Below are positions 1-64,000 of a stretch of 64,000 nucleotides of DNA, piece by piece. The position numbers were made by a program, and so were the translations under genes. The notes under the pieces were generated by a model, which had not been told where the DNA came from, searched no databases, and saw only the letters and a list, made by a program, of their open reading frames with translations. How positions within the stretch are numbered: position 1 is the stretch's first letter; each line of letters opens with the position of its first letter. Origin of the DNA: a virus; IMG/VR virus record IMGVR_UViG_3300043449_002710, positions 62,001 through 126,000 of that record. One strand, given 5' to 3'.

Positions 1-46
1 TGGGAAAAAATCCGCCGCCAATCCAGCGAATAGACTGAGTTTTTAT

Positions 47-105
47 CCTGAATTTTTTTGTTGATAAATATATTTATATTGATAATATCTTGATAAGGAG
101 TCGCT
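47..105 (+). promoter_or_regulatory. AT-rich leader before first small-gene operon
   Basis: The first 105 bases hold no gene. Positions 47-100 are almost pure A/T, with a short palindrome TAAATATATTTA around 65-76, and they end in a strong Shine-Dalgarno AAGGAG before the ATG at 106. This looks like a promoter and leader for the small genes that follow. I cannot fix -35 and -10 boxes, and the phage may use its own promoter consensus. Confidence 0.3.
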
Positions 106-366
106 ATGAGAAACAAAGCCTTTATTGAGTACGTTTTAAGCTTTTATGGTCCTGCTGGGATCTATGGGCGCGAGTTGATTTTTGGCGGGGGAGTTTCCGA
201 AGAGGAAGTCGTGGCAGCCCTTAAAGTTCGGAAGAAGAACAAGAAGGTTCCTTTTGACGGGGACTCGTTGGATCGCGAGATTGTGCGCGATATCATGCTT
301 TATCTCCGAGGCAAAAAACACGATCTAGAATATTCCATGAAGCCCTATTTTAGGGGCGCGAAATAA
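106..366 (+). CDS. Hypothetical protein (86 aa)
   Basis: I do not recognise this small basic protein. The start is well supported: AAGGAG lies five bases before the ATG. The protein has a hydrophobic aromatic N-terminal third, then a Lys/Arg-rich middle, and ends in a basic tail. No motif or membrane segment is evident. It is first in a tight same-strand run (106-1404) of short genes typical of phage early or accessory operons; the next gene begins 13 bases later. Confidence 0.7.
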   Translation: MRNKAFIEYVLSFYGPAGIYGRELIFGGGVSEEEVVAALKVRKKNKKVPFDGDSLDREIVRDIMLYLRGKKHDLEYSMKPYFRGAK

Positions 367-379
367 TCAGGGAGGAAAG

Positions 380-691
380 ATGAAAAAATCATCGTTAAAA
401 AAAATCATAAGGCTCAAGGCCGACTTCATCGTCCAAGCCGCCAAGATGGAAGGCATCGACCTCCCGCAGTATATGCGCCAGATCGACGAACTAGCCAACA
501 AGGCACAGCAAATGCCTACCCGGGGCTTCAAGCAACGCGAGCGCAGAGACGCTGTTTACGCAGAGATTGATCAGAAGATCAAAAAACTCATTCTCCGCCT
601 CGGTAACGCTGTGCTCGATTCTTATCATTTCTGCGGAGCCAACGAGGCGTTGTTGTCAGATGAACAAGTGAAAGAGCTTTTTGGGAAATGA
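380..691 (+). CDS. Hypothetical protein (103 aa)
   Basis: This is a hydrophilic, probably alpha-helical protein with a Lys-rich N-terminus (starts MKKSSLKK). A good ribosome site, GGGAGG, sits six bases before the ATG. Its stop codon overlaps the next gene's start in an ATGA arrangement, which implies translational coupling. I see no recognisable domain. Its function is unknown. Confidence 0.7.
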   Translation: MKKSSLKKIIRLKADFIVQAAKMEGIDLPQYMRQIDELANKAQQMPTRGFKQRERRDAVYAEIDQKIKKLILRLGNAVLDSYHFCGANEALLSDEQVKELFGK

Positions 692-1047
692 CCATGAAGG
701 TTTTTGTCTACAAGAACTTGAACAGAGATTGCTGGAGTATCCGCTCCGTGGAAAGCGGGCTTGTCGTTTCTTACCGGCATAAAGTTCTTCTGCGCGATTG
801 CGTCTTCAAGGTCGGTGAAGGGGGTAGGCAAAGAGTCGTCAAACTCAAATCCAAGTTCGTTCATGCGGGGGTCCAAGGTTTTGTCACCACCTCGCAGGTT
901 GAAGAAAAAAATTGGGTTCGGATCAATTACAATCCCTATAAGGGTCCTGACTTTTATGAAGTTGAAACTGGCAAACCGATTGTCTCAGCCAAGTTTGTTC
1001 AGTTCCGAGAAGATGGCGTTTATGCCATCGGTTTAGAGTGGAGGTAA
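688..1047 (+). CDS. Conserved phage hypothetical protein (119 aa)
   Basis: The N-terminus (MKVFVYKNLNRDCWS, then a V-V-Y/H-rich stretch) and the basic segment near residues 45-60 resemble a small family of phage proteins of unknown function that I recall from other tailed phages; that resemblance is from memory, not a search. The start at 688 overlaps the previous stop as ATGA; an alternative ATG two codons later (694) is equally plausible. It looks like a compact beta-rich protein. No catalytic motif is visible. Confidence 0.7.
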   Translation: MTMKVFVYKNLNRDCWSIRSVESGLVVSYRHKVLLRDCVFKVGEGGRQRVVKLKSKFVHAGVQGFVTTSQVEEKNWVRINYNPYKGPDFYEVETGKPIVSAKFVQFREDGVYAIGLEWR

Positions 1048-1048
1048 A

Positions 1049-1189
1049 ATGTTTATTTTGCTGTTTTTCATACTTTTTTACGGAGCCCTTTTTGGAGTAG
1101 CCGTATTTCTTTGGGAAATTCATCCCATCCTCGGAATCATGTTCGCGATTTGGTTTTATCACGATTTGCAGAAGGGAAAGAAAAAATGA
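1049..1189 (+). CDS. Small membrane protein (46 aa)
   Basis: This ORF fills the space between two genes. It starts at an ATG one base after the previous stop, with GGAGG (about 1040-1044) as ribosome site. The first 38 residues are almost wholly hydrophobic, giving one long or two short membrane segments split by a central EIHP, and the tail is basic (QKGKKK), which favours a cytoplasmic C-terminus. Its TGA overlaps the next gene's ATG (1186) as ATGA. Function is unknown; small phage membrane proteins often affect lysis, exclusion or the host envelope. Confidence 0.6.
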   Translation: MFILLFFILFYGALFGVAVFLWEIHPILGIMFAIWFYHDLQKGKKK

Positions 1190-1404
1190 AATACTATTGG
1201 GCTGTCGGATTGAACTTTGATTACGATATTCTGCTGCTCGAAGCAGGGGATGAACCCTCGTCTCAAGCGCACGCTTCGATCAAAGGCCCTTTTAAAAATC
1301 TCTCTGACGCAAAAAAACAAGTGAGGGAATGGATCTCTAGTGACCGAAGCCATCTTCAAGACCAGCTTGAAAACATTAACAGCCTAAAAAAAGATTCATT
1401 TTAA
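1186..1404 (+). CDS. Hypothetical protein (72 aa)
   Basis: The start ATG at 1186 overlaps the previous TGA and follows a GAAGGGAAAG ribosome site; a longer reading from TTG at 1111 would overlap the small membrane gene and is unlikely. The protein is short, mildly acidic and helical toward its C-terminus. Its last nine bases overlap the convergent minus-strand gene that ends at 1396. I do not recognise a family. Confidence 0.65.
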   Translation: MKYYWAVGLNFDYDILLLEAGDEPSSQAHASIKGPFKNLSDAKKQVREWISSDRSHLQDQLENINSLKKDSF

Positions 1405-1749
1405 AGCTTCAAACTCTTCTTTAGGCAATCTAAAAAGCCTCAACAGGCTTTGAACCTTGATTGTGTACTTTCCAAAATCCGGGTGCGGCAGGTCGATCCA
1501 ATAAAAGACCAGAAGCTCTTGGGTCAGAGTCCTCAAATGCAATAATGCGCTTGGGTCGCACTCTGGGATTTTTGGAAATTGCGTGGGATACATCTCTTGG
1601 ATCTGAAGCGTGAGATCCAAAATATCGTAGCATTCGACAAATTTTTTGACTGGTTCTACTTTGTAACAAGACCGAATCAGGCCCATCGTATCTTGTTTTA
1701 AGTCCTTCAATATCGTCTTCTCATCCATGAGTTTGACAATCTGAGCCAT
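1396..1749 (-). CDS. Hypothetical protein (117 aa)
   Basis: This is the only minus-strand gene in the first 8 kb, convergent with the gene before it and divergent from the large virion gene after it. It looks all-alpha, with several Leu-rich helices, and has two Cys (one in SCYK). TAGGAG precedes the start at a rather long distance, and an internal Met eight residues in is an alternative. No known domain is recognised. Confidence 0.65.
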   Translation of the reverse strand: MAQIVKLMDEKTILKDLKQDTMGLIRSCYKVEPVKKFVECYDILDLTLQIQEMYPTQFPKIPECDPSALLHLRTLTQELLVFYWIDLPHPDFGKYTIKVQSLLRLFRLPKEEFEALK

Positions 1750-1843
1750 ATCTTCAATTTTTACTCCTACCTATTTTTAACAATAATCTGAAAACGGTAA
1801 AATCAAAGATAGACTCTTATTATCTAGGTTGAGGTGTGTACTT
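1750..1843. promoter_or_regulatory. Divergent intergenic region
   Basis: About 90 AT-rich bases separate divergent genes. They contain CTATTTTTAACA (1770-1782), a form of the TTATTTTTAA-like element seen before many genes in this window, and TTATTATCTAGG just before the next ribosome site. Promoters in both directions are likely, but I cannot place their boxes. Confidence 0.3.
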
Positions 1844-3925
1844 GTGCCGACCATCCATTTTAAAGATTGTTCCATTCAAGGGGATCTCGCGCAGGCGGTC
1901 TTGGACTTGGAACAACAAATTGGAGATATTGCCAAAGAACTGATCGAGCAGATTCAGTCTATCCCAGTGGACACGAGTTTGATCCCGTCTGGTCATGACA
2001 TTTTAGATCAAGAGATTTTGAAATCTCCCAATCCCCTCACGCAAGATCAGGTTTCTAACAATACAGGAATACCCAAGTCTGAACCCACGATCACAGACGA
2101 TGAGGATCGGCTCGCTGAACTAGGCCTCATTCTTTGCAAAGGGGTTTTGTATCTCGCTGACAAATCGAGCAATATTGAGAACTATCGAAGGCTTTACTTT
2201 TCGGTGGGCTCCAATATGGACACCTTTTTTTCAATCCTCAACTCGGGGAATCCTTTTGTCGTCGTTCAAACAAGGCTTCATGTGAAATCCTTGACCTATA
2301 AACCTGGGGGTTGGAACCTGACTGAGGTCAGAAAGATTTTTAATAATCCGGCCATCGAAAATATTTACTCGGCTGGGGATGAAAAGACCTACGCCGTAGT
2401 GCCAGAGTTTTTGTCTTATAACGAATCTGTCGATGCCATATCCCGAAAGACGAGTATCCCAGAAAATCAAATTTTGTCTCAGGTCTTCTGGTTAGGTCAA
2501 GTGGATCAGAACTCCCAGACGGTTGCAGAGCTGATTCGCTTAGGAATCACCGGCAATGAACTTACTGCGACTCTTTTTGGCGAAAGACTTTTAGAGACCA
2601 TCCCTAGTGCCGCAGACTCAGTTCGAGGGGCTGCAGCAATCTCTACAGGTAAAGCCATCGCTCAGCTCCAGCTTTTGAATCAAAGGTTTGCCAAACTCGA
2701 TTCTTTCTCCAAAGAGAGCCTGAAGTCAGATGCAAAGGTTTCCATCAGCGAAGCTAACTATGATTGGTTTTTAAATGCCAAGATCGCCCGCTTCTGGCCC
2801 ACAGTCTTGTCTCGAACTCAAGACATCACCGATTTCCTTTCTAGGAACACAAAAAGCGATCTAGATTACTTGTTCACCGAGAAAAGAAAAGTTTTAGGCA
2901 TCGATTTTCAAGCCACCAACAAAGAGATCCTGGATCGATTAAAGCAAGTGAGAAACATCTCCTCTGGAAGCAGCACGGTGAGTTCTCTTCTTGTGAATGA
3001 CCTCACTTTGCTTGTCGATCCAACCATAGACGTTTCCAACCAAAAGCTCATTCAAAATTTCTGCGCTGTTGGTCAGCTTCAAAGCAAGCTTCCTGTCAAA
3101 GTGGATCAAGTTCAAACCGCTTTAGCCTGTTTGAAACAGTCCTTAGTTTATCCTCATCAGCCTGAGACACCTTCTCCAACCCCTCTTGCCGGGTATGCAA
3201 GCTACGATTCTCCAGCTTCAATTATTAACCGCCGAATGGATTTTGGGGTCACTTTCAATGTCGATAAAATCCTAGAGCAGTTAACCAAAGTGGCCAATGA
3301 TCTTTCTCATCCTATCAAAATCACGGTAAACGCAATCGTATCGGTGATGAGAACTTTGAAACAGTCCATTGATAATGTTTATAATATTTTTTTGCCTCAA
3401 GTGGAAAAGCTACTGGCTCAGATCGAGGGCTTTCTTTCTAGGTTCATGGCTTTTCATGGGACGACAAGCTTAGACTCCTCTGTTCTCAAGTGCTCTCTGG
3501 GATTAGATATCCAGGTCACTCTTCCCATCTTGGATCAACTTGAGACTTTTTTGACTCTTTTAAAAGTGGCCATCGGATCGGCTTTAGCTAAAATCAATCA
3601 AGCGGTTTCTAATCTGTTGAAAAAGCTTCTTTGTATGCCGATTAATTTTCTGAATTCCTACATCACTGGAGTTTCTAGTTCTTTACCCGCTTTTTGCCAA
3701 ACCAGTAAAATCACTTTACCCTCAGAGATAGAAGTCCTTTTGATTGAGCTAAGGGATATTTTTCAGGCTCAACAACTCAATACGGTCGCTTTTAATCGGG
3801 ATCTAGTAAAAATGGGTGCAACAGTACAGGCGTTGCCTTTGAAGCTTGATCAGTTTAGAACAAGCTTATTGTGTGACTCGCCTGCCGCTAGCAACTTTTT
3901 TAAGGCTAGTAAATTTATTCTTTGA
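1844..3925 (+). CDS. Large putative virion/tail structural protein (693 aa)
   Basis: I do not recognise the family. The start chosen is GTG at 1844, nine bases after a GAGGT ribosome site; an in-frame TTG at 1829 lies upstream of that site. The protein has long Leu/Ile/Gln-rich helical stretches, Pro-rich linkers near residues 60 and 440, and scattered Cys pairs in a repeated context (a segment of form KLPVKVDQVQTALACL recurs near the C-terminus as ALPLKLDQFRTSLLC), which suggests an internal duplication. It stands directly before the baseplate genes on the same strand. A tail or baseplate role is inferred only from that position and its size. Confidence 0.55.
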   Translation: MPTIHFKDCSIQGDLAQAVLDLEQQIGDIAKELIEQIQSIPVDTSLIPSGHDILDQEILKSPNPLTQDQVSNNTGIPKSEPTITDDEDRLAELGLILCKGVLYLADKSSNIENYRRLYFSVGSNMDTFFSILNSGNPFVVVQTRLHVKSLTYKPGGWNLTEVRKIFNNPAIENIYSAGDEKTYAVVPEFLSYNESVDAISRKTSIPENQILSQVFWLGQVDQNSQTVAELIRLGITGNELTATLFGERLLETIPSAADSVRGAAAISTGKAIAQLQLLNQRFAKLDSFSKESLKSDAKVSISEANYDWFLNAKIARFWPTVLSRTQDITDFLSRNTKSDLDYLFTEKRKVLGIDFQATNKEILDRLKQVRNISSGSSTVSSLLVNDLTLLVDPTIDVSNQKLIQNFCAVGQLQSKLPVKVDQVQTALACLKQSLVYPHQPETPSPTPLAGYASYDSPASIINRRMDFGVTFNVDKILEQLTKVANDLSHPIKITVNAIVSVMRTLKQSIDNVYNIFLPQVEKLLAQIEGFLSRFMAFHGTTSLDSSVLKCSLGLDIQVTLPILDQLETFLTLLKVAIGSALAKINQAVSNLLKKLLCMPINFLNSYITGVSSSLPAFCQTSKITLPSEIEVLLIELRDIFQAQQLNTVAFNRDLVKMGATVQALPLKLDQFRTSLLCDSPAASNFFKASKFIL

Positions 3926-3933
3926 GCGTGGCT

Positions 3934-4491
3934 ATGGCTATAGATGTTGTTCTCACCCCAGAAGATCAAGCAAAAGTCGAAGCGAATCAAAAGTCGGATG
4001 ACAAGCTACCGTCTTATTATAACGCTGACATCAAACAAGACGCCCAGATCTCTCGTGACTTTGAAGCCTTTTTAATTTTATCCCCGACCGCATTGAAAAC
4101 GTCCGCGCTTTCTTGGATTCAAAAAGCAAAGGCTTTGAACCGAGCCAACCAATTACGGGATGAGTTGACTCAACTTTCAATCAATCAGGAATTAAAAAAC
4201 GCGCAGGCAAAGATAGCGGCTTACGACCTTCAGCTTCAGTATTTTAGCGACTTCAGAAAAAACTTCCAGTCGCAGACCGCTTTCGCTGGGGTAGCCGAAG
4301 TCCAAAAATTCCTATCCGATCTGCAGCGCGTAATTGGGGAATTGGTTGTGGCTCGGGAGCGAGCTTATTTCGATCAGACTGTGTGCAAGGTGTTCTTAGA
4401 CTTCGATGCGCAAGCTGCGATCACCGATGACCAAGTGCAAGAACTCCAATCCTGGTCAGCGGTTATTTCCGAATACCTAGGCGTAGGTTAG
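3934..4491 (+). CDS. Hypothetical virion-cluster protein (185 aa)
   Basis: This is a mainly alpha-helical, Gln/Ala-rich protein with coiled-coil-like stretches in the middle. The start is uncertain: ATG 3934 is used here, GTG 3928 is in frame two codons upstream, and neither has a strong ribosome site. It follows the 693-aa gene almost without gap and precedes the gp25-like baseplate gene, so it is probably co-transcribed with tail genes. A baseplate or chaperone role is possible but unproven. Confidence 0.55.
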   Translation: MAIDVVLTPEDQAKVEANQKSDDKLPSYYNADIKQDAQISRDFEAFLILSPTALKTSALSWIQKAKALNRANQLRDELTQLSINQELKNAQAKIAAYDLQLQYFSDFRKNFQSQTAFAGVAEVQKFLSDLQRVIGELVVARERAYFDQTVCKVFLDFDAQAAITDDQVQELQSWSAVISEYLGVG

Positions 4492-4501
4492 TTTTAAGGG
4501 T

Positions 4502-4939
4502 ATGAGCGTTACACTGAAAGTCTCTGATGGCCATATTGTCATCAGCGCAACCACAGGGGTTTTGGAAACAGTCTCAGGCAATAGCAAAGCGTCACAAGAT
4601 CTGGCCGAGTGCTTACTTCAAGAATATTCATCCTCGCAGAATTATGGCTCTTATCTGAAGGCGATTATTACTAACCCCAACCCGCTTGAGGGGGCATCCG
4701 AGCTTTTGGTGCGGCACTATGTGGCAGAAGCCGTTAAGCTTCTCGATGCAGCGCAACTGTCCGATCCGGCCATTACTTCCGATGAAAAGCTCACCCAGAT
4801 CACTCGCCTTGAAACCGCCTCCGATGACAGCGGGACAGTGGGGTTTTTCGTCCAAGTGGCTACCGAAGACGGCGGTGCATCGGTTCAAGCATCTGCGGTC
4901 CAAGCGACATCGCTCAATCATCTTACCGAGGGGTTTTGA
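4502..4939 (+). CDS. Putative gp25/W-like baseplate protein (145 aa)
   Basis: This is likely a small baseplate wedge component. The clues are its size, a segment of the form D-G-H-I ... V-S-G ... S-Q-D-L-A-E-C-L-L with a following YGSYL, resembling the W/gp25/XkdS-type 'YGS-L' region, and its place directly before a J-like gene, the order usual in contractile-tail phages and phage-like machines. The C-terminus looks like a short beta domain. Only three bases separate it from the J-like gene. Sequence similarity is modest, so the assignment leans on synteny. Confidence 0.5.
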   Translation: MSVTLKVSDGHIVISATTGVLETVSGNSKASQDLAECLLQEYSSSQNYGSYLKAIITNPNPLEGASELLVRHYVAEAVKLLDAAQLSDPAITSDEKLTQITRLETASDDSGTVGFFVQVATEDGGASVQASAVQATSLNHLTEGF

Positions 4940-4942
4940 TCT

Positions 4943-6355
4943 ATGGCTGCTCGAACTCAACCTGAAATCCTCCAAAGTTTCCAAGACTCCGTGACGTTGA
5001 CCGACCCGACTGCTGACACCCAGAAAGGCCCGCTTTACTCGCTCGTGGGTTTACCCCTCTCGCAAGTCTTGGCCCCCGTCGAGGAAGCCGTAGACACGTT
5101 AGAGCAGACTTATTCGGCGGCCTTCGTAAAGACAGCCACCGACGATCAGGCTCAAGCCTTTTTGACCAACTGGGGGGAAAGCGCCGGAACTGGAAACCCA
5201 TCCACTGTTTTAGTTTACTTTCTCAAGTTCTCTCGACCCTTGGTATCTGAGGTCATTGATATTCCAGTGGGCACTTTGATCGGAAACGCCGACAAAACGC
5301 TGCAATACATTACGGTCGAAGCAGGTCAGATCCGTGGCGATCAAGCGGACAGCTATTATAATGCGGTGCGTAGATCTTACGAGGTTGCTTTGCTTTGTCA
5401 GGCGGTGGCCAACGGCCCACAGTATGACCTTCCGATTGGGTTGATCAATACAAAGGTTTCCCAGATCGCGGGAATTGACGCGATTGAGAACCGAGAACGA
5501 GCCAGCGGCGGTATCGCAGCCGAAAGCATTTCTAGTCAGATTGATCGCGTGCAAAACAAGTTCTTAGGGACCGCTATCAATACGGCTTCTGGGAATGAAT
5601 CTCGGATTCGAAACTACAACCCTGCTCTTGTGCTCGACGTGAAAGCCGTCTTGTCTTCGGATAAGATTCTTTTCAAACGAGTCTCATACACCCCGGCTGT
5701 AGATTATTACATCTTAGGGACACAGCCTGTGACCGTTAACGAAAGCTATACGAGCTTGATGGGTGGCGAAACCGAAATCACTTTGAAAAATGTCCCTAGC
5801 ATTTCTATCAATAGTGTGAAGATCAACAACGTTCCGATCACGAACTTCACCTTGATCTCGGATACTTCTCCTGAATACGGTGGGTCTTCCAAGGCTCAAG
5901 ATAAAGTTTTGATCCTCCCTGCCTTGATGGCGGGCGATGTGGTGGTGATCAACAACACTTATGATTCTTTATTTTCCAAAATTCAAAATGAAATCTTCTC
6001 GGCTGAAACCAAGCTCTATGCCACAGATGAGCTAGCAAGGGCTTTCAAAGAAATTCCGCTCAATATCGAGATTCAAGGAAAAGCGCTCCCAAGCTACGAC
6101 CCAACGGTGGTCGCCAATTCTGTTAAAGAGCAGCTTCAAACCCTCCTTGAGCCTGGGTATTGGCAAGAAATGTTTCAGCCCAATGATGTCTTGCAGGCTT
6201 TGAAAACGGCGGTCCCAGGTCTTTCGTCTCCGGTATTCTTGAAATTTCAGAGATCGACACTGGCCACCTCCAACATTGAAACCGTGGTGTTAAACGACAA
6301 CGAAATCGCGACTTATAGCTCCACTCATGTCGTGGTCACTATCAAGAATCTTTAA
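4943..6355 (+). CDS. Baseplate J-like protein (470 aa)
   Basis: Baseplate J proteins (P2 gpJ, Mu gp47, T4 gp6 superfamily) form the wedge ring that triggers sheath contraction. The protein shows the expected pattern: a helical N-terminus, an IPVGTLIG motif near residue 110 (the family's 'iPaGt' signature), a PQYDLPIGLI segment near 172 matching the 'G.N.p.g.i' motif, then a long beta-rich middle and a helical C-terminus with LEPGYW. Length fits the family. The ribosome site GAGGGG is nine bases before ATG. The gp25-like gene precedes it and a large wedge-like gene follows nine bases later. Confidence 0.75.
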   Translation: MAARTQPEILQSFQDSVTLTDPTADTQKGPLYSLVGLPLSQVLAPVEEAVDTLEQTYSAAFVKTATDDQAQAFLTNWGESAGTGNPSTVLVYFLKFSRPLVSEVIDIPVGTLIGNADKTLQYITVEAGQIRGDQADSYYNAVRRSYEVALLCQAVANGPQYDLPIGLINTKVSQIAGIDAIENRERASGGIAAESISSQIDRVQNKFLGTAINTASGNESRIRNYNPALVLDVKAVLSSDKILFKRVSYTPAVDYYILGTQPVTVNESYTSLMGGETEITLKNVPSISINSVKINNVPITNFTLISDTSPEYGGSSKAQDKVLILPALMAGDVVVINNTYDSLFSKIQNEIFSAETKLYATDELARAFKEIPLNIEIQGKALPSYDPTVVANSVKEQLQTLLEPGYWQEMFQPNDVLQALKTAVPGLSSPVFLKFQRSTLATSNIETVVLNDNEIATYSSTHVVVTIKNL

Positions 6356-6363
6356 AGGGCAAC

Positions 6364-8187
6364 ATGCTGGACCCAATCAGGCCATTTCAAATCAAAACGC
6401 CTCTTCGTGGATATGACGACCTGTTTGACCAGTTGACAGGATCAATCCCTGCGGGTGATTTTTACGACACCAACTTAGGCTATCCTATTGTCGCTTGGTC
6501 GGTGAAACCCGTAGGTTTCTTTCTCGAAACCAATATTCCAGGGATTCCCATTCAAGTCGAGACGATGCGGATCGGCGATTACCACCCTGGGGTGGACGAA
6601 GGGAATCTCGTCAAATCCGTTTATTTCGTGCCCGAACTCGACCGCACTTTTTTCCAAGTGAGCTTGGGTCTTGGGCTTAACCGGATTATCGCAACTGAAT
6701 TGGTTCCCAATGGTCGGGTGGCCATCTTAGACGTGATGGCAACACCGAACGCCGTCTTGTTTGAACCTTTCGGCAGGGAAATTTTCAAGCCAGTTAATAT
6801 TTACAACCAGCAAAAAAACGCGATTTATTCCGCGTATGCCACAAGGCTTTCAGATCAGGTCATTAAATTCAGGGATCTACTTTCTGAAATTCAGTCTTTG
6901 AAGATCCTTTCAACAAAAATGTTGATCCGATCCAATGTCCATTTCCCGGGCAGGCAGATCGGGTTGAAGGATTTTATCCAGTCTTTTTCTTTTAATACCC
7001 CTGAATTTGTCTCGATGCGTGCGTCTTCTACCTACGACATTGAAGAGTCTCGCATCCAAAGAGTCCAGCAAAACTCAGCCGGTATGGAAGCTCATATTTG
7101 GTTTCCCAATCGAGCCGTCACTCGCTGGCTTGCTTTCACTCGGATGGCCGACTCCTTCAGAAATCATTACAAGTTCAAAAACATTCGTGACGATAAAGTG
7201 GAACTTGTTTACAAAGGAAAGCATCAGACTCATTTATTTGATTATGACTCGGCTGGCGCTAACTTTCTGACCAATCTGTCGATCACCGATTGCTTTGAGA
7301 ACATCGATATGTTCATGAGTTCTCAAATCAATTCGCGCTATTTCTTTTTCATGTGGACTTATACTTTTGATCTGTTCATTTCCGATCCAAGTCCATTGGC
7401 AGATCCTGTTTTAGACCCTTGGGGAGATGGTTGGGTAGGCTATAGTTTAACAGGCCGTTTCGATACCGACACGATTGGTGGACTCGATTCTTCGGTTCAG
7501 CCCGCTCTTTTTGCGCCTCGCAATTTCACGGTTTCAATCGGATCTCCCGCTTTGTTCACTCTCACCTCCCATGGATTTGTGGGGGGAGAAAGAATTCAGC
7601 TTCTCACCACAGGATCTTTACCCACGGGTCTGACCACGCAGCAAGATTACTTTGTTCTTTACGTCGATTCGAATACTTTTTCCGTGGCCACCACCCCGGG
7701 CGGGACAGCACTCAACACGACAGGAACTCAATCTGGAACGCATTCGATTGCCATGAATCTTTATGGCAGCGGTGATACCCCAGGACTAGCCGTTTATTAT
7801 AAAGGCCCTTACACTCAGTGCTTCAATACCATGAGTACCGATGTGGATTTCACTTGCCCAATCGGAGCCTCGGGGACTTTGGAAAATTATGTCGCAGGTT
7901 CTATCAATCACTTGGCAATCGATTTCCCTCTGAACTTGACCGACCTTTCCGTGGGAGATTCCTATTCGGTTGTGGTCAAATTCGCCGACTCTAATAATCA
8001 AACAGTTTCATCTGGAACTGGTATGATTCAAATCGAGGAAAGTAACGGTGGGACAATTCAAAACGTGACTGTTCTTTCAAACGGCTACGTCTTGGCGACG
8101 ATTACCCCTACTCAGACAGGATCGATTTACTGGAGTCTTTCTTCGGGATCTCTCACCGGGCAAAGCTTAGTTTTCAACGTGACTTAA
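6364..8187 (+). CDS. Baseplate/fibre-attachment structural protein (607 aa)
   Basis: The position after the J-like gene is where tail protein I/gp7-like wedge or fibre-connector proteins usually lie. The N-terminal two thirds are mixed alpha/beta with many aromatic residues. From about residue 385 to 460 there is a small domain with NFTVSIGSPALFTLTSHGF and a VDSNTFSVATTPGG strand, typical of the short 'FTLT.HGL..G..V...T.G.LP.GL' modules found in phage and bacterial surface proteins. The C-terminal 90 residues look like an Ig-like beta sandwich. AAGGG precedes the ATG. A role linking baseplate and fibres is inferred. Confidence 0.6.
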   Translation: MLDPIRPFQIKTPLRGYDDLFDQLTGSIPAGDFYDTNLGYPIVAWSVKPVGFFLETNIPGIPIQVETMRIGDYHPGVDEGNLVKSVYFVPELDRTFFQVSLGLGLNRIIATELVPNGRVAILDVMATPNAVLFEPFGREIFKPVNIYNQQKNAIYSAYATRLSDQVIKFRDLLSEIQSLKILSTKMLIRSNVHFPGRQIGLKDFIQSFSFNTPEFVSMRASSTYDIEESRIQRVQQNSAGMEAHIWFPNRAVTRWLAFTRMADSFRNHYKFKNIRDDKVELVYKGKHQTHLFDYDSAGANFLTNLSITDCFENIDMFMSSQINSRYFFFMWTYTFDLFISDPSPLADPVLDPWGDGWVGYSLTGRFDTDTIGGLDSSVQPALFAPRNFTVSIGSPALFTLTSHGFVGGERIQLLTTGSLPTGLTTQQDYFVLYVDSNTFSVATTPGGTALNTTGTQSGTHSIAMNLYGSGDTPGLAVYYKGPYTQCFNTMSTDVDFTCPIGASGTLENYVAGSINHLAIDFPLNLTDLSVGDSYSVVVKFADSNNQTVSSGTGMIQIEESNGGTIQNVTVLSNGYVLATITPTQTGSIYWSLSSGSLTGQSLVFNVT

Positions 8188-8364
8188 ATCTTTTTTCAAT
8201 CGATCGATTTTTTCTTTCGATAGGTGATGTCTATTGGCGAAGCAAGAAACGCAGGCATACTCGTCGTAGACTTCGCCTTTTCTAATACCATGAGCGGCGT
8301 AGTGAACGGGCTGTTTTCTACAAAACTGACACACTTCTGGGATGCTTATCGTTGGTTTTGGCAC
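8167..8364 (-). CDS. Small zinc-binding protein (65 aa)
   Basis: This short ORF has two CxxC pairs (CQFC near residue 12 and CVSC near 38) with His residues between and after, the layout of a small treble-clef or zinc-ribbon protein. Start is GTG at 8364; a TAG stop lies just upstream in frame, so no longer form is possible. The ribosome site is weak. Its 3' end overlaps the convergent structural gene by 21 bases. It may be DNA- or protein-binding; no specific function can be given. Confidence 0.55.
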   Translation of the reverse strand: MPKPTISIPEVCQFCRKQPVHYAAHGIRKGEVYDEYACVSCFANRHHLSKEKIDRLKKDLSHVEN

Positions 8365-8543
8365 GGCGCGTTTCTAACATCAAAGAATTAGTATTCAAAA
8401 TACAATTCCCATAAAAAATACAAAACTAAACTAGACAGTAAAAGGAACATACAGTCTTGTTTGTCCAAGCCTAAGAGCAACATTAACTGAGAATAACCTG
8501 TCTTTGTTCTTAGGTTATTTTAAGAATCAGGGAGATCCTACCG
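8365..8543. promoter_or_regulatory. Divergent intergenic region with inverted repeat
   Basis: These 179 AT-rich bases separate the zinc-protein gene (minus) from the next plus-strand gene. An inverted repeat AATAACCT (8492-8499) / AGGTTATT (8512-8519) with a 12-base loop lies 24 bases before the ATG and contains the GGTTATTTTAAG variant of the recurrent TTATTTTTAA-like element. It could be an operator, a promoter element or a leader hairpin. No gene longer than a few codons is visible here. Confidence 0.35.
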
Positions 8544-9392
8544 ATGGTCAAATTTTATACTCTCCACAATGCGGCTGGTTTAATTCGTTCTAACAAGTTT
8601 CACGACAAGGCAGACGCCGTCTGTGTGGGCTCTTTTAGAGCAGAGTATTTGAACTTTCCGATCAAAATCTATGAGCATAAAGACGATGAAAAAACCTGTG
8701 TCTTGGTCTGTAACCCAGATGGCTCGGTAGAAAAACCCAAAGCTTGGGGAACGGAGATTCATGACCTAGGCAATGCGACCTCGGGCGTTTCAAATCGAGA
8801 AGCCGCGCACATTCTTCTTTCGGCCTTTGATGAACAGCCGATCACTACTTTCAATTTGAAAGCTCAGATCACTGAAGCTCAAGTCTCCGAATTGGAAAAA
8901 GCCACTGGGTGTGACATTGGCATGACCGCATCGGATTCTTTCAACGCTTATACACAAGAACCCAAGACCATCCATGCGATCGAAACTCAGCTTGTGGAAT
9001 GGGGTTTGGAGCTTTATCGTGTGTCTGAAGCTACTGTGAAAAAGAACAAAGCACACGCTGCGATGGAAGCTTCCGAGATTGAGCCTGCGCTTGAAAAAGA
9101 ATTTGCTCAAGCTTCAACCGAAGTGACGGCAGCCCGCAAAGGACATATCGAAGCGAGAGCCTCCCGGTTACCCGAACTTCGTGTTCGCGCCACGATGAAA
9201 TTTGGCGGTGGTCTGAAGTTCACCGCTCATTGTGAAAAAATTCCAGCAGAAGGAAAGAAAGCCCCAGCGATTGCAGTTTACGTCGATGGGTCAAAAGTTG
9301 GAGAAGTCAAAGATGAGCGCGGAGCTGCTCGTTTGATTTCTGAACACGCTGAAAAAGCATTCGGCAAGTTCTTGAAGAAAGAATTAGCCTAA
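8544..9392 (+). CDS. Hypothetical protein (282 aa)
   Basis: I do not recognise this protein. It starts with a good GGGAG ribosome site. The N-terminal 60 residues look like a small beta domain, the centre (about 105-205) is Glu/Ala-rich and helical, and the C-terminal 70 residues form a Lys-rich alpha/beta segment. It is soluble and charged, unlike the beta-rich fibres that follow, so it may be a non-virion or assembly protein inserted before the fibre operon. Confidence 0.6.
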   Translation: MVKFYTLHNAAGLIRSNKFHDKADAVCVGSFRAEYLNFPIKIYEHKDDEKTCVLVCNPDGSVEKPKAWGTEIHDLGNATSGVSNREAAHILLSAFDEQPITTFNLKAQITEAQVSELEKATGCDIGMTASDSFNAYTQEPKTIHAIETQLVEWGLELYRVSEATVKKNKAHAAMEASEIEPALEKEFAQASTEVTAARKGHIEARASRLPELRVRATMKFGGGLKFTAHCEKIPAEGKKAPAIAVYVDGSKVGEVKDERGAARLISEHAEKAFGKFLKKELA

Positions 9393-9411
9393 ATTTAGTT
9401 AAAAGGTCTGT

Positions 9412-9861
9412 ATGGCAATCTCAGTTATCGCGGCATTGACGGAACTTGGAAGGCACCATATCGCGGATATGACGATTAGCGGTCGGGGCTTTCAAATCAC
9501 AAAATTCGTGGTGGGCTCAGGTGGGCATGACTCGGGAGATCCCACGGTTCCGCTCACGCCTAGCCCTACGGTGATTGCCTTACCCGATCAGACCTTTGGA
9601 CCCAAACTCTTGGTTGTTCCTGCTGCGCCCTATACGGGAACTTTGGTGACTCCGTTTTGCCCTCAGTTCACGGCCTTGCTCGATTACACTGAAGCCAACG
9701 GGTCGATCTCCAACTACGGGTTGATTGCTCAGGTTGTGTATTCTCCAATCCCAGGCGATCCCCTTTTAGGAACAGAGTTTTTGTTTGCGCATGGAAACAC
9801 CCCTCTGAAGGAAAAAACGGATTCTGATCAGTTTCAGATCACCATCACGCTGCAGACTTAA
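9412..9861 (+). CDS. Short tail-fibre adaptor protein, DUF3751-like (149 aa)
   Basis: The N-terminus (LTELGRHHIADM ... ITKFVVGSGGHD) follows the pattern of tail-collar fibre N-terminal domains (DUF3751/P2 gpH type: 'LT..G...IA.....G....T....G.GG'). It is paralogous to the protein at 17407-17877: both have FxVGxGGxDxxDP near residue 35-45 and a final FLFA..H-P segment followed by hydrophobic strands. Each copy stands at the head of a set of fibre genes, so they are probably the baseplate-proximal connectors of two fibre types. The ribosome site is AAAGG. Confidence 0.65.
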   Translation: MAISVIAALTELGRHHIADMTISGRGFQITKFVVGSGGHDSGDPTVPLTPSPTVIALPDQTFGPKLLVVPAAPYTGTLVTPFCPQFTALLDYTEANGSISNYGLIAQVVYSPIPGDPLLGTEFLFAHGNTPLKEKTDSDQFQITITLQT

Positions 9862-9872
9862 AAGGAATCACA

Positions 9873-12800
9873 ATGCTCAGGACGCTGCTACATTTCAGAA
9901 ATTTTGATTCCACTCAAGACCTGAACTCCACGTTATCAGGTTTTTTCAAACGCGGGATCGTGACTGGTGGGGAAGTATTTCCCGTCCCCGGTGTATTGGC
10001 CGTGGATATCGCACCGTTCAAGCTCATCGGGCAAGACGGGATGGTGGTTCTTGAAACGAGCAACCTGACTCGCGTCTCAGTCGTGGCCGGTCAGACCAAT
10101 GTCGTTGTGTTTAAATCCAAGTACATCCCAAACTCGGCTCCGATTGCACAATTTCAGGTTTTGGAACTATCCGCTTATCAAGCTGATCCGGAGATTGCTT
10201 ATTTAACTGTTTTTGCTATCTTGGATCTTCCACCTGGAATCACTCAAGTCATTTCTTCTCAGATTGATTATTCCTCTCGGGACGTAATCGACGCGGTTTG
10301 TAGAATGACATTGAGGGGGGTTTTAGCTTCGACAAGCTTTTTGCCCCCCATTCATAATCGCCCAGGCGATGCTTACATCATCAATCAGAATCCCCCAGGC
10401 CTGCACGTTTGGGATGGGGTGAACTGGATCAACATCACCGACACTTCCGCTTTGATGGCGCTTCTGACCGCGCATATTCAAAACGCTCGAACCAACGAAA
10501 AGCATCTCACCGATCAGGAAAAAGAAGCGGCAGCCGGGACCTCGGGTTCTCCTTCTGACACCAATCGTTACGTGACAGATTTGGATGCACGTATCCCCAC
10601 GATTTTTCAGACCCAAGCTTTGGTGGGATTCCCGGGTTCTCCCTCCACGATCAATCCTTTTATCACCTCAGATTATTTTTTAGCTCAGCCTCAATCTAAG
10701 CAATTCACCGCTGCGCAGACGGTGCCTTATATTGAGCTGTATCCGAATGACGGGCCTTTTTTCATCGGCCTTGAAGATGTCACTTCGGTTAAAAAATATT
10801 TTAAACTTTATCACGCGACCGAATCTCGTGAATACGTCAATAGCTTAGGCGAAGCCGTCACGATCTCGGCCATCCAAAAGACCAATGGCTTGCCTGTCGA
10901 TCCTCTTTCCGACCCCACTGACAACAATGGATTTTATGCGGGTCAGTTGAATCTGGTTCTGACAGGAACGGTGGATCTTCCGGTTCGAGTGGTCTATGGC
11001 CAGAAAAAACCGTTTGCCAATATTTTAGATCCTTCCAAGAATTTGTTTAAGGGATCTTTACTGGTTCCTCAACCGGCCTCGGCTGAAATGAGCCAAGAGC
11101 TTTTAGTTCGGTTGAAAGATATTTCAGGCCGCTTGTTTGATGACCCCATGCAAACAGGCGAGAGCAACGTGGAGTTGAAAGACTCTGTCGATTGGCTTGA
11201 TTTGAGATTCACTCAGCTTAAGCTCATTGAAAATACAGGCAACGCAACCCGGGTGAATGTGACAGGCGTGGATGTGAACATGCCTGACTCCAAGCTTGAG
11301 ATCTCGGTTTTAAAAAATCTCCAAATCAACTTCTCAGGCTGTGAGATTCAATTCTCGGGCGGTAGCGCTGGGAATATCTACGAGTCTGACGGCGTTACTC
11401 TTCTTTCCACTTTCGCGGCGGTTACTCCGCCTGTGGGCGAGTATCAGTATTATTCGGTCAGCTTGCTCCCAGGATCTGCGGATTCCACCAACAGGCTTTC
11501 TCTTCAAGTTATTGTGGAGGCGGCTACCGCAGCGGGGGCTTCTCTCAATGCAGCGCCTAGGGCTTCGTTCATTGCAGGTGGTTGCCAGATCGGACAATTC
11601 GCCGTTCACAACAATGCGGGCACTGTGGAGTTGGCTCAGATCCTTCAAAACGGAATCGGCTCAGGATACCCGGGTGGAATCCTAGAGGCTCAGCCTTATG
11701 ACATTCCGCCAGCCGATGGGTTTCAAGCGATCGTCGTTGAAAAGTTTGAGCAGATTCCAACCGATACCAATAGCGGCGTGAAATCAACCAACGCCACTTA
11801 TGATCCGCTCAATCAGCTCTATCAGATCTCTTATGATCGAACCCCGACGATCACGACTTACGGAATTGATTTTACTTTAAGCGGAGCACCTAGCTTTGAA
11901 TTGAAAGTTGGGGATGTGGTTTTTGCGGCTGGCGTGATCCGAAAGATCGTTAGCGTTGATCCTTCTCAGACCGCAGGTCAGTTAGATGCGGTTTTCTCTC
12001 CCGATCTTTTTGGCGCTTTCTGTATGTTGAGCCAAGGCGTTTGGACCAAGGACTTGGTCAACTATGGCAAAGTTTCAGATGGAAATCTTTTCAGCTCCAT
12101 CTTTGGAGCTACCACGATCTCTAAGATCAATGTCTCCTATTTGGATTCGAAAGCTGCAGGCGATCCGGTTTATGACATTCAGTCCACAGCTTTAGTGGTC
12201 TGTGCGGCTTCCAATAGCGGCTTGATTTCAGATATAACTGATCCCAACAGCACTACCTACTCGCCTTACTATCAGCGTCCTTATGGGATGAATCAGATTT
12301 ATGATTACCCGCTGATTGAGAACGCCACTTCGCAAAGACTGCATCTGGCGTTTTTCGCTAACCCAAGCATTGTCCCGGCTAGCGGCAGTTGTAACCTGCT
12401 TGAGTATCAGTGCTCATTGTATGTGGATACTTTGGTCTACAATGGCGGGTTACTCAACTCGGCTTACTGTTTATCCGATGGGAGCGGTATTTCCAACAAT
12501 TGCTTACCACCGACAGTAGTAGGCGGAAAAACAAGACTTCAGTTGAATTTCCCATACGTCTTGCAATCGAACCCAGGTCAAGTGGGCTGCGATTTGGAAG
12601 TTTATTTGGATGGAAAGAAGATCCCACGGTACTACTCAGGCCTGACGGGCGCGTACTGGAAGGAGATCTCGACCACTACTAACACGATCGAATTTCACAC
12701 CGATCTCTCAGCTTCGGCTACTCCGATTCAAGTGGAGCGCAGGCAAGGTTACAACGACAGCAGCTTAGTCAATTCGTTAAGACTTTCCGCTATGGCTGAC

Positions 12801-13154
12801 GCGATTGTCGGATCAACCGTACAGAAGGCCTCGGGCTTGGCTACCCACGACTCCCTACAAGCCGCGCACGACGATACTCCAAGTGGCGGAAAGATTCTTT
12901 TCTTGAATCAAACGATTGTTGAAAACTTCAACTGGACCAAATCGGGAATCACAATCGAAGGCAAAGGCTACGGCAGCGTCTTGCAAGGCAACCTAACCAT
13001 GTCGGCAAGCTCGTGCATGGCGCTTGGGTTTAAAGTGGGTGGTGACATTAACTTGGCCGGAAGCAATGACAGTTTCTTCAGGCTCTGGATGGGTTCAAGC
13101 GGAACTTTCACCCCAGGCGGGGGTGGCAACCGTGTCGATATTATCGCAGAATAA
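9873..13154 (+). CDS. Long tail fibre protein (1093 aa)
   Basis: This very large beta-rich protein begins 11 bases after the adaptor gene, with AAGGA before ATG. The N-terminal 130 residues look like a fibre-attachment domain shared loosely with the proteins at 26448 and 29067 (a V-P-G-x-L-A-V-D/Q-x-A-P-G/F-type segment). A 'PGDAYII' and 'W.GVNWINI' segment near 165-190 is common in phage fibres. The last 120 residues (about 970-1093) form a beta-helix-like module, ADAIVG ... DTPSGG ... I-x-GxGxGSxLxG, repeated near the N-terminus of the separate protein at 13734. Function: host receptor recognition (inferred). Confidence 0.7.
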   Translation: MLRTLLHFRNFDSTQDLNSTLSGFFKRGIVTGGEVFPVPGVLAVDIAPFKLIGQDGMVVLETSNLTRVSVVAGQTNVVVFKSKYIPNSAPIAQFQVLELSAYQADPEIAYLTVFAILDLPPGITQVISSQIDYSSRDVIDAVCRMTLRGVLASTSFLPPIHNRPGDAYIINQNPPGLHVWDGVNWINITDTSALMALLTAHIQNARTNEKHLTDQEKEAAAGTSGSPSDTNRYVTDLDARIPTIFQTQALVGFPGSPSTINPFITSDYFLAQPQSKQFTAAQTVPYIELYPNDGPFFIGLEDVTSVKKYFKLYHATESREYVNSLGEAVTISAIQKTNGLPVDPLSDPTDNNGFYAGQLNLVLTGTVDLPVRVVYGQKKPFANILDPSKNLFKGSLLVPQPASAEMSQELLVRLKDISGRLFDDPMQTGESNVELKDSVDWLDLRFTQLKLIENTGNATRVNVTGVDVNMPDSKLEISVLKNLQINFSGCEIQFSGGSAGNIYESDGVTLLSTFAAVTPPVGEYQYYSVSLLPGSADSTNRLSLQVIVEAATAAGASLNAAPRASFIAGGCQIGQFAVHNNAGTVELAQILQNGIGSGYPGGILEAQPYDIPPADGFQAIVVEKFEQIPTDTNSGVKSTNATYDPLNQLYQISYDRTPTITTYGIDFTLSGAPSFELKVGDVVFAAGVIRKIVSVDPSQTAGQLDAVFSPDLFGAFCMLSQGVWTKDLVNYGKVSDGNLFSSIFGATTISKINVSYLDSKAAGDPVYDIQSTALVVCAASNSGLISDITDPNSTTYSPYYQRPYGMNQIYDYPLIENATSQRLHLAFFANPSIVPASGSCNLLEYQCSLYVDTLVYNGGLLNSAYCLSDGSGISNNCLPPTVVGGKTRLQLNFPYVLQSNPGQVGCDLEVYLDGKKIPRYYSGLTGAYWKEISTTTNTIEFHTDLSASATPIQVERRQGYNDSSLVNSLRLSAMADAIVGSTVQKASGLATHDSLQAAHDDTPSGGKILFLNQTIVENFNWTKSGITIEGKGYGSVLQGNLTMSASSCMALGFKVGGDINLAGSNDSFFRLWMGSSGTFTPGGGGNRVDIIAE

Positions 13155-13166
13155 TTGAGGTGGCTT

Positions 13167-13721
13167 GTGGGGAGATTAATTTCATCAACAGTTCCAACGG
13201 GGACAGTCAAAGCGTACTCAGGCACCACAGCCCCTCCTGGCTATTTACTTTGCGATGGATCTTTGCAAGGCACGACCCTTTACCCTGAGTTATTTGCCGT
13301 TATCCAATATAAGTATGGTGGCTCAGGTCTCAATTTCAGAGTTCCAGATTTAAAAGGCCGCGTGGTTGTCGGTAAGGATGACATGGGCGGTATTGCTGCT
13401 AATCGTATAACTGTATTAGGTTCTGGAATCAATGGAACACAGCTTGCGGCAAGTGGTGGATCGGAAACTCACGTTTTAACCACAGCCGAACTTCCAGCTC
13501 ACGATCACACAGCATCTGCAACGATCACCTATGCAGCCATGCAGTCTGCGGTTACTGCAGTTGTTCCTTTGATTAAATTTGCAGTCGAATCAGGAACCTC
13601 GGGGACGGTAGGCACAATTGCTTCTGACAGTGCGAGTATTGATATTGCCGATACCGGAAGCAATCAGGCGCACTCTAGCACTCAGCCATCCATGATAATG
13701 AACTACATTATCAAGTATTGA
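13167..13721 (+). CDS. Phage tail-collar domain protein (184 aa)
   Basis: The N-terminus holds the classic tail-collar signature: GTVKAYSG followed by PPGYLLCDG (about residues 10-30), then Y-x-x-LFxVIxYxYGG and F-RVPDLKGRVVVG, as in PF07484 proteins that tip short fibres or minor tail structures. Start is GTG 13167, seven bases after GAGGT; the TTG at 13155 lies upstream of that site. The C-terminus has HDHT and ends QPSMIMNYIIKY, the usual 'P.....NYiI..' ending. It sits between two genes sharing a beta-helix module, so it is part of the same fibre. Confidence 0.85.
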   Translation: MGRLISSTVPTGTVKAYSGTTAPPGYLLCDGSLQGTTLYPELFAVIQYKYGGSGLNFRVPDLKGRVVVGKDDMGGIAANRITVLGSGINGTQLAASGGSETHVLTTAELPAHDHTASATITYAAMQSAVTAVVPLIKFAVESGTSGTVGTIASDSASIDIADTGSNQAHSSTQPSMIMNYIIKY

Positions 13722-13733
13722 GGAGATTTTTTC

Positions 13734-14543
13734 ATGCCTAAGCTAACCCAACTTGATAGTAAAAGATTGATCAGACAAAGGCAGCAGATGCCTTTTAACG
13801 TCTTGCCGAAACAAAGCGTGGATGCGGCTCAGTTATCTCGTTCGGCGATAGCTTACTTGATGCAAGCCGATGCAATTGTAGGAACAAGTATTGAAGTGGC
13901 AAATGGCTTTGCCAACTATACCAACTTGACTGATGCTTATAACGACACCCCAGCCGGTGGTACGATCGTCATTACCAAAGACGTAACCTTGTCTGATAGC
14001 TTGACTATCTCCAAGCAGATCAGTGTTTTTGGTTTTGGCATCAGCTCCAAGCTCAGCGGTTCGATCACGGTTGCTACCAACAGCACTTACTGGACAGGGG
14101 TGAACTTCACAGGAACCCTGAACCATAACGCGGGGACCAACAACAACGTCTACAACGATTGCTTTTTTACAGCAGACCCCAGATTGACGGATTCTGGATT
14201 TTTAAATCACTTTAGCGGAAATATTCCTTTTGAGCAGACTGAGTATAATAACGGAACGATTAACACCGCCACTTTGACAATTGGCTGGGAAAGGTCCCAC
14301 AACCAAAGGCTGACTACTGGATCTACCAACATTACGAGCTTAACTTTCTCGAACGGGATTCCTGGGGCAAGTTACTTGTTGAAAGTGATTCAAGGGGCCA
14401 CGCCTCGAAGCATCACTTGGCCAGCAAGTGTCAGGTGGCCTTATTCCCTTCCTCCGATTTTGAGCGGCGCAGGTAAAATCGATTTAGTGACCTTTTATTA
14501 CGATGGGACCAATTATTTCGGAAGCTTTGTTACAGGCTATTAA
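13734..14543 (+). CDS. Tail fibre protein with beta-helix-like module (269 aa)
   Basis: GAGGAG precedes the ATG. Residues about 40-135 repeat the C-terminal module of the 1093-aa fibre: ADAIVGTSIEVANG, a DTPAGG turn, and G-F-G-I-SS-K-L-SG. This looks like the first coils of a pectate-lyase-like beta-helix. The C-terminal 100 residues (LTIGWERSHNQRLTTG ... GASYLLKVIQG ... YDGTNYFGSFV) resemble a small receptor-binding tip domain found at the ends of many phage fibres. Likely a second, exchangeable fibre segment or tip. Confidence 0.7.
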   Translation: MPKLTQLDSKRLIRQRQQMPFNVLPKQSVDAAQLSRSAIAYLMQADAIVGTSIEVANGFANYTNLTDAYNDTPAGGTIVITKDVTLSDSLTISKQISVFGFGISSKLSGSITVATNSTYWTGVNFTGTLNHNAGTNNNVYNDCFFTADPRLTDSGFLNHFSGNIPFEQTEYNNGTINTATLTIGWERSHNQRLTTGSTNITSLTFSNGIPGASYLLKVIQGATPRSITWPASVRWPYSLPPILSGAGKIDLVTFYYDGTNYFGSFVTGY

Positions 14544-14551
14544 GGATTGAT

Positions 14552-15586
14552 ATGCCTTTACCGTTTTTCATGCTGACAAAACCTTCTTGGCCTTACGGAT
14601 CGATGGGCCATCTTGTGGTTTCGAATGGTCAAACTGTTACCTTATCCAACGGAACAGTTTATGATTATGCTAGTGTAACTGTTGATGCTGGTGGGATACT
14701 TCAATTTTCAGGTTCTGGATTTGCTTTTTTGGGTGTCAGCGGAAATTTGGTTGTCAACGGAACTATAAAAGCTTTTTTCGATGTCCCTGGTGGTTATACG
14801 CAAACAGTATCTGGTCCAAATTCTATTGGGGTTTTAAATACCGCCTTGGGTGAATCTCTTTCTTTTACTCTGCCTACGCAAACGGGCGGAAAAGGTGGAT
14901 ATGGTCCTTACATGATCTATGGGGATTGGTCCAATAATGGTGGATCACGCGGAAATCAAAACTCTGGACATGGTGGTGGCGGTGGTGGTTCTGCTTATTA
15001 CTACCATGAAGTGGATGGTGGGAGTGATTATTATTCTGTAGGGGGTATAGATAATAAAGTAGCCAAAGGTCCAGATGGATTAGATGCAACTGCTGCAGGT
15101 CCTGGGGGTCGTGCTAAAATAGCTAAATATAATAATGGTTGGGGAAATCCTCCTATTTCTAGCTATTACGATCAAGGCTATGGTGGGGCAGGTGGTGCGC
15201 GTGGAATTCATGGTGGGGCCATTTACATAAAAGTTGGCGGACTTTTATCGGGGTCTGGTGCAGTAATAGCCGATGGAAGTAATGGCGCTGATGGCGAGAG
15301 TGGTGGTGGTGCTAGCTCTTTGTATCCAGACGATACAGATCCAGATGATAGCACTGGCTTGCACTCGAAGGCCGGTGGTGCCGGTGGTGGCGGCGCTGGG
15401 GGTTCTGGTGGGGTTATTGCTGTGAAAGTTAGAAGTGGATTTTCTTACGGGCCAGGTTTTGTTCTTTCTTTTAGATTTTCAGCAAATGGTGTTCTTTTCG
15501 CAGCAAGAGCAGGTACGGCAGGGGCTAGCCCGGCTAGCGATGCAGTAGCAGGTGTTGTAGGTTCTACGACTATCGCTAATTATTAA
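14552..15586 (+). CDS. Glycine-rich fibre-tip/adhesin protein (344 aa)
   Basis: After a beta-rich N-terminus (residues 1-100, with a VVSNGQTVTLSNGTVYDYASV strand repeat typical of parallel beta structures), the protein turns glycine-rich, with repeated GGxGG blocks between about 110 and 290. Such polyglycine sandwich regions occur in T-even gp38 adhesins and in other phage receptor-binding proteins, where loops between glycine helices set host range. A second glycine-rich protein occurs at 56203. Codon use is more repetitive (many ggt) than in neighbours, suggesting recent change or transfer. Confidence 0.65.
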   Translation: MPLPFFMLTKPSWPYGSMGHLVVSNGQTVTLSNGTVYDYASVTVDAGGILQFSGSGFAFLGVSGNLVVNGTIKAFFDVPGGYTQTVSGPNSIGVLNTALGESLSFTLPTQTGGKGGYGPYMIYGDWSNNGGSRGNQNSGHGGGGGGSAYYYHEVDGGSDYYSVGGIDNKVAKGPDGLDATAAGPGGRAKIAKYNNGWGNPPISSYYDQGYGGAGGARGIHGGAIYIKVGGLLSGSGAVIADGSNGADGESGGGASSLYPDDTDPDDSTGLHSKAGGAGGGGAGGSGGVIAVKVRSGFSYGPGFVLSFRFSANGVLFAARAGTAGASPASDAVAGVVGSTTIANY

Positions 15587-15618
15587 GTTTCATTCTAGGA
15601 ATGAATGGAGGGACGAAT

Positions 15619-16044
15619 ATGGAAATGGGTCAATTGTTAGCGCAGGTTTTGGATTTTTTTAATCACTTTGGAGATATGCCACTGCCTGGAAAAATCTCAG
15701 GTTTGGTTTTGCTTCTCCTCTCGCTTTGGAAGACTTCTTTCTTGCAGCCCTATTGGAAACAATTGGGTGCTTGGAGAGCCTTGGTTCCTCCGGTCTTAGG
15801 CATCATCTTGGCTTTGGTTAACGTAAGACCATTGACTCTTGAAACTCTCGCTCAGTCCGCCATGGGTGGAGCCTTGGCGATTGCCTTGCACGAGATGTTT
15901 ACCACCGTGAAATCCATCCCAGGATTAGGTGGGTTTTACGTCCGACTGATCAATGCAGTGGAAGCTTTCTTGCGTTCGCCTAACGCTATTCAGGCTCAAG
16001 CAGTTGCAGCCAACGCAGAAGAACCTAAAAAACTCGAAGGCTAA
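15619..16044 (+). CDS. Putative holin-like membrane protein (141 aa)
   Basis: The start used is ATG 15619, six bases after a strong GGAGGG; an ATG at 15601 lies upstream of that site. Two to three hydrophobic segments (about residues 24-38, 54-72 and 80-95) are separated by short loops containing aromatic and basic residues, followed by a helical Ala/Glu C-terminal tail. This is the form of class I/II holins or related small membrane proteins. A rho-independent terminator follows. The amidase lies 29 kb away, so the lysis assignment is inference; a fibre-assembly membrane protein is an alternative. Confidence 0.5.
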   Translation: MEMGQLLAQVLDFFNHFGDMPLPGKISGLVLLLLSLWKTSFLQPYWKQLGAWRALVPPVLGIILALVNVRPLTLETLAQSAMGGALAIALHEMFTTVKSIPGLGGFYVRLINAVEAFLRSPNAIQAQAVAANAEEPKKLEG

Positions 16045-16067
16045 TTTTTAGATTTCCTTCTCGGAGA

Positions 16068-16103
16068 CAAAGGCCACCCCTCAAAAGGTGGCCTTTGTTT
16101 TTT
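16068..16103 (+). terminator. Rho-independent terminator
   Basis: A perfect 11-bp stem CAAAGGCCACC / GGTGGCCTTTG with an 8-base loop is followed by six T residues. It lies 23 bases after the holin-like gene's stop and ends the fibre operon that begins near 8.5 kb. Confidence 0.9.
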
Positions 16104-16136
16104 GACTGAATTGGTAAAATCTTAAAAGGAGCGGCT

Positions 16137-17006
16137 ATGCGAAAAATCGGGCTTATCTCTTTTCTTTTCTTAATTTCTTCATGCACTTCATTTCAGCTAC
16201 GCCCAGATCCAGCGCCAAGCCCGATTGATCCGAATATTTCCCAAGCTCGGTTGGAATTCCAAGGCTGCCGAGCAGAAGATTCTCAGATCGGAACGATTGC
16301 GTGTCTGCCTGGGGATAAGCTTTCGATCGTCACTGAATTTCCAGGCACTGTGATTTATTTTTCTTCAGGCGATAAATGCTCTGTGCGAGTCGAAGCTCGG
16401 GCTACACTTCCTAAAACTGAAATTCAATTGCCCACTTTCGATTCCATCTGCCCTTTGGTAGTCTACTACCTTCCTGACTACCCTAAGGCTTCAAGTTCAG
16501 TTTATCCGATCAAAGGGCTTTTCGGAGAAGTCTCTCTTCAGCCTGACTCCAAATACGAACCGTTTGGGAACTTCTCGATCACGACAAGCGAGATTTTAAA
16601 GATTCAATTCCCAAACGCTGTCAGAGGCGCTTTCATCTCTAGGCAGCTCAGTAACCCGCAAACTTTTGAAGGCGATACCTTGGCTATGAAACCCGCTCTG
16701 GTGGGCTTGGATCTGATTCAAGTGAAGCTTTGGATGGCCGATGGAAGCAATCAGTTCAAAGTGGTGCCGGGGAATTTCTTCTCGCCCTTTGCGCTTCAGA
16801 TTCTTTTTGATCCGGTTTTAAAACCTAAGAAACTAGAAATCACTTTCCCAGAAGTGGTTTCGATTGTGACCGTCAATCATGAGATCCACACTGAGCTTAA
16901 GCTTAAGCTTGAGCCTGATTTCACAGGCGAGATCAGAGCCTATACCGTTCAAGGCAGAACGCTTTTAGCGAAGTATTCGAAGGGAGTATTACAATGGGTC
17001 CGCTAG
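16137..17006 (+). CDS. Putative phage lipoprotein (289 aa)
   Basis: A lipoprotein signal peptide is clear: MRK, a hydrophobic core, and the lipobox ISSC with Cys16 as lipidation site. Behind it comes a Pro-rich linker (residues 22-32) and a beta-rich globular domain to residue 289. AAGGAG precedes the ATG, and the gene is the first after a terminator. In a Gram-negative host the product would be anchored in a membrane facing the periplasm. Roles that fit are an outer-membrane spanin-type lysis protein, a superinfection-exclusion protein or a structural lipoprotein; at 289 aa it is large for a spanin. No family recognised. Confidence 0.6.
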   Translation: MRKIGLISFLFLISSCTSFQLRPDPAPSPIDPNISQARLEFQGCRAEDSQIGTIACLPGDKLSIVTEFPGTVIYFSSGDKCSVRVEARATLPKTEIQLPTFDSICPLVVYYLPDYPKASSSVYPIKGLFGEVSLQPDSKYEPFGNFSITTSEILKIQFPNAVRGAFISRQLSNPQTFEGDTLAMKPALVGLDLIQVKLWMADGSNQFKVVPGNFFSPFALQILFDPVLKPKKLEITFPEVVSIVTVNHEIHTELKLKLEPDFTGEIRAYTVQGRTLLAKYSKGVLQWVR

Positions 17007-17380
17007 GTTTTCTTTTTTGGGTGTCTCCTACCGCTTCTCCTAGCCCTTTAGTTTCTCCAACTCCGCTTCCAAGCCCTGAAGTGGTTTCCTCTTCATCGAG
17101 TCTGCTCGATTCGACGATCATCGCCAAGCTTGTGTTGTCGGCTCTGACTGGGGTGATCGGGAACCCCATCGTGGGCGGCCCGGTGATGATTGCCGTGATG
17201 GGCCTCATCTATTACGCTTGGACTTATATTAAAAAGCAGCTTCGCGACATGGAAGTCAAAAGGGCCAAGGATCAGACTTTAGAAGGCCAAGAAGACTTTA
17301 TTCGCAACCAAGTCACTCAAAACAAAAACAATACAGAAAAGGATAATGAGGGAAGAGATCAGCTCGAAAAGATGCCCTGA
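16994..17380 (+). CDS. Membrane protein with cytoplasmic charged tail (128 aa)
   Basis: The gene overlaps the lipoprotein gene by 13 bases, so the two are coupled. After a hydrophobic start and a Ser/Pro-rich stretch (about residues 12-37) there is a strong membrane segment (roughly 40-75, with a GNPIVGG break), then a highly charged helical tail with coiled-coil character to the end. The pairing of an inner-membrane protein bearing a coiled coil with a lipoprotein is reminiscent of spanin pairs, though the order and sizes are not standard. Function unproven. Confidence 0.55.
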   Translation: MGPLGFLFWVSPTASPSPLVSPTPLPSPEVVSSSSSLLDSTIIAKLVLSALTGVIGNPIVGGPVMIAVMGLIYYAWTYIKKQLRDMEVKRAKDQTLEGQEDFIRNQVTQNKNNTEKDNEGRDQLEKMP

Positions 17381-17406
17381 TCTTAATTCTCTATTATTTT
17401 TACTTC

Positions 17407-17877
17407 ATGGCGTATATTTACACCTCTCCGTCCGACAGCATTCAGGCCTACTTAACTGATTACGCCCGTCAACTTATTGCACGCGCCACCATCGGCGAGG
17501 TGGTTTATCAGGTTGTGGGTTTTTCGGTCGGCAGGGGTGGGTACGATATTTATGATCCTGTTTTAGTTGAGCCTGTGGACACAGCAGCTCAAACTTTGGA
17601 GGATCAAGTATTCCCAGACGCGATCAATTATGCGCCGTTTGCCGCCATCGAACAGCCTACAACAACTTCTGTCATGTATGCGTGTAGGCTTCCTAGCACA
17701 CCTGCTCCGACCAACGCGGATTATGGATTAGGTGAACTTGGGGTCTGGGGTAAAATTCTCGTCTCCAACGTTCCTTCTGAGGTGAATGCTACGTTCTTGT
17801 TTGCGGCAGCGCACTTTCCGATCCGTGCCAAAACTTACCGTGATGCTTGGCTTCTTCGCGCCGTGGTGCAATTTTGA
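17407..17877 (+). CDS. Short tail-fibre adaptor protein, paralogue (156 aa)
   Basis: Paralogue of the protein at 9412-9861, with the shared core F-x-V-G-x-GG-x-D-x-x-DP near residues 38-48 and a common ending F-L-F-A-A-A-H-F-P. It heads the second fibre gene set (17.4-30.2 kb), as the other heads the first. No Shine-Dalgarno is visible; instead ATTATTTTTAC ends three bases before the ATG, so expression may use a leaderless or very short-leader transcript from that element (inference). Confidence 0.6.
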   Translation: MAYIYTSPSDSIQAYLTDYARQLIARATIGEVVYQVVGFSVGRGGYDIYDPVLVEPVDTAAQTLEDQVFPDAINYAPFAAIEQPTTTSVMYACRLPSTPAPTNADYGLGELGVWGKILVSNVPSEVNATFLFAAAHFPIRAKTYRDAWLLRAVVQF

Positions 17878-17886
17878 GGAGGCTTG

Positions 17887-19407
17887 ATGGGTAAGTATGC
17901 CGAGATCCTCAAGCTTTTAGAGAAATCGGTCCCAGAATACACTTCTTTGAAAGTCGTGCCTCGGGGGGCTCCTGTTTTCCCTGACCTTTTGATGTCAGGG
18001 GAACTTCGCTTTGGCCGTAGGCTTGGGGCTAATTTCTCGGTCATCAATCCTGACAATCAGGTCACGCTGGCTAAAGACGCCATGATTGATGAGCAGGTTT
18101 TAACCTTGTCTCGAATCCTTCCTTGGTTTGAAGCGGGTGCTTTGGTGAGCTTCAACGAAGTCGAGATGATGGAGATTCAGGATTGGGACCCGAGTCAGAA
18201 TACCTTGGTGGTCTCAAGTCCATTGAGCGCCAATAGGCCTTCTGGAACCAAGCTGACTCTTTGGGCAACCCCGTTAACCGTTCATGTGACCGCTGCCTTA
18301 GGGGATGAACAAGTTTTAGTCCGCTCGCGTTACAATCTGTTGAATGGAGATGTGCTGACGTTTCCGGTCAATGAGCTTCTTTCGAGTTTGACCCAACGAG
18401 AAGTGACTTTGGCTGAGTATGCCGGAAACTCTGGGGACTCCGAGTTTCCCCATCTTTACTTACTGCATTTAGATAGCGCCTTACCGATTGAGCTGAGAAC
18501 GACTTCGCGGATTTATCTCAGGGCATACCCAGGCTATTTGTCGAAGGTTCTCAAAGTCCCTAAATTGAAGTTTGCTCAAATGGGCCCTTTCCTTTTGGAC
18601 TATGTGGCAAGTCCTTTGGACTCTATCCCAAGTTACAAAGAAGTTTTCAGCATTCGAACCTTCAACACCGTATCTGTTCCGATCGAAGGTGCGGTCGATA
18701 GCTTAGTCACGGTTCAAAAAAACCATCCTGTGCCACAGCGCCCGATCACCGCTGATAATATGGTTTTTTGGCAGGTCGTTCGAGGCTCGGGAGGCTTTGC
18801 CACTCCGAATCTCTATCGGATGATTTCTGACAAGTACGGCAAGGCGAAAGTCTATACTCGACTGGTGCCGAGCCTCCCTGCAGGCCATAGTTGGAAGCTC
18901 AAAGTCAGGCCTCAAGCCAACGGGCTATTAAGATTTAGAACTTTTCCTAGCGGGACTTTTCAAGACTTTGTCTTACAAGACCATGTCACACAGCAGGTGA
19001 CTTTGACGATTCCACCTGGGGATAACTCTGACCGGATTGAAATCCTCGTGCGGCTAGACACTCCTAGAAAAGAAGTGACTTTGTCGGATGCCAACTACGT
19101 GGGTGAGATCGTCTCGAACTTTCAATACGGCTTGGTACTGAAAGTTATCGGCCAAACCAATTATCAGTCTACTAGCGTTATTTTAAAACCCTATTTCCTA
19201 TCGTTCTCGGATGTCACTGGTAACTACAGTGAAGGAGAAAAATATAATAGCGGGATGATCTACGGCTTTGAAAACGGGTTCAAGCCCTTGAAAGTTACCC
19301 CCATGGGCAACTACCAGAGTCCGGTCCTTCCTCCGGTTTATTTCTCTTTTGATGACCTGCCAGATCCTTATTCTGGTGGATTCGATGTGGGTCAATTTTT
19401 TGAGTAA
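17887..19407 (+). CDS. Tail fibre/structural protein (506 aa)
   Basis: GAGGAGG precedes ATG 17887 (a TTG three bases earlier is not needed). The protein is beta-rich, with many short Val/Leu strands and Pro-Gly turns, and no long helices after residue 15. A segment near residues 110-150 (VSSPLSANRPSGTKLTLWATP) recalls beta-sandwich repeats of phage connectors. It lies between the adaptor paralogue and a coiled-coil fibre protein, so it is likely a baseplate-proximal fibre part. No named family recognised. Confidence 0.55.
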   Translation: MGKYAEILKLLEKSVPEYTSLKVVPRGAPVFPDLLMSGELRFGRRLGANFSVINPDNQVTLAKDAMIDEQVLTLSRILPWFEAGALVSFNEVEMMEIQDWDPSQNTLVVSSPLSANRPSGTKLTLWATPLTVHVTAALGDEQVLVRSRYNLLNGDVLTFPVNELLSSLTQREVTLAEYAGNSGDSEFPHLYLLHLDSALPIELRTTSRIYLRAYPGYLSKVLKVPKLKFAQMGPFLLDYVASPLDSIPSYKEVFSIRTFNTVSVPIEGAVDSLVTVQKNHPVPQRPITADNMVFWQVVRGSGGFATPNLYRMISDKYGKAKVYTRLVPSLPAGHSWKLKVRPQANGLLRFRTFPSGTFQDFVLQDHVTQQVTLTIPPGDNSDRIEILVRLDTPRKEVTLSDANYVGEIVSNFQYGLVLKVIGQTNYQSTSVILKPYFLSFSDVTGNYSEGEKYNSGMIYGFENGFKPLKVTPMGNYQSPVLPPVYFSFDDLPDPYSGGFDVGQFFE

Positions 19408-19416
19408 GGTAAAACT

Positions 19417-19911
19417 ATGGCGAAACCGATTTCTAAACCAGACTGGACAGCAAGCAACTCAATTGAACCATCGCCAGAGAAGAAAGCTGCGGGTTGGGGA
19501 ATTGGTGAAAAACCTTACTCTACCCACTTCAACTGGCTTTTTAAAAATGTCTCCGAGTGGGTAGACTACTTAGATACAGATGTCGGCGACATGATCGCGG
19601 AGGAATACTCACGTGCTCTTGCCGCAGAAACCACTTTGTCACAAAACGTTTCAGATCTATCTCAAAGTGTTGTGGAAGAGACCTCTCGCGCTTTAGTTGC
19701 CGAGCAATCTTTGAGTGCTCGAATCGATAGTGGTGGCGGCGGTGGGTCGGTAATCGAATCGGGTTTCGTTTTGCCCACAGTGGATTCTTCCTACAGAGGG
19801 AAGTTTTTCTTGGTTAAAGGCAGCCCTGGGGTTCCAGACACGCTTTACTTTTGCGCCAAGGATTACCTTGACGCATACAAATGGTTTGAAGTCGTTTTGA
19901 TGAATGTTTAA
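19417..19911 (+). CDS. Tail fibre attachment protein with coiled coil (164 aa)
   Basis: The N-terminal 55 residues match a pattern common at the start of phage tail fibres: KPDWTASNSIE-PSPEKKAAGWG-x-GEKP followed by HFNWLFKNVSEWVDYLD. Then comes a heptad-repeat coiled coil (about 60-105) containing two near-copies of EE-SRAL-AE-(T/S)LS. A Gly linker and a small C-terminal domain follow. Such proteins trimerise and connect a fibre to the baseplate. Confidence 0.7.
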   Translation: MAKPISKPDWTASNSIEPSPEKKAAGWGIGEKPYSTHFNWLFKNVSEWVDYLDTDVGDMIAEEYSRALAAETTLSQNVSDLSQSVVEETSRALVAEQSLSARIDSGGGGGSVIESGFVLPTVDSSYRGKFFLVKGSPGVPDTLYFCAKDYLDAYKWFEVVLMNV

Positions 19912-19926
19912 TGGAGCTGAGAGAAC

Positions 19927-22368
19927 ATGCTTGATCAATTTTTGAAAACCGGTGGCAGTGATAAATTTTACCCAAATAGAAGCATTGTTTCTACACAAAG
20001 CTGTGTTTCTAAAGTTGGTAATTTGGCAGACAGTGCCCGCGTCTTTCGCTACCAAAAAGTAGATGTCCCTGTAAAATTAGGACACCGTTTAAATACGAAC
20101 GGCGGTTATTTAATCCCAGACGGCAAGACCTTCGCCATGGCTTACTCTAGCATTCAAGCGAATGGCGGTCCTGTGGGTACTGGTAAGGCTGCTTGGGCTT
20201 ATATCACGATTGGTAGCGGCTTGTTTTCAGATGGGGATACGATCACTTTCGGGACTAGAACGCTGACTTTAATCACATCGGGATCTTCAAGCGAAGACGT
20301 TTTGCTCATTGACGATACTGATCCGCATACCCAGCTTGATCAGATTAAAACTTATTTTTTAACGAGCGGTTTAGTTCCTTACACGAGTTTTCAATGTGAT
20401 TTTCATGGCATTATCCCAAATACTTTAGTTCTGAATGGAAATGCTCTCAACTCTAGTTTGGACACGACTGTAATTTCAGTAACATCTACAAACCCAGCAA
20501 TTTCAGTGAATTCTAACGCTGGAGTTTTCCACCCTTGGAAAGCTTGTGATCTTTTAAAAGATGTTTTTATTGTTTCTCCAAGACTTTTGTACTCGTACAG
20601 GCCAGATGATAATGTCCAAGGCGGAACTACTGATCCTTATTTTAATTCCTTGGAATACGATCTGGAAGCTGATCAAGTTATTAGAAATGTGTATTTCGGA
20701 TTACAACTGATAAGCAACAAAACGAAAAATTCTGGTTTTTATCTTCGGAAGAACACAGTTAAAAACGCTTCAGTCAGGCTCCCATACACAAATGAAGTTT
20801 ATAATTACGTTGAATTTATTTCCAAAATTCCAGGTACTGCTGGAAATTCTTTGACAATATCATTCGTTACACAGCCTGCAGTTCAGTATCAGCCTAGAGC
20901 TTCTTATTTTACGGCATCTGGCAATAACATCACTTTTCATTTAGCTTCTTCCTATTACGGCCAGGTAGTTTATAGTTATTCGGTTGAAGCTTTGTATCAA
21001 GCTTACGAAAGAAGTGAACCCGAAGTTCAAGCTCTTTTCTCTGTCAGTGGGGCTGGCAGTTTACCTGCCTTAGAGGTGGCTTCTTTAGTTCCTTTCTCTG
21101 GAGGAGAAAACTCGGCTGGATCGGATTACTGTAGAAATGCTTTTATTGACTATTACGTTTCTGGGATTTTAGATTCCGAATCGGGTGTGGGGGCTGCGAT
21201 TGCGCCTCCTGAAATGGCAGAGGATGGAACTTCTCGAATTATTCATGACGCCCCAGGCTCAGCTTGGGGGAAATATGGTTGTTTTGTGGCGAGATATCTC
21301 CCTGAGAACACCCCTATTCATGCTTACGCTCAAATTCATGACCTTTGGTTCACAGCAGTAACTGGTGGAGTGGCAGGAAACAGTATTACTATTGAATACA
21401 CTTCTGGAGGCACGGCTGGGAGCGAATCCGTTTCGGTGCTAGGCAATGCTATTACAGTTCAGATTGAAGATGGAATTAGCACCTCAGAAACTATTTTTGA
21501 TGCTTTGACTACAGGCCCCTCTGCAGCCGCTGTGAGCGCTTTGGTTAAAATCAAAAAAATGGGATTGTCCAACGATGCTCCGGTTGCGGCCATGGCTTCA
21601 CCGGTTTCTTTAGTTAAAGGAAGCGCAGGGTACACGACACCTTCTGGTTATGTTATTGTCCCTAGATTAAACGCAAGCGTAGTCACTTACACTCGATATT
21701 TTGATGTTTATTGGTCGAGCGATTTAAACACCCCTTCTAGTTTTAAATATTGCCAGGGTTTTAGTATTTCCTTTCCTTATTGGAATCCGCATTATAATGT
21801 AACTTCCTTTAGAGAATCTTTCGAGATTAAAGATGGGTACGATCTAATCGGTCCTTACGTGTCTTTTATTTATCGCAATAACCAGCAAGAATTTCGCATT
21901 CGTCCAGATACCAAAGCTTCCTTAAATTATAATTCTACACATTGGGAAGCGGTTACACCTGGATTTGCTGGGTCGGATCTTAAAATTCAGATCTTAGGTA
22001 CAAAGACGGTTGGGAATGAACTCGTGACTATGGTTGGAAACCTAATCAAAGTCGAAATTCAAAATGGGTTGAGCACCGTTCAAAGCGTTCAAACCGCGCT
22101 GAGTAACAACCCAGCCGCCGCTGCTTTAGTCTCTGTGAGCCCGGCATCTGGATATACGACTGCTAGCCCGGTTACCGTGGGTTCGGATGAATATCTGGTC
22201 GGCGGTAAAGACGCTTGGTTTGTTGATGGGATGTATGGGTTTGGTTACGTATCGTTAACGCCAAGAACTTACGCCATCAACGATGACCAAAACACTATGG
22301 TTCAGATTCCATACGCCAATAAAGATTATATGGTTATGGATACTTTTAGATTAGTAGACTTGGAGTAA
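19927..22368 (+). CDS. Large tail fibre protein with repeated beta domains (813 aa)
   Basis: At least three diverged copies of an approximately 90-residue domain can be seen, each with an (A)GN/GSD-L/I-T/K-I start, a 'GN-x-I-x-V/F' strand and an 'L...P-AA-L' helix followed by a small turn: about residues 300-395, 475-565 and 680-765. Similar AGN...G.. modules occur in fibre and sheath-insert proteins of large phages. The N-terminus is short and may be the trimerisation/attachment part. Long, beta-rich and in a fibre operon, it is probably a receptor-binding long fibre. Confidence 0.6.
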   Translation: MLDQFLKTGGSDKFYPNRSIVSTQSCVSKVGNLADSARVFRYQKVDVPVKLGHRLNTNGGYLIPDGKTFAMAYSSIQANGGPVGTGKAAWAYITIGSGLFSDGDTITFGTRTLTLITSGSSSEDVLLIDDTDPHTQLDQIKTYFLTSGLVPYTSFQCDFHGIIPNTLVLNGNALNSSLDTTVISVTSTNPAISVNSNAGVFHPWKACDLLKDVFIVSPRLLYSYRPDDNVQGGTTDPYFNSLEYDLEADQVIRNVYFGLQLISNKTKNSGFYLRKNTVKNASVRLPYTNEVYNYVEFISKIPGTAGNSLTISFVTQPAVQYQPRASYFTASGNNITFHLASSYYGQVVYSYSVEALYQAYERSEPEVQALFSVSGAGSLPALEVASLVPFSGGENSAGSDYCRNAFIDYYVSGILDSESGVGAAIAPPEMAEDGTSRIIHDAPGSAWGKYGCFVARYLPENTPIHAYAQIHDLWFTAVTGGVAGNSITIEYTSGGTAGSESVSVLGNAITVQIEDGISTSETIFDALTTGPSAAAVSALVKIKKMGLSNDAPVAAMASPVSLVKGSAGYTTPSGYVIVPRLNASVVTYTRYFDVYWSSDLNTPSSFKYCQGFSISFPYWNPHYNVTSFRESFEIKDGYDLIGPYVSFIYRNNQQEFRIRPDTKASLNYNSTHWEAVTPGFAGSDLKIQILGTKTVGNELVTMVGNLIKVEIQNGLSTVQSVQTALSNNPAAAALVSVSPASGYTTASPVTVGSDEYLVGGKDAWFVDGMYGFGYVSLTPRTYAINDDQNTMVQIPYANKDYMVMDTFRLVDLE

Positions 22369-22374
22369 TGATGA

Positions 22375-23409
22375 ATGAGCACTCCTTATAGTTTAGATAG
22401 TTTTAGCGATTCTAGTGTGGTGGAGACTTTTCCGCCATCACTACCGACTTCTAATTATACGGTGGATCAGATTCTGGCCCAAAAGCCTGAGGGCTTTTTC
22501 TTTAAAGACCCGATCCCACATCTCTCGGATCGTCTTGAGGCTCCAGACATATCTTTGGAAAGATTTGGAACCAGCACGATTCAATTTTATGCGCCTGCTT
22601 ATTCGGCAACTGAAATCACAGATAACTATAAAGTGATCGGTGTAACGTTAGATCTCATTCTAACAGAACCCGTGACGGTGGATTGGGCTGTTACGGGCGG
22701 AACCGCAGTTGATCTTCAAGATTATACGATTGCTGGCGGCACTTCTGGGACTTTGACTTTCAACCGAAATGAATGGATTAAATTCATTCCGGTGAATATC
22801 ATCAGCAATGCTTTAGCTAAACCTGCTAGAACAATTGAATTGACGCTTTCAAATCCAATCGGCTCTGGAAATTATTTTCCAAAATTTGTTTTATACTCAA
22901 ATCCAAGCCCAGGCCAATACGTGCAGATTGCGTATGATCCTGTAAATGATTATTATAATTATCATTACTTCTATTTTGGGACCGATATTACAATCGGAGC
23001 AACAAAAGAAGAAACCGCTCAGAATATAGTTTCTTACTATAATACTGTTCATGGCAATCCTAATGTCGTTGCCACGGCTATCGGAAATGAAGTTCGATTC
23101 GAACTCGATTTCCCAACAGATCGAGATCTCATATTTTCGACAGATAGCCCAAACCTTCTGACTTATCTTGGAAATTATAAATATTTTGTTTCTGGGGTCC
23201 ACGATTGGACTTTGAGTTTAGGGGCAATAGCCCAAACCATCATAACGATCGAAGGGCACCCAGCCCAGCCGGGCGTAACCATGGTTCTATCTTATAACCC
23301 GACTACAAAAACCATTAACCGGGTTTCTCAGATTCCGACTACAAGCGTTATTCAGTTACAAGAAACCTTGGATAATTTCTCTCAAAGATTACAGAACATG
23401 GGTTTCTAA
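22375..23409 (+). CDS. Fibre-associated protein with Calx-beta domain (344 aa)
   Basis: Residues about 85-175 match a Calx-beta domain: L-T-EPVTVDWAVTGGTAVDLQDY, then GTLTFNRNEW-KFIPVNI and a closing IELTLSNP. Calx-beta domains are beta sandwiches, often Ca2+-binding, in adhesins and phage surface proteins. A C-terminal third ends in a short helix with Leu/Gln heptads. The gene begins six bases after the stop of the previous fibre gene and is followed at once by a small coiled-coil ORF. Confidence 0.65.
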   Translation: MSTPYSLDSFSDSSVVETFPPSLPTSNYTVDQILAQKPEGFFFKDPIPHLSDRLEAPDISLERFGTSTIQFYAPAYSATEITDNYKVIGVTLDLILTEPVTVDWAVTGGTAVDLQDYTIAGGTSGTLTFNRNEWIKFIPVNIISNALAKPARTIELTLSNPIGSGNYFPKFVLYSNPSPGQYVQIAYDPVNDYYNYHYFYFGTDITIGATKEETAQNIVSYYNTVHGNPNVVATAIGNEVRFELDFPTDRDLIFSTDSPNLLTYLGNYKYFVSGVHDWTLSLGAIAQTIITIEGHPAQPGVTMVLSYNPTTKTINRVSQIPTTSVIQLQETLDNFSQRLQNMGF

Positions 23410-23571
23410 ATGATCATACCTGATTATAGCTTGAGTGATCCGATCGTAATTTATGATAATGTTGCCAAAGGTTTTGCTGTCCCGCAGCTTTCGGTGGAGC
23501 AAATTGAGAACTTGAAGCAGCAACTAGAAGACCTAGAGACTAGGATCGAAATTGCGGAAGCCAGTCATTAG
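23410..23571 (+). CDS. Small coiled-coil protein (53 aa)
   Basis: The ATG falls directly after the stop of the Calx-beta gene. The 53-residue product has an N-terminal stretch with DPIVIYDNVAKGFAVPQL and a C-terminal heptad coiled coil (VEQIENLKQQLEDLETRIE). This two-part form (short docking segment plus coiled coil) is like small fibre-trimerisation or chaperone subunits. The same short N-terminal style and the lack of any gap argue that it is translated with the fibre gene. It is the last gene of the run before a 29-base spacer. Confidence 0.6.
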   Translation: MIIPDYSLSDPIVIYDNVAKGFAVPQLSVEQIENLKQQLEDLETRIEIAEASH

Positions 23572-23600
23572 CTCAATAACCGTGTTATTTTTAATAAGTT

Positions 23601-24137
23601 ATGAAACGAAATCATTTTCTTCAGGCTTTAGCTCCCGATGTGGAGATCCTACTCGAAAAAAGCCCGGTCACTTCCAAGCTTTGGCAAGTGGCTAGAGAGC
23701 TTGATTTCTTCTTTACCTTGCAAGGTAGACCTAGGCAGCGGATTCGGTCTTCTCTGAAAGCCACGAGATCACAGGTGCTCAGTTCCACCGATCCCTGGGC
23801 AGAGATTCAATACCAATCTCTCTATCTGACAGACGACACGAAAGATCGGATCGTGCTGCACGAACCCGCGTCAGATGACCCGACTGTCGGGATTATGGTT
23901 TTAAAAGCCGCTCGTCTTCGTGGTGAGAGCGGTTTGGTCTATTGCGGCAAGGAAGAACAGCTTAAAAGCTTTGCTAGCAAATTAGCCGAGTACGAAGAAC
24001 GCGGTGCAGACTTGAACGAAAAAGATTTCCTTTCTTGCCTGAAGGAAGCGGCTGAAGCCGAGGGCTTGAAAGTTATTTTCGAGCGTTTGTCCCCAGAGCA
24101 CGGTGGGGAAGCCGAGATGGAAGACTGGGAGGATTGA
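23601..24137 (+). CDS. Hypothetical protein (178 aa)
   Basis: I do not recognise a family. The protein is charged and alpha/beta, with an acidic C-terminal tail (residues 165-178 nearly all E/D/W/G). The ATG follows a GTTATTTTTAATAAG element with only two or three bases between, and no ribosome site is evident. Its stop overlaps the next start as TGATG, so the two are translationally coupled. Confidence 0.6.
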   Translation: MKRNHFLQALAPDVEILLEKSPVTSKLWQVARELDFFFTLQGRPRQRIRSSLKATRSQVLSSTDPWAEIQYQSLYLTDDTKDRIVLHEPASDDPTVGIMVLKAARLRGESGLVYCGKEEQLKSFASKLAEYEERGADLNEKDFLSCLKEAAEAEGLKVIFERLSPEHGGEAEMEDWED

Positions 24138-24508
24138 TGCGAATCTCCAATCGATACCCAGTTCTAAAGAAAGTTTTGGCTGCACTAGAAGCCCCGCTGT
24201 TTTTGAACGCAGACGTAGAAGCGGATTGCTGGGCTGAAACCACGGGTGGGGAAACTATCTTTCATTGTGACCCCAAATCCGCCAATCTGTTACTTCCAGA
24301 AGCCGATGCCCATACCCTAGAGCATCTCAAAGAACTTCCCAAAAGTTTTGGTTTGAAAGTAAAAAAGCATTTTGAAGACGAGCAAGCTCGGGCGGCTTGG
24401 TTTTACTTTGTCTTTGATGTTGAGATTCAAGGAACCGAACAAAAAGATAACGGGATGTATGAACTTCAGTACACAGCGAAGCTGAGAGACTGGAGTTATG
24501 AAACCTAA
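24137..24508 (+). CDS. Hypothetical protein (123 aa)
   Basis: The start ATG 24137 shares a base with the previous stop (TGATG) and follows GGGAGG; the TTG three bases upstream is unlikely. The product is a soluble alpha/beta protein with no membrane segment. It ends 15 bases before the next structural gene. Unknown; perhaps a chaperone for neighbouring fibres, judged by position only. Confidence 0.6.
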   Translation: MRISNRYPVLKKVLAALEAPLFLNADVEADCWAETTGGETIFHCDPKSANLLLPEADAHTLEHLKELPKSFGLKVKKHFEDEQARAAWFYFVFDVEIQGTEQKDNGMYELQYTAKLRDWSYET

Positions 24509-24523
24509 TCGATTGGGGGAGTA

Positions 24524-26386
24524 ATGCCAGTTACCCCTACCCTTCAGATCGCAGCCGTCTATCAACCTGACTCGGATGAAGTCTGGGTTGATTTTAAAGC
24601 CTTGGCCACGGATCAAGTCACGGTCTTGGTGGCCGATCGAATTGTTGCCAAGCTGAAAGTGGCCTCCAAGGACTTAAATGGCACGGTGACTTATCGAGAT
24701 CTAACTGAGATCACGACCACTAAAGACTATCTTCAGGCCGAGAAGAATTATCTTCTCAAGTTCAGGCATCCAAAAAGAAGAAAAGATTTGTTTCTAAGCA
24801 TTGATGCTCTTTTTGGTTCGGACGTTTTTCAAAAGCAAGTCTCGGTTGGGGAAGCGGCTTCCCCCTACACTGAAATGCAGCTTCCTGACAACGTGCTTTG
24901 GGAAAAAGACACCTTTGATGAAGGCGTGGACTTGGGAGACAATCCAGGCTTTGGTGAGAATTTTCCAAATAACAACCAAGTTGTTCTTGAGCCTAAGCTT
25001 CTAGACTACGCTCAGAAATTTGACTTCACTTTGTCTCAAGATCCTCAAGTCTTTGAGTCCCTGCTCTATCAAGGCGGTGGAAATCGCCTTTTGATGAGCA
25101 ACAAAAACAATTCCTATTTGTTTCAAAATTTGAATCAGTCCCCTTGGGGGTTGTCTTCCTATGCGTTCATGGAACCGCAAAGACAAAACCTTTTGCCCAA
25201 CCCTTTCTTCAATGCAGCTACACAAAATACACCAAACGGTTATCTGGTGGATTCGGCTGGCGCGATTTTAAATCAAACTCTAGCGCCTGATTATTTGACT
25301 GCAACGGGAGCTAAGCTTTGGACCTTACGATTCAGGCAAGCCAATATGTACTCGGCTTTCAATCAAGCTAGAGTATCTCTGAGCGCACCTATCTCAGTTT
25401 CAGAAAACCAGCCCTATACCTTTTCAATCTACACAAAGGTCACCCCTCTTTCGATGACAACCGAAGTTAATCAATTTAAACTTGCCTTGGCTTGGAAAGA
25501 TTCTTTAGGCGGAATTATTCAAACCGATGAAGAAGTCCTTCAGACTTCAAATTTTTCAAGTCTAGGGCTAGCTCAGATGCAGGTTCAATCCCCTATTGGG
25601 GCGGTGGCCGTGGAGCCCGCTTTTTATCTAGGGTCGATCGATGCTGGTGATGACGTTCAGTGGGTATTGTTTGCGCCTCAATTAGAAACGGGCACGCACC
25701 CCACGAGCCGGTGCTCGGGCAGCCGCGCTGAAGACGTGATTGAGATCCCCAACTACACTGCAGCCAATCAAAAGGTTAGGATCGAATTCATCCCAGGATT
25801 TGATTCTGGATTATCCACCGTGGCATTGACCACAGGGCCTTTGCTTCTTTCCTTGACGGCTGCCTCTAAGTTTAGAGCCGAGATTCCAAACTATACGACT
25901 TCCAATCAAGTTGTTTTTGACAGCAATAATACCTCCAATGCCCAACCTTATTTGGGAACCATACTTTATGCTAAAGGCGCTTTAGGGGTAAGCATTGTTG
26001 ATGGAACCACCGTAATTCTAACTGGTACGGCCAATGGCACAATCAGTGGTGGACAATATATAGTGAAAGATTCGCTGCCGGGTTGGTTCTATTTAACCGA
26101 TCTCAATAGTCAGCAAGTTCCATTCACAGGTAATGGTACAGGATCATTTACATTGACCTTTATTTCGGGAACAGCCGCAATCGCTGAAATCCCATTGGTC
26201 TTTTCCGCAGGCGATGTCCTGGATCTGACTGTTCAACACCAATCAGGTGGATTTTTATCTATCTACCAAAGTGGCGATCTTGCGGCTCAAGTTCCGCTCC
26301 CAGCAATCGCAGTCGCCCCATCCCCATTTTTGATCCGAGGGTTTCTAGGGGAGATCCTCAGACTGACGGTTTTCTCTCGGAAATAG
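24524..26386 (+). CDS. Tail fibre protein with jelly-roll-like domain (620 aa)
   Basis: GGGGGAG precedes the ATG. From about residue 220 the sequence has the layout of a carbohydrate-binding jelly roll as in many phage fibres: RQNLLPNPFF, then W-x-L-x-F-x-x, 'YTFSIYTKV', and W-V-L-F-A-P-Q-L-E-T-G near 390, the last being a very common fibre motif ('..fQLE.G..pTs'). The C-terminal 200 residues add Thr/Gly-rich strands. Probably a sugar-binding fibre domain that touches the host surface. Confidence 0.65.
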   Translation: MPVTPTLQIAAVYQPDSDEVWVDFKALATDQVTVLVADRIVAKLKVASKDLNGTVTYRDLTEITTTKDYLQAEKNYLLKFRHPKRRKDLFLSIDALFGSDVFQKQVSVGEAASPYTEMQLPDNVLWEKDTFDEGVDLGDNPGFGENFPNNNQVVLEPKLLDYAQKFDFTLSQDPQVFESLLYQGGGNRLLMSNKNNSYLFQNLNQSPWGLSSYAFMEPQRQNLLPNPFFNAATQNTPNGYLVDSAGAILNQTLAPDYLTATGAKLWTLRFRQANMYSAFNQARVSLSAPISVSENQPYTFSIYTKVTPLSMTTEVNQFKLALAWKDSLGGIIQTDEEVLQTSNFSSLGLAQMQVQSPIGAVAVEPAFYLGSIDAGDDVQWVLFAPQLETGTHPTSRCSGSRAEDVIEIPNYTAANQKVRIEFIPGFDSGLSTVALTTGPLLLSLTAASKFRAEIPNYTTSNQVVFDSNNTSNAQPYLGTILYAKGALGVSIVDGTTVILTGTANGTISGGQYIVKDSLPGWFYLTDLNSQQVPFTGNGTGSFTLTFISGTAAIAEIPLVFSAGDVLDLTVQHQSGGFLSIYQSGDLAAQVPLPAIAVAPSPFLIRGFLGEILRLTVFSRK

Positions 26387-26390
26387 TAAA

Positions 26391-26412
26391 CTCTTGGAAC
26401 AAGAGTATTTTT
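26391..26412 (+). terminator. Short hairpin with T-run (weak terminator candidate)
   Basis: CTCTTG / CAAGAG with a GAA loop is followed by TATTTTT, 4 bases after the preceding fibre gene. The stem is only 6 bp, so termination would be partial; it may simply fine-tune fibre expression. Confidence 0.35.
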
Positions 26413-26447
26413 AGGTTTGAGCGACCTATCAAGGATTGGGGAAAGTA

Positions 26448-29054
26448 ATGGCAAATATCTTAGGCGGTCTCAATTACGATGCTACACTCAGCGCTGAAGA
26501 TTACAAAGCTTATCGGAATTTGATCGAAAATGAGCTTTTAACTCGCTTTTTGCTCTCAGCGGGCTACCCACCCAATACTCTGCCGACCACTGGAATTGTC
26601 GATCTAATTGATCCGGCAGCGATTTCTTCCTCAGAAACGACTCGTCCATTTCTGGTCACGATCTCCGCGCTCGATCCTTTGCAGATCAAAGTCAACCCAG
26701 GCATGGCAATTACGCCAGCCGGGGCAATTATTAAAAGTGATCTGATTTTCTCAAATCCGTTAGCTCGAACTTTAGCGAATGACATCAATGTCATCTATCT
26801 TGAAAGCTCTCTTGTTCTCGGGGGGACGAATCTTCTCAATGACTATCAAGAGAGTCTTTATAGCCAAGAGATTCAAAACCCGACTTCCTTAGGGGTGGTT
26901 CTTCTTTCGGACTGGAACAACACTTCCATTTTCCCACCCGACAGAAAAAAGAACTGTGTGGTCATTGCTGTGGTTTCGGTTGTCCCCACGTCAGCCGGGG
27001 ATTTAGAGCTTCAAATCGATCACACGAGAAATATTTATTCGTTCAATCGTCCGTGGTTTTCGATCCAAGACATTCAGCATCGTTCGCAAGTGGGGGGTGG
27101 AGAAGTCACAACCAATAACCCACACGGAACTTCTTTAAACGATCTTTCAACGGCTGGGAATGTCTCCCTTTTCCAAGGGCTCTTAGATACCGGGGTAGTG
27201 GTTTCTAGGGATACCGCAATCTCAAAATTAACGGGTGCCAAGTATTGCGTGGAACAAATCCCAGTCACTCGGATCAAAACGGATTTAACAGGCTCGATCA
27301 CAGCACGTTCGATCTATGGTGGAGCCGGTTCCAAGTATTGTGAGCTTTTAACTTTCCCCACTCGAATGGGATCGATTTATCAGTCTGGAGTTAAAGCCAA
27401 CCCGATTGTGGCTGAATGGATTGAAGGCACCAACATCTTGGTCTTTGGTTCGGCAGAACCGTTGACTCATCCGCTGGTTGCTGAATACACTGAAGCCAAA
27501 GCTTTAGTTCCTCCAGTTTCAGCCAATAATTCCACGGTTCTTTCCTTTGGAACTCCTCTTTCGAATGAGATTTTGGTCTCAGGCGGTTTGACTCATACGA
27601 CGATTGCAGATCCTACAACCGATCTTGTCGGTTCGGGTCCATTTCCAAGAAGGTACGCGGTTTATCATCAGGCAAATGGAACTTTGGTCACTTATCCGCA
27701 GGTTCTAGTTCCAGCCATCTTCTTGAATGACTTAAACAGTTTCTTAGATACCACGGTGATCTATCCTGGCCGAATCCGAATCGGAATTACCAAGGCAAGC
27801 ACTGTTTCCACCATGAGTTTAGGCTTTGTTTTAAACGGCAAAGACTTATATGGGAATGCTCTTTCTGAAACGGTGACGATCTCAACTGCCAACGGCTATG
27901 TGGATGAGACGTTGCCTTCAACCAACTACGATTCTGACAATCAGCAATACATGACTCAGAACGTGTTTTCAGCGTTGGAAAACATTCAGGTCACTCGGAC
28001 AGATGATGGCCCATTGACTACGATTCAGATTTGGGTGGATTGTGAACCTACGACTTCGTCTGATCTGAATGATGCTATCAAGGTCGCAACTGTATTTTGG
28101 GATGGTCATGGGATCTCGGGCGTGGAAGATGCTCGTATGGTGTCCAAAGGGTTTTATCGACCCGGCCAAGGGCAGCTTATCAAAGCCACCGCAGAAGCCC
28201 TTTTGGATTCAGGAAGGCTTCTTAGTCAACTGACCACTCCCCCCACTTTGAATCAGGACTCAAGTCTCATCTTTTCTGAGGACTTCGAAGATCTGAAAAA
28301 TTTTGATTCTTCTCGTGGGTTTGAAAGCCAGATTGCTTCTGTTGGAACGATCGGATTATTGAACAATTCTGCCATCATTGCTGGCACCACAATCACCTTG
28401 AGGCCAGGGAAAACTTTGACCTTCACCACGTTGGCACCCGCTGTGGCAGGTGAAGTTCAAATCGGGGCAAACCTCACGGCCACCCTCAACAACATCGTGG
28501 CCGCTGTGAATGACCCTGCGTTTGCTTGCAATATCGTGGCAAGCGTTGGCAGCGCAAACACGGTAAAATTGGTGATTCAAGATCTTGTGGGTTCTTTAGG
28601 CAATGCCGTGGATTTGACCACTTCAGCAAGCTCCTCGGCTTTATATGTCGGGGGGTTCAATAGCGGTTTTGATGCCTACGGGGAATGCTACTTAGAGAGA
28701 GCGGTTGTGGGACTGAAATCGATCAAAGTCCCAGCCAATACCAATCTCAACCCCTACAATTACGGTTACAGAAACCGCTACCGATCAAGAGCCTTTGCTT
28801 GCGTGGGGTTGCAGCAGAAATTTGCTATCGCTCTTCATAAACAAAACAAAGCCTACCCGACAAGTATTCGAATTCGTGGGGCGACGATCACTGAACCCAA
28901 CCAGTGGTTACCTTGGCAAATCGCAACTCCCGCTGCGCCTGGATACTTGGGTCTTTACGTTGCTACGCTGTCTTCCTTTGTTTTTAAGGTCCAAGTGGAG
29001 ATCTACGGGGAAGCTCGCGGTTGCTCTGTTTATCAGTTAAAATCAAACGTCTAA
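26448..29054 (+). CDS. Large tail fibre/structural protein (868 aa)
   Basis: ATG 26448 has a GGGGAAAG ribosome site; an upstream TTG at 26436 is in frame but precedes it. The N-terminus (ANILGGLNYDATLSAEDYKAYRNLIENELLTRFLLSAGYPP) is helical, then a segment I-KVNPGMAITPAGAII parallels the 'VQPGAALTDSGVLI' segment of the next gene's product, marking a shared attachment module. Beta-rich domains follow to the end, with one AG.VQIG.NL...L..I..AVN.P module near 665-725 like the repeats in the 813-aa fibre. Probable fibre or fibre-shaft protein. Confidence 0.6.
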   Translation: MANILGGLNYDATLSAEDYKAYRNLIENELLTRFLLSAGYPPNTLPTTGIVDLIDPAAISSSETTRPFLVTISALDPLQIKVNPGMAITPAGAIIKSDLIFSNPLARTLANDINVIYLESSLVLGGTNLLNDYQESLYSQEIQNPTSLGVVLLSDWNNTSIFPPDRKKNCVVIAVVSVVPTSAGDLELQIDHTRNIYSFNRPWFSIQDIQHRSQVGGGEVTTNNPHGTSLNDLSTAGNVSLFQGLLDTGVVVSRDTAISKLTGAKYCVEQIPVTRIKTDLTGSITARSIYGGAGSKYCELLTFPTRMGSIYQSGVKANPIVAEWIEGTNILVFGSAEPLTHPLVAEYTEAKALVPPVSANNSTVLSFGTPLSNEILVSGGLTHTTIADPTTDLVGSGPFPRRYAVYHQANGTLVTYPQVLVPAIFLNDLNSFLDTTVIYPGRIRIGITKASTVSTMSLGFVLNGKDLYGNALSETVTISTANGYVDETLPSTNYDSDNQQYMTQNVFSALENIQVTRTDDGPLTTIQIWVDCEPTTSSDLNDAIKVATVFWDGHGISGVEDARMVSKGFYRPGQGQLIKATAEALLDSGRLLSQLTTPPTLNQDSSLIFSEDFEDLKNFDSSRGFESQIASVGTIGLLNNSAIIAGTTITLRPGKTLTFTTLAPAVAGEVQIGANLTATLNNIVAAVNDPAFACNIVASVGSANTVKLVIQDLVGSLGNAVDLTTSASSSALYVGGFNSGFDAYGECYLERAVVGLKSIKVPANTNLNPYNYGYRNRYRSRAFACVGLQQKFAIALHKQNKAYPTSIRIRGATITEPNQWLPWQIATPAAPGYLGLYVATLSSFVFKVQVEIYGEARGCSVYQLKSNV

Positions 29055-29066
29055 AAAGGAATAAAC

Positions 29067-30170
29067 ATGCAAAGAATTCAACTTGCCATTGGCGATCCTG
29101 TAGATGCGGAAACCATTCAAGAGATTCTTTCATCCTTGGCCCAACCCGGGGTTCTGTTGGGGTTTGATCTCACTGTACCGGGATCTGGAACTTTAGCGGT
29201 TCAACCTGGGGCAGCCTTAACAGATTCCGGCGTTTTGATCGTGGAAGACGAAGCGATCACGATTCCTTTTTCTCCCACCCTTTCGGCGGGCAATTTCACT
29301 CTGTATTATTCCTACATTCCTAGTAATAATTTTGGGGGTAATCCCGCTGTCTTGGTGCTTCAGCCTGGGTTATTTCCAGCCGATAATTTTATCAATGGCG
29401 TTGTACTCGGTTGGCTGAAGTACCCTGGGGGTTCGGTTCAGGTCAACCCTGAAACCATGTATATCCCAGCGCCTAGGATCAGGCTTTCCATTTCTCCGTT
29501 GAAAAGGAAAAACGAGTTTCAAACTCTTTACAGCCCTCTTTCCACTCGTTGGACTCAATACCAACTGGTCGGAGGGCCAGCCTCAAAAACCGCAACTACT
29601 ACAACAGGCTCGAACACAATCATTGTCTCTAGCAATGCCGGGATTTCCGTGGGTCAATTAGTGACCGGAGATGGCATTCCCTTGGATACTTTGGTGACTG
29701 CAATCAGCGGCACGACAATCACTTTAAGTGAGGACGCCACGGCCACTGCGGCTGGGGTTTCCGTTTCTTTCACGATTGTCCCCAAAGTGATCGAAAGCTA
29801 TGATTCGACAACCAAGGTGCCTGTCACGGCTGTCTATAACCCTGATCCCAACATCGCGATTCAAGTGGGCTACATCGTTCCTTTCAGGGTGCCGTTGGAT
29901 GGCTTGGGTCAGGTTGAGCTGTATTTACAGACTGACTATGGCGCGACTGCGGCTATCTTTTTAGCCGACAGCTTAGGTAACGTGCTTTCTCCGAGTACGT
30001 TTAATATTTTTACCAACAACCCGATGAGCCGTCAGGTTTTAAATGTCCCTCAAAACGATTACCTGACTCCCAACTCAGAAATGTTTGTTCAGTTGGTTTT
30101 AAACATCCCGGCCAATTCTTACATCCGATTCAGATCGGTTGGGATCTCTAGCTATACGGACCCGTTCTAA
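29067..30170 (+). CDS. Tail fibre/structural protein (367 aa)
   Basis: AAAAAGGA precedes the ATG, 12 bases after the last gene. The N-terminal 140 residues match the attachment module of the preceding protein. Residues about 175-230 form a small domain, GSNTIIVSSNAGISVGQLVTG ... ISGTTITLSEDATAT, well known as a short inserted repeat in phage fibres. The C-terminal part is a beta sandwich ending YTDPF. It is the last large gene of the fibre operon. Confidence 0.6.
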   Translation: MQRIQLAIGDPVDAETIQEILSSLAQPGVLLGFDLTVPGSGTLAVQPGAALTDSGVLIVEDEAITIPFSPTLSAGNFTLYYSYIPSNNFGGNPAVLVLQPGLFPADNFINGVVLGWLKYPGGSVQVNPETMYIPAPRIRLSISPLKRKNEFQTLYSPLSTRWTQYQLVGGPASKTATTTTGSNTIIVSSNAGISVGQLVTGDGIPLDTLVTAISGTTITLSEDATATAAGVSVSFTIVPKVIESYDSTTKVPVTAVYNPDPNIAIQVGYIVPFRVPLDGLGQVELYLQTDYGATAAIFLADSLGNVLSPSTFNIFTNNPMSRQVLNVPQNDYLTPNSEMFVQLVLNIPANSYIRFRSVGISSYTDPF

Positions 30171-30171
30171 T

Positions 30172-30447
30172 ATGGCAGCCTGGGGTTATCGTCTAGAGTT
30201 ACTGAAGAGTCAGCTTTCCAAAGATGGTCTAGATGTGCGGTTTCAATCGACCTCGCATCTTCCGACCAGTTTTGAGATTAACCACAAGGTTTTTTATACT
30301 TGTTTTATTTCAGAATTAGATTCCTGGGCTACGATCTATGTATCAGATAAATTGCGAGGGCCGAGGTACTACGCTGCCATCACTGTCTCAGACAATGGCA
30401 AAGTCCATTGCTTGGAACTCAAAAAATTCCTGCATGACTCAAATTGA
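30172..30447 (+). CDS. Hypothetical protein (91 aa)
   Basis: ATG 30172 falls one base after the stop of the fibre gene; a longer reading from 30139 would overlap that gene. The product is a compact alpha/beta protein. Its end overlaps the next start (30434). No motif recognised; no clear ribosome site. Confidence 0.5.
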   Translation: MAAWGYRLELLKSQLSKDGLDVRFQSTSHLPTSFEINHKVFYTCFISELDSWATIYVSDKLRGPRYYAAITVSDNGKVHCLELKKFLHDSN

Positions 30448-30916
30448 AAACTCTCTCATCATCTTGCGATTTCATTACGGGAACCGAGGTTCTTCAAACC
30501 CGATCATTAGTTCCACGATGGGTCGTGCAGCGGTGATCAACCATGCGTATCAAGGCAAGATGCCGCAGCCCTATACTTTATGGCTATGCCGAATTGATCG
30601 AGAGATTTCAAAAAACAAAGAACGTGGCTGTTTTGTGGTGACCCCGGTTCGAGAAATTGCCCCTGAAAAAGTTCTGAGATTAGTCCCAGGGACTTATGAC
30701 TTGGAGATTCAAAACTATAACGTGATCTGTAGGCCAAAAATTGAGGGGTATTATTGGATCGCACCCAGCTCAATTAAAAAGCTCTACATCAAGTCGGGGC
30801 GAGCAGAAATTCTATATCAGAGCGTGATTGTGCCCCTCAAGATTATCGAGGGGTTACCTGAACTTTCTGGTTATAAGACCGAGGCTGAAGAGGCCGACGA
30901 ATTACCAAAAGATTGA
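30434..30916 (+). CDS. Hypothetical protein (160 aa)
   Basis: The likely start is ATG 30434 (product begins MTQIENSLIILRFHYG); a longer reading from 30338 would run through the whole back half of the previous gene. The protein is beta-rich with basic patches and an acidic tail (TEAEEADELPKD). It overlaps the preceding gene by 14 bases, suggesting coupling. Unknown function. Confidence 0.55.
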   Translation: MTQIENSLIILRFHYGNRGSSNPIISSTMGRAAVINHAYQGKMPQPYTLWLCRIDREISKNKERGCFVVTPVREIAPEKVLRLVPGTYDLEIQNYNVICRPKIEGYYWIAPSSIKKLYIKSGRAEILYQSVIVPLKIIEGLPELSGYKTEAEEADELPKD

Positions 30917-30949
30917 TTTTCAAGGCGCAGTCAAGGTAACGAGTGCGTC

Positions 30950-31171
30950 ATGGAAAAGACTCAGATTCATTATTGCATTCGCGATCCAGAAACCAATGAA
31001 CCACAAATTCTCATGGTAGATTACTTCACGCATGTCCCAAGAATCGGGGAAACTGTTCTTCTACCCAATCTCGGACGTTTGTATTTAGCTAAGGTTGAAG
31101 AAATCTGTACGCACGTACCACATCGTTTTGTGGCCGTTTTACTGAAGATTTTAAATGAGGTTGAGAATTAA
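30950..31171 (+). CDS. Hypothetical protein (73 aa)
   Basis: Small alpha/beta protein with no recognised domain. Ribosome site is weak. Its stop overlaps by four bases the end of the convergent minus-strand gene. It closes the plus-strand run that began with the fibre genes. Confidence 0.5.
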   Translation: MEKTQIHYCIRDPETNEPQILMVDYFTHVPRIGETVLLPNLGRLYLAKVEEICTHVPHRFVAVLLKILNEVEN

Positions 31172-31401
31172 GGTTTTTTCTTGGGGTGCAAAATAGCGAC
31201 ACCCTTTTCTTTGAGCATTTCAAACTTGGTCTGCTCGTACATGGCTTCAGCCCCATGTGTCTGGTAGTTCAAAGCAAGCTTAGCGAAAATATCTAAGAAC
31301 TCATTTAACAAAGGATTCTTGGTAACGTCTTCGTCTTCCACCCGGAGGAGTTCCTCTAGGGATGCGCGGAGCTTCCAGTATTTTTTCTCCTGCCAGTTCA
31401 T
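31168..31401 (-). CDS. Hypothetical protein (77 aa)
   Basis: A short helical, charged protein (starts MNWQEKKYWKLRASLEELL) with a basic C-terminus (HPKKKP). It is convergent with the gene before it and divergent from the SSB gene. On its strand, GGTTAATTTTTAAAT lies directly upstream of ATG, another instance of the AT-rich start element. Unknown function. Confidence 0.55.
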   Translation of the reverse strand: MNWQEKKYWKLRASLEELLRVEDEDVTKNPLLNEFLDIFAKLALNYQTHGAEAMYEQTKFEMLKEKGVAILHPKKKP

Positions 31402-31509
31402 ATTTAAAAATTAACCCGAAAAGCGACAGATTGTGAATTTGATGCCTTGCGTCGAGTAAATTCACTTGCTTGGGGCGGATTTCTTTCTTACGCTGACTTT
31501 CATAACAGG

Positions 31510-31539
31510 CCGCACTTAGGCATATCGCCGCATTTAGGC
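31510..31539 (+). repeat. Direct repeat upstream of SSB gene
   Basis: Two copies of CCGCAYTTAGGC (31510-31521 and 31528-31539; 11 of 12 identical) start 18 bases apart, 22 bases before the chosen SSB start codon. They are the only G+C-rich stretch in this intergenic region. Spacing near 1.7 helical turns would suit two protein-binding sites or an mRNA operator; T4 gp32 autoregulates its own leader, so a similar role is possible (inference). Confidence 0.4.
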
Positions 31540-31560
31540 CGCAACAGAAAGGTCGGATTT

Positions 31561-32847
31561 ATGTCGATGTCCATGTCCATGGACGATAGTGGTGAACTGC
31601 GCAAACAGAAGTTCGGAGAACGCGAACCGCGCTGGGATGAAAAAATCAAGTGGTACGAGATCCCAGATGATGCCACGCCACACGCTTATCGCTTAATCGC
31701 TCGCCCCGTTTACTACGCTCAGCACTGGATTCAAACCCGCAAGCAAGATGGCACGAATGGAAAACCATTTGCTGCTCTCTGCAAGAATTACGACTCCGAG
31801 AACAGCAAGTTCTTCGACAACGGCTGTAAGATTTGTGAGTTTGTTGATACGGCTTACAAGTCGATGCGTGAGGCGGAAAAGAATAAGCCTCCGAAGAAAG
31901 ACGAGAGCGGAAAAATCATTCCACCGAGGCTCCCTGACAACATCAGCCGTCTTCGTAGACGTGTGACCATGGCTCACAACTGCATTGTTCGCGAAGACCA
32001 AGAACAGGGTCCTCCCTCGAATAACGCGACTAACTGGTCTTTTGTCCATGCAATCAGGCTCCCTCAAGGTGTGGCTGACTCTGTCGTGGATCTGCAAGTC
32101 AAATTCGGGGCTCCCAATCCGGCTGGAGGCAAGTATGGTTTTAGCCACAAGGATTTCGGAAAAGATATCTACCTGAGCTACAACTCCCAGGCCGGAACCC
32201 CAACAGCTATGTATAGTGTGGTTGTGGGTCCAAAAGATCCGCCCACTCCTTTGACTGCTGATGAGTTGAAACACGGCCCGCATCTGGTCAATTTCTTGGA
32301 GCATCTGAACGGCAAGTACCCCAAGGATGAAACCCTTGAGGAAGCCTTGCGTAGAAATGGCTATTACGATTGGCTTGAAAAGATGAATGCTGCAGCCAAT
32401 CTGAGTCAGATTGAAAGGGTTTCTCCACCTGTTCAGGTTACTGCTCAACCCCAAGCGCACAGTGCTTTTGATGACGGTGGTGGAATGACTCATTCGTCTG
32501 GGGTAGCTCCAGCTCCCGCTAAGATGGGAAATTTCCAAGCTCCGCCCGAAGAAGATGACGTTCCGATGGATTTCCCACCGGTACAACAAGCTAAACCCGC
32601 CCCTCAAAAAGCTGCTGCTTCGGCACCAGCTTCCAACGGAAGCGATATCCAAACCAAACTTCAGGCTTTTGCAAACGAAACGGGTAAGGCCTTAACGGCT
32701 TTCGAGAAGGATTTATCCGATGTCAGTTTGAAATTTTATAAACCTGGATTGAACGTTCCTGCGTGCTTTACTCAATACTCAGCGAACGACAAAGCGGTTT
32801 GTAAAAAATGCCCAATCCGTCTGGATTGCATGATGACGGATAACTAA
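31561..32847 (+). CDS. Single-stranded DNA-binding protein, gp32-like (428 aa)
   Basis: Probable replication SSB. After an N-terminal basic segment, the sequence H55 ... C74 ... C89-x2-C92 resembles the one-His three-Cys zinc site of T4 gp32. A central OB-like part follows, then a long Pro/Ala/Gln-rich linker (about 300-380). The last 30 residues contain a C-x11-C-x2-C-x5-C cluster common at the end of large-phage SSBs. Start: four in-frame ATGs spaced six bases (ATGTCN repeats) begin at 31561, after AAAGGTCGG; an upstream TTG (31447) would add 38 residues but has no ribosome site. The RecA/UvsX-type gene two genes later fits a recombination module. Confidence 0.65.
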   Translation: MSMSMSMDDSGELRKQKFGEREPRWDEKIKWYEIPDDATPHAYRLIARPVYYAQHWIQTRKQDGTNGKPFAALCKNYDSENSKFFDNGCKICEFVDTAYKSMREAEKNKPPKKDESGKIIPPRLPDNISRLRRRVTMAHNCIVREDQEQGPPSNNATNWSFVHAIRLPQGVADSVVDLQVKFGAPNPAGGKYGFSHKDFGKDIYLSYNSQAGTPTAMYSVVVGPKDPPTPLTADELKHGPHLVNFLEHLNGKYPKDETLEEALRRNGYYDWLEKMNAAANLSQIERVSPPVQVTAQPQAHSAFDDGGGMTHSSGVAPAPAKMGNFQAPPEEDDVPMDFPPVQQAKPAPQKAAASAPASNGSDIQTKLQAFANETGKALTAFEKDLSDVSLKFYKPGLNVPACFTQYSANDKAVCKKCPIRLDCMMTDN

Positions 32848-32858
32848 GGGGAATTGTC

Positions 32859-33167
32859 TTGGGACTGTCTCGGAACGCAACTGCAGCGGAAGTCTTGAAG
32901 TATATCGAAACTAAGCCTGTGGCGATCCTGCTTTTTGTGGATCAAACCAAGTTTAATGTCGATTATTCGAATTTCCCTTGGGTGAAATCCGAGGCAGTCA
33001 TTGTGGATATCGACTCGGAGATTCTCGATACTCTTCAGATAGGGAAAGTTCCTCAATTCCGATTTTTTGTGCGTGGGAATGAAGTGGCTTCCTTGGTGGG
33101 GACGGTATCTTATGAAGAATACTCTGAGCTTAAGACCAAAGTCTTAGGTAAGACACGGAGCTATTAA
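32859..33167 (+). CDS. Thioredoxin-fold protein without CxxC (102 aa)
   Basis: The C-terminal half matches thioredoxin: VDIDSEILDTLQIGKVPQFRFFVRG-E-V followed by a GTVSYEEY helix, with the cis-Pro of 'vPqF'. The N-terminal strand (PVAILLFVDQTKF) stands where CGPC would be but has no cysteines, so it cannot be a redox enzyme in the usual way. Starts at TTG 32859 after AGGGG. Encoded between SSB and recombinase; phage T7 uses host thioredoxin as a polymerase clamp, so a scaffold role in replication is conceivable, but this is inference. Confidence 0.6.
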   Translation: MGLSRNATAAEVLKYIETKPVAILLFVDQTKFNVDYSNFPWVKSEAVIVDIDSEILDTLQIGKVPQFRFFVRGNEVASLVGTVSYEEYSELKTKVLGKTRSY

Positions 33168-33170
33168 ATC

Positions 33171-35549
33171 ATGGCAAAAACTAAGAAAGAAAAGGCTGAG
33201 TCTGCTCGCGAAGAGCGGTCTAAGGCCAGGGAAAAGAACGCCTCGAAGGCACAAGCAGATCTGATCAAGGAATACCGCGCTAAGATGCAAGCCTCGATCA
33301 ATCAGATCACCAAGAAACTCGATTGCAAGGCAATGGGTTTTGAACCACCCCAAGGAACCAATGGCGCGGTGAGCACAGGGGTTCTTTGCGTGGATCTGAT
33401 CACGGGTGGGGGGTTCCCTAAGCACCGTATGTCCACGGTGGCTGGAGACTCAGGCGCAGGCAAATCCACTTTAGTAGGCAAATCCGAAGGTACGGCTCTT
33501 CAGACGGGATTGATCTGCCATCATCTCGATCTCGAAGGCGCGGCTGACTATACCTGGATGCTCAAAAACGGAACTGACATGAATCTGTATTTGGGTAAAA
33601 GAGGCCAACCCAAGACTCTTTATTACATCCCAGATCTTCCATCTGGAGATGCTTCTTTCAGGTATATGTCTCGCGTCTTGGATGAAGCGATTGCAAACGG
33701 GGCTGAAGACCTCCCGTTTCTTTCAAATATCTTTTATCAAGACTCGATCCCGGCTTGTATCCCAGAGTCCATGCTTGAGAACGATGAAAAGGGCAATTCC
33801 CCCGACCTTGCGGTATTGACCTCTCGCGAAATTCCTCGCGTTAGAATGAAGCTGAAAAAAGCCAACGCAGCCTATGTTGCGATCAATCAAATCCGCGAGA
33901 ATCCCCGTGCGATGTTTGGTTGTTTGCATGGAGATACTCGAATTCGATTCGTAGATGGGCGAGTCCTTAAAATTAGGGATATTGTAAATCAAAAAATTGA
34001 AGGGGATATTTGGAGTTTCGATGAAAAATCTCAAACTCTAGTGCCTAAGAAAATTTTGAATTGGTTCAATAATGGCTATAGCTCTAGAGAACATTGGGTT
34101 TCGATTCGAACAGAATCTTTAGGTTCTCAACGTGGACATTATGACATTACGGTTACCCGTAACCATAAAATGCTTACCCCTTCTGGGGAATGGGTAGAAG
34201 CAGCTAGTCTCAAAGTAGGCGATAATTTGGTTAGCCAATACGAGGATCGAATTAACGGTACGTTGAGATCCTTTTTACTAGGTATGGCTGTAGGGGATTC
34301 GTCTCTGCACGAAAAATATAATCGTGGAGCCCTCACCCTTTGTAATAGGGAGCAACCTGAATACTTAGAATGGAAAGTAGACAAGTTAACCAAAGCGGGT
34401 ATTGAGTTCAAACAATACGGGGATCATGTTTTTATCTCTAAGCCACGCGCCGACTTTGAAATTTTAAGGCGGGAAACAACCAGAAGAAACCCGCTCAAGG
34501 TCTTGGATCAAATGACACCGCTGAGTATGGCTCTCTGGTTTATGGATGATGGATGTTATCATGGGAATACCCCGTTTTATAAAAATGAAAAACCTTATTT
34601 CAAACATGATGGATTCCTTTCTTTTAAACGCCTGAGAGAAGATCCGACCACTTTGGCTGGGATTGAAAAGTTTTTTAACCAAATGGGTTACTCAGGTTCA
34701 CTTTCTTCAGAGGGGGGATATCTTTTCAGTGCCGAAGGTTTTAGGAAACTCAGTCAGGATATCAGTCCGTTTGTTCCGCCTTGCATGTCTTATAAGCTCC
34801 TTCCAGAGCATAGGAATAATTACCAGGACTTTGACCTTTCTTTTGATGTGAAACAAAAAGTAGTCCCGGTAAAAATTCTTTGGGTTCGAGAGATTTCCGA
34901 CAAGAAGTCAAAAAGCTTGGGGAAATTCGATTTAGAGATTGAAGGAACCCATAATTATGTCGCTTGTAGTCAATACGGCGGTGTGGTTGTTCACAACTCG
35001 CCAATCTATGAGCCCGGGGGAAACGCACCTACTTTCTATGCGGATTTGAAGCTTTGGCTCACTCGAACCGGAAAAGCGAAAGCTTTGGACTTCAAAGGCG
35101 AGCACAAGATCACGCCCAAGGATTCCAAACTCTTTAAAGCCATGGGGGTTTCGATCGAGCAAAACCCAGATGGCACGGAAGACCGCTACTTCTACACTCA
35201 CGTCAAGACCGTCAAAAACCGAGTCTTCCCACCTTTGAAGGAAACTTACTTCAGAATGTGGATTGAAGAAAACGGTGGGGTGGGTCGCGGCATCGATCCG
35301 GTCTGGGATGTGATTCGTTTCTTTGAAGAGATCGGAATGTTGACTTTCGAGAGTATGAAAGAAGTTGTGCTCAAAGGTCAGATCTATGATTACTATGATC
35401 TGAAAAAAGAGATCCTCTCCAAGCCCGATCTTTATGAAGAAGCACGTTCACTTCTGGATTCAGGCAAAGCCTTCGATCTTTACTTCAACCGCTTGAGAGG
35501 CGGTGGTTTGGAAGTCGGTAACCCAGACCAAGAAGACGACGAAGAATAA
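33171..35549 (+). CDS. RecA/UvsX recombinase with in-frame intein (792 aa; 433 aa after splicing)
   Basis: Strand-exchange recombinase for recombination-dependent replication and repair. Exteins: a basic helical N-terminus, Walker A GDSGAGKST at residues 92-100, a Walker B-like IFYQD ending at D191, and the DNA-binding L2 loop start NQIREN at 239-244. After MFG250 the reading enters a 359-residue intein (251-609) and returns at SPIYEPGGNA, which matches the RecA 'PE.TPGG.AL' segment. The spliced 433-aa protein is longer than UvsX, with an acidic C-terminus (QEDDEE) as in RecA. GGAG lies 10 bases before ATG. It follows SSB and the thioredoxin-like gene and is closed by a strong terminator. Confidence 0.85.
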   Translation: MAKTKKEKAESAREERSKAREKNASKAQADLIKEYRAKMQASINQITKKLDCKAMGFEPPQGTNGAVSTGVLCVDLITGGGFPKHRMSTVAGDSGAGKSTLVGKSEGTALQTGLICHHLDLEGAADYTWMLKNGTDMNLYLGKRGQPKTLYYIPDLPSGDASFRYMSRVLDEAIANGAEDLPFLSNIFYQDSIPACIPESMLENDEKGNSPDLAVLTSREIPRVRMKLKKANAAYVAINQIRENPRAMFGCLHGDTRIRFVDGRVLKIRDIVNQKIEGDIWSFDEKSQTLVPKKILNWFNNGYSSREHWVSIRTESLGSQRGHYDITVTRNHKMLTPSGEWVEAASLKVGDNLVSQYEDRINGTLRSFLLGMAVGDSSLHEKYNRGALTLCNREQPEYLEWKVDKLTKAGIEFKQYGDHVFISKPRADFEILRRETTRRNPLKVLDQMTPLSMALWFMDDGCYHGNTPFYKNEKPYFKHDGFLSFKRLREDPTTLAGIEKFFNQMGYSGSLSSEGGYLFSAEGFRKLSQDISPFVPPCMSYKLLPEHRNNYQDFDLSFDVKQKVVPVKILWVREISDKKSKSLGKFDLEIEGTHNYVACSQYGGVVVHNSPIYEPGGNAPTFYADLKLWLTRTGKAKALDFKGEHKITPKDSKLFKAMGVSIEQNPDGTEDRYFYTHVKTVKNRVFPPLKETYFRMWIEENGGVGRGIDPVWDVIRFFEEIGMLTFESMKEVVLKGQIYDYYDLKKEILSKPDLYEEARSLLDSGKAFDLYFNRLRGGGLEVGNPDQEDDEE
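33921..34997 (+). mobile_element. Intein with LAGLIDADG homing endonuclease in RecA
   Basis: The element encodes 359 residues from Cys251 to Asn609, with Ser610 as the +1 residue. Splicing motifs are complete: block A CLHGDTRIRF, block B TRNH (329-332), block F DLEIEGTHNYVA (587-598) and block G VVVHN (605-609). Between them two LAGLIDADG-like helices, LLGMAVGDSS (369-378) and MALWFMDDG (453-461), each keep an acidic residue, so the endonuclease may be active. Insertion is in the L2 loop, a region conserved across RecA proteins and a known kind of intein target. The intein DNA is visibly more AT-rich than the extein DNA. Confidence 0.9.
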
Positions 35550-35584
35550 TTATTCTCTGCCTTAAGCCACAGAGGCAAGAGATG

Positions 35585-35633
35585 TGGCGGCTCGGCGTTT
35601 ACTTTCCTTTCTTCCGCTGGGCCGCCATTTTTT
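35585..35633 (+). terminator. Strong rho-independent terminator
   Basis: A 13-bp stem TGGCGGCTCGGCG / CGCTGGGCCGCCA (including G-T pairs) with a 17-base loop is followed by six T residues. It lies 35 bases after the recombinase stop. Confidence 0.85.
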
Positions 35634-35738
35634 GGGAAGTAGCTTATATGGGAGAGCACGGAGCCTAGGGCCGATGAGCGGATTCGAGCGCCGCCTTCCC
35701 AACCATTTTTAGTAAAAGAGATGAGAGAGGAAATAAAA

Positions 35739-36215
35739 ATGGAAGTTACGATTGATGTCAGAAAACTGATGACTACACTTGAGGTCATGAACCCCGAAGC
35801 CGATTTCACGCTCACCAAAGTTTATCTCTTTGACTTGGCGATGGGAAAAGAAGCTGAAGTTAAAACCCCTGCCAAGCGTGGTCGCCCCAAGAAAATTGAA
35901 GAACCTCAGATCGAAGAGTTTGTTGAAGAAGAAAAAGAACCTGAGCACGAGCAGTTGGAGCTGAATAAGATCTTATCTCCTAAGCCCAAGGCCCATTTGC
36001 CCAAAACACAAGTTGTGGTGAAAACGAATAAGACCTTAGGCAAGCCTACTCGTGAGGAAACCTTGGCCAAGAGAGCTGAGATGGAAAGACTTCGTAATAT
36101 TCCGACCAAGGAGCTTTTAGCTCAGCTCACTTCGGAAGTCCCCCGCGATGGCAATCAGTTCACAAGCGAAGGCATGGATAGCATTAGCCCAGGTGGGGAT
36201 ATTGAAATCGGTTAG
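35739..36215 (+). CDS. Hypothetical protein with AT-hook-like motif (158 aa)
   Basis: Start at ATG 35739 has GAGAGG eight bases before it; an ATG at 35721 (six residues more) is possible. A KRGRPKKI sequence near residue 50 is the core of an AT-hook, a minor-groove DNA-binding element; it is followed by a long acidic stretch and later basic helices. This may be a DNA-binding accessory or transcription factor of the replication module. It follows the recombinase terminator, so it must have its own promoter in 35634-35738. Confidence 0.6.
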   Translation: MEVTIDVRKLMTTLEVMNPEADFTLTKVYLFDLAMGKEAEVKTPAKRGRPKKIEEPQIEEFVEEEKEPEHEQLELNKILSPKPKAHLPKTQVVVKTNKTLGKPTREETLAKRAEMERLRNIPTKELLAQLTSEVPRDGNQFTSEGMDSISPGGDIEIG

Positions 36216-36234
36216 TTTTTAATGAGGGGGGAAT

Positions 36235-36387
36235 ATGACCACACGTGAACAATTTAGGGAAATGATGAAACAAAGACCGGCTTCCACAGAGAAAACCCCC
36301 ATCCTAGGGGTGTACGAGGAAGAAGAAAAAGAAGAAAGAAATGACCAAGGAGATCAACAACCTACCGAAGAAAAAACCGATGGGTAA
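36235..36387 (+). CDS. Small acidic hypothetical protein (50 aa)
   Basis: A very strong ribosome site (GAGGGGGG) precedes ATG 36235. The 50-residue product is highly charged, with a basic N-terminal helix (REQFREMMKQR) and an acidic run EEEEKEE. The next gene's possible start codons lie inside it. GTTAGTTTTTAATGAG stands just upstream. Function unknown. Confidence 0.55.
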   Translation: MTTREQFREMMKQRPASTEKTPILGVYEEEEKEERNDQGDQQPTEEKTDG

Positions 36388-36601
36388 AAGAAAAAGAAAT
36401 GAAACCGTGGATGATCTAGCCGCTTGGTTTATCGTTTTCGCTGAAGCCCACTACAACGGTCAAGACGCAAAGTGTAAAAGCATTTTGACTAACGTGCAAG
36501 CGATGCTAGAACAAGGCTTAGAATTACCGACCTCAGTTGCTGAAAAGATTGAAAACTATCGCTTAAGAATGATGATCCCCTTGGGGAATGATCCACATTG
36601 A
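36341..36601 (+). CDS. Hypothetical protein (86 aa)
   Basis: A small protein with a Lys-rich N-terminus and two or three amphipathic helices (TVDDLAAWFIVFAEAHY ... ILTNVQAMLEQG). The start is uncertain: ATG 36341 overlaps the previous gene by 47 bases, while ATG 36380 gives 73 residues and a shorter overlap; neither has a clear ribosome site. Unknown function. Confidence 0.55.
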   Translation: MTKEINNLPKKKPMGKRKRNETVDDLAAWFIVFAEAHYNGQDAKCKSILTNVQAMLEQGLELPTSVAEKIENYRLRMMIPLGNDPH

Positions 36602-36610
36602 GAAGTATTT

Positions 36611-37312
36611 ATGCCCATTAACTTACCTGCTCCGCATCAAGACAAAAGGTTGAAGTGTGAAACCTGCAAATGGATGTACGTAGGTTACGAAGGCAAGACG
36701 TGTCGCCAACTCAGGCAAGTGGAGTTGAGCACGCCAGCTTGTATTGAATACCAGATTTATCGGGCGACCCCTTTTCTCGCAGTGGAGCAAGACAAGTGGA
36801 TCAAGGAGATGGAAGCTTCCATCGAGGTTTTTTCTAAAGACTACTTGAAAGGCAAAGAGCGAGAACTAGAAACTTACCTGATGTATGAAGACTTCGACGA
36901 GAAAGATCCGCGTTCGTACATGAGCGAGGAGACGATGCTTCATCTTTGTCACCGCTTTGAAGTGTGCCAGAATTATATGGAGCGGGTCATGGAGTTAAAG
37001 AATGAGCTAGGCAGTAAGAAAGCTCAGCTTCTGAGTCTCCAAAAAGACGCAAGCGCTTATCTCTTCACCCAATACACGGAGCAGCTCAGGGCTTTGAAAA
37101 ACGAATCCGAGCGGTCCAATTTTTATAGGAACGCCATGCCCAAGCTTTCAAGAGCGCTCGATGAAATAGAGGCGGTCTTAGAGCAGGTGGTTTCTCTGCA
37201 AACCAATCTCAAAGACACCTACTTTTCAATGCGCCAAACCCAAGAGGGGGCTTTGGAGATCTGGAAGTCTCGGGTTCAAAGCCTAGATATTGCCAAACGC
37301 GCCCATCTCTAA
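36611..37312 (+). CDS. Hypothetical Cys-cluster protein (233 aa)
   Basis: The N-terminus carries C-x2-C-x11-C-x12-C (residues 16-44), suitable for zinc or an iron-sulphur cluster. The rest is long, charged and helical with coiled-coil stretches. This pairing of a metal knuckle and a helical body occurs in phage DNA-metabolism or adaptor proteins, but I know no exact match. Neighbours on both sides are small co-oriented genes. Confidence 0.6.
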   Translation: MPINLPAPHQDKRLKCETCKWMYVGYEGKTCRQLRQVELSTPACIEYQIYRATPFLAVEQDKWIKEMEASIEVFSKDYLKGKERELETYLMYEDFDEKDPRSYMSEETMLHLCHRFEVCQNYMERVMELKNELGSKKAQLLSLQKDASAYLFTQYTEQLRALKNESERSNFYRNAMPKLSRALDEIEAVLEQVVSLQTNLKDTYFSMRQTQEGALEIWKSRVQSLDIAKRAHL

Positions 37313-37321
37313 AAAGGGGTT

Positions 37322-37675
37322 ATGTCAAAAACCGAAGACGTGAAATTTTATTACGATCAAGCTCTCGACTTTTTAGCCAAAGCCAATCATACAAAAGCGG
37401 GGGAATACGTCAAAGACGTGTTGGTGGAGAACTGCGAGGCGGAGAAGGAATGGCATTCTGGCTTGACCTCTTTTCTAACCTTCATCCAGCAAAACGGTCT
37501 TGAGATCGAAGCCCCCACCAAATGGATGCAAGAAGTCGGTAGCAAGCTTTTTGAGATCCGATTTTTGATGAAAATGATTCATGCTTCGGGTCTAGGCAAG
37601 TATGAAGAACAAATCCTGAATTACGAAATCGAAAGACGCTGGAAGCCTGGATCTGGTCAACAAGGTAACAAATGA
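37322..37675 (+). CDS. Hypothetical helical protein (117 aa)
   Basis: AAAAAGGGG precedes the ATG. The product is predicted all-alpha, with TPR-like spacing in its first 60 residues (FYYDQALDFLAKANHTKAGEYV), and ends in a flexible Gly/Gln tail. Its stop overlaps the next start in ATGA form. Unknown function. Confidence 0.6.
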   Translation: MSKTEDVKFYYDQALDFLAKANHTKAGEYVKDVLVENCEAEKEWHSGLTSFLTFIQQNGLEIEAPTKWMQEVGSKLFEIRFLMKMIHASGLGKYEEQILNYEIERRWKPGSGQQGNK

Positions 37676-37998
37676 ATTTCTTTATTGCGATGCTTTGGGC
37701 TTTTTCTGGAAGAACCACCGACTGTTTCCTTGTCGGTTCTGTCTATTTGAGATTTGAAAACGATGACCACATTGTAGGCACCGTAGGCGAGCAAGAGATC
37801 TCCTTAGGTAGATACTATGATTTTGTCTATGGCGATATCAAAGGTGCAGAGACTCGATTGGTGATTGAGCATTCAACAAACGGGGATCGGCTCAGGGGAC
37901 GTGTCGGAAATTATCACGTGGATTGGAAAATCAATACCGCAAGAAATATGGTTTTAGACTACCAGCCTTGTGTCAATGAAGGCGAGGTTCTGCCGTGA
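37672..37998 (+). CDS. Hypothetical protein (108 aa)
   Basis: Start overlaps the previous stop (ATGA). A hydrophobic first 11 residues are followed by a small beta-rich domain with many charged turns (GSVYLRFENDDHIVGTVG). The next gene starts at GTG inside its stop. Coupled expression of 37322-38465 is therefore likely. No family recognised. Confidence 0.6.
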   Translation: MNFFIAMLWAFSGRTTDCFLVGSVYLRFENDDHIVGTVGEQEISLGRYYDFVYGDIKGAETRLVIEHSTNGDRLRGRVGNYHVDWKINTARNMVLDYQPCVNEGEVLP

Positions 37999-38465
37999 AA
38001 CCCCAAGTCGTTTTGACTTTTGGTGGCGCTTGGGCGGATCTTTTTGAGGCTTCCTTGGCCAAGAAGCTTGCTGGGATCGTGCATCTACCCATCGGTAACC
38101 CGAGGTTTCAACTCACCCCAGAAACATTAGAGCAGATTGTTGGCGAGAAAAAAGAAAATGCGGATTCTATTTTAGAAAGAATCAATTCCTCTTCTCGGCA
38201 AGCCTCCGAGATTCTCTTTCGGTTGAGCTGGTTTATGTCATTCGCCGATATGGTTTTTATCGACTGTGCGCTTCTCGATACCGCGATTGGCCATCAGATT
38301 TTAATCGACGCGCAACGGATGGAGGTCCCCACCTTTGGGGTTGGGGTGGACAATCGATCCTCCCCTTTGGCAGCAGCTTTCTTGAAAGCGATTGTCTATC
38401 CCTCTCAAGCCGAGGACTTGGTGAGATTGGTTTTACAGCAAACGGCGCAAGATGGATCTTTATAA
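37995..38465 (+). CDS. Putative Rossmann-like nucleotide/sugar-fold protein (156 aa)
   Basis: GTG start overlaps the previous TGA. The layout (VVLTFGGAWADLFEASLAKKL ... FADMVFIDCALLDTAIGHQILIDAQRMEVPTFGVG) alternates strands and helices, and a 'D...D/G....E/Q....A...G.P..G' form with a following SSPLAAAFL recalls nucleoside 2-deoxyribosyltransferase-like proteins often found in phages. The usual catalytic Glu is not obvious. Weak assignment based on pattern only. Ends overlapping the next gene by 14 bases. Confidence 0.5.
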   Translation: MKPQVVLTFGGAWADLFEASLAKKLAGIVHLPIGNPRFQLTPETLEQIVGEKKENADSILERINSSSRQASEILFRLSWFMSFADMVFIDCALLDTAIGHQILIDAQRMEVPTFGVGVDNRSSPLAAAFLKAIVYPSQAEDLVRLVLQQTAQDGSL

Positions 38466-38787
38466 ACATTTCAACCGTACTCGGATGGTGGTTTGGATCA
38501 GGATTTCGGCTGATCCCCATGCCAAGGCTCGCGGTTTCAGTATTGAGAACCGAGAGTTAAGGGTGAAAGGCTACGAGCCTATTTTCGGTACGATGGAAGA
38601 CTTCAGAGGCTCGACCATGCCTGGGAAGTTCTGGGTAGTGGAAGCTTCCGAAGTTTACCGAGTCATCCCAGAGATGAGAAAGTTTCCTATCCGAGAAGAG
38701 GCTTGGTTTTTTCCTTTTGAGTTTTGTGATTCTTTTGTAAGACCTGATTATTACTTGAGCACTAAAATCGTCCATCACGAACTATAA
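38452..38787 (+). CDS. Hypothetical protein (111 aa)
   Basis: An alpha/beta protein rich in aromatics and basic residues, beginning inside the previous gene's end. No recognisable motif. It is the penultimate gene before the tRNAs. Confidence 0.55.
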   Translation: MDLYKHFNRTRMVVWIRISADPHAKARGFSIENRELRVKGYEPIFGTMEDFRGSTMPGKFWVVEASEVYRVIPEMRKFPIREEAWFFPFEFCDSFVRPDYYLSTKIVHHEL

Positions 38788-38801
38788 ACGGTCTTATTTT
38801 T

Positions 38802-39200
38802 ATGGGTATGAAAAACAGAGCCTACTTAGCCATGGATTTGGATCGCTTGATTGAAGAGCATAAAAAACTGGTCAAAGATCTAGAATCGGCTGACGAGAAA
38901 GTTCTAAAAGATGAACTGACCGAACAGAAAAAAGAATTAGAGCACTATATCGATTTAAGGCGGCAGCACACGCATAGCGCCGAAGAAGTGTTTTCGGTTC
39001 TTGTTCAGAAAGTAAATCCAAAGACGCATCGCAGAGAATGGGCCTTGCTCTCCAAGAACAAGGACAAAGTGCTCAAGTGGTTCGGGGTGCAAAAACCTTC
39101 CGAAGAGACGGTTAAAAAAGAAGAGAAACGAGTTCAGTTCTGGAAAAGTCGTTCCCATCTTTACCCCACTTTAAGTCGATTGATGTCTGAAGTTTATTGA
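38802..39200 (+). CDS. Hypothetical coiled-coil protein (132 aa)
   Basis: Starts ATG 38802 or ATG 38808; CTTATTTTTAT overlaps the first codon, and GGGT stands before the second. The N-terminal 55 residues form a charged heptad coiled coil (LIEEHKKLVKDLESADEKVL), and the rest is basic. The gene ends seven bases before tRNA-Tyr. Unknown function. Confidence 0.55.
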   Translation: MGMKNRAYLAMDLDRLIEEHKKLVKDLESADEKVLKDELTEQKKELEHYIDLRRQHTHSAEEVFSVLVQKVNPKTHRREWALLSKNKDKVLKWFGVQKPSEETVKKEEKRVQFWKSRSHLYPTLSRLMSEVY

Positions 39201-39207
39201 GTCTTGT

Positions 39208-39293
39208 GGAGAGATACCCAAGCGGCCAAAGGGACCAGACTGTAAATCTGGCGGCGTATGCCTTCGAAGGTTCGAATCCTTCTCTCTCCACCA
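39208..39293 (+). tRNA. tRNA-Tyr (GTA), CCA encoded
   Basis: An 86-base class II tRNA. The 7-bp acceptor stem GGAGAGA / TCTCTCC closes the fold, the anticodon stem-loop CAGA-CTGTAAA-TCTG carries GTA, a long variable arm follows, and the T arm is GAAGG-TTCGAAT-CCTTC. CCA is present in the DNA. Confidence 0.95.
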
Positions 39294-39343
39294 TTAAAGT
39301 TGTCTGTTTCAATTTTAAAATTTTATGTTAGTTCTTTTGGTGT

Positions 39344-39419
39344 TCAGGGATAGCTCAGTTGGTAGAGCAACCGGCTGTTAACCGGTTGGTCGGGGGTTCG
39401 AATCCCTCTCCCTGAGCCA
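39344..39419 (+). tRNA. tRNA-Asn (GTT), CCA encoded
   Basis: A 76-base tRNA with acceptor stem TCAGGGA / TCCCTGA, a D arm with AGCTCAGTTGGTAGAGC, an anticodon loop CTGTTAA (GTT) and a T arm GGGGG-TTCGAAT-CCCTC; CCA is encoded. It lies 50 bases after tRNA-Tyr. Both decode N-A-Y codons. Confidence 0.95.
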
Positions 39420-39514
39420 CTTATACTTCTTTCACTTCTTTTTGTTTCCACCCCATCCACTCAGCATAAAATATCAGATTATCTTAGTAGTAGAACCAAT
39501 CCGTGGGGTGCCAA

Positions 39515-40234
39515 ATGGCTCTTTTGAATGTTCCGGCAAGTGTGGTGAAAGGCGTTCCAGCTCAAGTAACTCTGATTAAGTCAGACGTGCTTTTATTGCC
39601 AGAAGTTCAAGCCGACAGTTTTTGGACCCAAAACGGCGGAGAAGACATCTATCAAGTCTGGGTAGACTACCGCTCTAGCGTGGGTGCTCAGCGCAAGGTT
39701 TTGATTTTCAATTTTTCAGACGCTAACCCAACGACCTCTGTCGAGTTTTCCACTAAATCTAGACCTCAGTTTGAGATCTCCAAAATCACCTTAGTCGATT
39801 TCGACGGCGGCAAACTGGTCATCAATCGAGACGCTCTTCTCGTTACTTTCCCCACTCTAACTAATACCAATATTTCTCCTCAGTCAGAATCACCCCCACC
39901 CACTTGGGGCCCAGAGCTTTCTGGCTATTTCCTTCCAGATAATTGCGATCCGATAAATGACGAGATGTTTATTACCGCAGATATAGCACCGCCCGAATTT
40001 GGAGATCTTCAGTACGTTGTGAATGGCAGAGCTGTAAAATTTGCTGGAGTTAATTTGCCTGGTGGAATGGTAGCTGGTCAAATTTATTACATCGGTTCTG
40101 CAACCGCAAACAGCAATGTTTTTTACGGTATCAATCGCTGGCGTAAAATTTATCGAGATGCGGCTCTCACTCAACTGTTAGACATCACGAGCAGTGGATC
40201 TGGTGTGATTAACGCCACTGTTGCATTAGCTTAG
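39515..40234 (+). CDS. Fibre-like protein, paralogue A (239 aa)
   Basis: ATG 39515 follows GGGG; GTG 39503 is upstream of it. The first about 115 residues are clearly homologous to those of the next gene (both begin with a LL-V-P...KG...L/Q-IALIK-DVL-LPEVQADSFWTQNGGE), and also to the minus-strand fragment at 53115. The C-terminal half is a different beta-rich domain (PEFGDLQYVVNGRAVKFAGVNLPGGMVAGQIYYIG). So it is a modular protein with a common attachment domain and variable effector, as in phage fibres. Confidence 0.6.
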   Translation: MALLNVPASVVKGVPAQVTLIKSDVLLLPEVQADSFWTQNGGEDIYQVWVDYRSSVGAQRKVLIFNFSDANPTTSVEFSTKSRPQFEISKITLVDFDGGKLVINRDALLVTFPTLTNTNISPQSESPPPTWGPELSGYFLPDNCDPINDEMFITADIAPPEFGDLQYVVNGRAVKFAGVNLPGGMVAGQIYYIGSATANSNVFYGINRWRKIYRDAALTQLLDITSSGSGVINATVALA

Positions 40235-40254
40235 TTTTTAATAGAGAGGTAAAA

Positions 40255-41163
40255 ATGTCTCTTTTAAGCGTCCCACAAGTAACCAAAGGCAATCGGGCTC
40301 AAATTGCTTTGATCAAAGCGGATGTTCTCGCATTACCTGAAGTCCAAGCCGATAGCTTCTGGACTCAAAATGGTGGAGAAAATATCAGGCAGGTCTTGGT
40401 AGATTACCATTCTACGGCTGGAGGGCAGAGAAAAATTCTCACCTTTAATTTTGCCGATAGTACCCCTTCCGATTTTATTTGGTTTTCTGAAAAAGCGAGG
40501 TCAGACTTTCAGATCCTCAAGATCGTTTTGATTGACTATGATGGAGGTAGACTTACCATCAATCGCAAGAAGCTTCTGGCATCTTTCCCCAATCTGACTG
40601 CAGAAGACATCTCCCTAACACTATCTATCCTAGAAACAGTTCCATTTTCTTCATTGAATGATTATGGAAACTTGGCTCACTGGTCCGAAGGTGGAGAGGC
40701 CCAAGTTGTCACCCCAGGCGCAAATGGGATTTTTTCAAAAATAACCATGGCCTTAAAACGTGACCACTTTCGCTCGTCAGCGACAATGAATTCTAATCCT
40801 TCTCCATCTTTTGATGTTAACGTTAAAGTTTATGAATTTATTGGTGGAGCAATTGGACAGTTAATTGGAACATCCGAGCCCATTAATAGCGAAACTTTTA
40901 ATCAGTATCTAGGTGGTTTTACTTTTACAGATTCAGATCTTGTTACATTTAATTTTCTCTCATCCTTTTCTTTGGAATCAGGGACGAGCTATCTTGTTGT
41001 TTTAGCTCCCCTTAATACAGTGCCTACAGGAGGAAGCATTGTAGTCGGCGTGGCCGATCAATCCTATTCCGGTGGCGAAGTCTACGAATTTGATGATTAT
41101 TTAGCTATGATAAATGCATCCTCTTGGGGGCCTGGCTACGCAATTTATTTAAAGATTCAATAA
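40255..41163 (+). CDS. Fibre-like protein, paralogue B (302 aa)
   Basis: A strong ribosome site (GAGAGG) precedes the ATG. The N-terminal 115 residues repeat paralogue A; residues about 130-302 form a different beta sandwich with NLAHWSEGG and a W/Y-rich closing part, likely a receptor- or sugar-binding head. The shared half suggests both attach to the same virion site. The 100 bases downstream (41164-41266) contain no convincing gene. Confidence 0.6.
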   Translation: MSLLSVPQVTKGNRAQIALIKADVLALPEVQADSFWTQNGGENIRQVLVDYHSTAGGQRKILTFNFADSTPSDFIWFSEKARSDFQILKIVLIDYDGGRLTINRKKLLASFPNLTAEDISLTLSILETVPFSSLNDYGNLAHWSEGGEAQVVTPGANGIFSKITMALKRDHFRSSATMNSNPSPSFDVNVKVYEFIGGAIGQLIGTSEPINSETFNQYLGGFTFTDSDLVTFNFLSSFSLESGTSYLVVLAPLNTVPTGGSIVVGVADQSYSGGEVYEFDDYLAMINASSWGPGYAIYLKIQ

Positions 41164-41266
41164 ATAATAATTACATCGATTTACCTGTCATTTGGAACGG
41201 TGATGGCACTAAATTCTGTGATTTACAGACCAATGTCAACATGACTAACCTGGACGTAAATGGTTT

Positions 41267-41485
41267 TCACTTCTCCTCCAGTTCGTCAGAACTGACCAGC
41301 GCGGCTCTGGCGTCTTTCAGCATGTTGTCGATTAAAAATCTGCCCATGTGAAATGCGACGATAGTGCGAATCGTGGGGTCAAACTCTTCAAGATTGCGTG
41401 GAGGACAAAAATCTTCGGAGTATGCGCGACGGTAATTTTTGAGATACTGAATGACTTCTTTTAAAGTTTCTGTACGTTCGCTCAT
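41267..41485 (-). CDS. Hypothetical protein (72 aa)
   Basis: Start ATG 41485 has a superb ribosome site (GGAGGGGAA) just upstream; a longer reading to 41545 would overlap the previous minus-strand gene. A small helical protein (TLKEVIQYLKNYRRAY ... IVAFHMGRFLIDNML) with an acidic end. Downstream of the structural genes on the same strand. Unknown function. Confidence 0.6.
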   Translation of the reverse strand: MSERTETLKEVIQYLKNYRRAYSEDFCPPRNLEEFDPTIRTIVAFHMGRFLIDNMLKDARAALVSSDELEEK

Positions 41486-41513
41486 TTCCCCTCCAGAGCT
41501 GATCGGCCCTTTT

Positions 41514-42602
41514 TTATTGTATGATTCCGCCTGCGCCTGTTCCACCCGTCATTGGAATCAATCCAACTCCAGCACTAAAACTTCCGTTGATGGTCCCAGG
41601 CAAGTAGGAACCTATGGCATGAGCTTGGGTGTAATCCATCAAAGCCGCATAGAAAACATTTTGAAGCGGGCCTTCTGCTCCGGTTTGAGACTTTACCTGA
41701 CTTGCGCAATCTTCCCCAATCAAAGTCCCGCCTGAGATATAGGTGTAAGTGACCTCGATAGTAGTATGTGTGTCCACAGAGAAAAAAAGATTCTTTCCAC
41801 GAAACTGAGGAGCAAGCGTAGTGTTATTGGAAACTCGACTGATGCTTAAGGGGAGCTGAGTCAAGGTCACACTGTTTCCAGCAAATTGATTGGGCTCAAA
41901 GGACTCGACCGTGTCTACCGAAACATCATCGATTAGATCCCAATAAGTATAAAACACTTGGATCGGCAACGGGACACTTTGTAGGGGAGTATTACTGAGA
42001 GTGACTGTCTTGCCTAGGAATGAAAAAAGTAAATCGCTGGCTGTGACTCGGATCGAATCCGGGTCCACAGGCTGATGATTTAATGCCACGTATTTCTGCC
42101 CTACGATCCCGGTTTCATCTCCAGTGGAGTCGGTTAAGAAATCTGAAATCTTAAAGGAAACCGTTTCTTCTTGCAGCTTGTTGAAAGTGCCTTTGACGCC
42201 ACTCCCAAGCGTTAAGACCCCAGGGGAAAGCGGGGTGTTGGTGGATACCCCAAGGATAGTCCCAAAGGCGAAACTCATCTTGCCCGAGTTCATCACGTAA
42301 TTGATCACAGCCGTATTCTCTGGCATCACAAGCGGGCCCTTCAAAGCGGGAAGCGCAATCGCGGTCATCAGAGCCGGGATCAAAGTCGCTTTCCCCTCGC
42401 TAGCCGATCCTGTGACCACATTCAGTAGGCTCACCGCTTGAACCGTGCCAGAAGCGTTATTTAAAATCCCGGCCTTCAGACATGCACAAAATCCTTCGGC
42501 ATACGCAACCATCGCTTCAGGAAGCTGAACCTGACCATCTTTGTCAGGGGGTGCCCCCAAGACTCGGTAGAGAAGCTCGGCTAAGTCTTGGGCTATGAGC
42601 AT
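41514..42602 (-). CDS. Structural protein sharing a domain with the tail sheath (362 aa)
   Basis: Start ATG shares a base with the stop of the spike-like gene (TAATG), so the two are coupled. Helical and Ala/Gly-rich to residue 120, then beta-rich. Residues about 163-220 (DETGIVGQKYVALNHQPVDPDSIRV ... VFYTY) are homologous to residues 545-604 of the sheath. The C-terminus is Gly/Thr-rich and hydrophobic (SFSAGVGLIPMTGGTG). A baseplate, tail-terminus or sheath-associated role is likely; the exact role is unknown. Confidence 0.6.
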   Translation of the reverse strand: MLIAQDLAELLYRVLGAPPDKDGQVQLPEAMVAYAEGFCACLKAGILNNASGTVQAVSLLNVVTGSASEGKATLIPALMTAIALPALKGPLVMPENTAVINYVMNSGKMSFAFGTILGVSTNTPLSPGVLTLGSGVKGTFNKLQEETVSFKISDFLTDSTGDETGIVGQKYVALNHQPVDPDSIRVTASDLLFSFLGKTVTLSNTPLQSVPLPIQVFYTYWDLIDDVSVDTVESFEPNQFAGNSVTLTQLPLSISRVSNNTTLAPQFRGKNLFFSVDTHTTIEVTYTYISGGTLIGEDCASQVKSQTGAEGPLQNVFYAALMDYTQAHAIGSYLPGTINGSFSAGVGLIPMTGGTGAGGIIQ

Positions 42603-43771
42603 TAAAAAGACCCTTTGAGAGGTGCCAAACGGGCTGCAAGCTGGGCGTAGGTCGCAACCCCGGTGATTGGGGCCCCAAACCCAACGGCAGTCTCAATCGA
42701 AAGCGCCTGGAGGGTTTGAATTAAGATATCCACTAATTCGACCGTATCGTTGCCTAGCGCCACCTTACTGCCTGTGAGTCTGAGCTTGGCTCCCGAGCCC
42801 TCTAAAAACGCCTCAGAGGCCGTAGCACGGTAGTTTCCTTCGACGGTTAGGGTAGAGTCTCCCCCCACGGTCGTTTCTTGATCCACGCCCACCTGAAAGC
42901 TCAAATCCCCATCTGGGATCTGAAGCTCATACCCCGTCTCTGCTGTCGAAGGTAAGGAGACAAGCCAGTTGCCGTTTTGGTCAATCGCTTGTTGAGCAAA
43001 TTCGTCGGTTGTTGTGTACCAAGTCTTCTGAGATCTCAGAGGGACGGATGTTGAGGAATGCAAAACTTCCACTCCAAGATCGTCGTAGACATGCCCTTCT
43101 TGGGATTTGAATAAAACGGCGGGGGCAGACCCTGCTGGGTTTTTCAACTGCAGGTAGTGCTCGGCCAAGAACTTCTTATTCTTCTGCGGGAAGAATTCAT
43201 CGATGGCTGAACTCCAGCGTTTGATCACCCCAAGTCTCTCTTCGTCACCCATTTGCCCGACATCGTGAAATAAAAGCTCGCGCTTGAAGGTGGGGGCAGA
43301 ATCACTTTTGCTTTGATTGTCACGAGAGAGCTGGCTTTTAATCGTGGCACCAGATCTCAAATCCAAGTGTCCTCGCTTGCTGAAATAAGCCAAAGCCCCA
43401 CCCGAGGAAGCCAGATCATGTTCACCGGGTTCTAGGGTCCGATAAAGATTCAGGCCTTTTGTATAGTCTTGGGATCTTTTCCCTGGGGACATCGGCATGG
43501 TCTTGATCGCTTCGGCTTGCCCGGTGTCGAATCGGTTTTGCATCAAAAAACGAGATCCGGTTTCGGGCACAGATCTGATCCAACTTGTCAGCCCCGTGAA
43601 GGGGTGCTGAATCGGCATTTTTCTTTCGCGAGTCGGACCAAAAGAAACCCCCATCTCATCCGCATCACTTTGAATGGAAACCACTAGGCCTTCAAAGGGA
43701 CCTAGTTTTCCTTGCTCATAAGCTTGGGTGCGGGCGGCTTCGCGTGACGCTATCTGGATTGGAGTTTCCAC
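42602..43771 (-). CDS. Putative baseplate spike/assembly protein V-like (389 aa)
   Basis: The protein has an N-terminal helix, then an OB-like stretch (residues 26-110: FEGLVVSIQSDADEMGVSFGPTRERKMPIQHPF), and a long beta-rich repeat stretch that ends with a conserved spike C-terminus: LRLTGSKVALGNDTVELVDILIQTLQALS ... VATYAQLAARLAPLKG, the pattern of phage V/gp5-type spike proteins ('lGn...eLld.l...l..l'). GTG start with AAGG seven bases before. It probably forms the membrane-piercing trimer under the baseplate. The coupled gene after it is structural. Confidence 0.6.
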   Translation of the reverse strand: METPIQIASREAARTQAYEQGKLGPFEGLVVSIQSDADEMGVSFGPTRERKMPIQHPFTGLTSWIRSVPETGSRFLMQNRFDTGQAEAIKTMPMSPGKRSQDYTKGLNLYRTLEPGEHDLASSGGALAYFSKRGHLDLRSGATIKSQLSRDNQSKSDSAPTFKRELLFHDVGQMGDEERLGVIKRWSSAIDEFFPQKNKKFLAEHYLQLKNPAGSAPAVLFKSQEGHVYDDLGVEVLHSSTSVPLRSQKTWYTTTDEFAQQAIDQNGNWLVSLPSTAETGYELQIPDGDLSFQVGVDQETTVGGDSTLTVEGNYRATASEAFLEGSGAKLRLTGSKVALGNDTVELVDILIQTLQALSIETAVGFGAPITGVATYAQLAARLAPLKGSF

Positions 43772-43796
43772 AGCAGAACCTTCTTAAAGTTAAAAA

Positions 43797-43851
43797 GCAG
43801 GGGTCTCATCCATGAGACCAAAGTCCTCCATGACTTCCTGCTCATTAAACA
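43797..43851. other. Inverted repeats between structural genes
   Basis: GGTCTCAT-CC-ATGAGACC (43802-43819) is a perfect 8-bp hairpin nested inside AGCAGG (43797) ... CCTGCT (43846-43851). It lies in the gap between the minus-strand genes at 44551-43892 and 43771-42602. It may be a leader or attenuator hairpin of the spike gene; there is no T-run to make it a standard terminator. Confidence 0.4.
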
Positions 43852-43866
43852 ATAAACTTATATTTG

Positions 43867-43914
43867 ATTAAGCTTCTTCAAAGGGCTGTTATTAAGCTTC
43901 TTCAAAGGGCTGTT
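43867..43914. repeat. Perfect 24-bp tandem duplication over a stop codon
   Basis: The unit ATTAAGCTTCTTCAAAGGGC plus TGTT occurs twice, at 43867-43890 and 43891-43914, with no mismatch. The second copy (by plus-strand position) contains the stop and last six codons (QPFEEA) of the minus-strand gene; the first repeats them just downstream. A recent slippage or duplication event. Confidence 0.85.
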
Positions 43915-44551
43915 CTGGTTGAGCGTGTAGCTCAGCTAATGCCGATTCTGCGAAGCTCCGAATCGTGGTTTCGTTTTTACATTGGCTAATGATAAAAGCG
44001 AAATCCGCTTCATTCAGGGCGGGCTTCATTCTTTTGAGCTGCAAGAGTGTATCTTTGGAAGACTTCTCTTTGGATTGGAAGGATACGATTAGGCCTTTTA
44101 CTTTCAAAGAGACCTCATCGGAATCGTCACTCTGATTGAGTACGTCTGCGGCTGAAAGAACCGGGCCTTGAGATTTTTTGTTCAAGCGCTCCATGGTATC
44201 TCTCACGGCATTGGAAGGAGCACTGTCCGAATAGACGGACATGGAAAGCGCTTTCATTTGCTCTTTGGCTTCCTTGGTATTCAACTGCTTCATAGCCGCT
44301 TCTGGATCGACCAAAAGCAAGGTCTGATTGAAAAGAAGGCGGCGGATGTCTGTGCTCTCGCGAATCGAATCGCTAGAAAACTGTGCCGAGACATTGATAG
44401 GAATATCGGTCGGAGGAATCTTGAGCGTCTGATTTCTTCCGTTTTTATCCTTCAAAGCGATAACCAGCAAAAGCTGGGTCTTCAGTGCGTTGTTTCTCAC
44501 GAACACAGGTTTTTTGTTATCGAGTAAATCGTCCAAATCGAGCTTTCTCAT
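43892..44551 (-). CDS. Putative virion-associated protein (219 aa)
   Basis: Begins MRKLDLDDLLDNKKPVFV with GGGG close upstream. The first 110 residues look alpha/beta with a Gln/Lys-rich helix, the centre is charged, and the C-terminus is helical with LAELHAQPEQPFEEA. It leads the minus-strand run to the spike-like gene, so it may be a tail-assembly or chaperone protein (inference). Its last codons and stop lie in a tandem 24-bp duplication, and the same frame stays open for 25 codons after the second stop (SNISLLFNEQEVM ... DETPAF), hinting that a longer C-terminus once existed or is made by stop readthrough. Confidence 0.6.
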   Translation of the reverse strand: MRKLDLDDLLDNKKPVFVRNNALKTQLLLVIALKDKNGRNQTLKIPPTDIPINVSAQFSSDSIRESTDIRRLLFNQTLLLVDPEAAMKQLNTKEAKEQMKALSMSVYSDSAPSNAVRDTMERLNKKSQGPVLSAADVLNQSDDSDEVSLKVKGLIVSFQSKEKSSKDTLLQLKRMKPALNEADFAFIISQCKNETTIRSFAESALAELHAQPEQPFEEA

Positions 44552-44576
44552 TTAGTCCCCTTTTCAAATACAGTTT

Positions 44577-44610
44577 GAATTAGTTTTACTAATTCGAGTG
44601 TTATTTTTAA
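44577..44610. promoter_or_regulatory. Divergent promoter region with inverted repeat
   Basis: Between divergent genes lies a perfect 7-bp inverted repeat GAATTAG / CTAATTC (44577-44595, 5-base centre), then GTTATTTTTAA (44600-44610) just before the amidase ribosome site. This is a reasonable operator-plus-promoter arrangement for amidase expression, but no -35/-10 pair can be proven. Confidence 0.4.
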
Positions 44611-44628
44611 TTGGGGAGGCTTACCCTT

Positions 44629-45435
44629 ATGGATTTACTCAAGAAAATGACCGAATTTTTCTCGGGTCTTTATCTGCAAGCAATCACCAAGCAAGAACCC
44701 GCGAGGCCAAATCCTGAAGTCACCCTCTCGGCTATTAGGGAAGCCATCGATCCCAAAGAAGCCCCTTTAGAAGTGATCGCTCAACCCCCAGTAGCTGAAG
44801 TCACAAAGCTCACCAATTTACCCGAACAAGTCTTGTGGTGCCCTTTTGCGGTGAAACGTAAAGAAGCGATGACCACTCGCGGCAAGTACAGAAAGGGCTA
44901 CCCTGAAGGGGCAATCGTTCACTTTACGAGCGGCTCATCGGCTGAAAGTTCCTTTCAGCATGGGTTGAGATCGGGGTATTGTTTTTTTGTCATTCATGAG
45001 GATGGAACGATCTGGCAATCTTTTCCATTAGACTCTTGGGGTTATCATGCGGGCGAATCCTTCCACCCTAAATTAGGCAACGGGGTATCTCGTTATCTAG
45101 TTGGGATTGAAATTTCAAATGCTGGGGTTTTGACAAAAAAACCAGACGGTACTTTTGAAACTTGGTTCGGAAGATTGATCCCATCTTCTCAGGTCAGGCA
45201 TATCCCTAAAAAAATGGAAAACATGCAGCCTGGATATTATGCAAGATACACAGAGAACCAAGAGCAGAGTTTAAGAAAATTGGTTCAATGGCTAAAGATG
45301 AACCACCCCACGGTTTTTGATTACTCTTTGGTTCTTGGGCACGATGAGGTTGCGCCACAAAGGAAATCAGATCCCGGTGGGGCTTTATCCGTCACCATGG
45401 TTGACTTCAGGGATTCTTTGAAAAAGAGCGTCTAA
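44629..45435 (+). CDS. N-acetylmuramoyl-L-alanine amidase (endolysin, 268 aa)
   Basis: Amidase_2-type enzyme that cuts the bond between muramic acid and L-Ala of peptidoglycan. Zinc and catalytic residues are visible: H98 in GAIVHFTSG, H140 in WGYHAGES, and H238, K246, D248 in LGHDEVAPQRKSDPGG. The N-terminal 65 residues (hydrophobic helix then Pro-rich) form a separate leader or targeting region rather than a normal signal peptide. GGGGAGG lies 10 bases before ATG; the TTG at 44611 overlaps it and is unlikely. This is the main cell-wall lysis enzyme in view and might serve lysis or entry. Confidence 0.85.
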   Translation: MDLLKKMTEFFSGLYLQAITKQEPARPNPEVTLSAIREAIDPKEAPLEVIAQPPVAEVTKLTNLPEQVLWCPFAVKRKEAMTTRGKYRKGYPEGAIVHFTSGSSAESSFQHGLRSGYCFFVIHEDGTIWQSFPLDSWGYHAGESFHPKLGNGVSRYLVGIEISNAGVLTKKPDGTFETWFGRLIPSSQVRHIPKKMENMQPGYYARYTENQEQSLRKLVQWLKMNHPTVFDYSLVLGHDEVAPQRKSDPGGALSVTMVDFRDSLKKSV

Positions 45436-45729
45436 TTATCGGCCTTTTCTTTTCTTAGACAGCCGCTCTTCGGTTTCATCGTGTGCATCAGCCGGGTCGT
45501 ATTTAGGCTGCTTTTTCTTTTTGTCTTTTTTAACTTCTCTCGAAATGGCATCCGAGATCTTTGTGATGTGAACGGCGTTGACGGTGATCAGGGAATTTCT
45601 ACCTGCTTCGGGAGGTATCTTCACTAGCCAGTGAGTGCCATAGGCGATTCCAACTAATTCGCCTAGACCCGTGTAACCTGATTTAGAACAGGTGACTTCT
45701 ACGCAATCTCCTTCGTTCAGGAGCTTCAT
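45436..45729 (-). CDS. Hypothetical basic-tailed protein (97 aa)
   Basis: Convergent with the amidase, with no gap between their stops. The N-terminal 55 residues look like a small SH3-like or OB beta barrel (LNEGDCVEVTCSKSGYTGLGELVGIAYGTHWLVKIP), followed by a Lys-rich tail. ATG 45729 has GGTGG upstream; ATG 45741 is also possible. Unknown function, perhaps nucleic-acid binding. Confidence 0.6.
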   Translation of the reverse strand: MKLLNEGDCVEVTCSKSGYTGLGELVGIAYGTHWLVKIPPEAGRNSLITVNAVHITKISDAISREVKKDKKKKQPKYDPADAHDETEERLSKKRKGR

Positions 45730-45854
45730 GCTTACCACCATCCTTGGTAATTTAAAGGGAAAAGTAGAAATGGGAAGTTTCCATAGCCCTACGACCCTTA
45801 AGTAGAAAATAAGTGTGAAAATGTTGTACTTTTACGTCCCGAGAAGGAATAAAT

Positions 45855-47519
45855 GTGGGGATGAGGCATAACCAAAAATACACAACTGAACAGATCAATA
45901 CCTTGATCTTAGCTCGGGGTTATTTGGTTGACCCGGAATTTGTGTGGTTGGGAGCTAACAAAAGCGATATTTCTTTTTTTTGTCCCCGCCATGGCAAGAG
46001 GACTACACATTGGTCCAATTTCCGAAAAGGAAAAAGTTGTAAGTTGTGCGCTAGCGAGCAACAAGCTCAGAAAAAAATCAGTAAAATCGATTGGCCTACC
46101 CGGGTTAACGAACTTTTAAATGAAAGAAATTTTAGCCTGCTAGAAAGACCTGAAACACTTTATTCTTTCGCTAAAATAAAAGTACGCTGTAATGTGGATC
46201 AGCACGAGTGGTGGACTTGCTACAACCACCTAAAAGCGCACAAAAAAGGTTGTTTGGTTTGCGCGGGTTTATTGAAAACTTCTTTTACCGAGGTTAAAAA
46301 GAAACTGCAGGAAGAAGAGTTTAAAGTTACTGGGGATCTTCTTCCTATTACTTTCAACAGCCAAACTCCAATAGAAGTGATTTGTCCCCAAGGGCACGCT
46401 ACAACCACCAATGCAAACAAAGTGCAGCGAGGTTATGGCTGCAAATATTGCGCTGAAAAAGCACTCACCCAAGAAGAGGTCATACAACGCCTTAAAACAC
46501 GTGGGTTCACAAGCACGGATTCGTACAAAGGAGTGCATACTCCAATGCACTTAGTTTGCGAAAATGGGCACGATGTTTTTAAGTCCTACATGGCGATATG
46601 GCATGATGAAACTCAGTGCTCCTCTTGTCGTCCCCCTTATTCATCTAAGCCGGAAGAAGAAATTTCCTCTTGGCTGAAGACTCTCCTCCCAGAAAACGAT
46701 ATTTTAAGAAGCGATCGGATTCTTTTGGATGGGAATGAAGTGGACATTTACATTCCTTCCAAAAAGCTGGGGATTGAATTCAATGGTCTTTATTTTCATA
46801 CAGAAATTGCCTTGATGCGATCGGGGCGCACACTTCTGGAAGCTCAAGCTTACCATCAGAGTAAAACGGTTCGTGCGGCCCAAAAAGGGGTTCAGCTCAT
46901 CACCCTATGGGATTTCGAATGGGAGATGCGGCAGCAGGCTGTGAAAACAAGATTGAAATCTCTGTTGGGCCTAAATTCATTTAGAGTGGGTGCAAGAAAG
47001 ACCACACTCAGGTCTTTGAATAAAAATGAGTGGAGAACAGTTCGGGATTTCCTAAACACTTACCACATTCAAGGCTCAGCTTCTTTTAAGTATGCTTACG
47101 GGCTTTTTTTAAAAGACGAGTTGGTCAGCGTCATGACTTTTCAAAATCACCACAGACAAAACGTGGATAGAGGCACTTTGGTTTTGAATCGTTATTGTGT
47201 GAAAGAAGACTTTTCTATTAGTGGAGGAGCTACAAAACTCTTTCAATATGCACACAAAGAACTGTCATGCCCCATCTTGAGTTATTCTGACAATCGTTGG
47301 TCCACGGGTGATGTGTATGAAAAATTGGGATTTACTGCCATCAAAAGATCCAGGCCTGATTATTTTTACTCTTTTAGGGGGAAGGGACCTTTTTCGAAGC
47401 AGTCATTAAAGAAAACGCCCGAAGAAAGAAAGTCTGATAAAACAGAACGGGATTTGCGATTGGAACAGGATTACCAGCGGGTTTGGGACTGCGGAAAGAT
47501 CACTTGGCTTTATAAATAA
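45855..47519 (+). CDS. Homing endonuclease, Vsr/EDxHD-like, zinc-repeat type (554 aa)
   Basis: Four zinc-binding repeats of the form C..GH/H ... C-x2-C (C43/C62-C65, C112/C133-C136, C177/C196-C199, C235/C255-C258) precede a Vsr-like nuclease fold: E295-V-D297-IYIP ... GIEFNGLYFHTE (E308, H315) ... K337 ... LWDFEWE. The last 190 residues (FL-xYHIQGSA, SYSDNRWSTGDVYEKLGF, a basic linker and YQRVWDCGKITWLY) form the tail seen in large-phage homing nucleases like I-Bth0305I relatives. GTG start, AAGGA six bases upstream. Free-standing, on the plus strand beside minus-strand tail genes; not inserted in a gene. Confidence 0.85.
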   Translation: MGMRHNQKYTTEQINTLILARGYLVDPEFVWLGANKSDISFFCPRHGKRTTHWSNFRKGKSCKLCASEQQAQKKISKIDWPTRVNELLNERNFSLLERPETLYSFAKIKVRCNVDQHEWWTCYNHLKAHKKGCLVCAGLLKTSFTEVKKKLQEEEFKVTGDLLPITFNSQTPIEVICPQGHATTTNANKVQRGYGCKYCAEKALTQEEVIQRLKTRGFTSTDSYKGVHTPMHLVCENGHDVFKSYMAIWHDETQCSSCRPPYSSKPEEEISSWLKTLLPENDILRSDRILLDGNEVDIYIPSKKLGIEFNGLYFHTEIALMRSGRTLLEAQAYHQSKTVRAAQKGVQLITLWDFEWEMRQQAVKTRLKSLLGLNSFRVGARKTTLRSLNKNEWRTVRDFLNTYHIQGSASFKYAYGLFLKDELVSVMTFQNHHRQNVDRGTLVLNRYCVKEDFSISGGATKLFQYAHKELSCPILSYSDNRWSTGDVYEKLGFTAIKRSRPDYFYSFRGKGPFSKQSLKKTPEERKSDKTERDLRLEQDYQRVWDCGKITWLYK

Positions 47520-47520
47520 A

Positions 47521-47549
47521 AAAGGAGGGGAGTTTCCTCCCCTCCTTTT
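47521..47549. terminator. Bidirectional terminator between endonuclease and sheath
   Basis: A perfect 12-bp stem AAAGGAGGGGAG / CTCCCCTCCTTT with a TTTC loop, with A- and T-tracts on both sides. It stands between two convergent genes and can end transcription from either. Confidence 0.9.
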
Positions 47550-47562
47550 AATGCTAAGCGTC

Positions 47563-50535
47563 TTACTTCAAAGCTACGCCGGTTGAGAAGTCATTGCTGT
47601 TCAGAGCATAAAGTCCGAACAAGCGCTTGATGACGTTTCTCGAATACCAAGCATAGTTGAAGTAAAAGAGAGTCGGATCGTTCTTGTCTTGGAAGACAAT
47701 GATGTCCTTGGTCGGATCGAAGTTTCTGTCGTTTCCATCGGCGTCTTGATACTGCCCGATGAGACCGCGAGCCAGAAGACCCCTTAAGATCGAAGCCAAT
47801 TTGCCACGGACAATCGATTTGGCAGCCGTTCCAGAAGCCGGGGTGATGCCCACCAAAGAGGCCATTTCTCTCACCACAACTTTCGTGACAAAATGCCGCT
47901 GAGTCATGACCTGGATCAGGTTGAAGTCCTTGGCGGTATCGACCGTCATGTCTTCACCCCAAGTGTAAACGCCAGGGCTGCCATTGACGTAGTTGATCTG
48001 AGCTTGACCGAGAAGCATGATCTGATCTTTCCGATACATCTCAATCGTGTCAAAGCCGTTGACCAACTGACCTAAGAGGTCTGTAGCAGGGTCAGCGAAA
48101 CTTGCCACCCGAGCCGCACCCGCGAGAGCCACAAACGAACCGTCCAAAGTCACGGTCGTTGTCAGGCCGTTGTCGAGCACGATGGTCTTGGTAGCACGAG
48201 TCGGGGCCACCAAGATTCGAGAGCCGTGAGCAGCCGAATCGCCTGCCACCTGAAGGGTTTTGCGGGCTGTGAAGACCAGAGTGCCTTCGGTATTTTCGTC
48301 TCCGATCGGAGTGCCAATCGGCATACCGAACCAGACCAGATTCGGACGCTGTTCGAATGGATCGTTTCCAATCAGATTCTGATTGAGAACTTCAGACAGA
48401 GCCGCAGGGTAATTCAATAAGCACAGATCCGTAATCCGAGGATAGTTCTTGACCGATTGAACAGCGGCCACGAAATCGGGAATCGAGTACACACCAGAGC
48501 CATCTGTATTCTTAGGTTGAATCAGATAGACGCCTGGGGCGTTGTTGTTCCAAGCAATTTCGTTGCCGATATACAGGTCATTGTCCACAGCAGAAGGAGC
48601 CGCAAAATTACGACCGTCTTCCAAGCGGAGGACCAGATACGGGGTGTTGTAGAAAGACTCTGGACGTAAGAACAGAGTCGTCAGGTAATAAGCCTGACCT
48701 GGATCTGGCTCAGCGCCTTTGGAGGTGTAGGTCACTTTAACTGCAACAGCCGGATCTACTGTGAAGTAGACAAACGGAGTTCCAAACACCCAGTTGAAGC
48801 TGATCTCAGCGTTCGTGTTGTAATTCTTCACACGAATCGAATCATGGTCGGTCGGAACTTTGGAGAGGATCAAATAGCGTTGACCGGCTACTCCTGTGAT
48901 CTGACCGTTCATATCCGTCTTGTAATCGGTGAGCTGACGGATATCTTCAGTCTTGGCTTTCAAAGACCAATCCAAAACGTTGGAAATGAAGATCGCGTAC
49001 TCGAAGATATCGAGGGTAGCGTAGCTTTCCGTGTTTCTGAAAGCAATCGAGACGTTGTCTGGGAGCAAAGCGTAACCGTCTTTGCCAGCAACCAACGGAT
49101 CAAATTCAGCCGTGAAAGTTCCGAAGCGTCCTTCGGTGGTGCTTGTGGAGAAGCCACCGAACAAAGTGACTGCGTCACCCGCCACAATCGGAGCTTGCAG
49201 AGTGAGTTTGTACTCGCGAGCGTCTTTGGCTGTGTAGTAGATGCGAGGAGCCTTGGCGACGATCTCCCAGGTTGTTCCCACAGCAGCAGCCGTAGGGCCA
49301 ATCACGAAATCCAGCTTCACGCCGTCTACCAGTGTAGGCGAAAGGGAAACGAGGTTGTTTTCAGTGACGGTGAAAGAACCCGAGATCGGAAGAACGTCCC
49401 CGTAACGAGCCCAAACAAATTGCATCACCCGAGCCGGGGTCACGCCCGATACGCTCATGAGCTTGATGCGGTATTTGTTGTTCCGAGCGTGGGTGTAAAG
49501 AGCTTCAGGGTTGATCTGGATTCTGAAGTCGTTCTGAAAGCCACCGACGACATAAGGGGTTTCAATGGTGGCGAACTGAGCATTGCCGTAGCGGCTGTCG
49601 ATTTCGACCATGCCTGGGCCGTGCGCTGTTACAACAAACGAGTCACCTGCGACAAAGTTTGCACCGTTGAAATTGAAATCCAAAGCTAAGCCAAATTCCA
49701 AAGCCCCTGACAGCGAACCCGTTTCATTGATGGTGAAAGTCGGGAAAGTGTCGAGTGCAGCAAGCGGAACCGGAGGAGCGGCATAGTTACCACCCGAAAG
49801 GGGTGTTGCAGTCCAGTGGAAAGTAGCGGTACGAGAACCCACAGCGCCCGAAGCGCTTGTGCAGGTCACCGTGTATTTTCTAGAATAAGCGTGAACAAAG
49901 CTTGCTGTTGGAGAAACCAGAGCAGAGCCTGTGGAGCCCGGCTGCAAAGTCGCGGCCACGGTTCCGAAGTAAGCTGCCGGATGTACGTTGGCGGCGTCCG
50001 CAGTCACTGGGCTGAAAGAAGCCGGGACAAAGTAATCTTTGTATTCTGTGTATTGGCTTGAATCCAACTGATTGCCAATGAACCGGATCTGACGGATCTC
50101 AGAAACCGGGATCGGGTCCTGAACCGCACGATCATTCGATTGGTAATCGAGGTAGTAGGTCGCCAATGCGTCAAACGACTCATCTCGAATCTGAATCGAG
50201 AGGTATTTGCCGCCTGTTGAAAGATACTGCCACTCTTCTTGGCGAAGCTCGGTGCCGTCTTGTTTGAACAAGCGGTTGGGCTTCAGCTTTGCGCCTGTGG
50301 CTTCGTGGAGCAGCAGAGCGACATAAGGGGCGGAGTTAGAAAACGTCAACTGCTCGCCTTGGATGAAGGCCCTGATGATCGGGCTGTTTTTAGCTACAGC
50401 TAAACGAGATCCCTTGGCGATGATGGCCGGGATACGGGCATCAGCGGAAAGATTCGTGCTTTCAGGGTTCAGAATCTGCCCCACATAAGCGCCCGGTTCA
50501 GTGTAACGGGATGTTGTTAATGTCAAATTAGCCAT
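47563..50535 (-). CDS. Tail sheath protein (990 aa)
   Basis: Contractile sheath protomer. The start resembles sheath families (RYTEPGAYVGQI for '..PGVy..e'), and the last 300 residues carry the conserved sheath core: SFVALAGAARVASFADPATDLLGQLVNGFDTI, MLLGQAQINYVNGSPGVYTWGEDMTVD and the C-terminal helix-strand end with VVREMASLVGI ... IVRGKLASILRGLLARGLIGQYQD. At 990 aa it is longer than T4 gp18 (659 aa). Two related beta inserts (about 214-308 and 348-430) explain much of the size, and residues 545-604 are shared with the 362-aa protein at 41514. GGGAGAG precedes the ATG. It faces two Vsr-like homing endonuclease genes. Confidence 0.85.
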   Translation of the reverse strand: MANLTLTTSRYTEPGAYVGQILNPESTNLSADARIPAIIAKGSRLAVAKNSPIIRAFIQGEQLTFSNSAPYVALLLHEATGAKLKPNRLFKQDGTELRQEEWQYLSTGGKYLSIQIRDESFDALATYYLDYQSNDRAVQDPIPVSEIRQIRFIGNQLDSSQYTEYKDYFVPASFSPVTADAANVHPAAYFGTVAATLQPGSTGSALVSPTASFVHAYSRKYTVTCTSASGAVGSRTATFHWTATPLSGGNYAAPPVPLAALDTFPTFTINETGSLSGALEFGLALDFNFNGANFVAGDSFVVTAHGPGMVEIDSRYGNAQFATIETPYVVGGFQNDFRIQINPEALYTHARNNKYRIKLMSVSGVTPARVMQFVWARYGDVLPISGSFTVTENNLVSLSPTLVDGVKLDFVIGPTAAAVGTTWEIVAKAPRIYYTAKDAREYKLTLQAPIVAGDAVTLFGGFSTSTTEGRFGTFTAEFDPLVAGKDGYALLPDNVSIAFRNTESYATLDIFEYAIFISNVLDWSLKAKTEDIRQLTDYKTDMNGQITGVAGQRYLILSKVPTDHDSIRVKNYNTNAEISFNWVFGTPFVYFTVDPAVAVKVTYTSKGAEPDPGQAYYLTTLFLRPESFYNTPYLVLRLEDGRNFAAPSAVDNDLYIGNEIAWNNNAPGVYLIQPKNTDGSGVYSIPDFVAAVQSVKNYPRITDLCLLNYPAALSEVLNQNLIGNDPFEQRPNLVWFGMPIGTPIGDENTEGTLVFTARKTLQVAGDSAAHGSRILVAPTRATKTIVLDNGLTTTVTLDGSFVALAGAARVASFADPATDLLGQLVNGFDTIEMYRKDQIMLLGQAQINYVNGSPGVYTWGEDMTVDTAKDFNLIQVMTQRHFVTKVVVREMASLVGITPASGTAAKSIVRGKLASILRGLLARGLIGQYQDADGNDRNFDPTKDIIVFQDKNDPTLFYFNYAWYSRNVIKRLFGLYALNSNDFSTGVALK

Positions 50536-50624
50536 CGGATCTCTCCCTCAATACCTTTTTGAAGAAACTTTCTCTCTCTCTTAAAATAATGCAGATTTAA
50601 GAGTACCTAAAATTTTCTAATAAC

Positions 50625-51083
50625 TTACTTCATTAGTTTTTCGGTTAGCCACGCAATCAGAGCGGTGGTTAAAAAAATACCTAGCGTGGGGCCTAAAATT
50701 GTTTTCACGGTGTCGATGATTTCATCGAGCAAACTGACTTCTTGAAACCCTTTATCCGACCAGTTTTTTAGGAGCTTATTGATCTGTACGGTTTCGACTT
50801 TCAGGCTCTTGGTGTTTTGAACGACCACGTCATCGGCCACGAGTCGGAGGATCTTATATTTTTCTTTGGACTTAGCGGACGAGGAGAAGGTCTTGCCTGG
50901 GAGGATCGAGTAGCGATTCAAAGGTTTTGTGGCAGCTACGATCCGGTTGCCCGAGCAATCCATTTCATTCAAAACAATCTGTAGATGCTCTTTTTCTTTC
51001 TCTTTGGCATCGGAAAGAGCTGCGTGGATTTTTGGGGCTATCGACTCATAGAAGAAAGGTCTAGTCACTTGCTTTTGATCCAT
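50625..51083 (-). CDS. Coiled-coil/C-terminal membrane protein (152 aa)
   Basis: ATG 51083 is used (upstream TTG 51128 is less likely), overlapping the previous gene by 19 bases. Soluble charged region to about residue 125, then a single C-terminal hydrophobic helix (TLGIFLTTALIAWLTEKLMK). This is a tail-anchored form. It lies between the sheath gene and a second tail-anchored gene. Role unknown; holin or lysis-regulator pairs can look like this. Confidence 0.55.
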   Translation of the reverse strand: MDQKQVTRPFFYESIAPKIHAALSDAKEKEKEHLQIVLNEMDCSGNRIVAATKPLNRYSILPGKTFSSSAKSKEKYKILRLVADDVVVQNTKSLKVETVQINKLLKNWSDKGFQEVSLLDEIIDTVKTILGPTLGIFLTTALIAWLTEKLMK

Positions 51084-51364
51084 CCAATCAGTCCGGTCCA
51101 GAAGAGCATGAAGATCCCGTACATCCAAGTGCGGTCACGTTTGATCTGAACAATCTCTTTTTCGTTGTCTTGAATCTTTTTACTAATTAAGCTTTGATTC
51201 TCTCGGATGAGTTTTTCTAGCTCAGAGTAATTGGCTCTTCTCTCTTGGCTATGCTGCTCTAGGATCTCTTTCAAAGAGCACAACTCTTTTTGAGTGATGA
51301 GCGTTCGCTCATCAATTCTACCCAATTTCTCTTGGAGATCGGATAAATTCCGAGATGACGACAT
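51065..51364 (-). CDS. Tail-anchored coiled-coil protein, XhlA-like (99 aa)
   Basis: The first 75 residues form a long heptad coiled coil (LQEKLGRIDERTLITQKELCSLKEIL) and the C-terminus a short membrane helix (TWMYGIFMLFWTGLIGWIKSK). This resembles XhlA-type phage haemolysin/lysis accessories, known to sit beside holins, though the family match is by shape only. AAGGGG is seven bases before the ATG. It overlaps the second membrane gene. Confidence 0.6.
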   Translation of the reverse strand: MSSSRNLSDLQEKLGRIDERTLITQKELCSLKEILEQHSQERRANYSELEKLIRENQSLISKKIQDNEKEIVQIKRDRTWMYGIFMLFWTGLIGWIKSK

Positions 51365-51376
51365 AATTCAACCCCT

Positions 51377-51712
51377 TCAAACCATCTTCCCTGAGATTTT
51401 AAAGGCTGCGTACTTGGCCACTTCTTGTGACTCGAAAGGCCCTTCTAGGAAACGGAATTCGGAATTCTCCAATCCTGCTTCCACGGGTTCGAAGGATTGA
51501 AAGACCAAAGGGTTTTGATTTTTGTCCTTCGGAAATCCCACGTACCAGTCCGAGATACATGCTTTGGACACATAGATTTTTTGGGCGTGATTCTTTGCAT
51601 ATTGAACGGATCTATTCATGGCATGAGATAAGACATCAAACCGTGAGATGACCACACCACAATGCTTCAATTCGTATCGACCTTCTTCGTTTCTATCCAA
51701 AAGCAAGCTCAT
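51377..51712 (-). CDS. Hypothetical protein (111 aa)
   Basis: Small alpha/beta protein, with no recognised domain. Sits at the head of the minus-strand run 51712-50625; its upstream sequence on that strand, GAGTTATTTTCTATTC, is a member of the recurrent start element. Unknown function. Confidence 0.55.
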   Translation of the reverse strand: MSLLLDRNEEGRYELKHCGVVISRFDVLSHAMNRSVQYAKNHAQKIYVSKACISDWYVGFPKDKNQNPLVFQSFEPVEAGLENSEFRFLEGPFESQEVAKYAAFKISGKMV

Positions 51713-51787
51713 GAATAGAAAATAACTCGAACTGAACTTATTTTAAGAAAGGAGCAAAGGAAGGCTCCCAGAAAGCAGAAATGACCG

Positions 51788-52024
51788 GTGCTAAGACACA
51801 AGAAGGATAGTACGATTATCGCTTACTTGCTCAAGGACAAAAACGGGAATTATTTTCACGCGGAATTAGAGGATATCACGGAAGACGGGCTGATTTTTAA
51901 AGTAACGGATAAAGAACTAGCTCAAAGCGGTCATTTTCCAGACAACTATATTGACTCAAGGTACTTGGATGCTTTGGGTCTAACTCTGATTTGGGTTCTG
52001 GAAGAGCCCATGCAAGAGCACTAA
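51788..52024 (+). CDS. Hypothetical protein (78 aa)
   Basis: GTG start; weak ribosome site. A short acidic alpha/beta protein with repeating NYFHAELEDITEDGLIFKV beta hairpins. It is divergent from the gene at 51712 and has its own AT-rich spacer with CTTATTTTAAG. Function unknown. Confidence 0.5.
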   Translation: MLRHKKDSTIIAYLLKDKNGNYFHAELEDITEDGLIFKVTDKELAQSGHFPDNYIDSRYLDALGLTLIWVLEEPMQEH

Positions 52025-52029
52025 AAAGA

Positions 52030-52057
52030 AAGCCCCACGCCTTTCGGTGTGGGGCTT
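52030..52057 (-). terminator. Minus-strand rho-independent terminator
   Basis: A 12-bp stem AAGCCCCACGCC / GGTGTGGGGCTT (one G-T pair) with a TTTC loop. The T-run is on the minus strand (TTTCTTTTT), ten bases after the LamG fragment's stop, so it ends that gene. Confidence 0.85.
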
Positions 52058-52066
52058 AATCAAAAA

Positions 52067-52765
52067 TTAAAGATTGTAGGTACTCATGAGAGAAGCTTCG
52101 ATCGATGCACGATCAGTATCTCCCAGTGCTTTATTATAAATACGGAATTCGCAGATCTTGGCATTTAACCGATCCTGATCTGTAAAACCTCTTTGCCCGA
52201 TAGCTGTTTGACCTATGCCATTAGATGGCATGGGGAAACCGGCTCCTTGCAGAGCTTTCAAATCATAGCTTGCCCAACTGCTAACTGTGTATCTCAATGT
52301 TCCATTTTTATACACTTTGAGAGAATTTGAACTTTGGACGATTGAGACTAGAGAGTTTCCAGACCAGTTTGAAAAGCTGTCCACAGGATCAAGACTAGCT
52401 GGTTCAGTTTGTGAGTAAGACATCTGCTTAACAGCATAAACATCAGTAGTAATTGGACAGATCGGCGACCAGGAAAGCCCCAAAGAATTGGTAGAATGAC
52501 CAATCAGATCTTGGTAGTATTCCGAAGAAACCCAGTCAGCCACAACAGCAAAAATTGTAGCTTCAGAACTAGAAAACATCGAGGCCGAGCCAATCGCGTT
52601 TGGAAACACGAGACCGCCAGAACCAAATACCATTCCAGGATATCCATTCAAACTTGTAGCCGTGGTAATTGTTCCATCAACAGTCGGAGTTTGAATCGGG
52701 GAGTCTGACACCATATTCAGGATTGTAAGCCGTGAGCATTGAAGCTGGGATAGTATAGACGCCAT
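52067..52765 (-). CDS. LamG-like fibre domain, likely C-terminal fragment of a broken gene (232 aa)
   Basis: A concanavalin/LamG-like beta sandwich: SLNGYPGMVFGSGGLVFP, TIFAVVADW, SLKVYKNGTLRY, and the typical ending AKICEFRIYNKALGDTDRASIEASLMSTYNL. Such domains bind sugars or surface proteins. No ribosome site precedes its possible ATGs (52765 or further in), and it overlaps the upstream N-terminal fragment in another frame. Together they look like one former fibre gene (attachment domain plus LamG) split by frameshift(s). A real frameshift in sequencing or a biological one cannot be told apart here. Confidence 0.55.
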   Translation of the reverse strand: MASILSQLQCSRLTILNMVSDSPIQTPTVDGTITTATSLNGYPGMVFGSGGLVFPNAIGSASMFSSSEATIFAVVADWVSSEYYQDLIGHSTNSLGLSWSPICPITTDVYAVKQMSYSQTEPASLDPVDSFSNWSGNSLVSIVQSSNSLKVYKNGTLRYTVSSWASYDLKALQGAGFPMPSNGIGQTAIGQRGFTDQDRLNAKICEFRIYNKALGDTDRASIEASLMSTYNL

Positions 52766-53115
52766 TGTCGTAAGAGGTTCCAGTAATCTGATAAACTAGA
52801 CCCGATAAATCGATGCCATCTGTCATTATCGACAAGAAGCACTTTTTCTACAATCCAGGCATCTTTGGCAGAAGAAGAAAATACAATACTCGAAATTGGA
52901 TTGTTCTGCGAGTAATCAAATTTGAAAACTTTCGTTTGTCTTCCTGTTATAGACGCATAATGAACAAATACCGATTTAATATCGTTGTTGGATAAAGAAT
53001 TATCTCCCGTTTGAGATACGTAGTTCGCTAAGATAGTGGGGATTTGATTTTTGTTTAAAAAAACTGGGACGGAAGCTCCTTTCGAAGGAGCTGTAGGGAA
53101 ATTTAATAGATTCAT
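52717..53115 (-). CDS. Fibre attachment-domain fragment, paralogue C (132 aa)
   Basis: ATG 53115 is preferred because a strong terminator lies between it and 53163. Residues 1-100 (NLLNFPTAPSKGASVPVFLNKNQIPTILANYVSQ ... VFVHYASITGRQTKVFKFDYSQNNPISSIVF ... VLLVDND) match the N-terminal domain of the fibre-like genes at 39515 and 40255. After VDND the frame turns into nonsense (RWHRFIGSSLSDY), whereas a +1 shift gives DGIDLSGLVYQITGTSYDNGVYTIP, a natural fibre continuation. So the gene is interrupted by a frameshift near 52820. Confidence 0.6.
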   Translation of the reverse strand: MNLLNFPTAPSKGASVPVFLNKNQIPTILANYVSQTGDNSLSNNDIKSVFVHYASITGRQTKVFKFDYSQNNPISSIVFSSSAKDAWIVEKVLLVDNDRWHRFIGSSLSDYWNLLRQWRLYYPSFNAHGLQS

Positions 53116-53130
53116 TTTTCTTTTCCATTC

Positions 53131-53163
53131 AAAAAAAGTGGCGCAAATTAGAATTTGCGCCAC
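53131..53163 (-). terminator. Terminator of the tail tube gene
   Basis: On the minus strand a 12-bp perfect stem GTGGCGCAAATT / AATTTGCGCCAC (2-base centre as written) is followed by seven T residues. It lies 20 bases after the tail tube stop and shows that tube and fibre fragments are separate transcripts. Confidence 0.85.
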
Positions 53164-53182
53164 ATAATTTAAAAAATTTTAA

Positions 53183-53704
53183 TTAAAGGACCTTGATGCG
53201 AGAAACGTAGGCGAGCTGGCCAGAGATCTTGTGGATGTAGTTACCGTCAGCGGTCCAGGCTTCGGGGTTTTTGGTTTTGAGCCAGCAACCCGAATACTGA
53301 TAAATCCGATAAGGATCAGTTCCTTTGTAAAGATATTCTTGCACCACAAAAGGACGGGTCTGATCGGTCAGATCCGTGAACACGTCTGCGTAGCCCAAGG
53401 TCTTCTCAAGTTCCTGATCCCAGACTTCGGTGCGAGCGAAGCTCACTGTGAAGCCGGTTGCTTTGCCAGGAACATAATCCACAGGCTTACCCATGGTGAC
53501 TTTGGAAAGCTCATACACGTGCTCGCCATCGCGGTTGTAAGCGCCTTCAGGCTGCCAGGAGTTGATGCGGCCCACAAGATTTCCGCCGACAACCAAGGCG
53601 GCCCCATGGTAGGTCATTGTTGACGGAGAACCCGGGTCGTTAAAATCAATGGATGCGGTCTGGACCCCAAACTTGTTGGTGGCAAAAGGGCTCGGATTTG
53701 GCAT
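53183..53704 (-). CDS. Tail tube protein (173 aa)
   Basis: The inner tube of the contractile tail. The residue run GRINSWQPEGAYNRDGEHVY, then VDYVPGKATGFTVSFARTEVWDQELEKTLGY and a QYSGCWLKTKNPEAWTADG end, resembles tube proteins of large myoviruses (strong G-x-I-x-x-W-x-P and Y-x-G-C-W). Its size (173 aa) is near that of T4 gp19 (163 aa). AGGAG precedes the ATG. It has its own terminator and lies 3 kb upstream, in transcription order, of the sheath gene. Confidence 0.75.
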   Translation of the reverse strand: MPNPSPFATNKFGVQTASIDFNDPGSPSTMTYHGAALVVGGNLVGRINSWQPEGAYNRDGEHVYELSKVTMGKPVDYVPGKATGFTVSFARTEVWDQELEKTLGYADVFTDLTDQTRPFVVQEYLYKGTDPYRIYQYSGCWLKTKNPEAWTADGNYIHKISGQLAYVSRIKVL

Positions 53705-53819
53705 GGAAAAGTTCTCCTAAATTTTTAAACTTTTTCTTCTACTCAAATAATAAGCTAGAAAATCGAGCGAAGTTAAAATTGAACTGGTTCTCATCTTTAT
53801 TATAGTGTACTGTTAAAGT

Positions 53820-55583
53820 ATGTTATTTGAAGATGCTTTAAGAGTTGCAAAAACTGCTGGATTGAAAGTTCTAGAAACTGGGCTTGTCAATTCTGCAAAA
53901 AGACAACTGATCGATGTTGTCTGTAAGGCTGGGCACTCACGTAGAATGCCTCGCAATAAATTCAGCAACAGACCCCCTCAAAATTGTCCTGTTTGTTTAA
54001 AAGAACAAGGCCCTGATCTGGATAAAATTCTAACTGATCCTAAAATCAAAACTAGGTTAGATGAGGGGTATCATCTCAAAAAAGCTTTTTCCGAAGATCA
54101 TGAAATCCAGTTAGAAGTTGTCTGCCCACAAGGTCACACCTATTCTATTGCTAAATGGAAATTTACTAAAGGGACTCAATGCGGCTCTTGCTCAGGTAAG
54201 AATCGGGACCTTACTTTTTTTAACATCAAGCAAGAAATGGAAGCCGAGGGTTTTGAAGTTTTATCGAAGGAATATCAAAATCAGTATCAAAAGCTCCATC
54301 TGATTGACCCTGACGGTAACGAACAATGGATCTCGGCAGATTCTTGGAAACGCGGTTATAGGTCAGAGCGAGGACCGACTCAGCAGACTAGAGACCGCAC
54401 AATCGAAGAAGTAAAAAAAGATTTTGAAGCCGAAGGCTATCAGCTTTTGGAAACCAAATTTATCAATGTTAAAACTAAAATGAGAGCAGTATGCCCTAAA
54501 GGGCATGAGTTTCGAGTGCATTGGAATCATTGGAAAGATGCTGGCGTTAGGTGCTCGGTTTGTTTTGGCACCCCTATGATGACTTTAAAAGAAATTCAAG
54601 AGCATCCAGAAACTATCCAATCTGGTTACCAAGCCTTACGCCGAGAGCGGATTGGTGCTCGTTTGGGTTGCGTTTTTTTATGTCCAAAAGGTCATGAATG
54701 GACTTCCACTCTCCCAGATTTTTTTTCAAAAAAATACCGATGTTCCTCTTGTAACCCGAAGTCTAGCTTGGCGGAATTGGAATTCCTAGAAGAAGTGAAG
54801 AAAACATATCCATCGGCAAGAAAAAGTTTGGATTTCGGTTTTGAAATCGACATCTACATTCCCGAGTTAAAATTAGGAATTGAGTATTGTGGTCTTTATT
54901 GGCATTGCGAAAAAGAAAAACAACCTAATGCACATAAGGACAAGTTTTTAAAAGCTCAAAAAAATGGAATCAAGCTGTTGACCATTTTTGAAGACGAGTG
55001 GTTTTATAAAAAAGAAATTGTCTTGCGAAGAATCTTGAGATCCAAAAAGATCTCGGCTCGCGAAACTCAATTCAAAGAGATATCTAAAGTGGAGGCAGAT
55101 AAATTTTTTGAGGAGAATCATCTTCAAGGAAAATCAGCTACTACAACAAAACAGCATTTTGGTCTTTTTTATCTAGGGTCTTTAGTTGGTGCTATTGCGT
55201 ATGGACCCCACCATAGAAAGGATACGGGAGAATGGGTGCTAAGCCGACTTTGTTTTGGAGAATTTGATATTGTCGGGGGTACGGAAAAGTTATTCAAAAA
55301 CAGTCTGCGTTATTTACCTAAAGTCAAACTAATCTCATGGTCCGACAACAGGTATTCTAACGGGTCAGTCTATGCGAGACTAGGTTTTATCAAAGAGGAG
55401 GATTTAGGTCCCGATTACTCTTATGTGAAACCTGGGCATTCCCCAATTCGGGTTTCCAAGCAATCCATGAAAAAAACCAAAGAAGAGCAAGCATCAGGGA
55501 AAACCGAGCACGAACTCCGATTAGCGCAGGATTGGTACAGGATCTACGACTGCGGCAAAATCCGGTGGGCTTACCCACGCTGA
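53820..55583 (+). CDS. Homing endonuclease, Vsr/EDxHD-like, zinc-repeat type, second copy (587 aa)
   Basis: Diverged paralogue of the 45855 gene. Several zinc repeats (C35..H39, C56-C59 and more of the form VCPQGH ... CGSC, VCPKGH ... CSVC, LCPKGH ... CSSC) precede the nuclease core FEIDIYIPELKLGIEYCGLYWHCE and K ... LLTIFEDEW. The end repeats SWSDNRYSNGSVYARLGF, a PDYSYVKPG stretch, a basic KTKEEQASGKTEHELRL linker and YDCGKIRWAYP. The N-terminal copy number of zinc units differs, so the targets likely differ. It is on the plus strand, 115 bases beyond the tail tube gene's start. Confidence 0.85.
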   Translation: MLFEDALRVAKTAGLKVLETGLVNSAKRQLIDVVCKAGHSRRMPRNKFSNRPPQNCPVCLKEQGPDLDKILTDPKIKTRLDEGYHLKKAFSEDHEIQLEVVCPQGHTYSIAKWKFTKGTQCGSCSGKNRDLTFFNIKQEMEAEGFEVLSKEYQNQYQKLHLIDPDGNEQWISADSWKRGYRSERGPTQQTRDRTIEEVKKDFEAEGYQLLETKFINVKTKMRAVCPKGHEFRVHWNHWKDAGVRCSVCFGTPMMTLKEIQEHPETIQSGYQALRRERIGARLGCVFLCPKGHEWTSTLPDFFSKKYRCSSCNPKSSLAELEFLEEVKKTYPSARKSLDFGFEIDIYIPELKLGIEYCGLYWHCEKEKQPNAHKDKFLKAQKNGIKLLTIFEDEWFYKKEIVLRRILRSKKISARETQFKEISKVEADKFFEENHLQGKSATTTKQHFGLFYLGSLVGAIAYGPHHRKDTGEWVLSRLCFGEFDIVGGTEKLFKNSLRYLPKVKLISWSDNRYSNGSVYARLGFIKEEDLGPDYSYVKPGHSPIRVSKQSMKKTKEEQASGKTEHELRLAQDWYRIYDCGKIRWAYPR

Positions 55584-55584
55584 T

Positions 55585-55794
55585 TCACTCGATCAAGCCT
55601 TGGAAGTGCTCCCAAAACAGATCCGAGATTTGCTGGTAGATTTTGATGGCGTCCTCGTCGAGGTCTCCGTACTTTAACTGGCTGCGCAAAGCCTTTGAGA
55701 AGGCCCAGGCGGCGGAAGAAAGAGCGCCCGCCTTTTGAGTGAGTTCAAACTCTTCTTTTTCCTCAGGTAGGTTGAATTCCAGAATTGCTTTCAT
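55585..55794 (-). CDS. Small phage hypothetical protein (69 aa)
   Basis: Begins MKAILEFNLPEEKEEFELTQKAGAL, a start I recall from small conserved phage proteins of unknown role, then an amphipathic helix SAAWAFSKALRSQLKYG. It is convergent with the endonuclease, one base apart. Upstream on its strand stands ATATTATTTTACGAG. Confidence in coding is good, in function none. Confidence 0.65.
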   Translation of the reverse strand: MKAILEFNLPEEKEEFELTQKAGALSSAAWAFSKALRSQLKYGDLDEDAIKIYQQISDLFWEHFQGLIE

Positions 55795-55881
55795 GAGAGC
55801 CGCTCGTAAAATAATATAGAAAATTCTTGAGAAGATTTCAAAGATTCTATAGTTTTTCTAAATAACATTATTTTCATAGCA

Positions 55882-55937
55882 GGTGTGAGCCCAAGTGAAA
55901 ACACAGGGCCATTCGGGCTCACACCCCTACGCAGGGG
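55882..55937 (+). promoter_or_regulatory. Structured leader with two hairpins
   Basis: Perfect 11-bp arms GGTGTGAGCCC (55882-55892) and GGGCTCACACC (55915-55925) enclose a 22-base loop, followed directly by CCCCT-ACGC-AGGGG (55924-55937), whose first bases also belong to the first stem; the two hairpins can therefore exclude each other. The next gene's ribosome site (GGGGT) follows at once. This is the layout of an RNA switch or attenuator; what it senses cannot be said. Confidence 0.5.
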
Positions 55938-55945
55938 TTTGGGGT

Positions 55946-56188
55946 ATGCTTCCATCTTGGCTGATTTGTCTTCTAGCGATCAATACCGCATCAGATCGAT
56001 GGGGTGTCTACCCTGGAATTGGCCTGTTGTTTTGCCAGCAATTAAATTCCCCCCTCGGGTTAGATCTCCTCGACGAAGAAGGCATCTTCCAAGATTCATA
56101 TGACGCAGACGACTCAGACGACTCAGATGAGGAAGATGAAATCGAAACGTGCCGTGTCGTTACGGCGCAGCCTCTAATCAGGGTCTGA
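55946..56188 (+). CDS. Small membrane protein with acidic tail (80 aa)
   Basis: ATG 55946 follows GGGGTTTGGGGT; a longer GTG start (55895) would read through the leader hairpin. The first 30 residues (LPSWLICLLAINTA ... GVYPGIGLLFCQ) are hydrophobic, enough for one or two membrane segments or an unusual signal; the tail has a highly acidic run (DADDSDDSDEEDEIE). I know no match. Coding is plausible but not certain. Confidence 0.45.
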   Translation: MLPSWLICLLAINTASDRWGVYPGIGLLFCQQLNSPLGLDLLDEEGIFQDSYDADDSDDSDEEDEIETCRVVTAQPLIRV

Positions 56189-56202
56189 CTTATATTTAGG
56201 GT

Positions 56203-57264
56203 ATGTCCAAAATTCAAAACGAAGACATTAAAAGCGTGGCCGAGCTTACTCTTCAAGGGTTGACCGAATCGAGTCTGCCGCACGATGATAAAGTCTTTTT
56301 GACAGCCAATTCACTCAACAAAACTTTATACCAAGCCATCGTGGATGGTGACCTATCGGGGGCAGCGAGCGGAGAGATGAGAAAAGCGCAATACTTTACG
56401 TCGAGCGGAAATTTCACGGTCCCTTCCAATGTCTACGTGGTCTATGTCACGGCCTGGGGCGGCGGGGGTGGTGGGGGCGGGGGCGGAACCTATTCCACGA
56501 ACTCGGGCGGTGGGGGCACGGGTGGAGGCGGGGGCTATTTTATCTATGACCGTTCGGTTTCAGTTACCCCAGCCGAAGTAATTGCAGTCACTATCGGGGG
56601 CGGCGGGGCCGGGGGTTCTTCTAGTGCAGATGGTTCCTCAGGCGGAAATACCTTGTTTGGTTCTTATTTGACGGTTCGAGGGGGCGGTAGCGGTTCCGCA
56701 GGGTCTAATGGAAACGTGAGTAATGCCGCAGGCGGGAGTTTTGTAAAACTCGGAATCACCGCAGGCGGAGGTGGTGGAAGTGGCTACACTGGCCCAGGGG
56801 GTGCGTCTTTAGGAAATTTGGGGGGAACTTCTGTCAACGGCTATGCAGGTTTTGGCGTGGACGGTGGTAGTGGATTGGGCGGCAAACAAGGCCCTGGGGG
56901 CCTTGGGGGTATCTCCTATTCGAGCACGACTAGGAAAGGTTCTGGCGGGGGCGGGGGTGCATCCGGTAGTGGGGGCGGTGCAGGGGGAAGCCTAGAGATC
57001 AATGAAATCGGAATCTGTGGGATCGGCGGGACGGGCGGAACCGGCGGCAATCTAGCCAACGCTTACTGTGGCGGGGGCGGGGGCGGCGGGGCCGGATTCA
57101 ATGGGGATGGCGCAAACGGAGGCTCCTCTGCCGCAGGGAGTTCAGCCTTAAGCAACAGCGGCGCAGGCGGAGGCGGTGGAGCGGGCGGGATCTCCACGAG
57201 TGTGAATGGATATTCAGGGGGCGCAGGCGGATCTGGCGGGTTGATTGTCTATTGGTTTGAGTAA
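56203..57264 (+). CDS. Glycine-rich tail fibre/adhesin protein (353 aa)
   Basis: Begins SKIQNEDIKSVAELTLQGLTESSLPHDDKVFLTAN, a helical attachment segment common in phage fibre proteins. From FTSSGNFTVPSNVYVVYVTAWGGGGG (about residues 67-92) it changes to long glycine runs to the end, matching the phage glycine-rich domain seen in receptor-binding proteins. The poly-Gly blocks (GGG repeats up to ten) give a G-rich plus strand. It may be another host-range determinant, like the one at 14552. Confidence 0.65.
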   Translation: MSKIQNEDIKSVAELTLQGLTESSLPHDDKVFLTANSLNKTLYQAIVDGDLSGAASGEMRKAQYFTSSGNFTVPSNVYVVYVTAWGGGGGGGGGGTYSTNSGGGGTGGGGGYFIYDRSVSVTPAEVIAVTIGGGGAGGSSSADGSSGGNTLFGSYLTVRGGGSGSAGSNGNVSNAAGGSFVKLGITAGGGGGSGYTGPGGASLGNLGGTSVNGYAGFGVDGGSGLGGKQGPGGLGGISYSSTTRKGSGGGGGASGSGGGAGGSLEINEIGICGIGGTGGTGGNLANAYCGGGGGGGAGFNGDGANGGSSAAGSSALSNSGAGGGGGAGGISTSVNGYSGGAGGSGGLIVYWFE

Positions 57265-57303
57265 ACTTGAGTTATTTTTAAGGGGCTGACTTGAGGACAA
57301 AAC

Positions 57304-57633
57304 ATGGCTAACGCCCCGACCCCTTTAAAATCCGAACGACTTTTGCAGGTAGCGCGAGCTACACTGGAAAAGGGGGATTTAGATTTGGCCAAAGAAATCA
57401 CAGTTTTAGCTCTGAGATCTGAAGACGCCGTCGAAGCTTTAGACAAATTGCTTCCGACCGTTCCAGAGCCTGAAATTCCTGAAGACGAATTAGAATTGTC
57501 GGATAATCAGGTGGCCAAAATTCGAGCTGTAGCCAACGAGCTTTTTGATCTGAAAAAGCAGAAGCTCGCCCATACTATCCTTGCCCGGTTGGATCGCATT
57601 GACGCAGCTAAGAAAAAACGCAAGTCGTCATAA
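57304..57633 (+). CDS. Hypothetical protein (109 aa)
   Basis: Mostly helical, with TPR-like spacing in the first 50 residues (LLQVARATLEKGDLDLAKEITVLAL), a Pro/Glu-rich centre and a Lys-rich end (AAKKKRKSS). GTTATTTTTAA lies at 57271-57281 upstream. Weak ribosome site (GAGGA). A bipartite basic end could bind DNA or RNA; no family assigned. Confidence 0.6.
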   Translation: MANAPTPLKSERLLQVARATLEKGDLDLAKEITVLALRSEDAVEALDKLLPTVPEPEIPEDELELSDNQVAKIRAVANELFDLKKQKLAHTILARLDRIDAAKKKRKSS

Positions 57634-57644
57634 CTACTACCGCA

Positions 57645-57673
57645 AGGGTTCCTGGGATGACCCCAGGAACCCT
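57645..57673 (+). terminator. Strong hairpin after 109-aa gene
   Basis: 12-bp perfect stem AGGGTTCCTGGG / CCCAGGAACCCT with 5-base loop, 11 bases after the stop. No T-run follows, so it is an atypical terminator or an RNA-protecting hairpin. Confidence 0.6.
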
Positions 57674-57795
57674 GATAATTAGAGAGAGAGGAGTAGTATG
57701 CGAAGATGGTGCAAAAGATAAGCCCAACGCACAAGGGTCCCCCAAGCTAGCGGTCTGACTAAATACAATTTCTATTCCGACTTATTTTTTATAGT

Positions 57796-57972
57796 ATGCG
57801 TATTCAAATTTGCCCAGAATGCCATGTCGCTTTATTAGAGCCCTACCCGCATCGGCAAACTTTGCCGCCTTGGATGAAATGCCCGTGCTGCGGGTACACT
57901 GAGGCCGCGCAAGAACGAGAAGCGGCAGAATCAGATCTGAATTCAAGAGAGTCTAAAAATAGACCTGGGTGA
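57796..57972 (+). CDS. Small zinc-ribbon protein (58 aa)
   Basis: Contains CPEC (residues 6-9) and CPCC (29-32), a compact zinc ribbon, then a charged Ala/Glu helix and a basic end. It is the first of several zinc proteins in this 2.4-kb area. ATG 57796 follows CTTATTTTTTATAGT and no ribosome site is seen, so translation may depend on a short leader. It ends two bases before the minus-strand neighbour's stop. Confidence 0.55.
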   Translation: MRIQICPECHVALLEPYPHRQTLPPWMKCPCCGYTEAAQEREAAESDLNSRESKNRPG

Positions 57973-57974
57973 GG

Positions 57975-58139
57975 TTAATTTTTTGTGCAGTTGCAATAAC
58001 AGCATTTAAACCCGAAGTCGTTTGAGTTCTTGCAGACTTCACAGACCCACTTTGAAAACAAAGGATCGATTTCCACCTGACACTTAGGACGATTTGAAAA
58101 TTCTTTTTGGCTGTCGTCGGTGATTAGCTCAGGTTTCAT
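57975..58139 (-). CDS. Small zinc-binding protein (54 aa)
   Basis: Third of three overlapping minus-strand genes (ATG overlaps the previous TGA as ATGA). The C-terminal half has WVCEVCKN ... FKCCYCNC, a dense set of Cys pairs typical of a zinc ribbon. Only 54 residues; no function known. Confidence 0.55.
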   Translation of the reverse strand: MKPELITDDSQKEFSNRPKCQVEIDPLFSKWVCEVCKNSNDFGFKCCYCNCTKN

Positions 58140-58300
58140 CTTTTCATCTTTTTTCTTTTCCTGTAGTTCGAGGATCGGAATGCCTCACATCTTTTACAGA
58201 TCTGTGCCCCGGTCTTCGTATGCCTTCTGATGTTGTTCTCTAAAAGAGCGTGCCCTCTTTTACAGAATTCGCGTTCTTTAATCGGAGATTTCTCGGACAC
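58136..58300 (-). CDS. Small zinc-finger (HNH-like) protein (54 aa)
   Basis: Start GTG 58300 overlaps the previous gene by 23 bases. The sequence EFCKRGHALLENNIRR ... ICKRCEAFRSSNYRKRKK is the C-x2-GH ... C-x2-C arrangement of small phage zinc finger or HNH-derived proteins, with a strongly basic DNA-binding tail. No catalytic HNH His pair is complete, so it is likely a binding rather than a cutting protein. Confidence 0.6.
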   Translation of the reverse strand: MSEKSPIKEREFCKRGHALLENNIRRHTKTGAQICKRCEAFRSSNYRKRKKMKR

Positions 58301-58526
58301 GATAAGAAGTTTTCCTTTCAGACTGAACCAAAAATTTCCGAGGCGTGTCGTGCTTAGTATCTTTTAACCAGATCCCGCGTTCCGATCTGAAGTCGGTCGC
58401 TAAAAGATCCAAGGTGTGGCTCTCCATAATTTCCTGGGCGGTTTGATGATAACCGTAAGGGGACTGCCAAAGCTTGGCTTTCTCGGATTCCCACTCCCCG
58501 AAACAATAAAGATATTGAAATCTCAT
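58278..58526 (-). CDS. Hypothetical protein (82 aa)
   Basis: GGGGAACC stands right before the ATG. The protein is charged alpha/beta with a hydrophobic N-terminal strand (FQYLYCFGEW). First gene of a three-gene minus-strand operon (58526 to 57975). Divergent from the gene at 58608. Unknown function. Confidence 0.55.
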   Translation of the reverse strand: MRFQYLYCFGEWESEKAKLWQSPYGYHQTAQEIMESHTLDLLATDFRSERGIWLKDTKHDTPRKFLVQSERKTSYRVREISD

Positions 58527-58560
58527 GGTTCCCCTGAATCTAAAATGTGTTTTAGGCTGA

Positions 58561-58603
58561 AAAGCTTATTTCAAATAAGCTTTGATGACTAGGTTATTTT
58601 TTA
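58561..58603. promoter_or_regulatory. Divergent region with palindrome
   Basis: AAAGCTTATTT-C-AAATAAGCTTT (58561-58583) is a perfect 11-bp inverted repeat, a good site for a dimeric repressor. It is followed by GTTATTTTTTA (58593-58603) five bases before the next ATG. This would let one protein control both divergent operons. Confidence 0.45.
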
Positions 58604-58607
58604 GGGG

Positions 58608-58946
58608 ATGAGACCTTTGGACACCTTAACCGATCGTTATCCTCTAATCGCGGCAGTCCTTGCGGATCTTCCTCTGCCTAAATTGAGTAAGCCTCAATTC
58701 TGGAAACGAAACTTTGTTCAAACTAAGAACCGACCCGCTAAAAGACTTGGAATTGAACTGAAGACTTTCTTCGATTGGAACAGAAATAAACACCCTAGGG
58801 GTTCTTATGTGACCCCCAAAGATTTGATTCGAATCCTGAATATGAGCGACAAGGAAAGGGTTCGAATCCCGATGGTCATTGAATACCTGCTCGCTAGAAA
58901 AACCATTCAAAAAACCAGTATCCCTGACAAGTATCGACTGATCTGA
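58608..58946 (+). CDS. Hypothetical protein (112 aa)
   Basis: A basic helical protein with several Pro-rich loops (ADLPLPKLSKPQFWKRNF ... HPRGSYVTPKDLIRIL). No family known. AGGGG is close to the ATG. Followed nine bases later by a gene with a strong ribosome site. Confidence 0.55.
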   Translation: MRPLDTLTDRYPLIAAVLADLPLPKLSKPQFWKRNFVQTKNRPAKRLGIELKTFFDWNRNKHPRGSYVTPKDLIRILNMSDKERVRIPMVIEYLLARKTIQKTSIPDKYRLI

Positions 58947-58955
58947 GGAGGAGAG

Positions 58956-59249
58956 ATGCAGTACGGGAAATTGATCAGTTTAAAAACCCAAAAGACTTGG
59001 CAAGGGTATTATTCTAATCCGCCTTGTCCTGGGGAGACTTTCCTCTTGTCAGGAGATGCCGATAGCCTTAGTTTTCAAACCACGGTTGTTTTCAGAGTCA
59101 TTAAGATCCCATCCCAACTGAGAAAAGTAACCCTCTTCACTCAAGCTTATCCTGAGCAATCAAGGCCAGGGGATTATTTCTTTGTCACCCAAGAAGAATC
59201 CTTTTTGCTTCAGCCCTACTCTCCACCATTTACTAATGATGCCGCTTAA
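58956..59249 (+). CDS. Hypothetical protein (97 aa)
   Basis: GAGGAGGAG precedes the ATG, an unusually strong ribosome site. The product is beta-rich and soluble (YYSNPPCPGETFLLSGDADSLSF), with no motif known. Part of an operon ending in the zinc-finger array gene. Confidence 0.6.
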   Translation: MQYGKLISLKTQKTWQGYYSNPPCPGETFLLSGDADSLSFQTTVVFRVIKIPSQLRKVTLFTQAYPEQSRPGDYFFVTQEESFLLQPYSPPFTNDAA

Positions 59250-59266
59250 TTTAGTAAAAATTGATA

Positions 59267-60181
59267 ATGAAGAAATGTCGGTTTCCTGATTGCCCTGCCA
59301 CCAAACTTCAGCGTTTTGGCCTATGCAATAAACATCGGAAATGGGTTGAAAAAGGTTATTACTCGGAAGACCTTCGGCTTTTAAAACCCATGACGAGGAC
59401 GAGTACCCCCACGGTTTGCAAAATCAAGGACTGCAAAAACCCCCACGCCTCTCTCGGGTTTTGCGTGAAACATTACCGCAGATTTAAAGATGGGATTCTC
59501 GATGCAAACGGTGATCAGCTTAGGGAATTCAAACGCCCGATCAAATACCCCAAAGACATGGAATGCTTTTTGTGTGGGAAAAAAGGAAAGATCGTCAAAG
59601 GGTTTTGCCGGTTCCATTACCCTCAGTATTTAAAAGGCATCATCGACTACGATGGGGTGACATTAAGAAAATTAAAACGAGTGCAACGATACGAAAGTTG
59701 GCAGACGTGTAAAGCCAAAGGGTGCCGGAAAAAACCCAGAGCCAAAGGCTGGTGCAATTCCCATAAAGCTTCTTTTGACCGTGGGCTCTATAATCTCAAG
59801 GGCGAGAGGCTGGCTCCCTCGTTTGCTAAAAACAAAGACAGGCCTTGCTCTACTCCTCAATGTGGCCAGCCCGCTCACTGTAAAGGGCTATGCAGGCTTC
59901 ACTACAATCGGCAACGCACAGGCTATCTCGGGCCTGCTGGGTTTAAAAACGTGGGCCACCCCTGTAGTGAAACAGGGTGCTCAAAAGAAGCCTATTGTCG
60001 AACCCTTTGCGTGCAGCACTATTTCAAATGGAAGAGAAAGAATTCCCCTAAAACCAAGGCAAATCCTTCCGGTCAGATTTCTTCAGGTACTCTAGAAAAC
60101 TCGATTGCTTCTGATCTCGAACAGAAAGAATCGGGTTTTGAATCGGCCACTCGATCCGAAGCTCTGGGTCATTCCACATGA
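59267..60181 (+). CDS. Six-fold zinc-finger-like repeat protein (304 aa)
   Basis: Six repeats of C-x(2-4)-C-x(6-9)-G-x-C-x2-H run through residues 4-265 (for example CRFPDC ... GLCNKH, CKIKDC ... GFCVKH, CFLCGK ... GFCRFH), each followed by a basic G-x-Y/I-x loop; the repeat length is about 45 residues. This is like a chain of small treble-clef fingers, likely DNA- or RNA-binding. The last 35 residues are a Ser/Glu-rich tail that overlaps, on the opposite strand, the 3' end of rfbC by 134 bases. ATG 59267 is used; TTG 59261 is also open. No name known. Confidence 0.65.
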   Translation: MKKCRFPDCPATKLQRFGLCNKHRKWVEKGYYSEDLRLLKPMTRTSTPTVCKIKDCKNPHASLGFCVKHYRRFKDGILDANGDQLREFKRPIKYPKDMECFLCGKKGKIVKGFCRFHYPQYLKGIIDYDGVTLRKLKRVQRYESWQTCKAKGCRKKPRAKGWCNSHKASFDRGLYNLKGERLAPSFAKNKDRPCSTPQCGQPAHCKGLCRLHYNRQRTGYLGPAGFKNVGHPCSETGCSKEAYCRTLCVQHYFKWKRKNSPKTKANPSGQISSGTLENSIASDLEQKESGFESATRSEALGHST

Positions 60182-60614
60182 TCCCGCCCTCGGTTTTGGG
60201 ATTATAGAGCTGATCGACTTTGTAAAGGACATCGGCAGGCTCATCACCTAAGACGCAAAAGCCATGAGCAAAGCCTGCTGGAATCCAAAGAAGCTTACCA
60301 TTCATGTCGCTCAATTCCACGCCAACATGCTTTCCAAAAGTGGGACTATCGACGCGGATATCCACCGCGACATCCCAGATCCTGCCTCGGATAACGCCCA
60401 CAAGCTTTCCTTGCGCGGGTTGTTCTTGGTAGTGAAGCCCTCGGAGGATGCCTGGGGCCGAGCGGGAATGATTGTCTTGGGCGAAAAGGGCGGGAAGCCC
60501 TGCCTCCAAAAACTTTTCCTTTTGGAAGCGCTCCACAAAAAAACCTCGCTCATCGCCGTGGAGGTTCAACTCGACCAATTTCAGTCCTTCTAGTCTAAGA
60601 GAGGTGACTTTCAT
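60048..60614 (-). CDS. rfbC: dTDP-4-dehydrorhamnose 3,5-epimerase (RmlC, 188 aa)
   Basis: Cupin-fold epimerase of the TDP-rhamnose pathway: turns dTDP-4-keto-6-deoxyglucose into dTDP-4-keto-L-rhamnose. Family signature GILRGLHYQ with catalytic His61, GFAHGF-C around 115-120, and Tyr131 in VLYKVDQLY are all present. Length (188) is right. Last gene of the operon, starting 20 bases inside rfbD, ending with a 134-base overlap with the convergent zinc-repeat gene. No missing catalytic part is seen, so it is probably functional. Confidence 0.95.
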   Translation of the reverse strand: MKVTSLRLEGLKLVELNLHGDERGFFVERFQKEKFLEAGLPALFAQDNHSRSAPGILRGLHYQEQPAQGKLVGVIRGRIWDVAVDIRVDSPTFGKHVGVELSDMNGKLLWIPAGFAHGFCVLGDEPADVLYKVDQLYNPKTEGGIMWNDPELRIEWPIQNPILSVRDQKQSSFLEYLKKSDRKDLPWF

Positions 60615-61464
60615 ATTCTTCCCAGCAATCGTCTAAGCCTCGTTTCCAAGGCGGAAGTTTAACTCCTAAAGTCTTAAAAACCTTTTCCGTGTTCAATTTA
60701 GAATTCTTGGGCCGTTGAGCGCGAGTCGGAAACTCGGCACTTTTAATCGGTCGAACCTTTAAGGGGATTTTTGCTCGGTGAAAAATGGCTTGGGCAAACT
60801 CATACCAAGATGTCTCCCCCGAATTACACAGATGATAAACCCCACTAGGAAACTCGGGAAGATCAAGCGCTCGATCCAAAGCTCTCAAAGTCGCTGCAGC
60901 TAAATGCGGAGCATAAGTTGGGGCACCGACTTGGTCAAAGACAATTGAGATCTCAGACATCTTTTCGCCAAGTCTCAGCATGGTTCGAAAGAAATTTTTT
61001 CCGTAAGCATCATAGACCCAAGAAGTCCGAAAGATGAGGCTCTTAGGAGCCCGCTGAAGAACCGAGGCTTCGCCTAGAAGCTTGGCAGCCCCGTAGGCAT
61101 TGATGGGCTTCGGTATATCGTCTTCGCGCCAAGGCAGAAAACCTGTGCCCGGGAAAACATAGTCTGTCGAGTAATGGATCAAGGGGATCTCTCGCTTGGC
61201 GCACCAATCGGCTAAAATCCCTGGCGCGTAGGCGTTCACCGCGAGATTGATTGAATTGTCCTGCTCCGCTTGATCGACTTGAGTGTAAGCCGCCGCATTG
61301 ATGATCGCTTTAGGCGGCTCTGGGCAAAGCCGAGTTAAATCTGCCTCCAAATGATCGAATAAACGAAAGTCGAGCTGCTGAGAATTAAACCCAACGCCTT
61401 CTGACCCCAGAAGATGGAGCAAAGCTCTTCCCACTTGGCCTGAGGCTCCAAGCACCGCAATCAC
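60595..61464 (-). CDS. rfbD: dTDP-4-dehydrorhamnose reductase (RmlD, 289 aa)
   Basis: Short-chain dehydrogenase that makes dTDP-L-rhamnose with NAD(P)H. GASGQVG (residues 6-12) binds the cofactor; the catalytic set STDYVF (99-104) and YGAAK (124-128) is intact; NSKLNTEKV near the end is the family's substrate-binding region. GTG start overlapping the rfbA stop. Length normal for the family. Confidence 0.95.
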
Positions 61465-62339
61465 AGCACACGTCCTTCCTTGAGCACTTGCTCCAAATAA
61501 GTCCCGTAGGAAGTCTTACTATGGCGATCGGCATGAGCTTGAAGTTGATCCTCGGAGATGAATCCGTTTCGGTAGGCGATCTCTTCGAGACAGGCGATCT
61601 TCAAGCCTTGTCTTTTTTCAACCGTCTGCACAAAAAGTGAAGCGTCTAAGAGTGAGTCATAGGTTCCGCTATCGAGCCACGCCACCCCACGCCCCATTTT
61701 ATTGACCCTCAAGGCCCCTTGCCCTAAGTAGATTCGATTGATGTCGGTGATCTCCAATTCCCCGCGAGCCGAAGGCTTTAAGTTTTTCGCGATCTCCACT
61801 ACCTGCGAGTCATAGAAGTAAAGCCCGGTGACAGCCCAATTCGACTTGGGAAATTTTGGCTTTTCCTCGATACTCAAGGCTCTGCCTGTTCGGTCAAACT
61901 CGACCACCCCATAACGCTCAGGGTCGCTGACATGGTAGGCATAGATTTCAGCACCAGACTGAAGTTGGGTGGACAGTTGAAGATTTTTTCCCAACTGCTC
62001 AGAGTGAAAGATGTTGTCGCCTAAGATCAAACAGACTGGGGAATCTTGTAAGAACTCAGCCCCAAGCACAAAAGCCTGGGCGATCCCCTCAGGCCTAGGC
62101 TGTTCGACATACGAAAGCTCAACCCCAAAATCCGAACCATCCCCTAAGAGGGTTTGGATGCGGGGCAGGTCTTGAGGTGAGCTGATCACTAGGATCTCTC
62201 GGATGTCTGCAAGCATCAGAGTTGAAAGTGGGTAATAAATGGCGGGCTTGTCATAGACGGGCAAAAGCTGTTTGTTCACCGCTTTGGTGAGCGGGTAAAG
62301 CCTTGTCCCACTTCCTCCAGCCAAAACAATCCCTTTCAT
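61461..62339 (-). CDS. rfbA: Glucose-1-phosphate thymidylyltransferase (RmlA, 292 aa)
   Basis: Joins glucose-1-phosphate and dTTP to give dTDP-glucose, the first step. [11 protein letters not shown] (8-18) and [10 protein letters not shown] (23-32) are the nucleotide-binding signatures, and EEKP, YFYD and LEITD motifs follow in the family order. ATG 62339 overlaps the rfbB stop as ATGA and has GAGGAG before it; an 18-codon longer reading is not supported. Typical length. Confidence 0.95.
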
Positions 62340-63352
62340 TTGGATCTCCTCATCGTCACTGCCTGACACCAAGCCTCGTTTTCGAGATACCACTGCACGG
62401 TGTCTTTCAACCCCGCTTCAAAATTCGAATACTTGCGCTTAAAACCTAATTCTCGCTCCGCCAAAGAGTCGTCAATCGCATAGCGGTGGTCATGACCTAG
62501 CCTGTCTGTCACGAATTTGATCGCGCTTTCATGCGGTTTCCCATCGGAGCGCGGGTGCATTTGATCGAGTTCTTGGCAAATCGTTTTGACGACCTCTCTA
62601 TTGTTTCTTTCGGATCTTCCGCCAAAACAATAAGTGGCCCCAGGTCTTCCTTTTTCCAAAGCCAAGGAAATGCCTCGGCAGTGATCCTCGACATGAATCC
62701 AGTCTCGAATATTCCCACCGTCTCCATAAAGAGGGAGGTATTTGTCGGAAAGAGCGCAAGTGATCATGTAGGGAATGAGCTTCTCTGGGAATTGTCTTGG
62801 TCCATAATTGTTTGAGCAGTTGGTGATGATTGTAGGCAGTCTATAAGTATGATGCCAAGCGCGGACCAACATATCACCTGAAGCTTTGGAAGCCGAGTAA
62901 GGAGAGTTAGGCAGGTATGGGCTTTCTTCTGTGAAAAATCCTGTTGAGCCTAAAGAACCGTAAACCTCATCGGTTGAGACTTGGAGAAACTTGAAGTCTT
63001 TTTTCCTGCCTTCGGTATTCCAATATTCCAAAGAAGCCTGCAAGAGAGTGAAGACGCCTTGGATATTGGTTTCGATGAAAGCAGACGGATGATCAATGGA
63101 GCGATCGACATGGGATTCTGCAGCGAAGTTCACCACCGCATCCACAGAATATCGATTCAAGATCCCGCTCACCAAAAAAGAATCACAGATGTTCCCTGTG
63201 ACAAAGTCTAGCTCCAAGCCCTCTAGGTTTTCTCTGTGTCCCGCGTAGGTCAGAGCATCGAGCACGACGATCTGATCGCCTTGCTCTAGTCTTTGACGAA
63301 CAAAGGTGCTTCCAATAAACCCAGCCGCCCCAGTCACAAGAAGAGTCGCCAT
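62336..63352 (-). CDS. rfbB: dTDP-glucose 4,6-dehydratase (RmlB, 338 aa)
   Basis: Second step of the pathway, dehydrating dTDP-glucose. NAD-binding GAAGFIG (8-14), catalytic TDE (127-129) and Y152-x3-K156 in YSASKASGD are present, with [17 protein letters not shown] of the dTDP-sugar branch. First gene of the four-gene operon. No good ribosome site, but AT-rich promoter-like sequence (63353-63378, TTATTTTTTATC reversed) is upstream. Functional by all visible residues. Confidence 0.95.
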
Positions 63353-63378
63353 GACTAGGGTTTTACTAGAATCGCTAC

Positions 63379-63750
63379 TTATTTTTTATCGGCTGCATCC
63401 ATTTGGCGGCAGATCTTCTTGGCCCAAGACCAACCCGCATTTCCGCCCCAGAGAAGCCAAGCCACGTACCCCGCAGTCGTGTCATCGCCTTTGTATTTTA
63501 AATCGTCGGATTGATGGCGATCGAAGTAAGCTTTCATCCTACGCACAGTCGAAGGGGACAGAACCTTCCGATTGGAAAGATCCCTAGCTCTAGCGACACC
63601 CACTTCGGTCCCACCGCGATTGAGTTTCTTTCTTAACTCCAGCCCTCTTTTGGCATTGGAAGCCATCTGCTCAGTAGGTTTGAAGTTAATATGCTTATAT
63701 TTTTCAGGCGAAGAAGCTAATATTTTTTCTAGTGTGGGGTATTTAGACAT
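63379..63750 (-). CDS. Conserved phage hypothetical protein (123 aa)
   Basis: Contains GLELRKKLNRGGTEVGVARARDL, RMKAYFDRHQSDD and VAWLLWGGNAGWSWAKKI. This string is common in phage proteins that I recall as unnamed or capsid-linked (for example at the ends of portal- or maturation-related gene products), so it may be a virion or head-linked module. Twenty-six bases separate it from rfbB. Function unknown. Confidence 0.7.
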   Translation of the reverse strand: MSKYPTLEKILASSPEKYKHINFKPTEQMASNAKRGLELRKKLNRGGTEVGVARARDLSNRKVLSPSTVRRMKAYFDRHQSDDLKYKGDDTTAGYVAWLLWGGNAGWSWAKKICRQMDAADKK

Positions 63751-63755
63751 AAACT

Positions 63756-63773
63756 AACAATAAGCTTATTGTT
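63756..63773. repeat. Perfect 18-bp palindrome
   Basis: AACAATAAGCTTATTGTT is a perfect palindrome overlapping the stop of the next minus-strand gene and lying just before the ATG of the 123-aa gene. It resembles a repressor operator or a small hairpin, and its AAGCTT core also occurs in the palindrome at 58561. Confidence 0.5.
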
Positions 63774-63999
63774 TTTTCACCCCGTAGAAATATAAATCCC
63801 TAGGATAAGAATTCACGAAAAAAGCAAACTCACTGAAAATGGCGTCCACGTGCAAGACTTGGCGAATATCTTTTTCGGTCAAATTCTTATAGTAATCAAA
63901 CCAATCGCCATGCGCCGCCAAGAGCGGGGCAGAGTTAGGATCTGTCCTGCGCGTGCCGTGTTCTGGCCTGCCTTCAGTTGCGCAGGTGAAAAGAAACAA
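63766..63999 (-). CDS. Partial hypothetical protein (at least 77 aa)
   Basis: The frame is open to the window edge, so its start is likely outside; the first codon seen is TTG. The C-terminal part has NLTEKDIRQVLHVDAIFSEFAFFVNSYPRDLYFYGVKKQ, alpha/beta and unremarkable. No family recognised; cut off. Confidence 0.45.
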   Translation of the reverse strand: MFLFTCATEGRPEHGTRRTDPNSAPLLAAHGDWFDYYKNLTEKDIRQVLHVDAIFSEFAFFVNSYPRDLYFYGVKKQ

Positions 64000-64000
64000 C

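Follow-up and report, generated by a model that had tools for sequence, protein, structure and literature searches.

A divergent, apparently complete class 1 intein in the DNA-binding loop of a viral RecA/UvsX-type recombinase

A RecA/UvsX-type recombinase gene that is interrupted within its DNA-binding loop raises the question of what the interrupting element is, and whether it could still splice, cut and move. The gene lies in a 64,000-nucleotide stretch of DNA from a large bacterial virus (the window), which covers 62001-126000 of a record 223,260 bp long that may itself be a fragment. Its product matches Pfam RecA with 57 bits, above the gathering cut-off, and is the only RecA detected in that record. 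A sequence-only reading had placed an intein at 33921-34997, and these bounds prove correct to the base, because Cys1 is precursor residue 251, the closing His-Asn occupies 608-609 and Ser follows at 610. The interrupted gene is laid out as follows (here and below, the bar marks an insertion point):

33171..35549, plus strand: intein-interrupted RecA/UvsX-type recombinase precursor gene, 792 aa, with Pfam matches, including the sole RecA match in the record
33171..33920, plus strand: N-extein, 250 aa, with Walker A GDSGAGKST, terminating ...NQIRENPRAMFG in loop L2
33921..34997, plus strand: intein, 359 aa, Cys1 to Asn359
34998..35549, plus strand: C-extein, 183 aa, starting SPIYEPGGNAPTFYADLK; the span includes the stop codon
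Joined intein-less L2 site: ...ATGTTTGGT|TCGCCAATC...

The element is very probably a canonical mobile L2-loop intein carrying an I-SceI-like nuclease; splicing, cleavage and homing we infer from its sequence and a structure model. Removal of the intein leaves a spliced product of 433 aa, which aligns unbroken with E. coli RecA via NQIR....MFG|(S/N)P....GGNA..FYA. The exteins contain the RecA core, with Walker A and the L2 NQxR motif (Pfam; phmmer against E. coli RecA), consistent with a RecA/UvsX recombinase. At the junction, phmmer aligns 'inqirenpramfg|spiyepggnaptfya' on E. coli RecA 'inqirmkigvmfg|npetttggnalkfya', so that the insertion after Gly250 corresponds to E. coli RecA Gly|Asn-Pro-Glu and therefore falls inside the ssDNA-binding loop L2 (presumably residues about 195-209 in E. 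coli RecA), as had been proposed. With the interruption in this loop and no other RecA detected in the record, it is reasonable to infer that splicing would be necessary for recombination. The origin of the record in the virus sequence collection IMG/VR brings to mind an assembly chimera, or a non-intein domain inserted into the recombinase gene. Such an origin is scarcely credible, and was ruled out by the conserved boundaries and homologues: the boundaries are exact and in frame, all splicing residues are present, and homologues sit at this very residue in isolates whose genomes were sequenced independently. Furthermore, the interrupted host protein is conserved, and about 30 related recombinases are uninterrupted at this site.

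All splicing blocks announced by the sequence-only reading were recovered (C1, T79-H82, H358-N359 and Ser+1), and the intein alone matches Pfam Intein_splicing with 40.7 bits, above the gathering cut-off. Conservation was assessed over 12 L2-loop inteins:

33921..33959, plus strand: splicing block A, CLHGDTRIRFVDG with Cys1; C1, D12 and G13 invariant in the 12
34155..34166, plus strand: splicing block B, T-R-N-H (TxxH); T79 and H82 invariant
34917..34967, plus strand: splicing block F, LGKFDLEIEGTHNYVAC; D337 invariant
34971..35000, plus strand: splicing block G and Ser+1, ending GGVVVHN; Ser+1 at 34998-35000; V357, H358 and N359 invariant in the 12

Across these 12 inteins, C1, T79, H82, D126, D209, D210, D337, H358 and N359 are invariant, and the same residues are kept in a 15-intein set that includes inteins of other genes. 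The class 1 nucleophile, TxxH, His-Asn and +1 residue are thus all in place, relatives varying only at the +1 residue, and Ser+1 is present in all inteins at the MFG|S residue (11/11). By these sequence features, the element is confirmed as a full-length canonical (Cys1/Ser+1) class 1 intein that is predicted to splice. In addition, when it was modelled with AlphaFold2 on the basis of 15 related inteins, the mean pLDDT was 91 and the pTM 0.85. In Foldseek comparisons against the PDB, the intein matched PI-PfuI along its length, although the two superpose poorly overall, and its splicing part matched the M. tuberculosis RecA intein and the Ssp DnaB and Npu DnaE inteins; model and matches point to a HINT fold. 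The best match in the Foldseek viral library (TM 0.87) was a 1191-residue protein, the length of an Erwinia phage UvsX.

Two LAGLIDADG helices retaining acidic residues had also been claimed, and both were found within a predicted nuclease domain:

34206..34811, plus strand: LAGLIDADG homing endonuclease domain, I-SceI-like, intein residues ~96-297 (profile matches, Foldseek)
34269..34310, plus strand: LAGLIDADG helix 1, SFLLGMAVGDSSLH; catalytic Asp126 at 34296-34298; D126 invariant
34515..34562, plus strand: LAGLIDADG helix 2, TPLSMALWFMDDGCYH; catalytic Asp210 at 34548-34550; M208, D209, D210 and G211 invariant

The domain scores 27.9 against Pfam LAGLIDADG_2 (cut-off 25), and a profile of the intein family matches I-SceI (1r7m, E=3e-22) and I-WcaI (6x1j, E=1e-22), the two proteins to which Foldseek also assigned the nuclease part. 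The profile was needed for this comparison; a phmmer search of the PDB with the intein alone gave no match. In the family-profile alignment, D126 falls on I-SceI GD44 and D210 on MDD145/MDDG, the I-SceI motif aspartates being D44 and D145. A catalytic acid is therefore predicted in each of the two helices, matching the I-SceI catalytic Asp and invariant in relatives. The nuclease shares its fold family and catalytic Asp positions with I-SceI and I-WcaI, which are intron-encoded, whereas that of the window is embedded in an intein. Nothing suggests decay of the splicing or the nuclease activity, both of which are predicted.

Comparison of insertion sites, proposed with the original reading, recovered relatives at the exact residue and also showed that the site is not new, being already filled, by inteins of one main clade at 33-37% identity, in cultured Erwinia and Yersinia jumbo phages and in five further viral contigs. 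The nearest inteins among deposited phages lie in the UvsX of Erwinia phage pEa_SNUABM_17 (NC_061449) and Yersinia phage fHe-Yen9-02 (OR620964); they share the MFG|S residue and the splicing and LAGLIDADG layout, are 349-350 aa long and about 35% identical to the window intein, and their UvsX adjoins an SSB gene. A further intein interrupts each of these genes 14 residues after the first (FY|C...HN|S), in contrast to the window gene, which has the first intein alone; both records annotate a single unsplit UvsX-like (or hypothetical) protein, of 1191 and 1167 aa. The MFG|S residue is occupied in ten further recombinases in all; a profile scan of viral contigs found it filled in L012, L013, L015, L016, L037, L042 and L054, and filled by a much diverged intein in L045. 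These same-site relatives emerged from the profile scan alone, the single-protein scans of viral contigs for close relatives returning just a 23%-identical intein in another gene; one scan of bacterial genome contigs gave only two weak partial endonuclease matches. Related inteins lie three residues further downstream in L017 and L018-L029. Both inteins are absent from many related recombinases, and 14 Erwinia-phage-type contigs have the second only. The second insertion (L014/L004, L005, L118, L123-L135) is intein-like and 335-352 aa long. It is common in Erwinia/Yersinia-type jumbo phages, which seldom carry the first intein, and Pfam scans of two members gave neither an intein nor a LAGLIDADG match. 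The L045 intein (4001-5728 region) is a very diverged LAGLIDADG intein that ends in Gly-Lys-Asn instead of His-Asn, with no Pfam splicing-domain match, and may reflect a separate invasion or splice in an unusual way.

Beyond phages, the RecA of an Acinetobacter ~111-kb plasmid (L018; 110 plasmid records at at least 99% identity) carries a homologous loop L2 intein of 360 aa and 28-29% identity, which differs in being inserted three residues on (DPT|C) with Cys+1 instead of Ser+1. Such intein-bearing RecA proteins (L018-L029, including that of the Acinetobacter plasmid) are often annotated plainly as RecA. The splicing domain of the M. tuberculosis RecA intein (PI-MtuI) ranks with the closest matches in both sequence and fold; the host proteins differ, and that intein presumably occupies a different RecA site, while the M. 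leprae RecA intein (RecA-b) is probably at the same MFG|S position as that of the window. RecA inteins have long been known from both mycobacteria (PMC5874633), and the passages on UvsX and inteins retrieved from the full-text literature did not describe an intein in UvsX. RecA inteins being classic and the site recurrent, the window intein belongs to a known kind: it is one more example, divergent and apparently complete, of a family found repeatedly in the DNA-binding loop of RecA-type recombinases of phages and plasmids.

The same divergence bears on a reading in which the endonuclease is inactive, splicing is kept, and the intein is a vertically inherited, fixed passenger of the phage lineage. 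No close relative of the window copy is known, its divergence from the nearest relatives (33-37% identity) resembles that of the exteins (about 27-31%), as would fit long residence, and LAGLIDADG_2 is barely over its cut-off. However, both catalytic Asp, the LAGLIDADG helices and a downstream CMxYKL motif are intact, and the nuclease domain is modelled with high confidence, whereas decayed nucleases usually lose motifs or become mini-inteins; moreover, the closest known extein relative (L093) is without an intein. We consider a fixed passenger unlikely, though it deserves serious consideration, and prefer a mobile intein.

Phylogenetic analysis gives evidence of movement within the family. In the intein tree, eight MFG|S inteins, including that of the window, and two inserted at +3 form one clade (support 99/99), the eight sharing both insertion residue and descent. 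L037 and L054, though inserted at this residue too, make up a lineage of their own outside the main clade, which points to more than one invasion of the site; L045, on a very long branch, is unplaced. Within the clade, the window intein falls in a subset (97/94) with L012, L017 and L018; the recombinases of these three do not lie near that of the window. The recombinase tree instead groups the window with L013, L042, L014 and L005 (100/99), a grouping rejected by the intein data (p-AU 0.0096). This conflict is good but, because of long branches in the trees, not overwhelming evidence of transfer.

Further evidence comes from a natural intein-less allele. The UvsX of L125, a 268-kb virus contig, matches that of pEa_SNUABM_17 perfectly along 497 residues and lacks the first intein. 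There are 0 nucleotide differences in the 266 bases before the site, and the Ser codon directly after it differs (TCA against AGT). When L125 is compared with L014, identity is broken at the first post-site codon, and the next 11 bases of the Erwinia intein allele (AGTCCCGAATA) equal those of the Yersinia phage allele, which is suggestive of co-conversion. Since so similar an allele exists without the first intein, inteins of this family must be acquired, or else exactly removed, within short times, gain and precise loss being indistinguishable in this polymorphism, which concerns the Erwinia phage lineage. For the window copy, recent movement is unsupported because its nearest intein relatives are just 33-37% identical. 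The Erwinia phage pair, with and without the intein in the same recombinase, offers a ready natural donor and empty target.

Separate descent had originally been argued from base composition; it is supported better by the trees and the intein-less allele of a related phage than by GC. The intein is AT-richer, as claimed (GC 40.6%, GC3 36.8%, against 48.9% and 53.7% in the exteins; Fisher p=2e-6 for GC3 within the gene), but as a pointer to separate descent the difference is weak, lying within the range of the phage's own genes. Among 208 overlapping 359-codon stretches from other window genes, 19 (9%) are as low in GC and 32 as low in GC3. Composition alone is weak evidence because other stretches of the window are equally AT-rich, and AT-richness was rejected as proof of foreign origin on the 19/208 figure. 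In addition, several same-site inteins elsewhere match their own exteins in composition. Composition weakly agrees with separate descent without proving it.

In the proposed mobile cycle, the 792-aa precursor would be translated in a presumably inactive form because a 41-kDa domain sits in its DNA-binding loop. The intein would then excise itself by the thioester, branch and Asn-cyclisation route, joining the exteins through Ser+1, restoring loop L2 and yielding an active 433-aa recombinase. Released or still unspliced, the intein would retain an I-SceI-like LAGLIDADG nuclease with both catalytic Asp, which, in a mixed infection, could cut a competing phage's uninterrupted recombinase gene at its conserved L2 codons. 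Recombination repair would copy the intein in, plausibly through the very recombinase it interrupts. Mobility of this type requires UvsX or RecA, according to a review of T4 work (PMC2988022), and on that account the window intein would depend on the enzyme it interrupts.

A location in the ssDNA-binding loop may also suggest a regulatory switch, with the recombinase held inactive until splicing is set off by ssDNA or some other cue from the infection. There is precedent in the P. horikoshii RadA intein, at a P-loop site different from L2, whose splicing is accelerated by ssDNA (PMC5790916), and in the M. leprae RecA intein, which splices in mycobacteria only (PMC5874633); the window site is in the DNA-binding loop itself. 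Nevertheless, the sequence gives no evidence for regulation, and most related UvsX genes are without an intein, a sporadic occupancy that fits a parasite; a switch is improbable. A still broader proposal, that loop L2 is a landing strip with three intein positions within ~15 residues, and that the window intein both spreads via its recombinase and gates it by ssDNA-dependent splicing, is a highly speculative one to which we give little credence. Because homing repair itself requires a recombinase, an intein within that enzyme lends itself well to studying whether DNA breaks set the timing of splicing.

The genomic neighbourhood of the gene includes a single-strand DNA binding protein:

31447..32847, plus strand: single-strand DNA binding protein (SSB), upstream neighbour; phrog_15004 E=2.7e-5, tblastn matches to L093, L094 and L098

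The order SSB then UvsX is also found in Erwinia, Yersinia and other jumbo phages. At 32859-33167 (plus strand), a small protein with a sub-threshold thioredoxin-like match ends 3 bases before the UvsX start codon; its candidacy as a redox partner of Cys1 was dropped, the Pfam match being below the cut-off. Elsewhere in the window, 45855-47519 and 53820-55583 (both plus strand) encode two large free-standing proteins that resemble homing endonucleases (phrog_559/phrog_3339). They are paralogues (35% identical) that bear zinc-finger-like repeats and match Mom-like proteins weakly, and the gene at 53820-55583 is among the most AT-rich of the window. Finally, four adjacent genes at 60048-63352 (minus strand) match RmlC, RmlD, RmlA and RmlB, and together seem to give this phage a full dTDP-L-rhamnose pathway.
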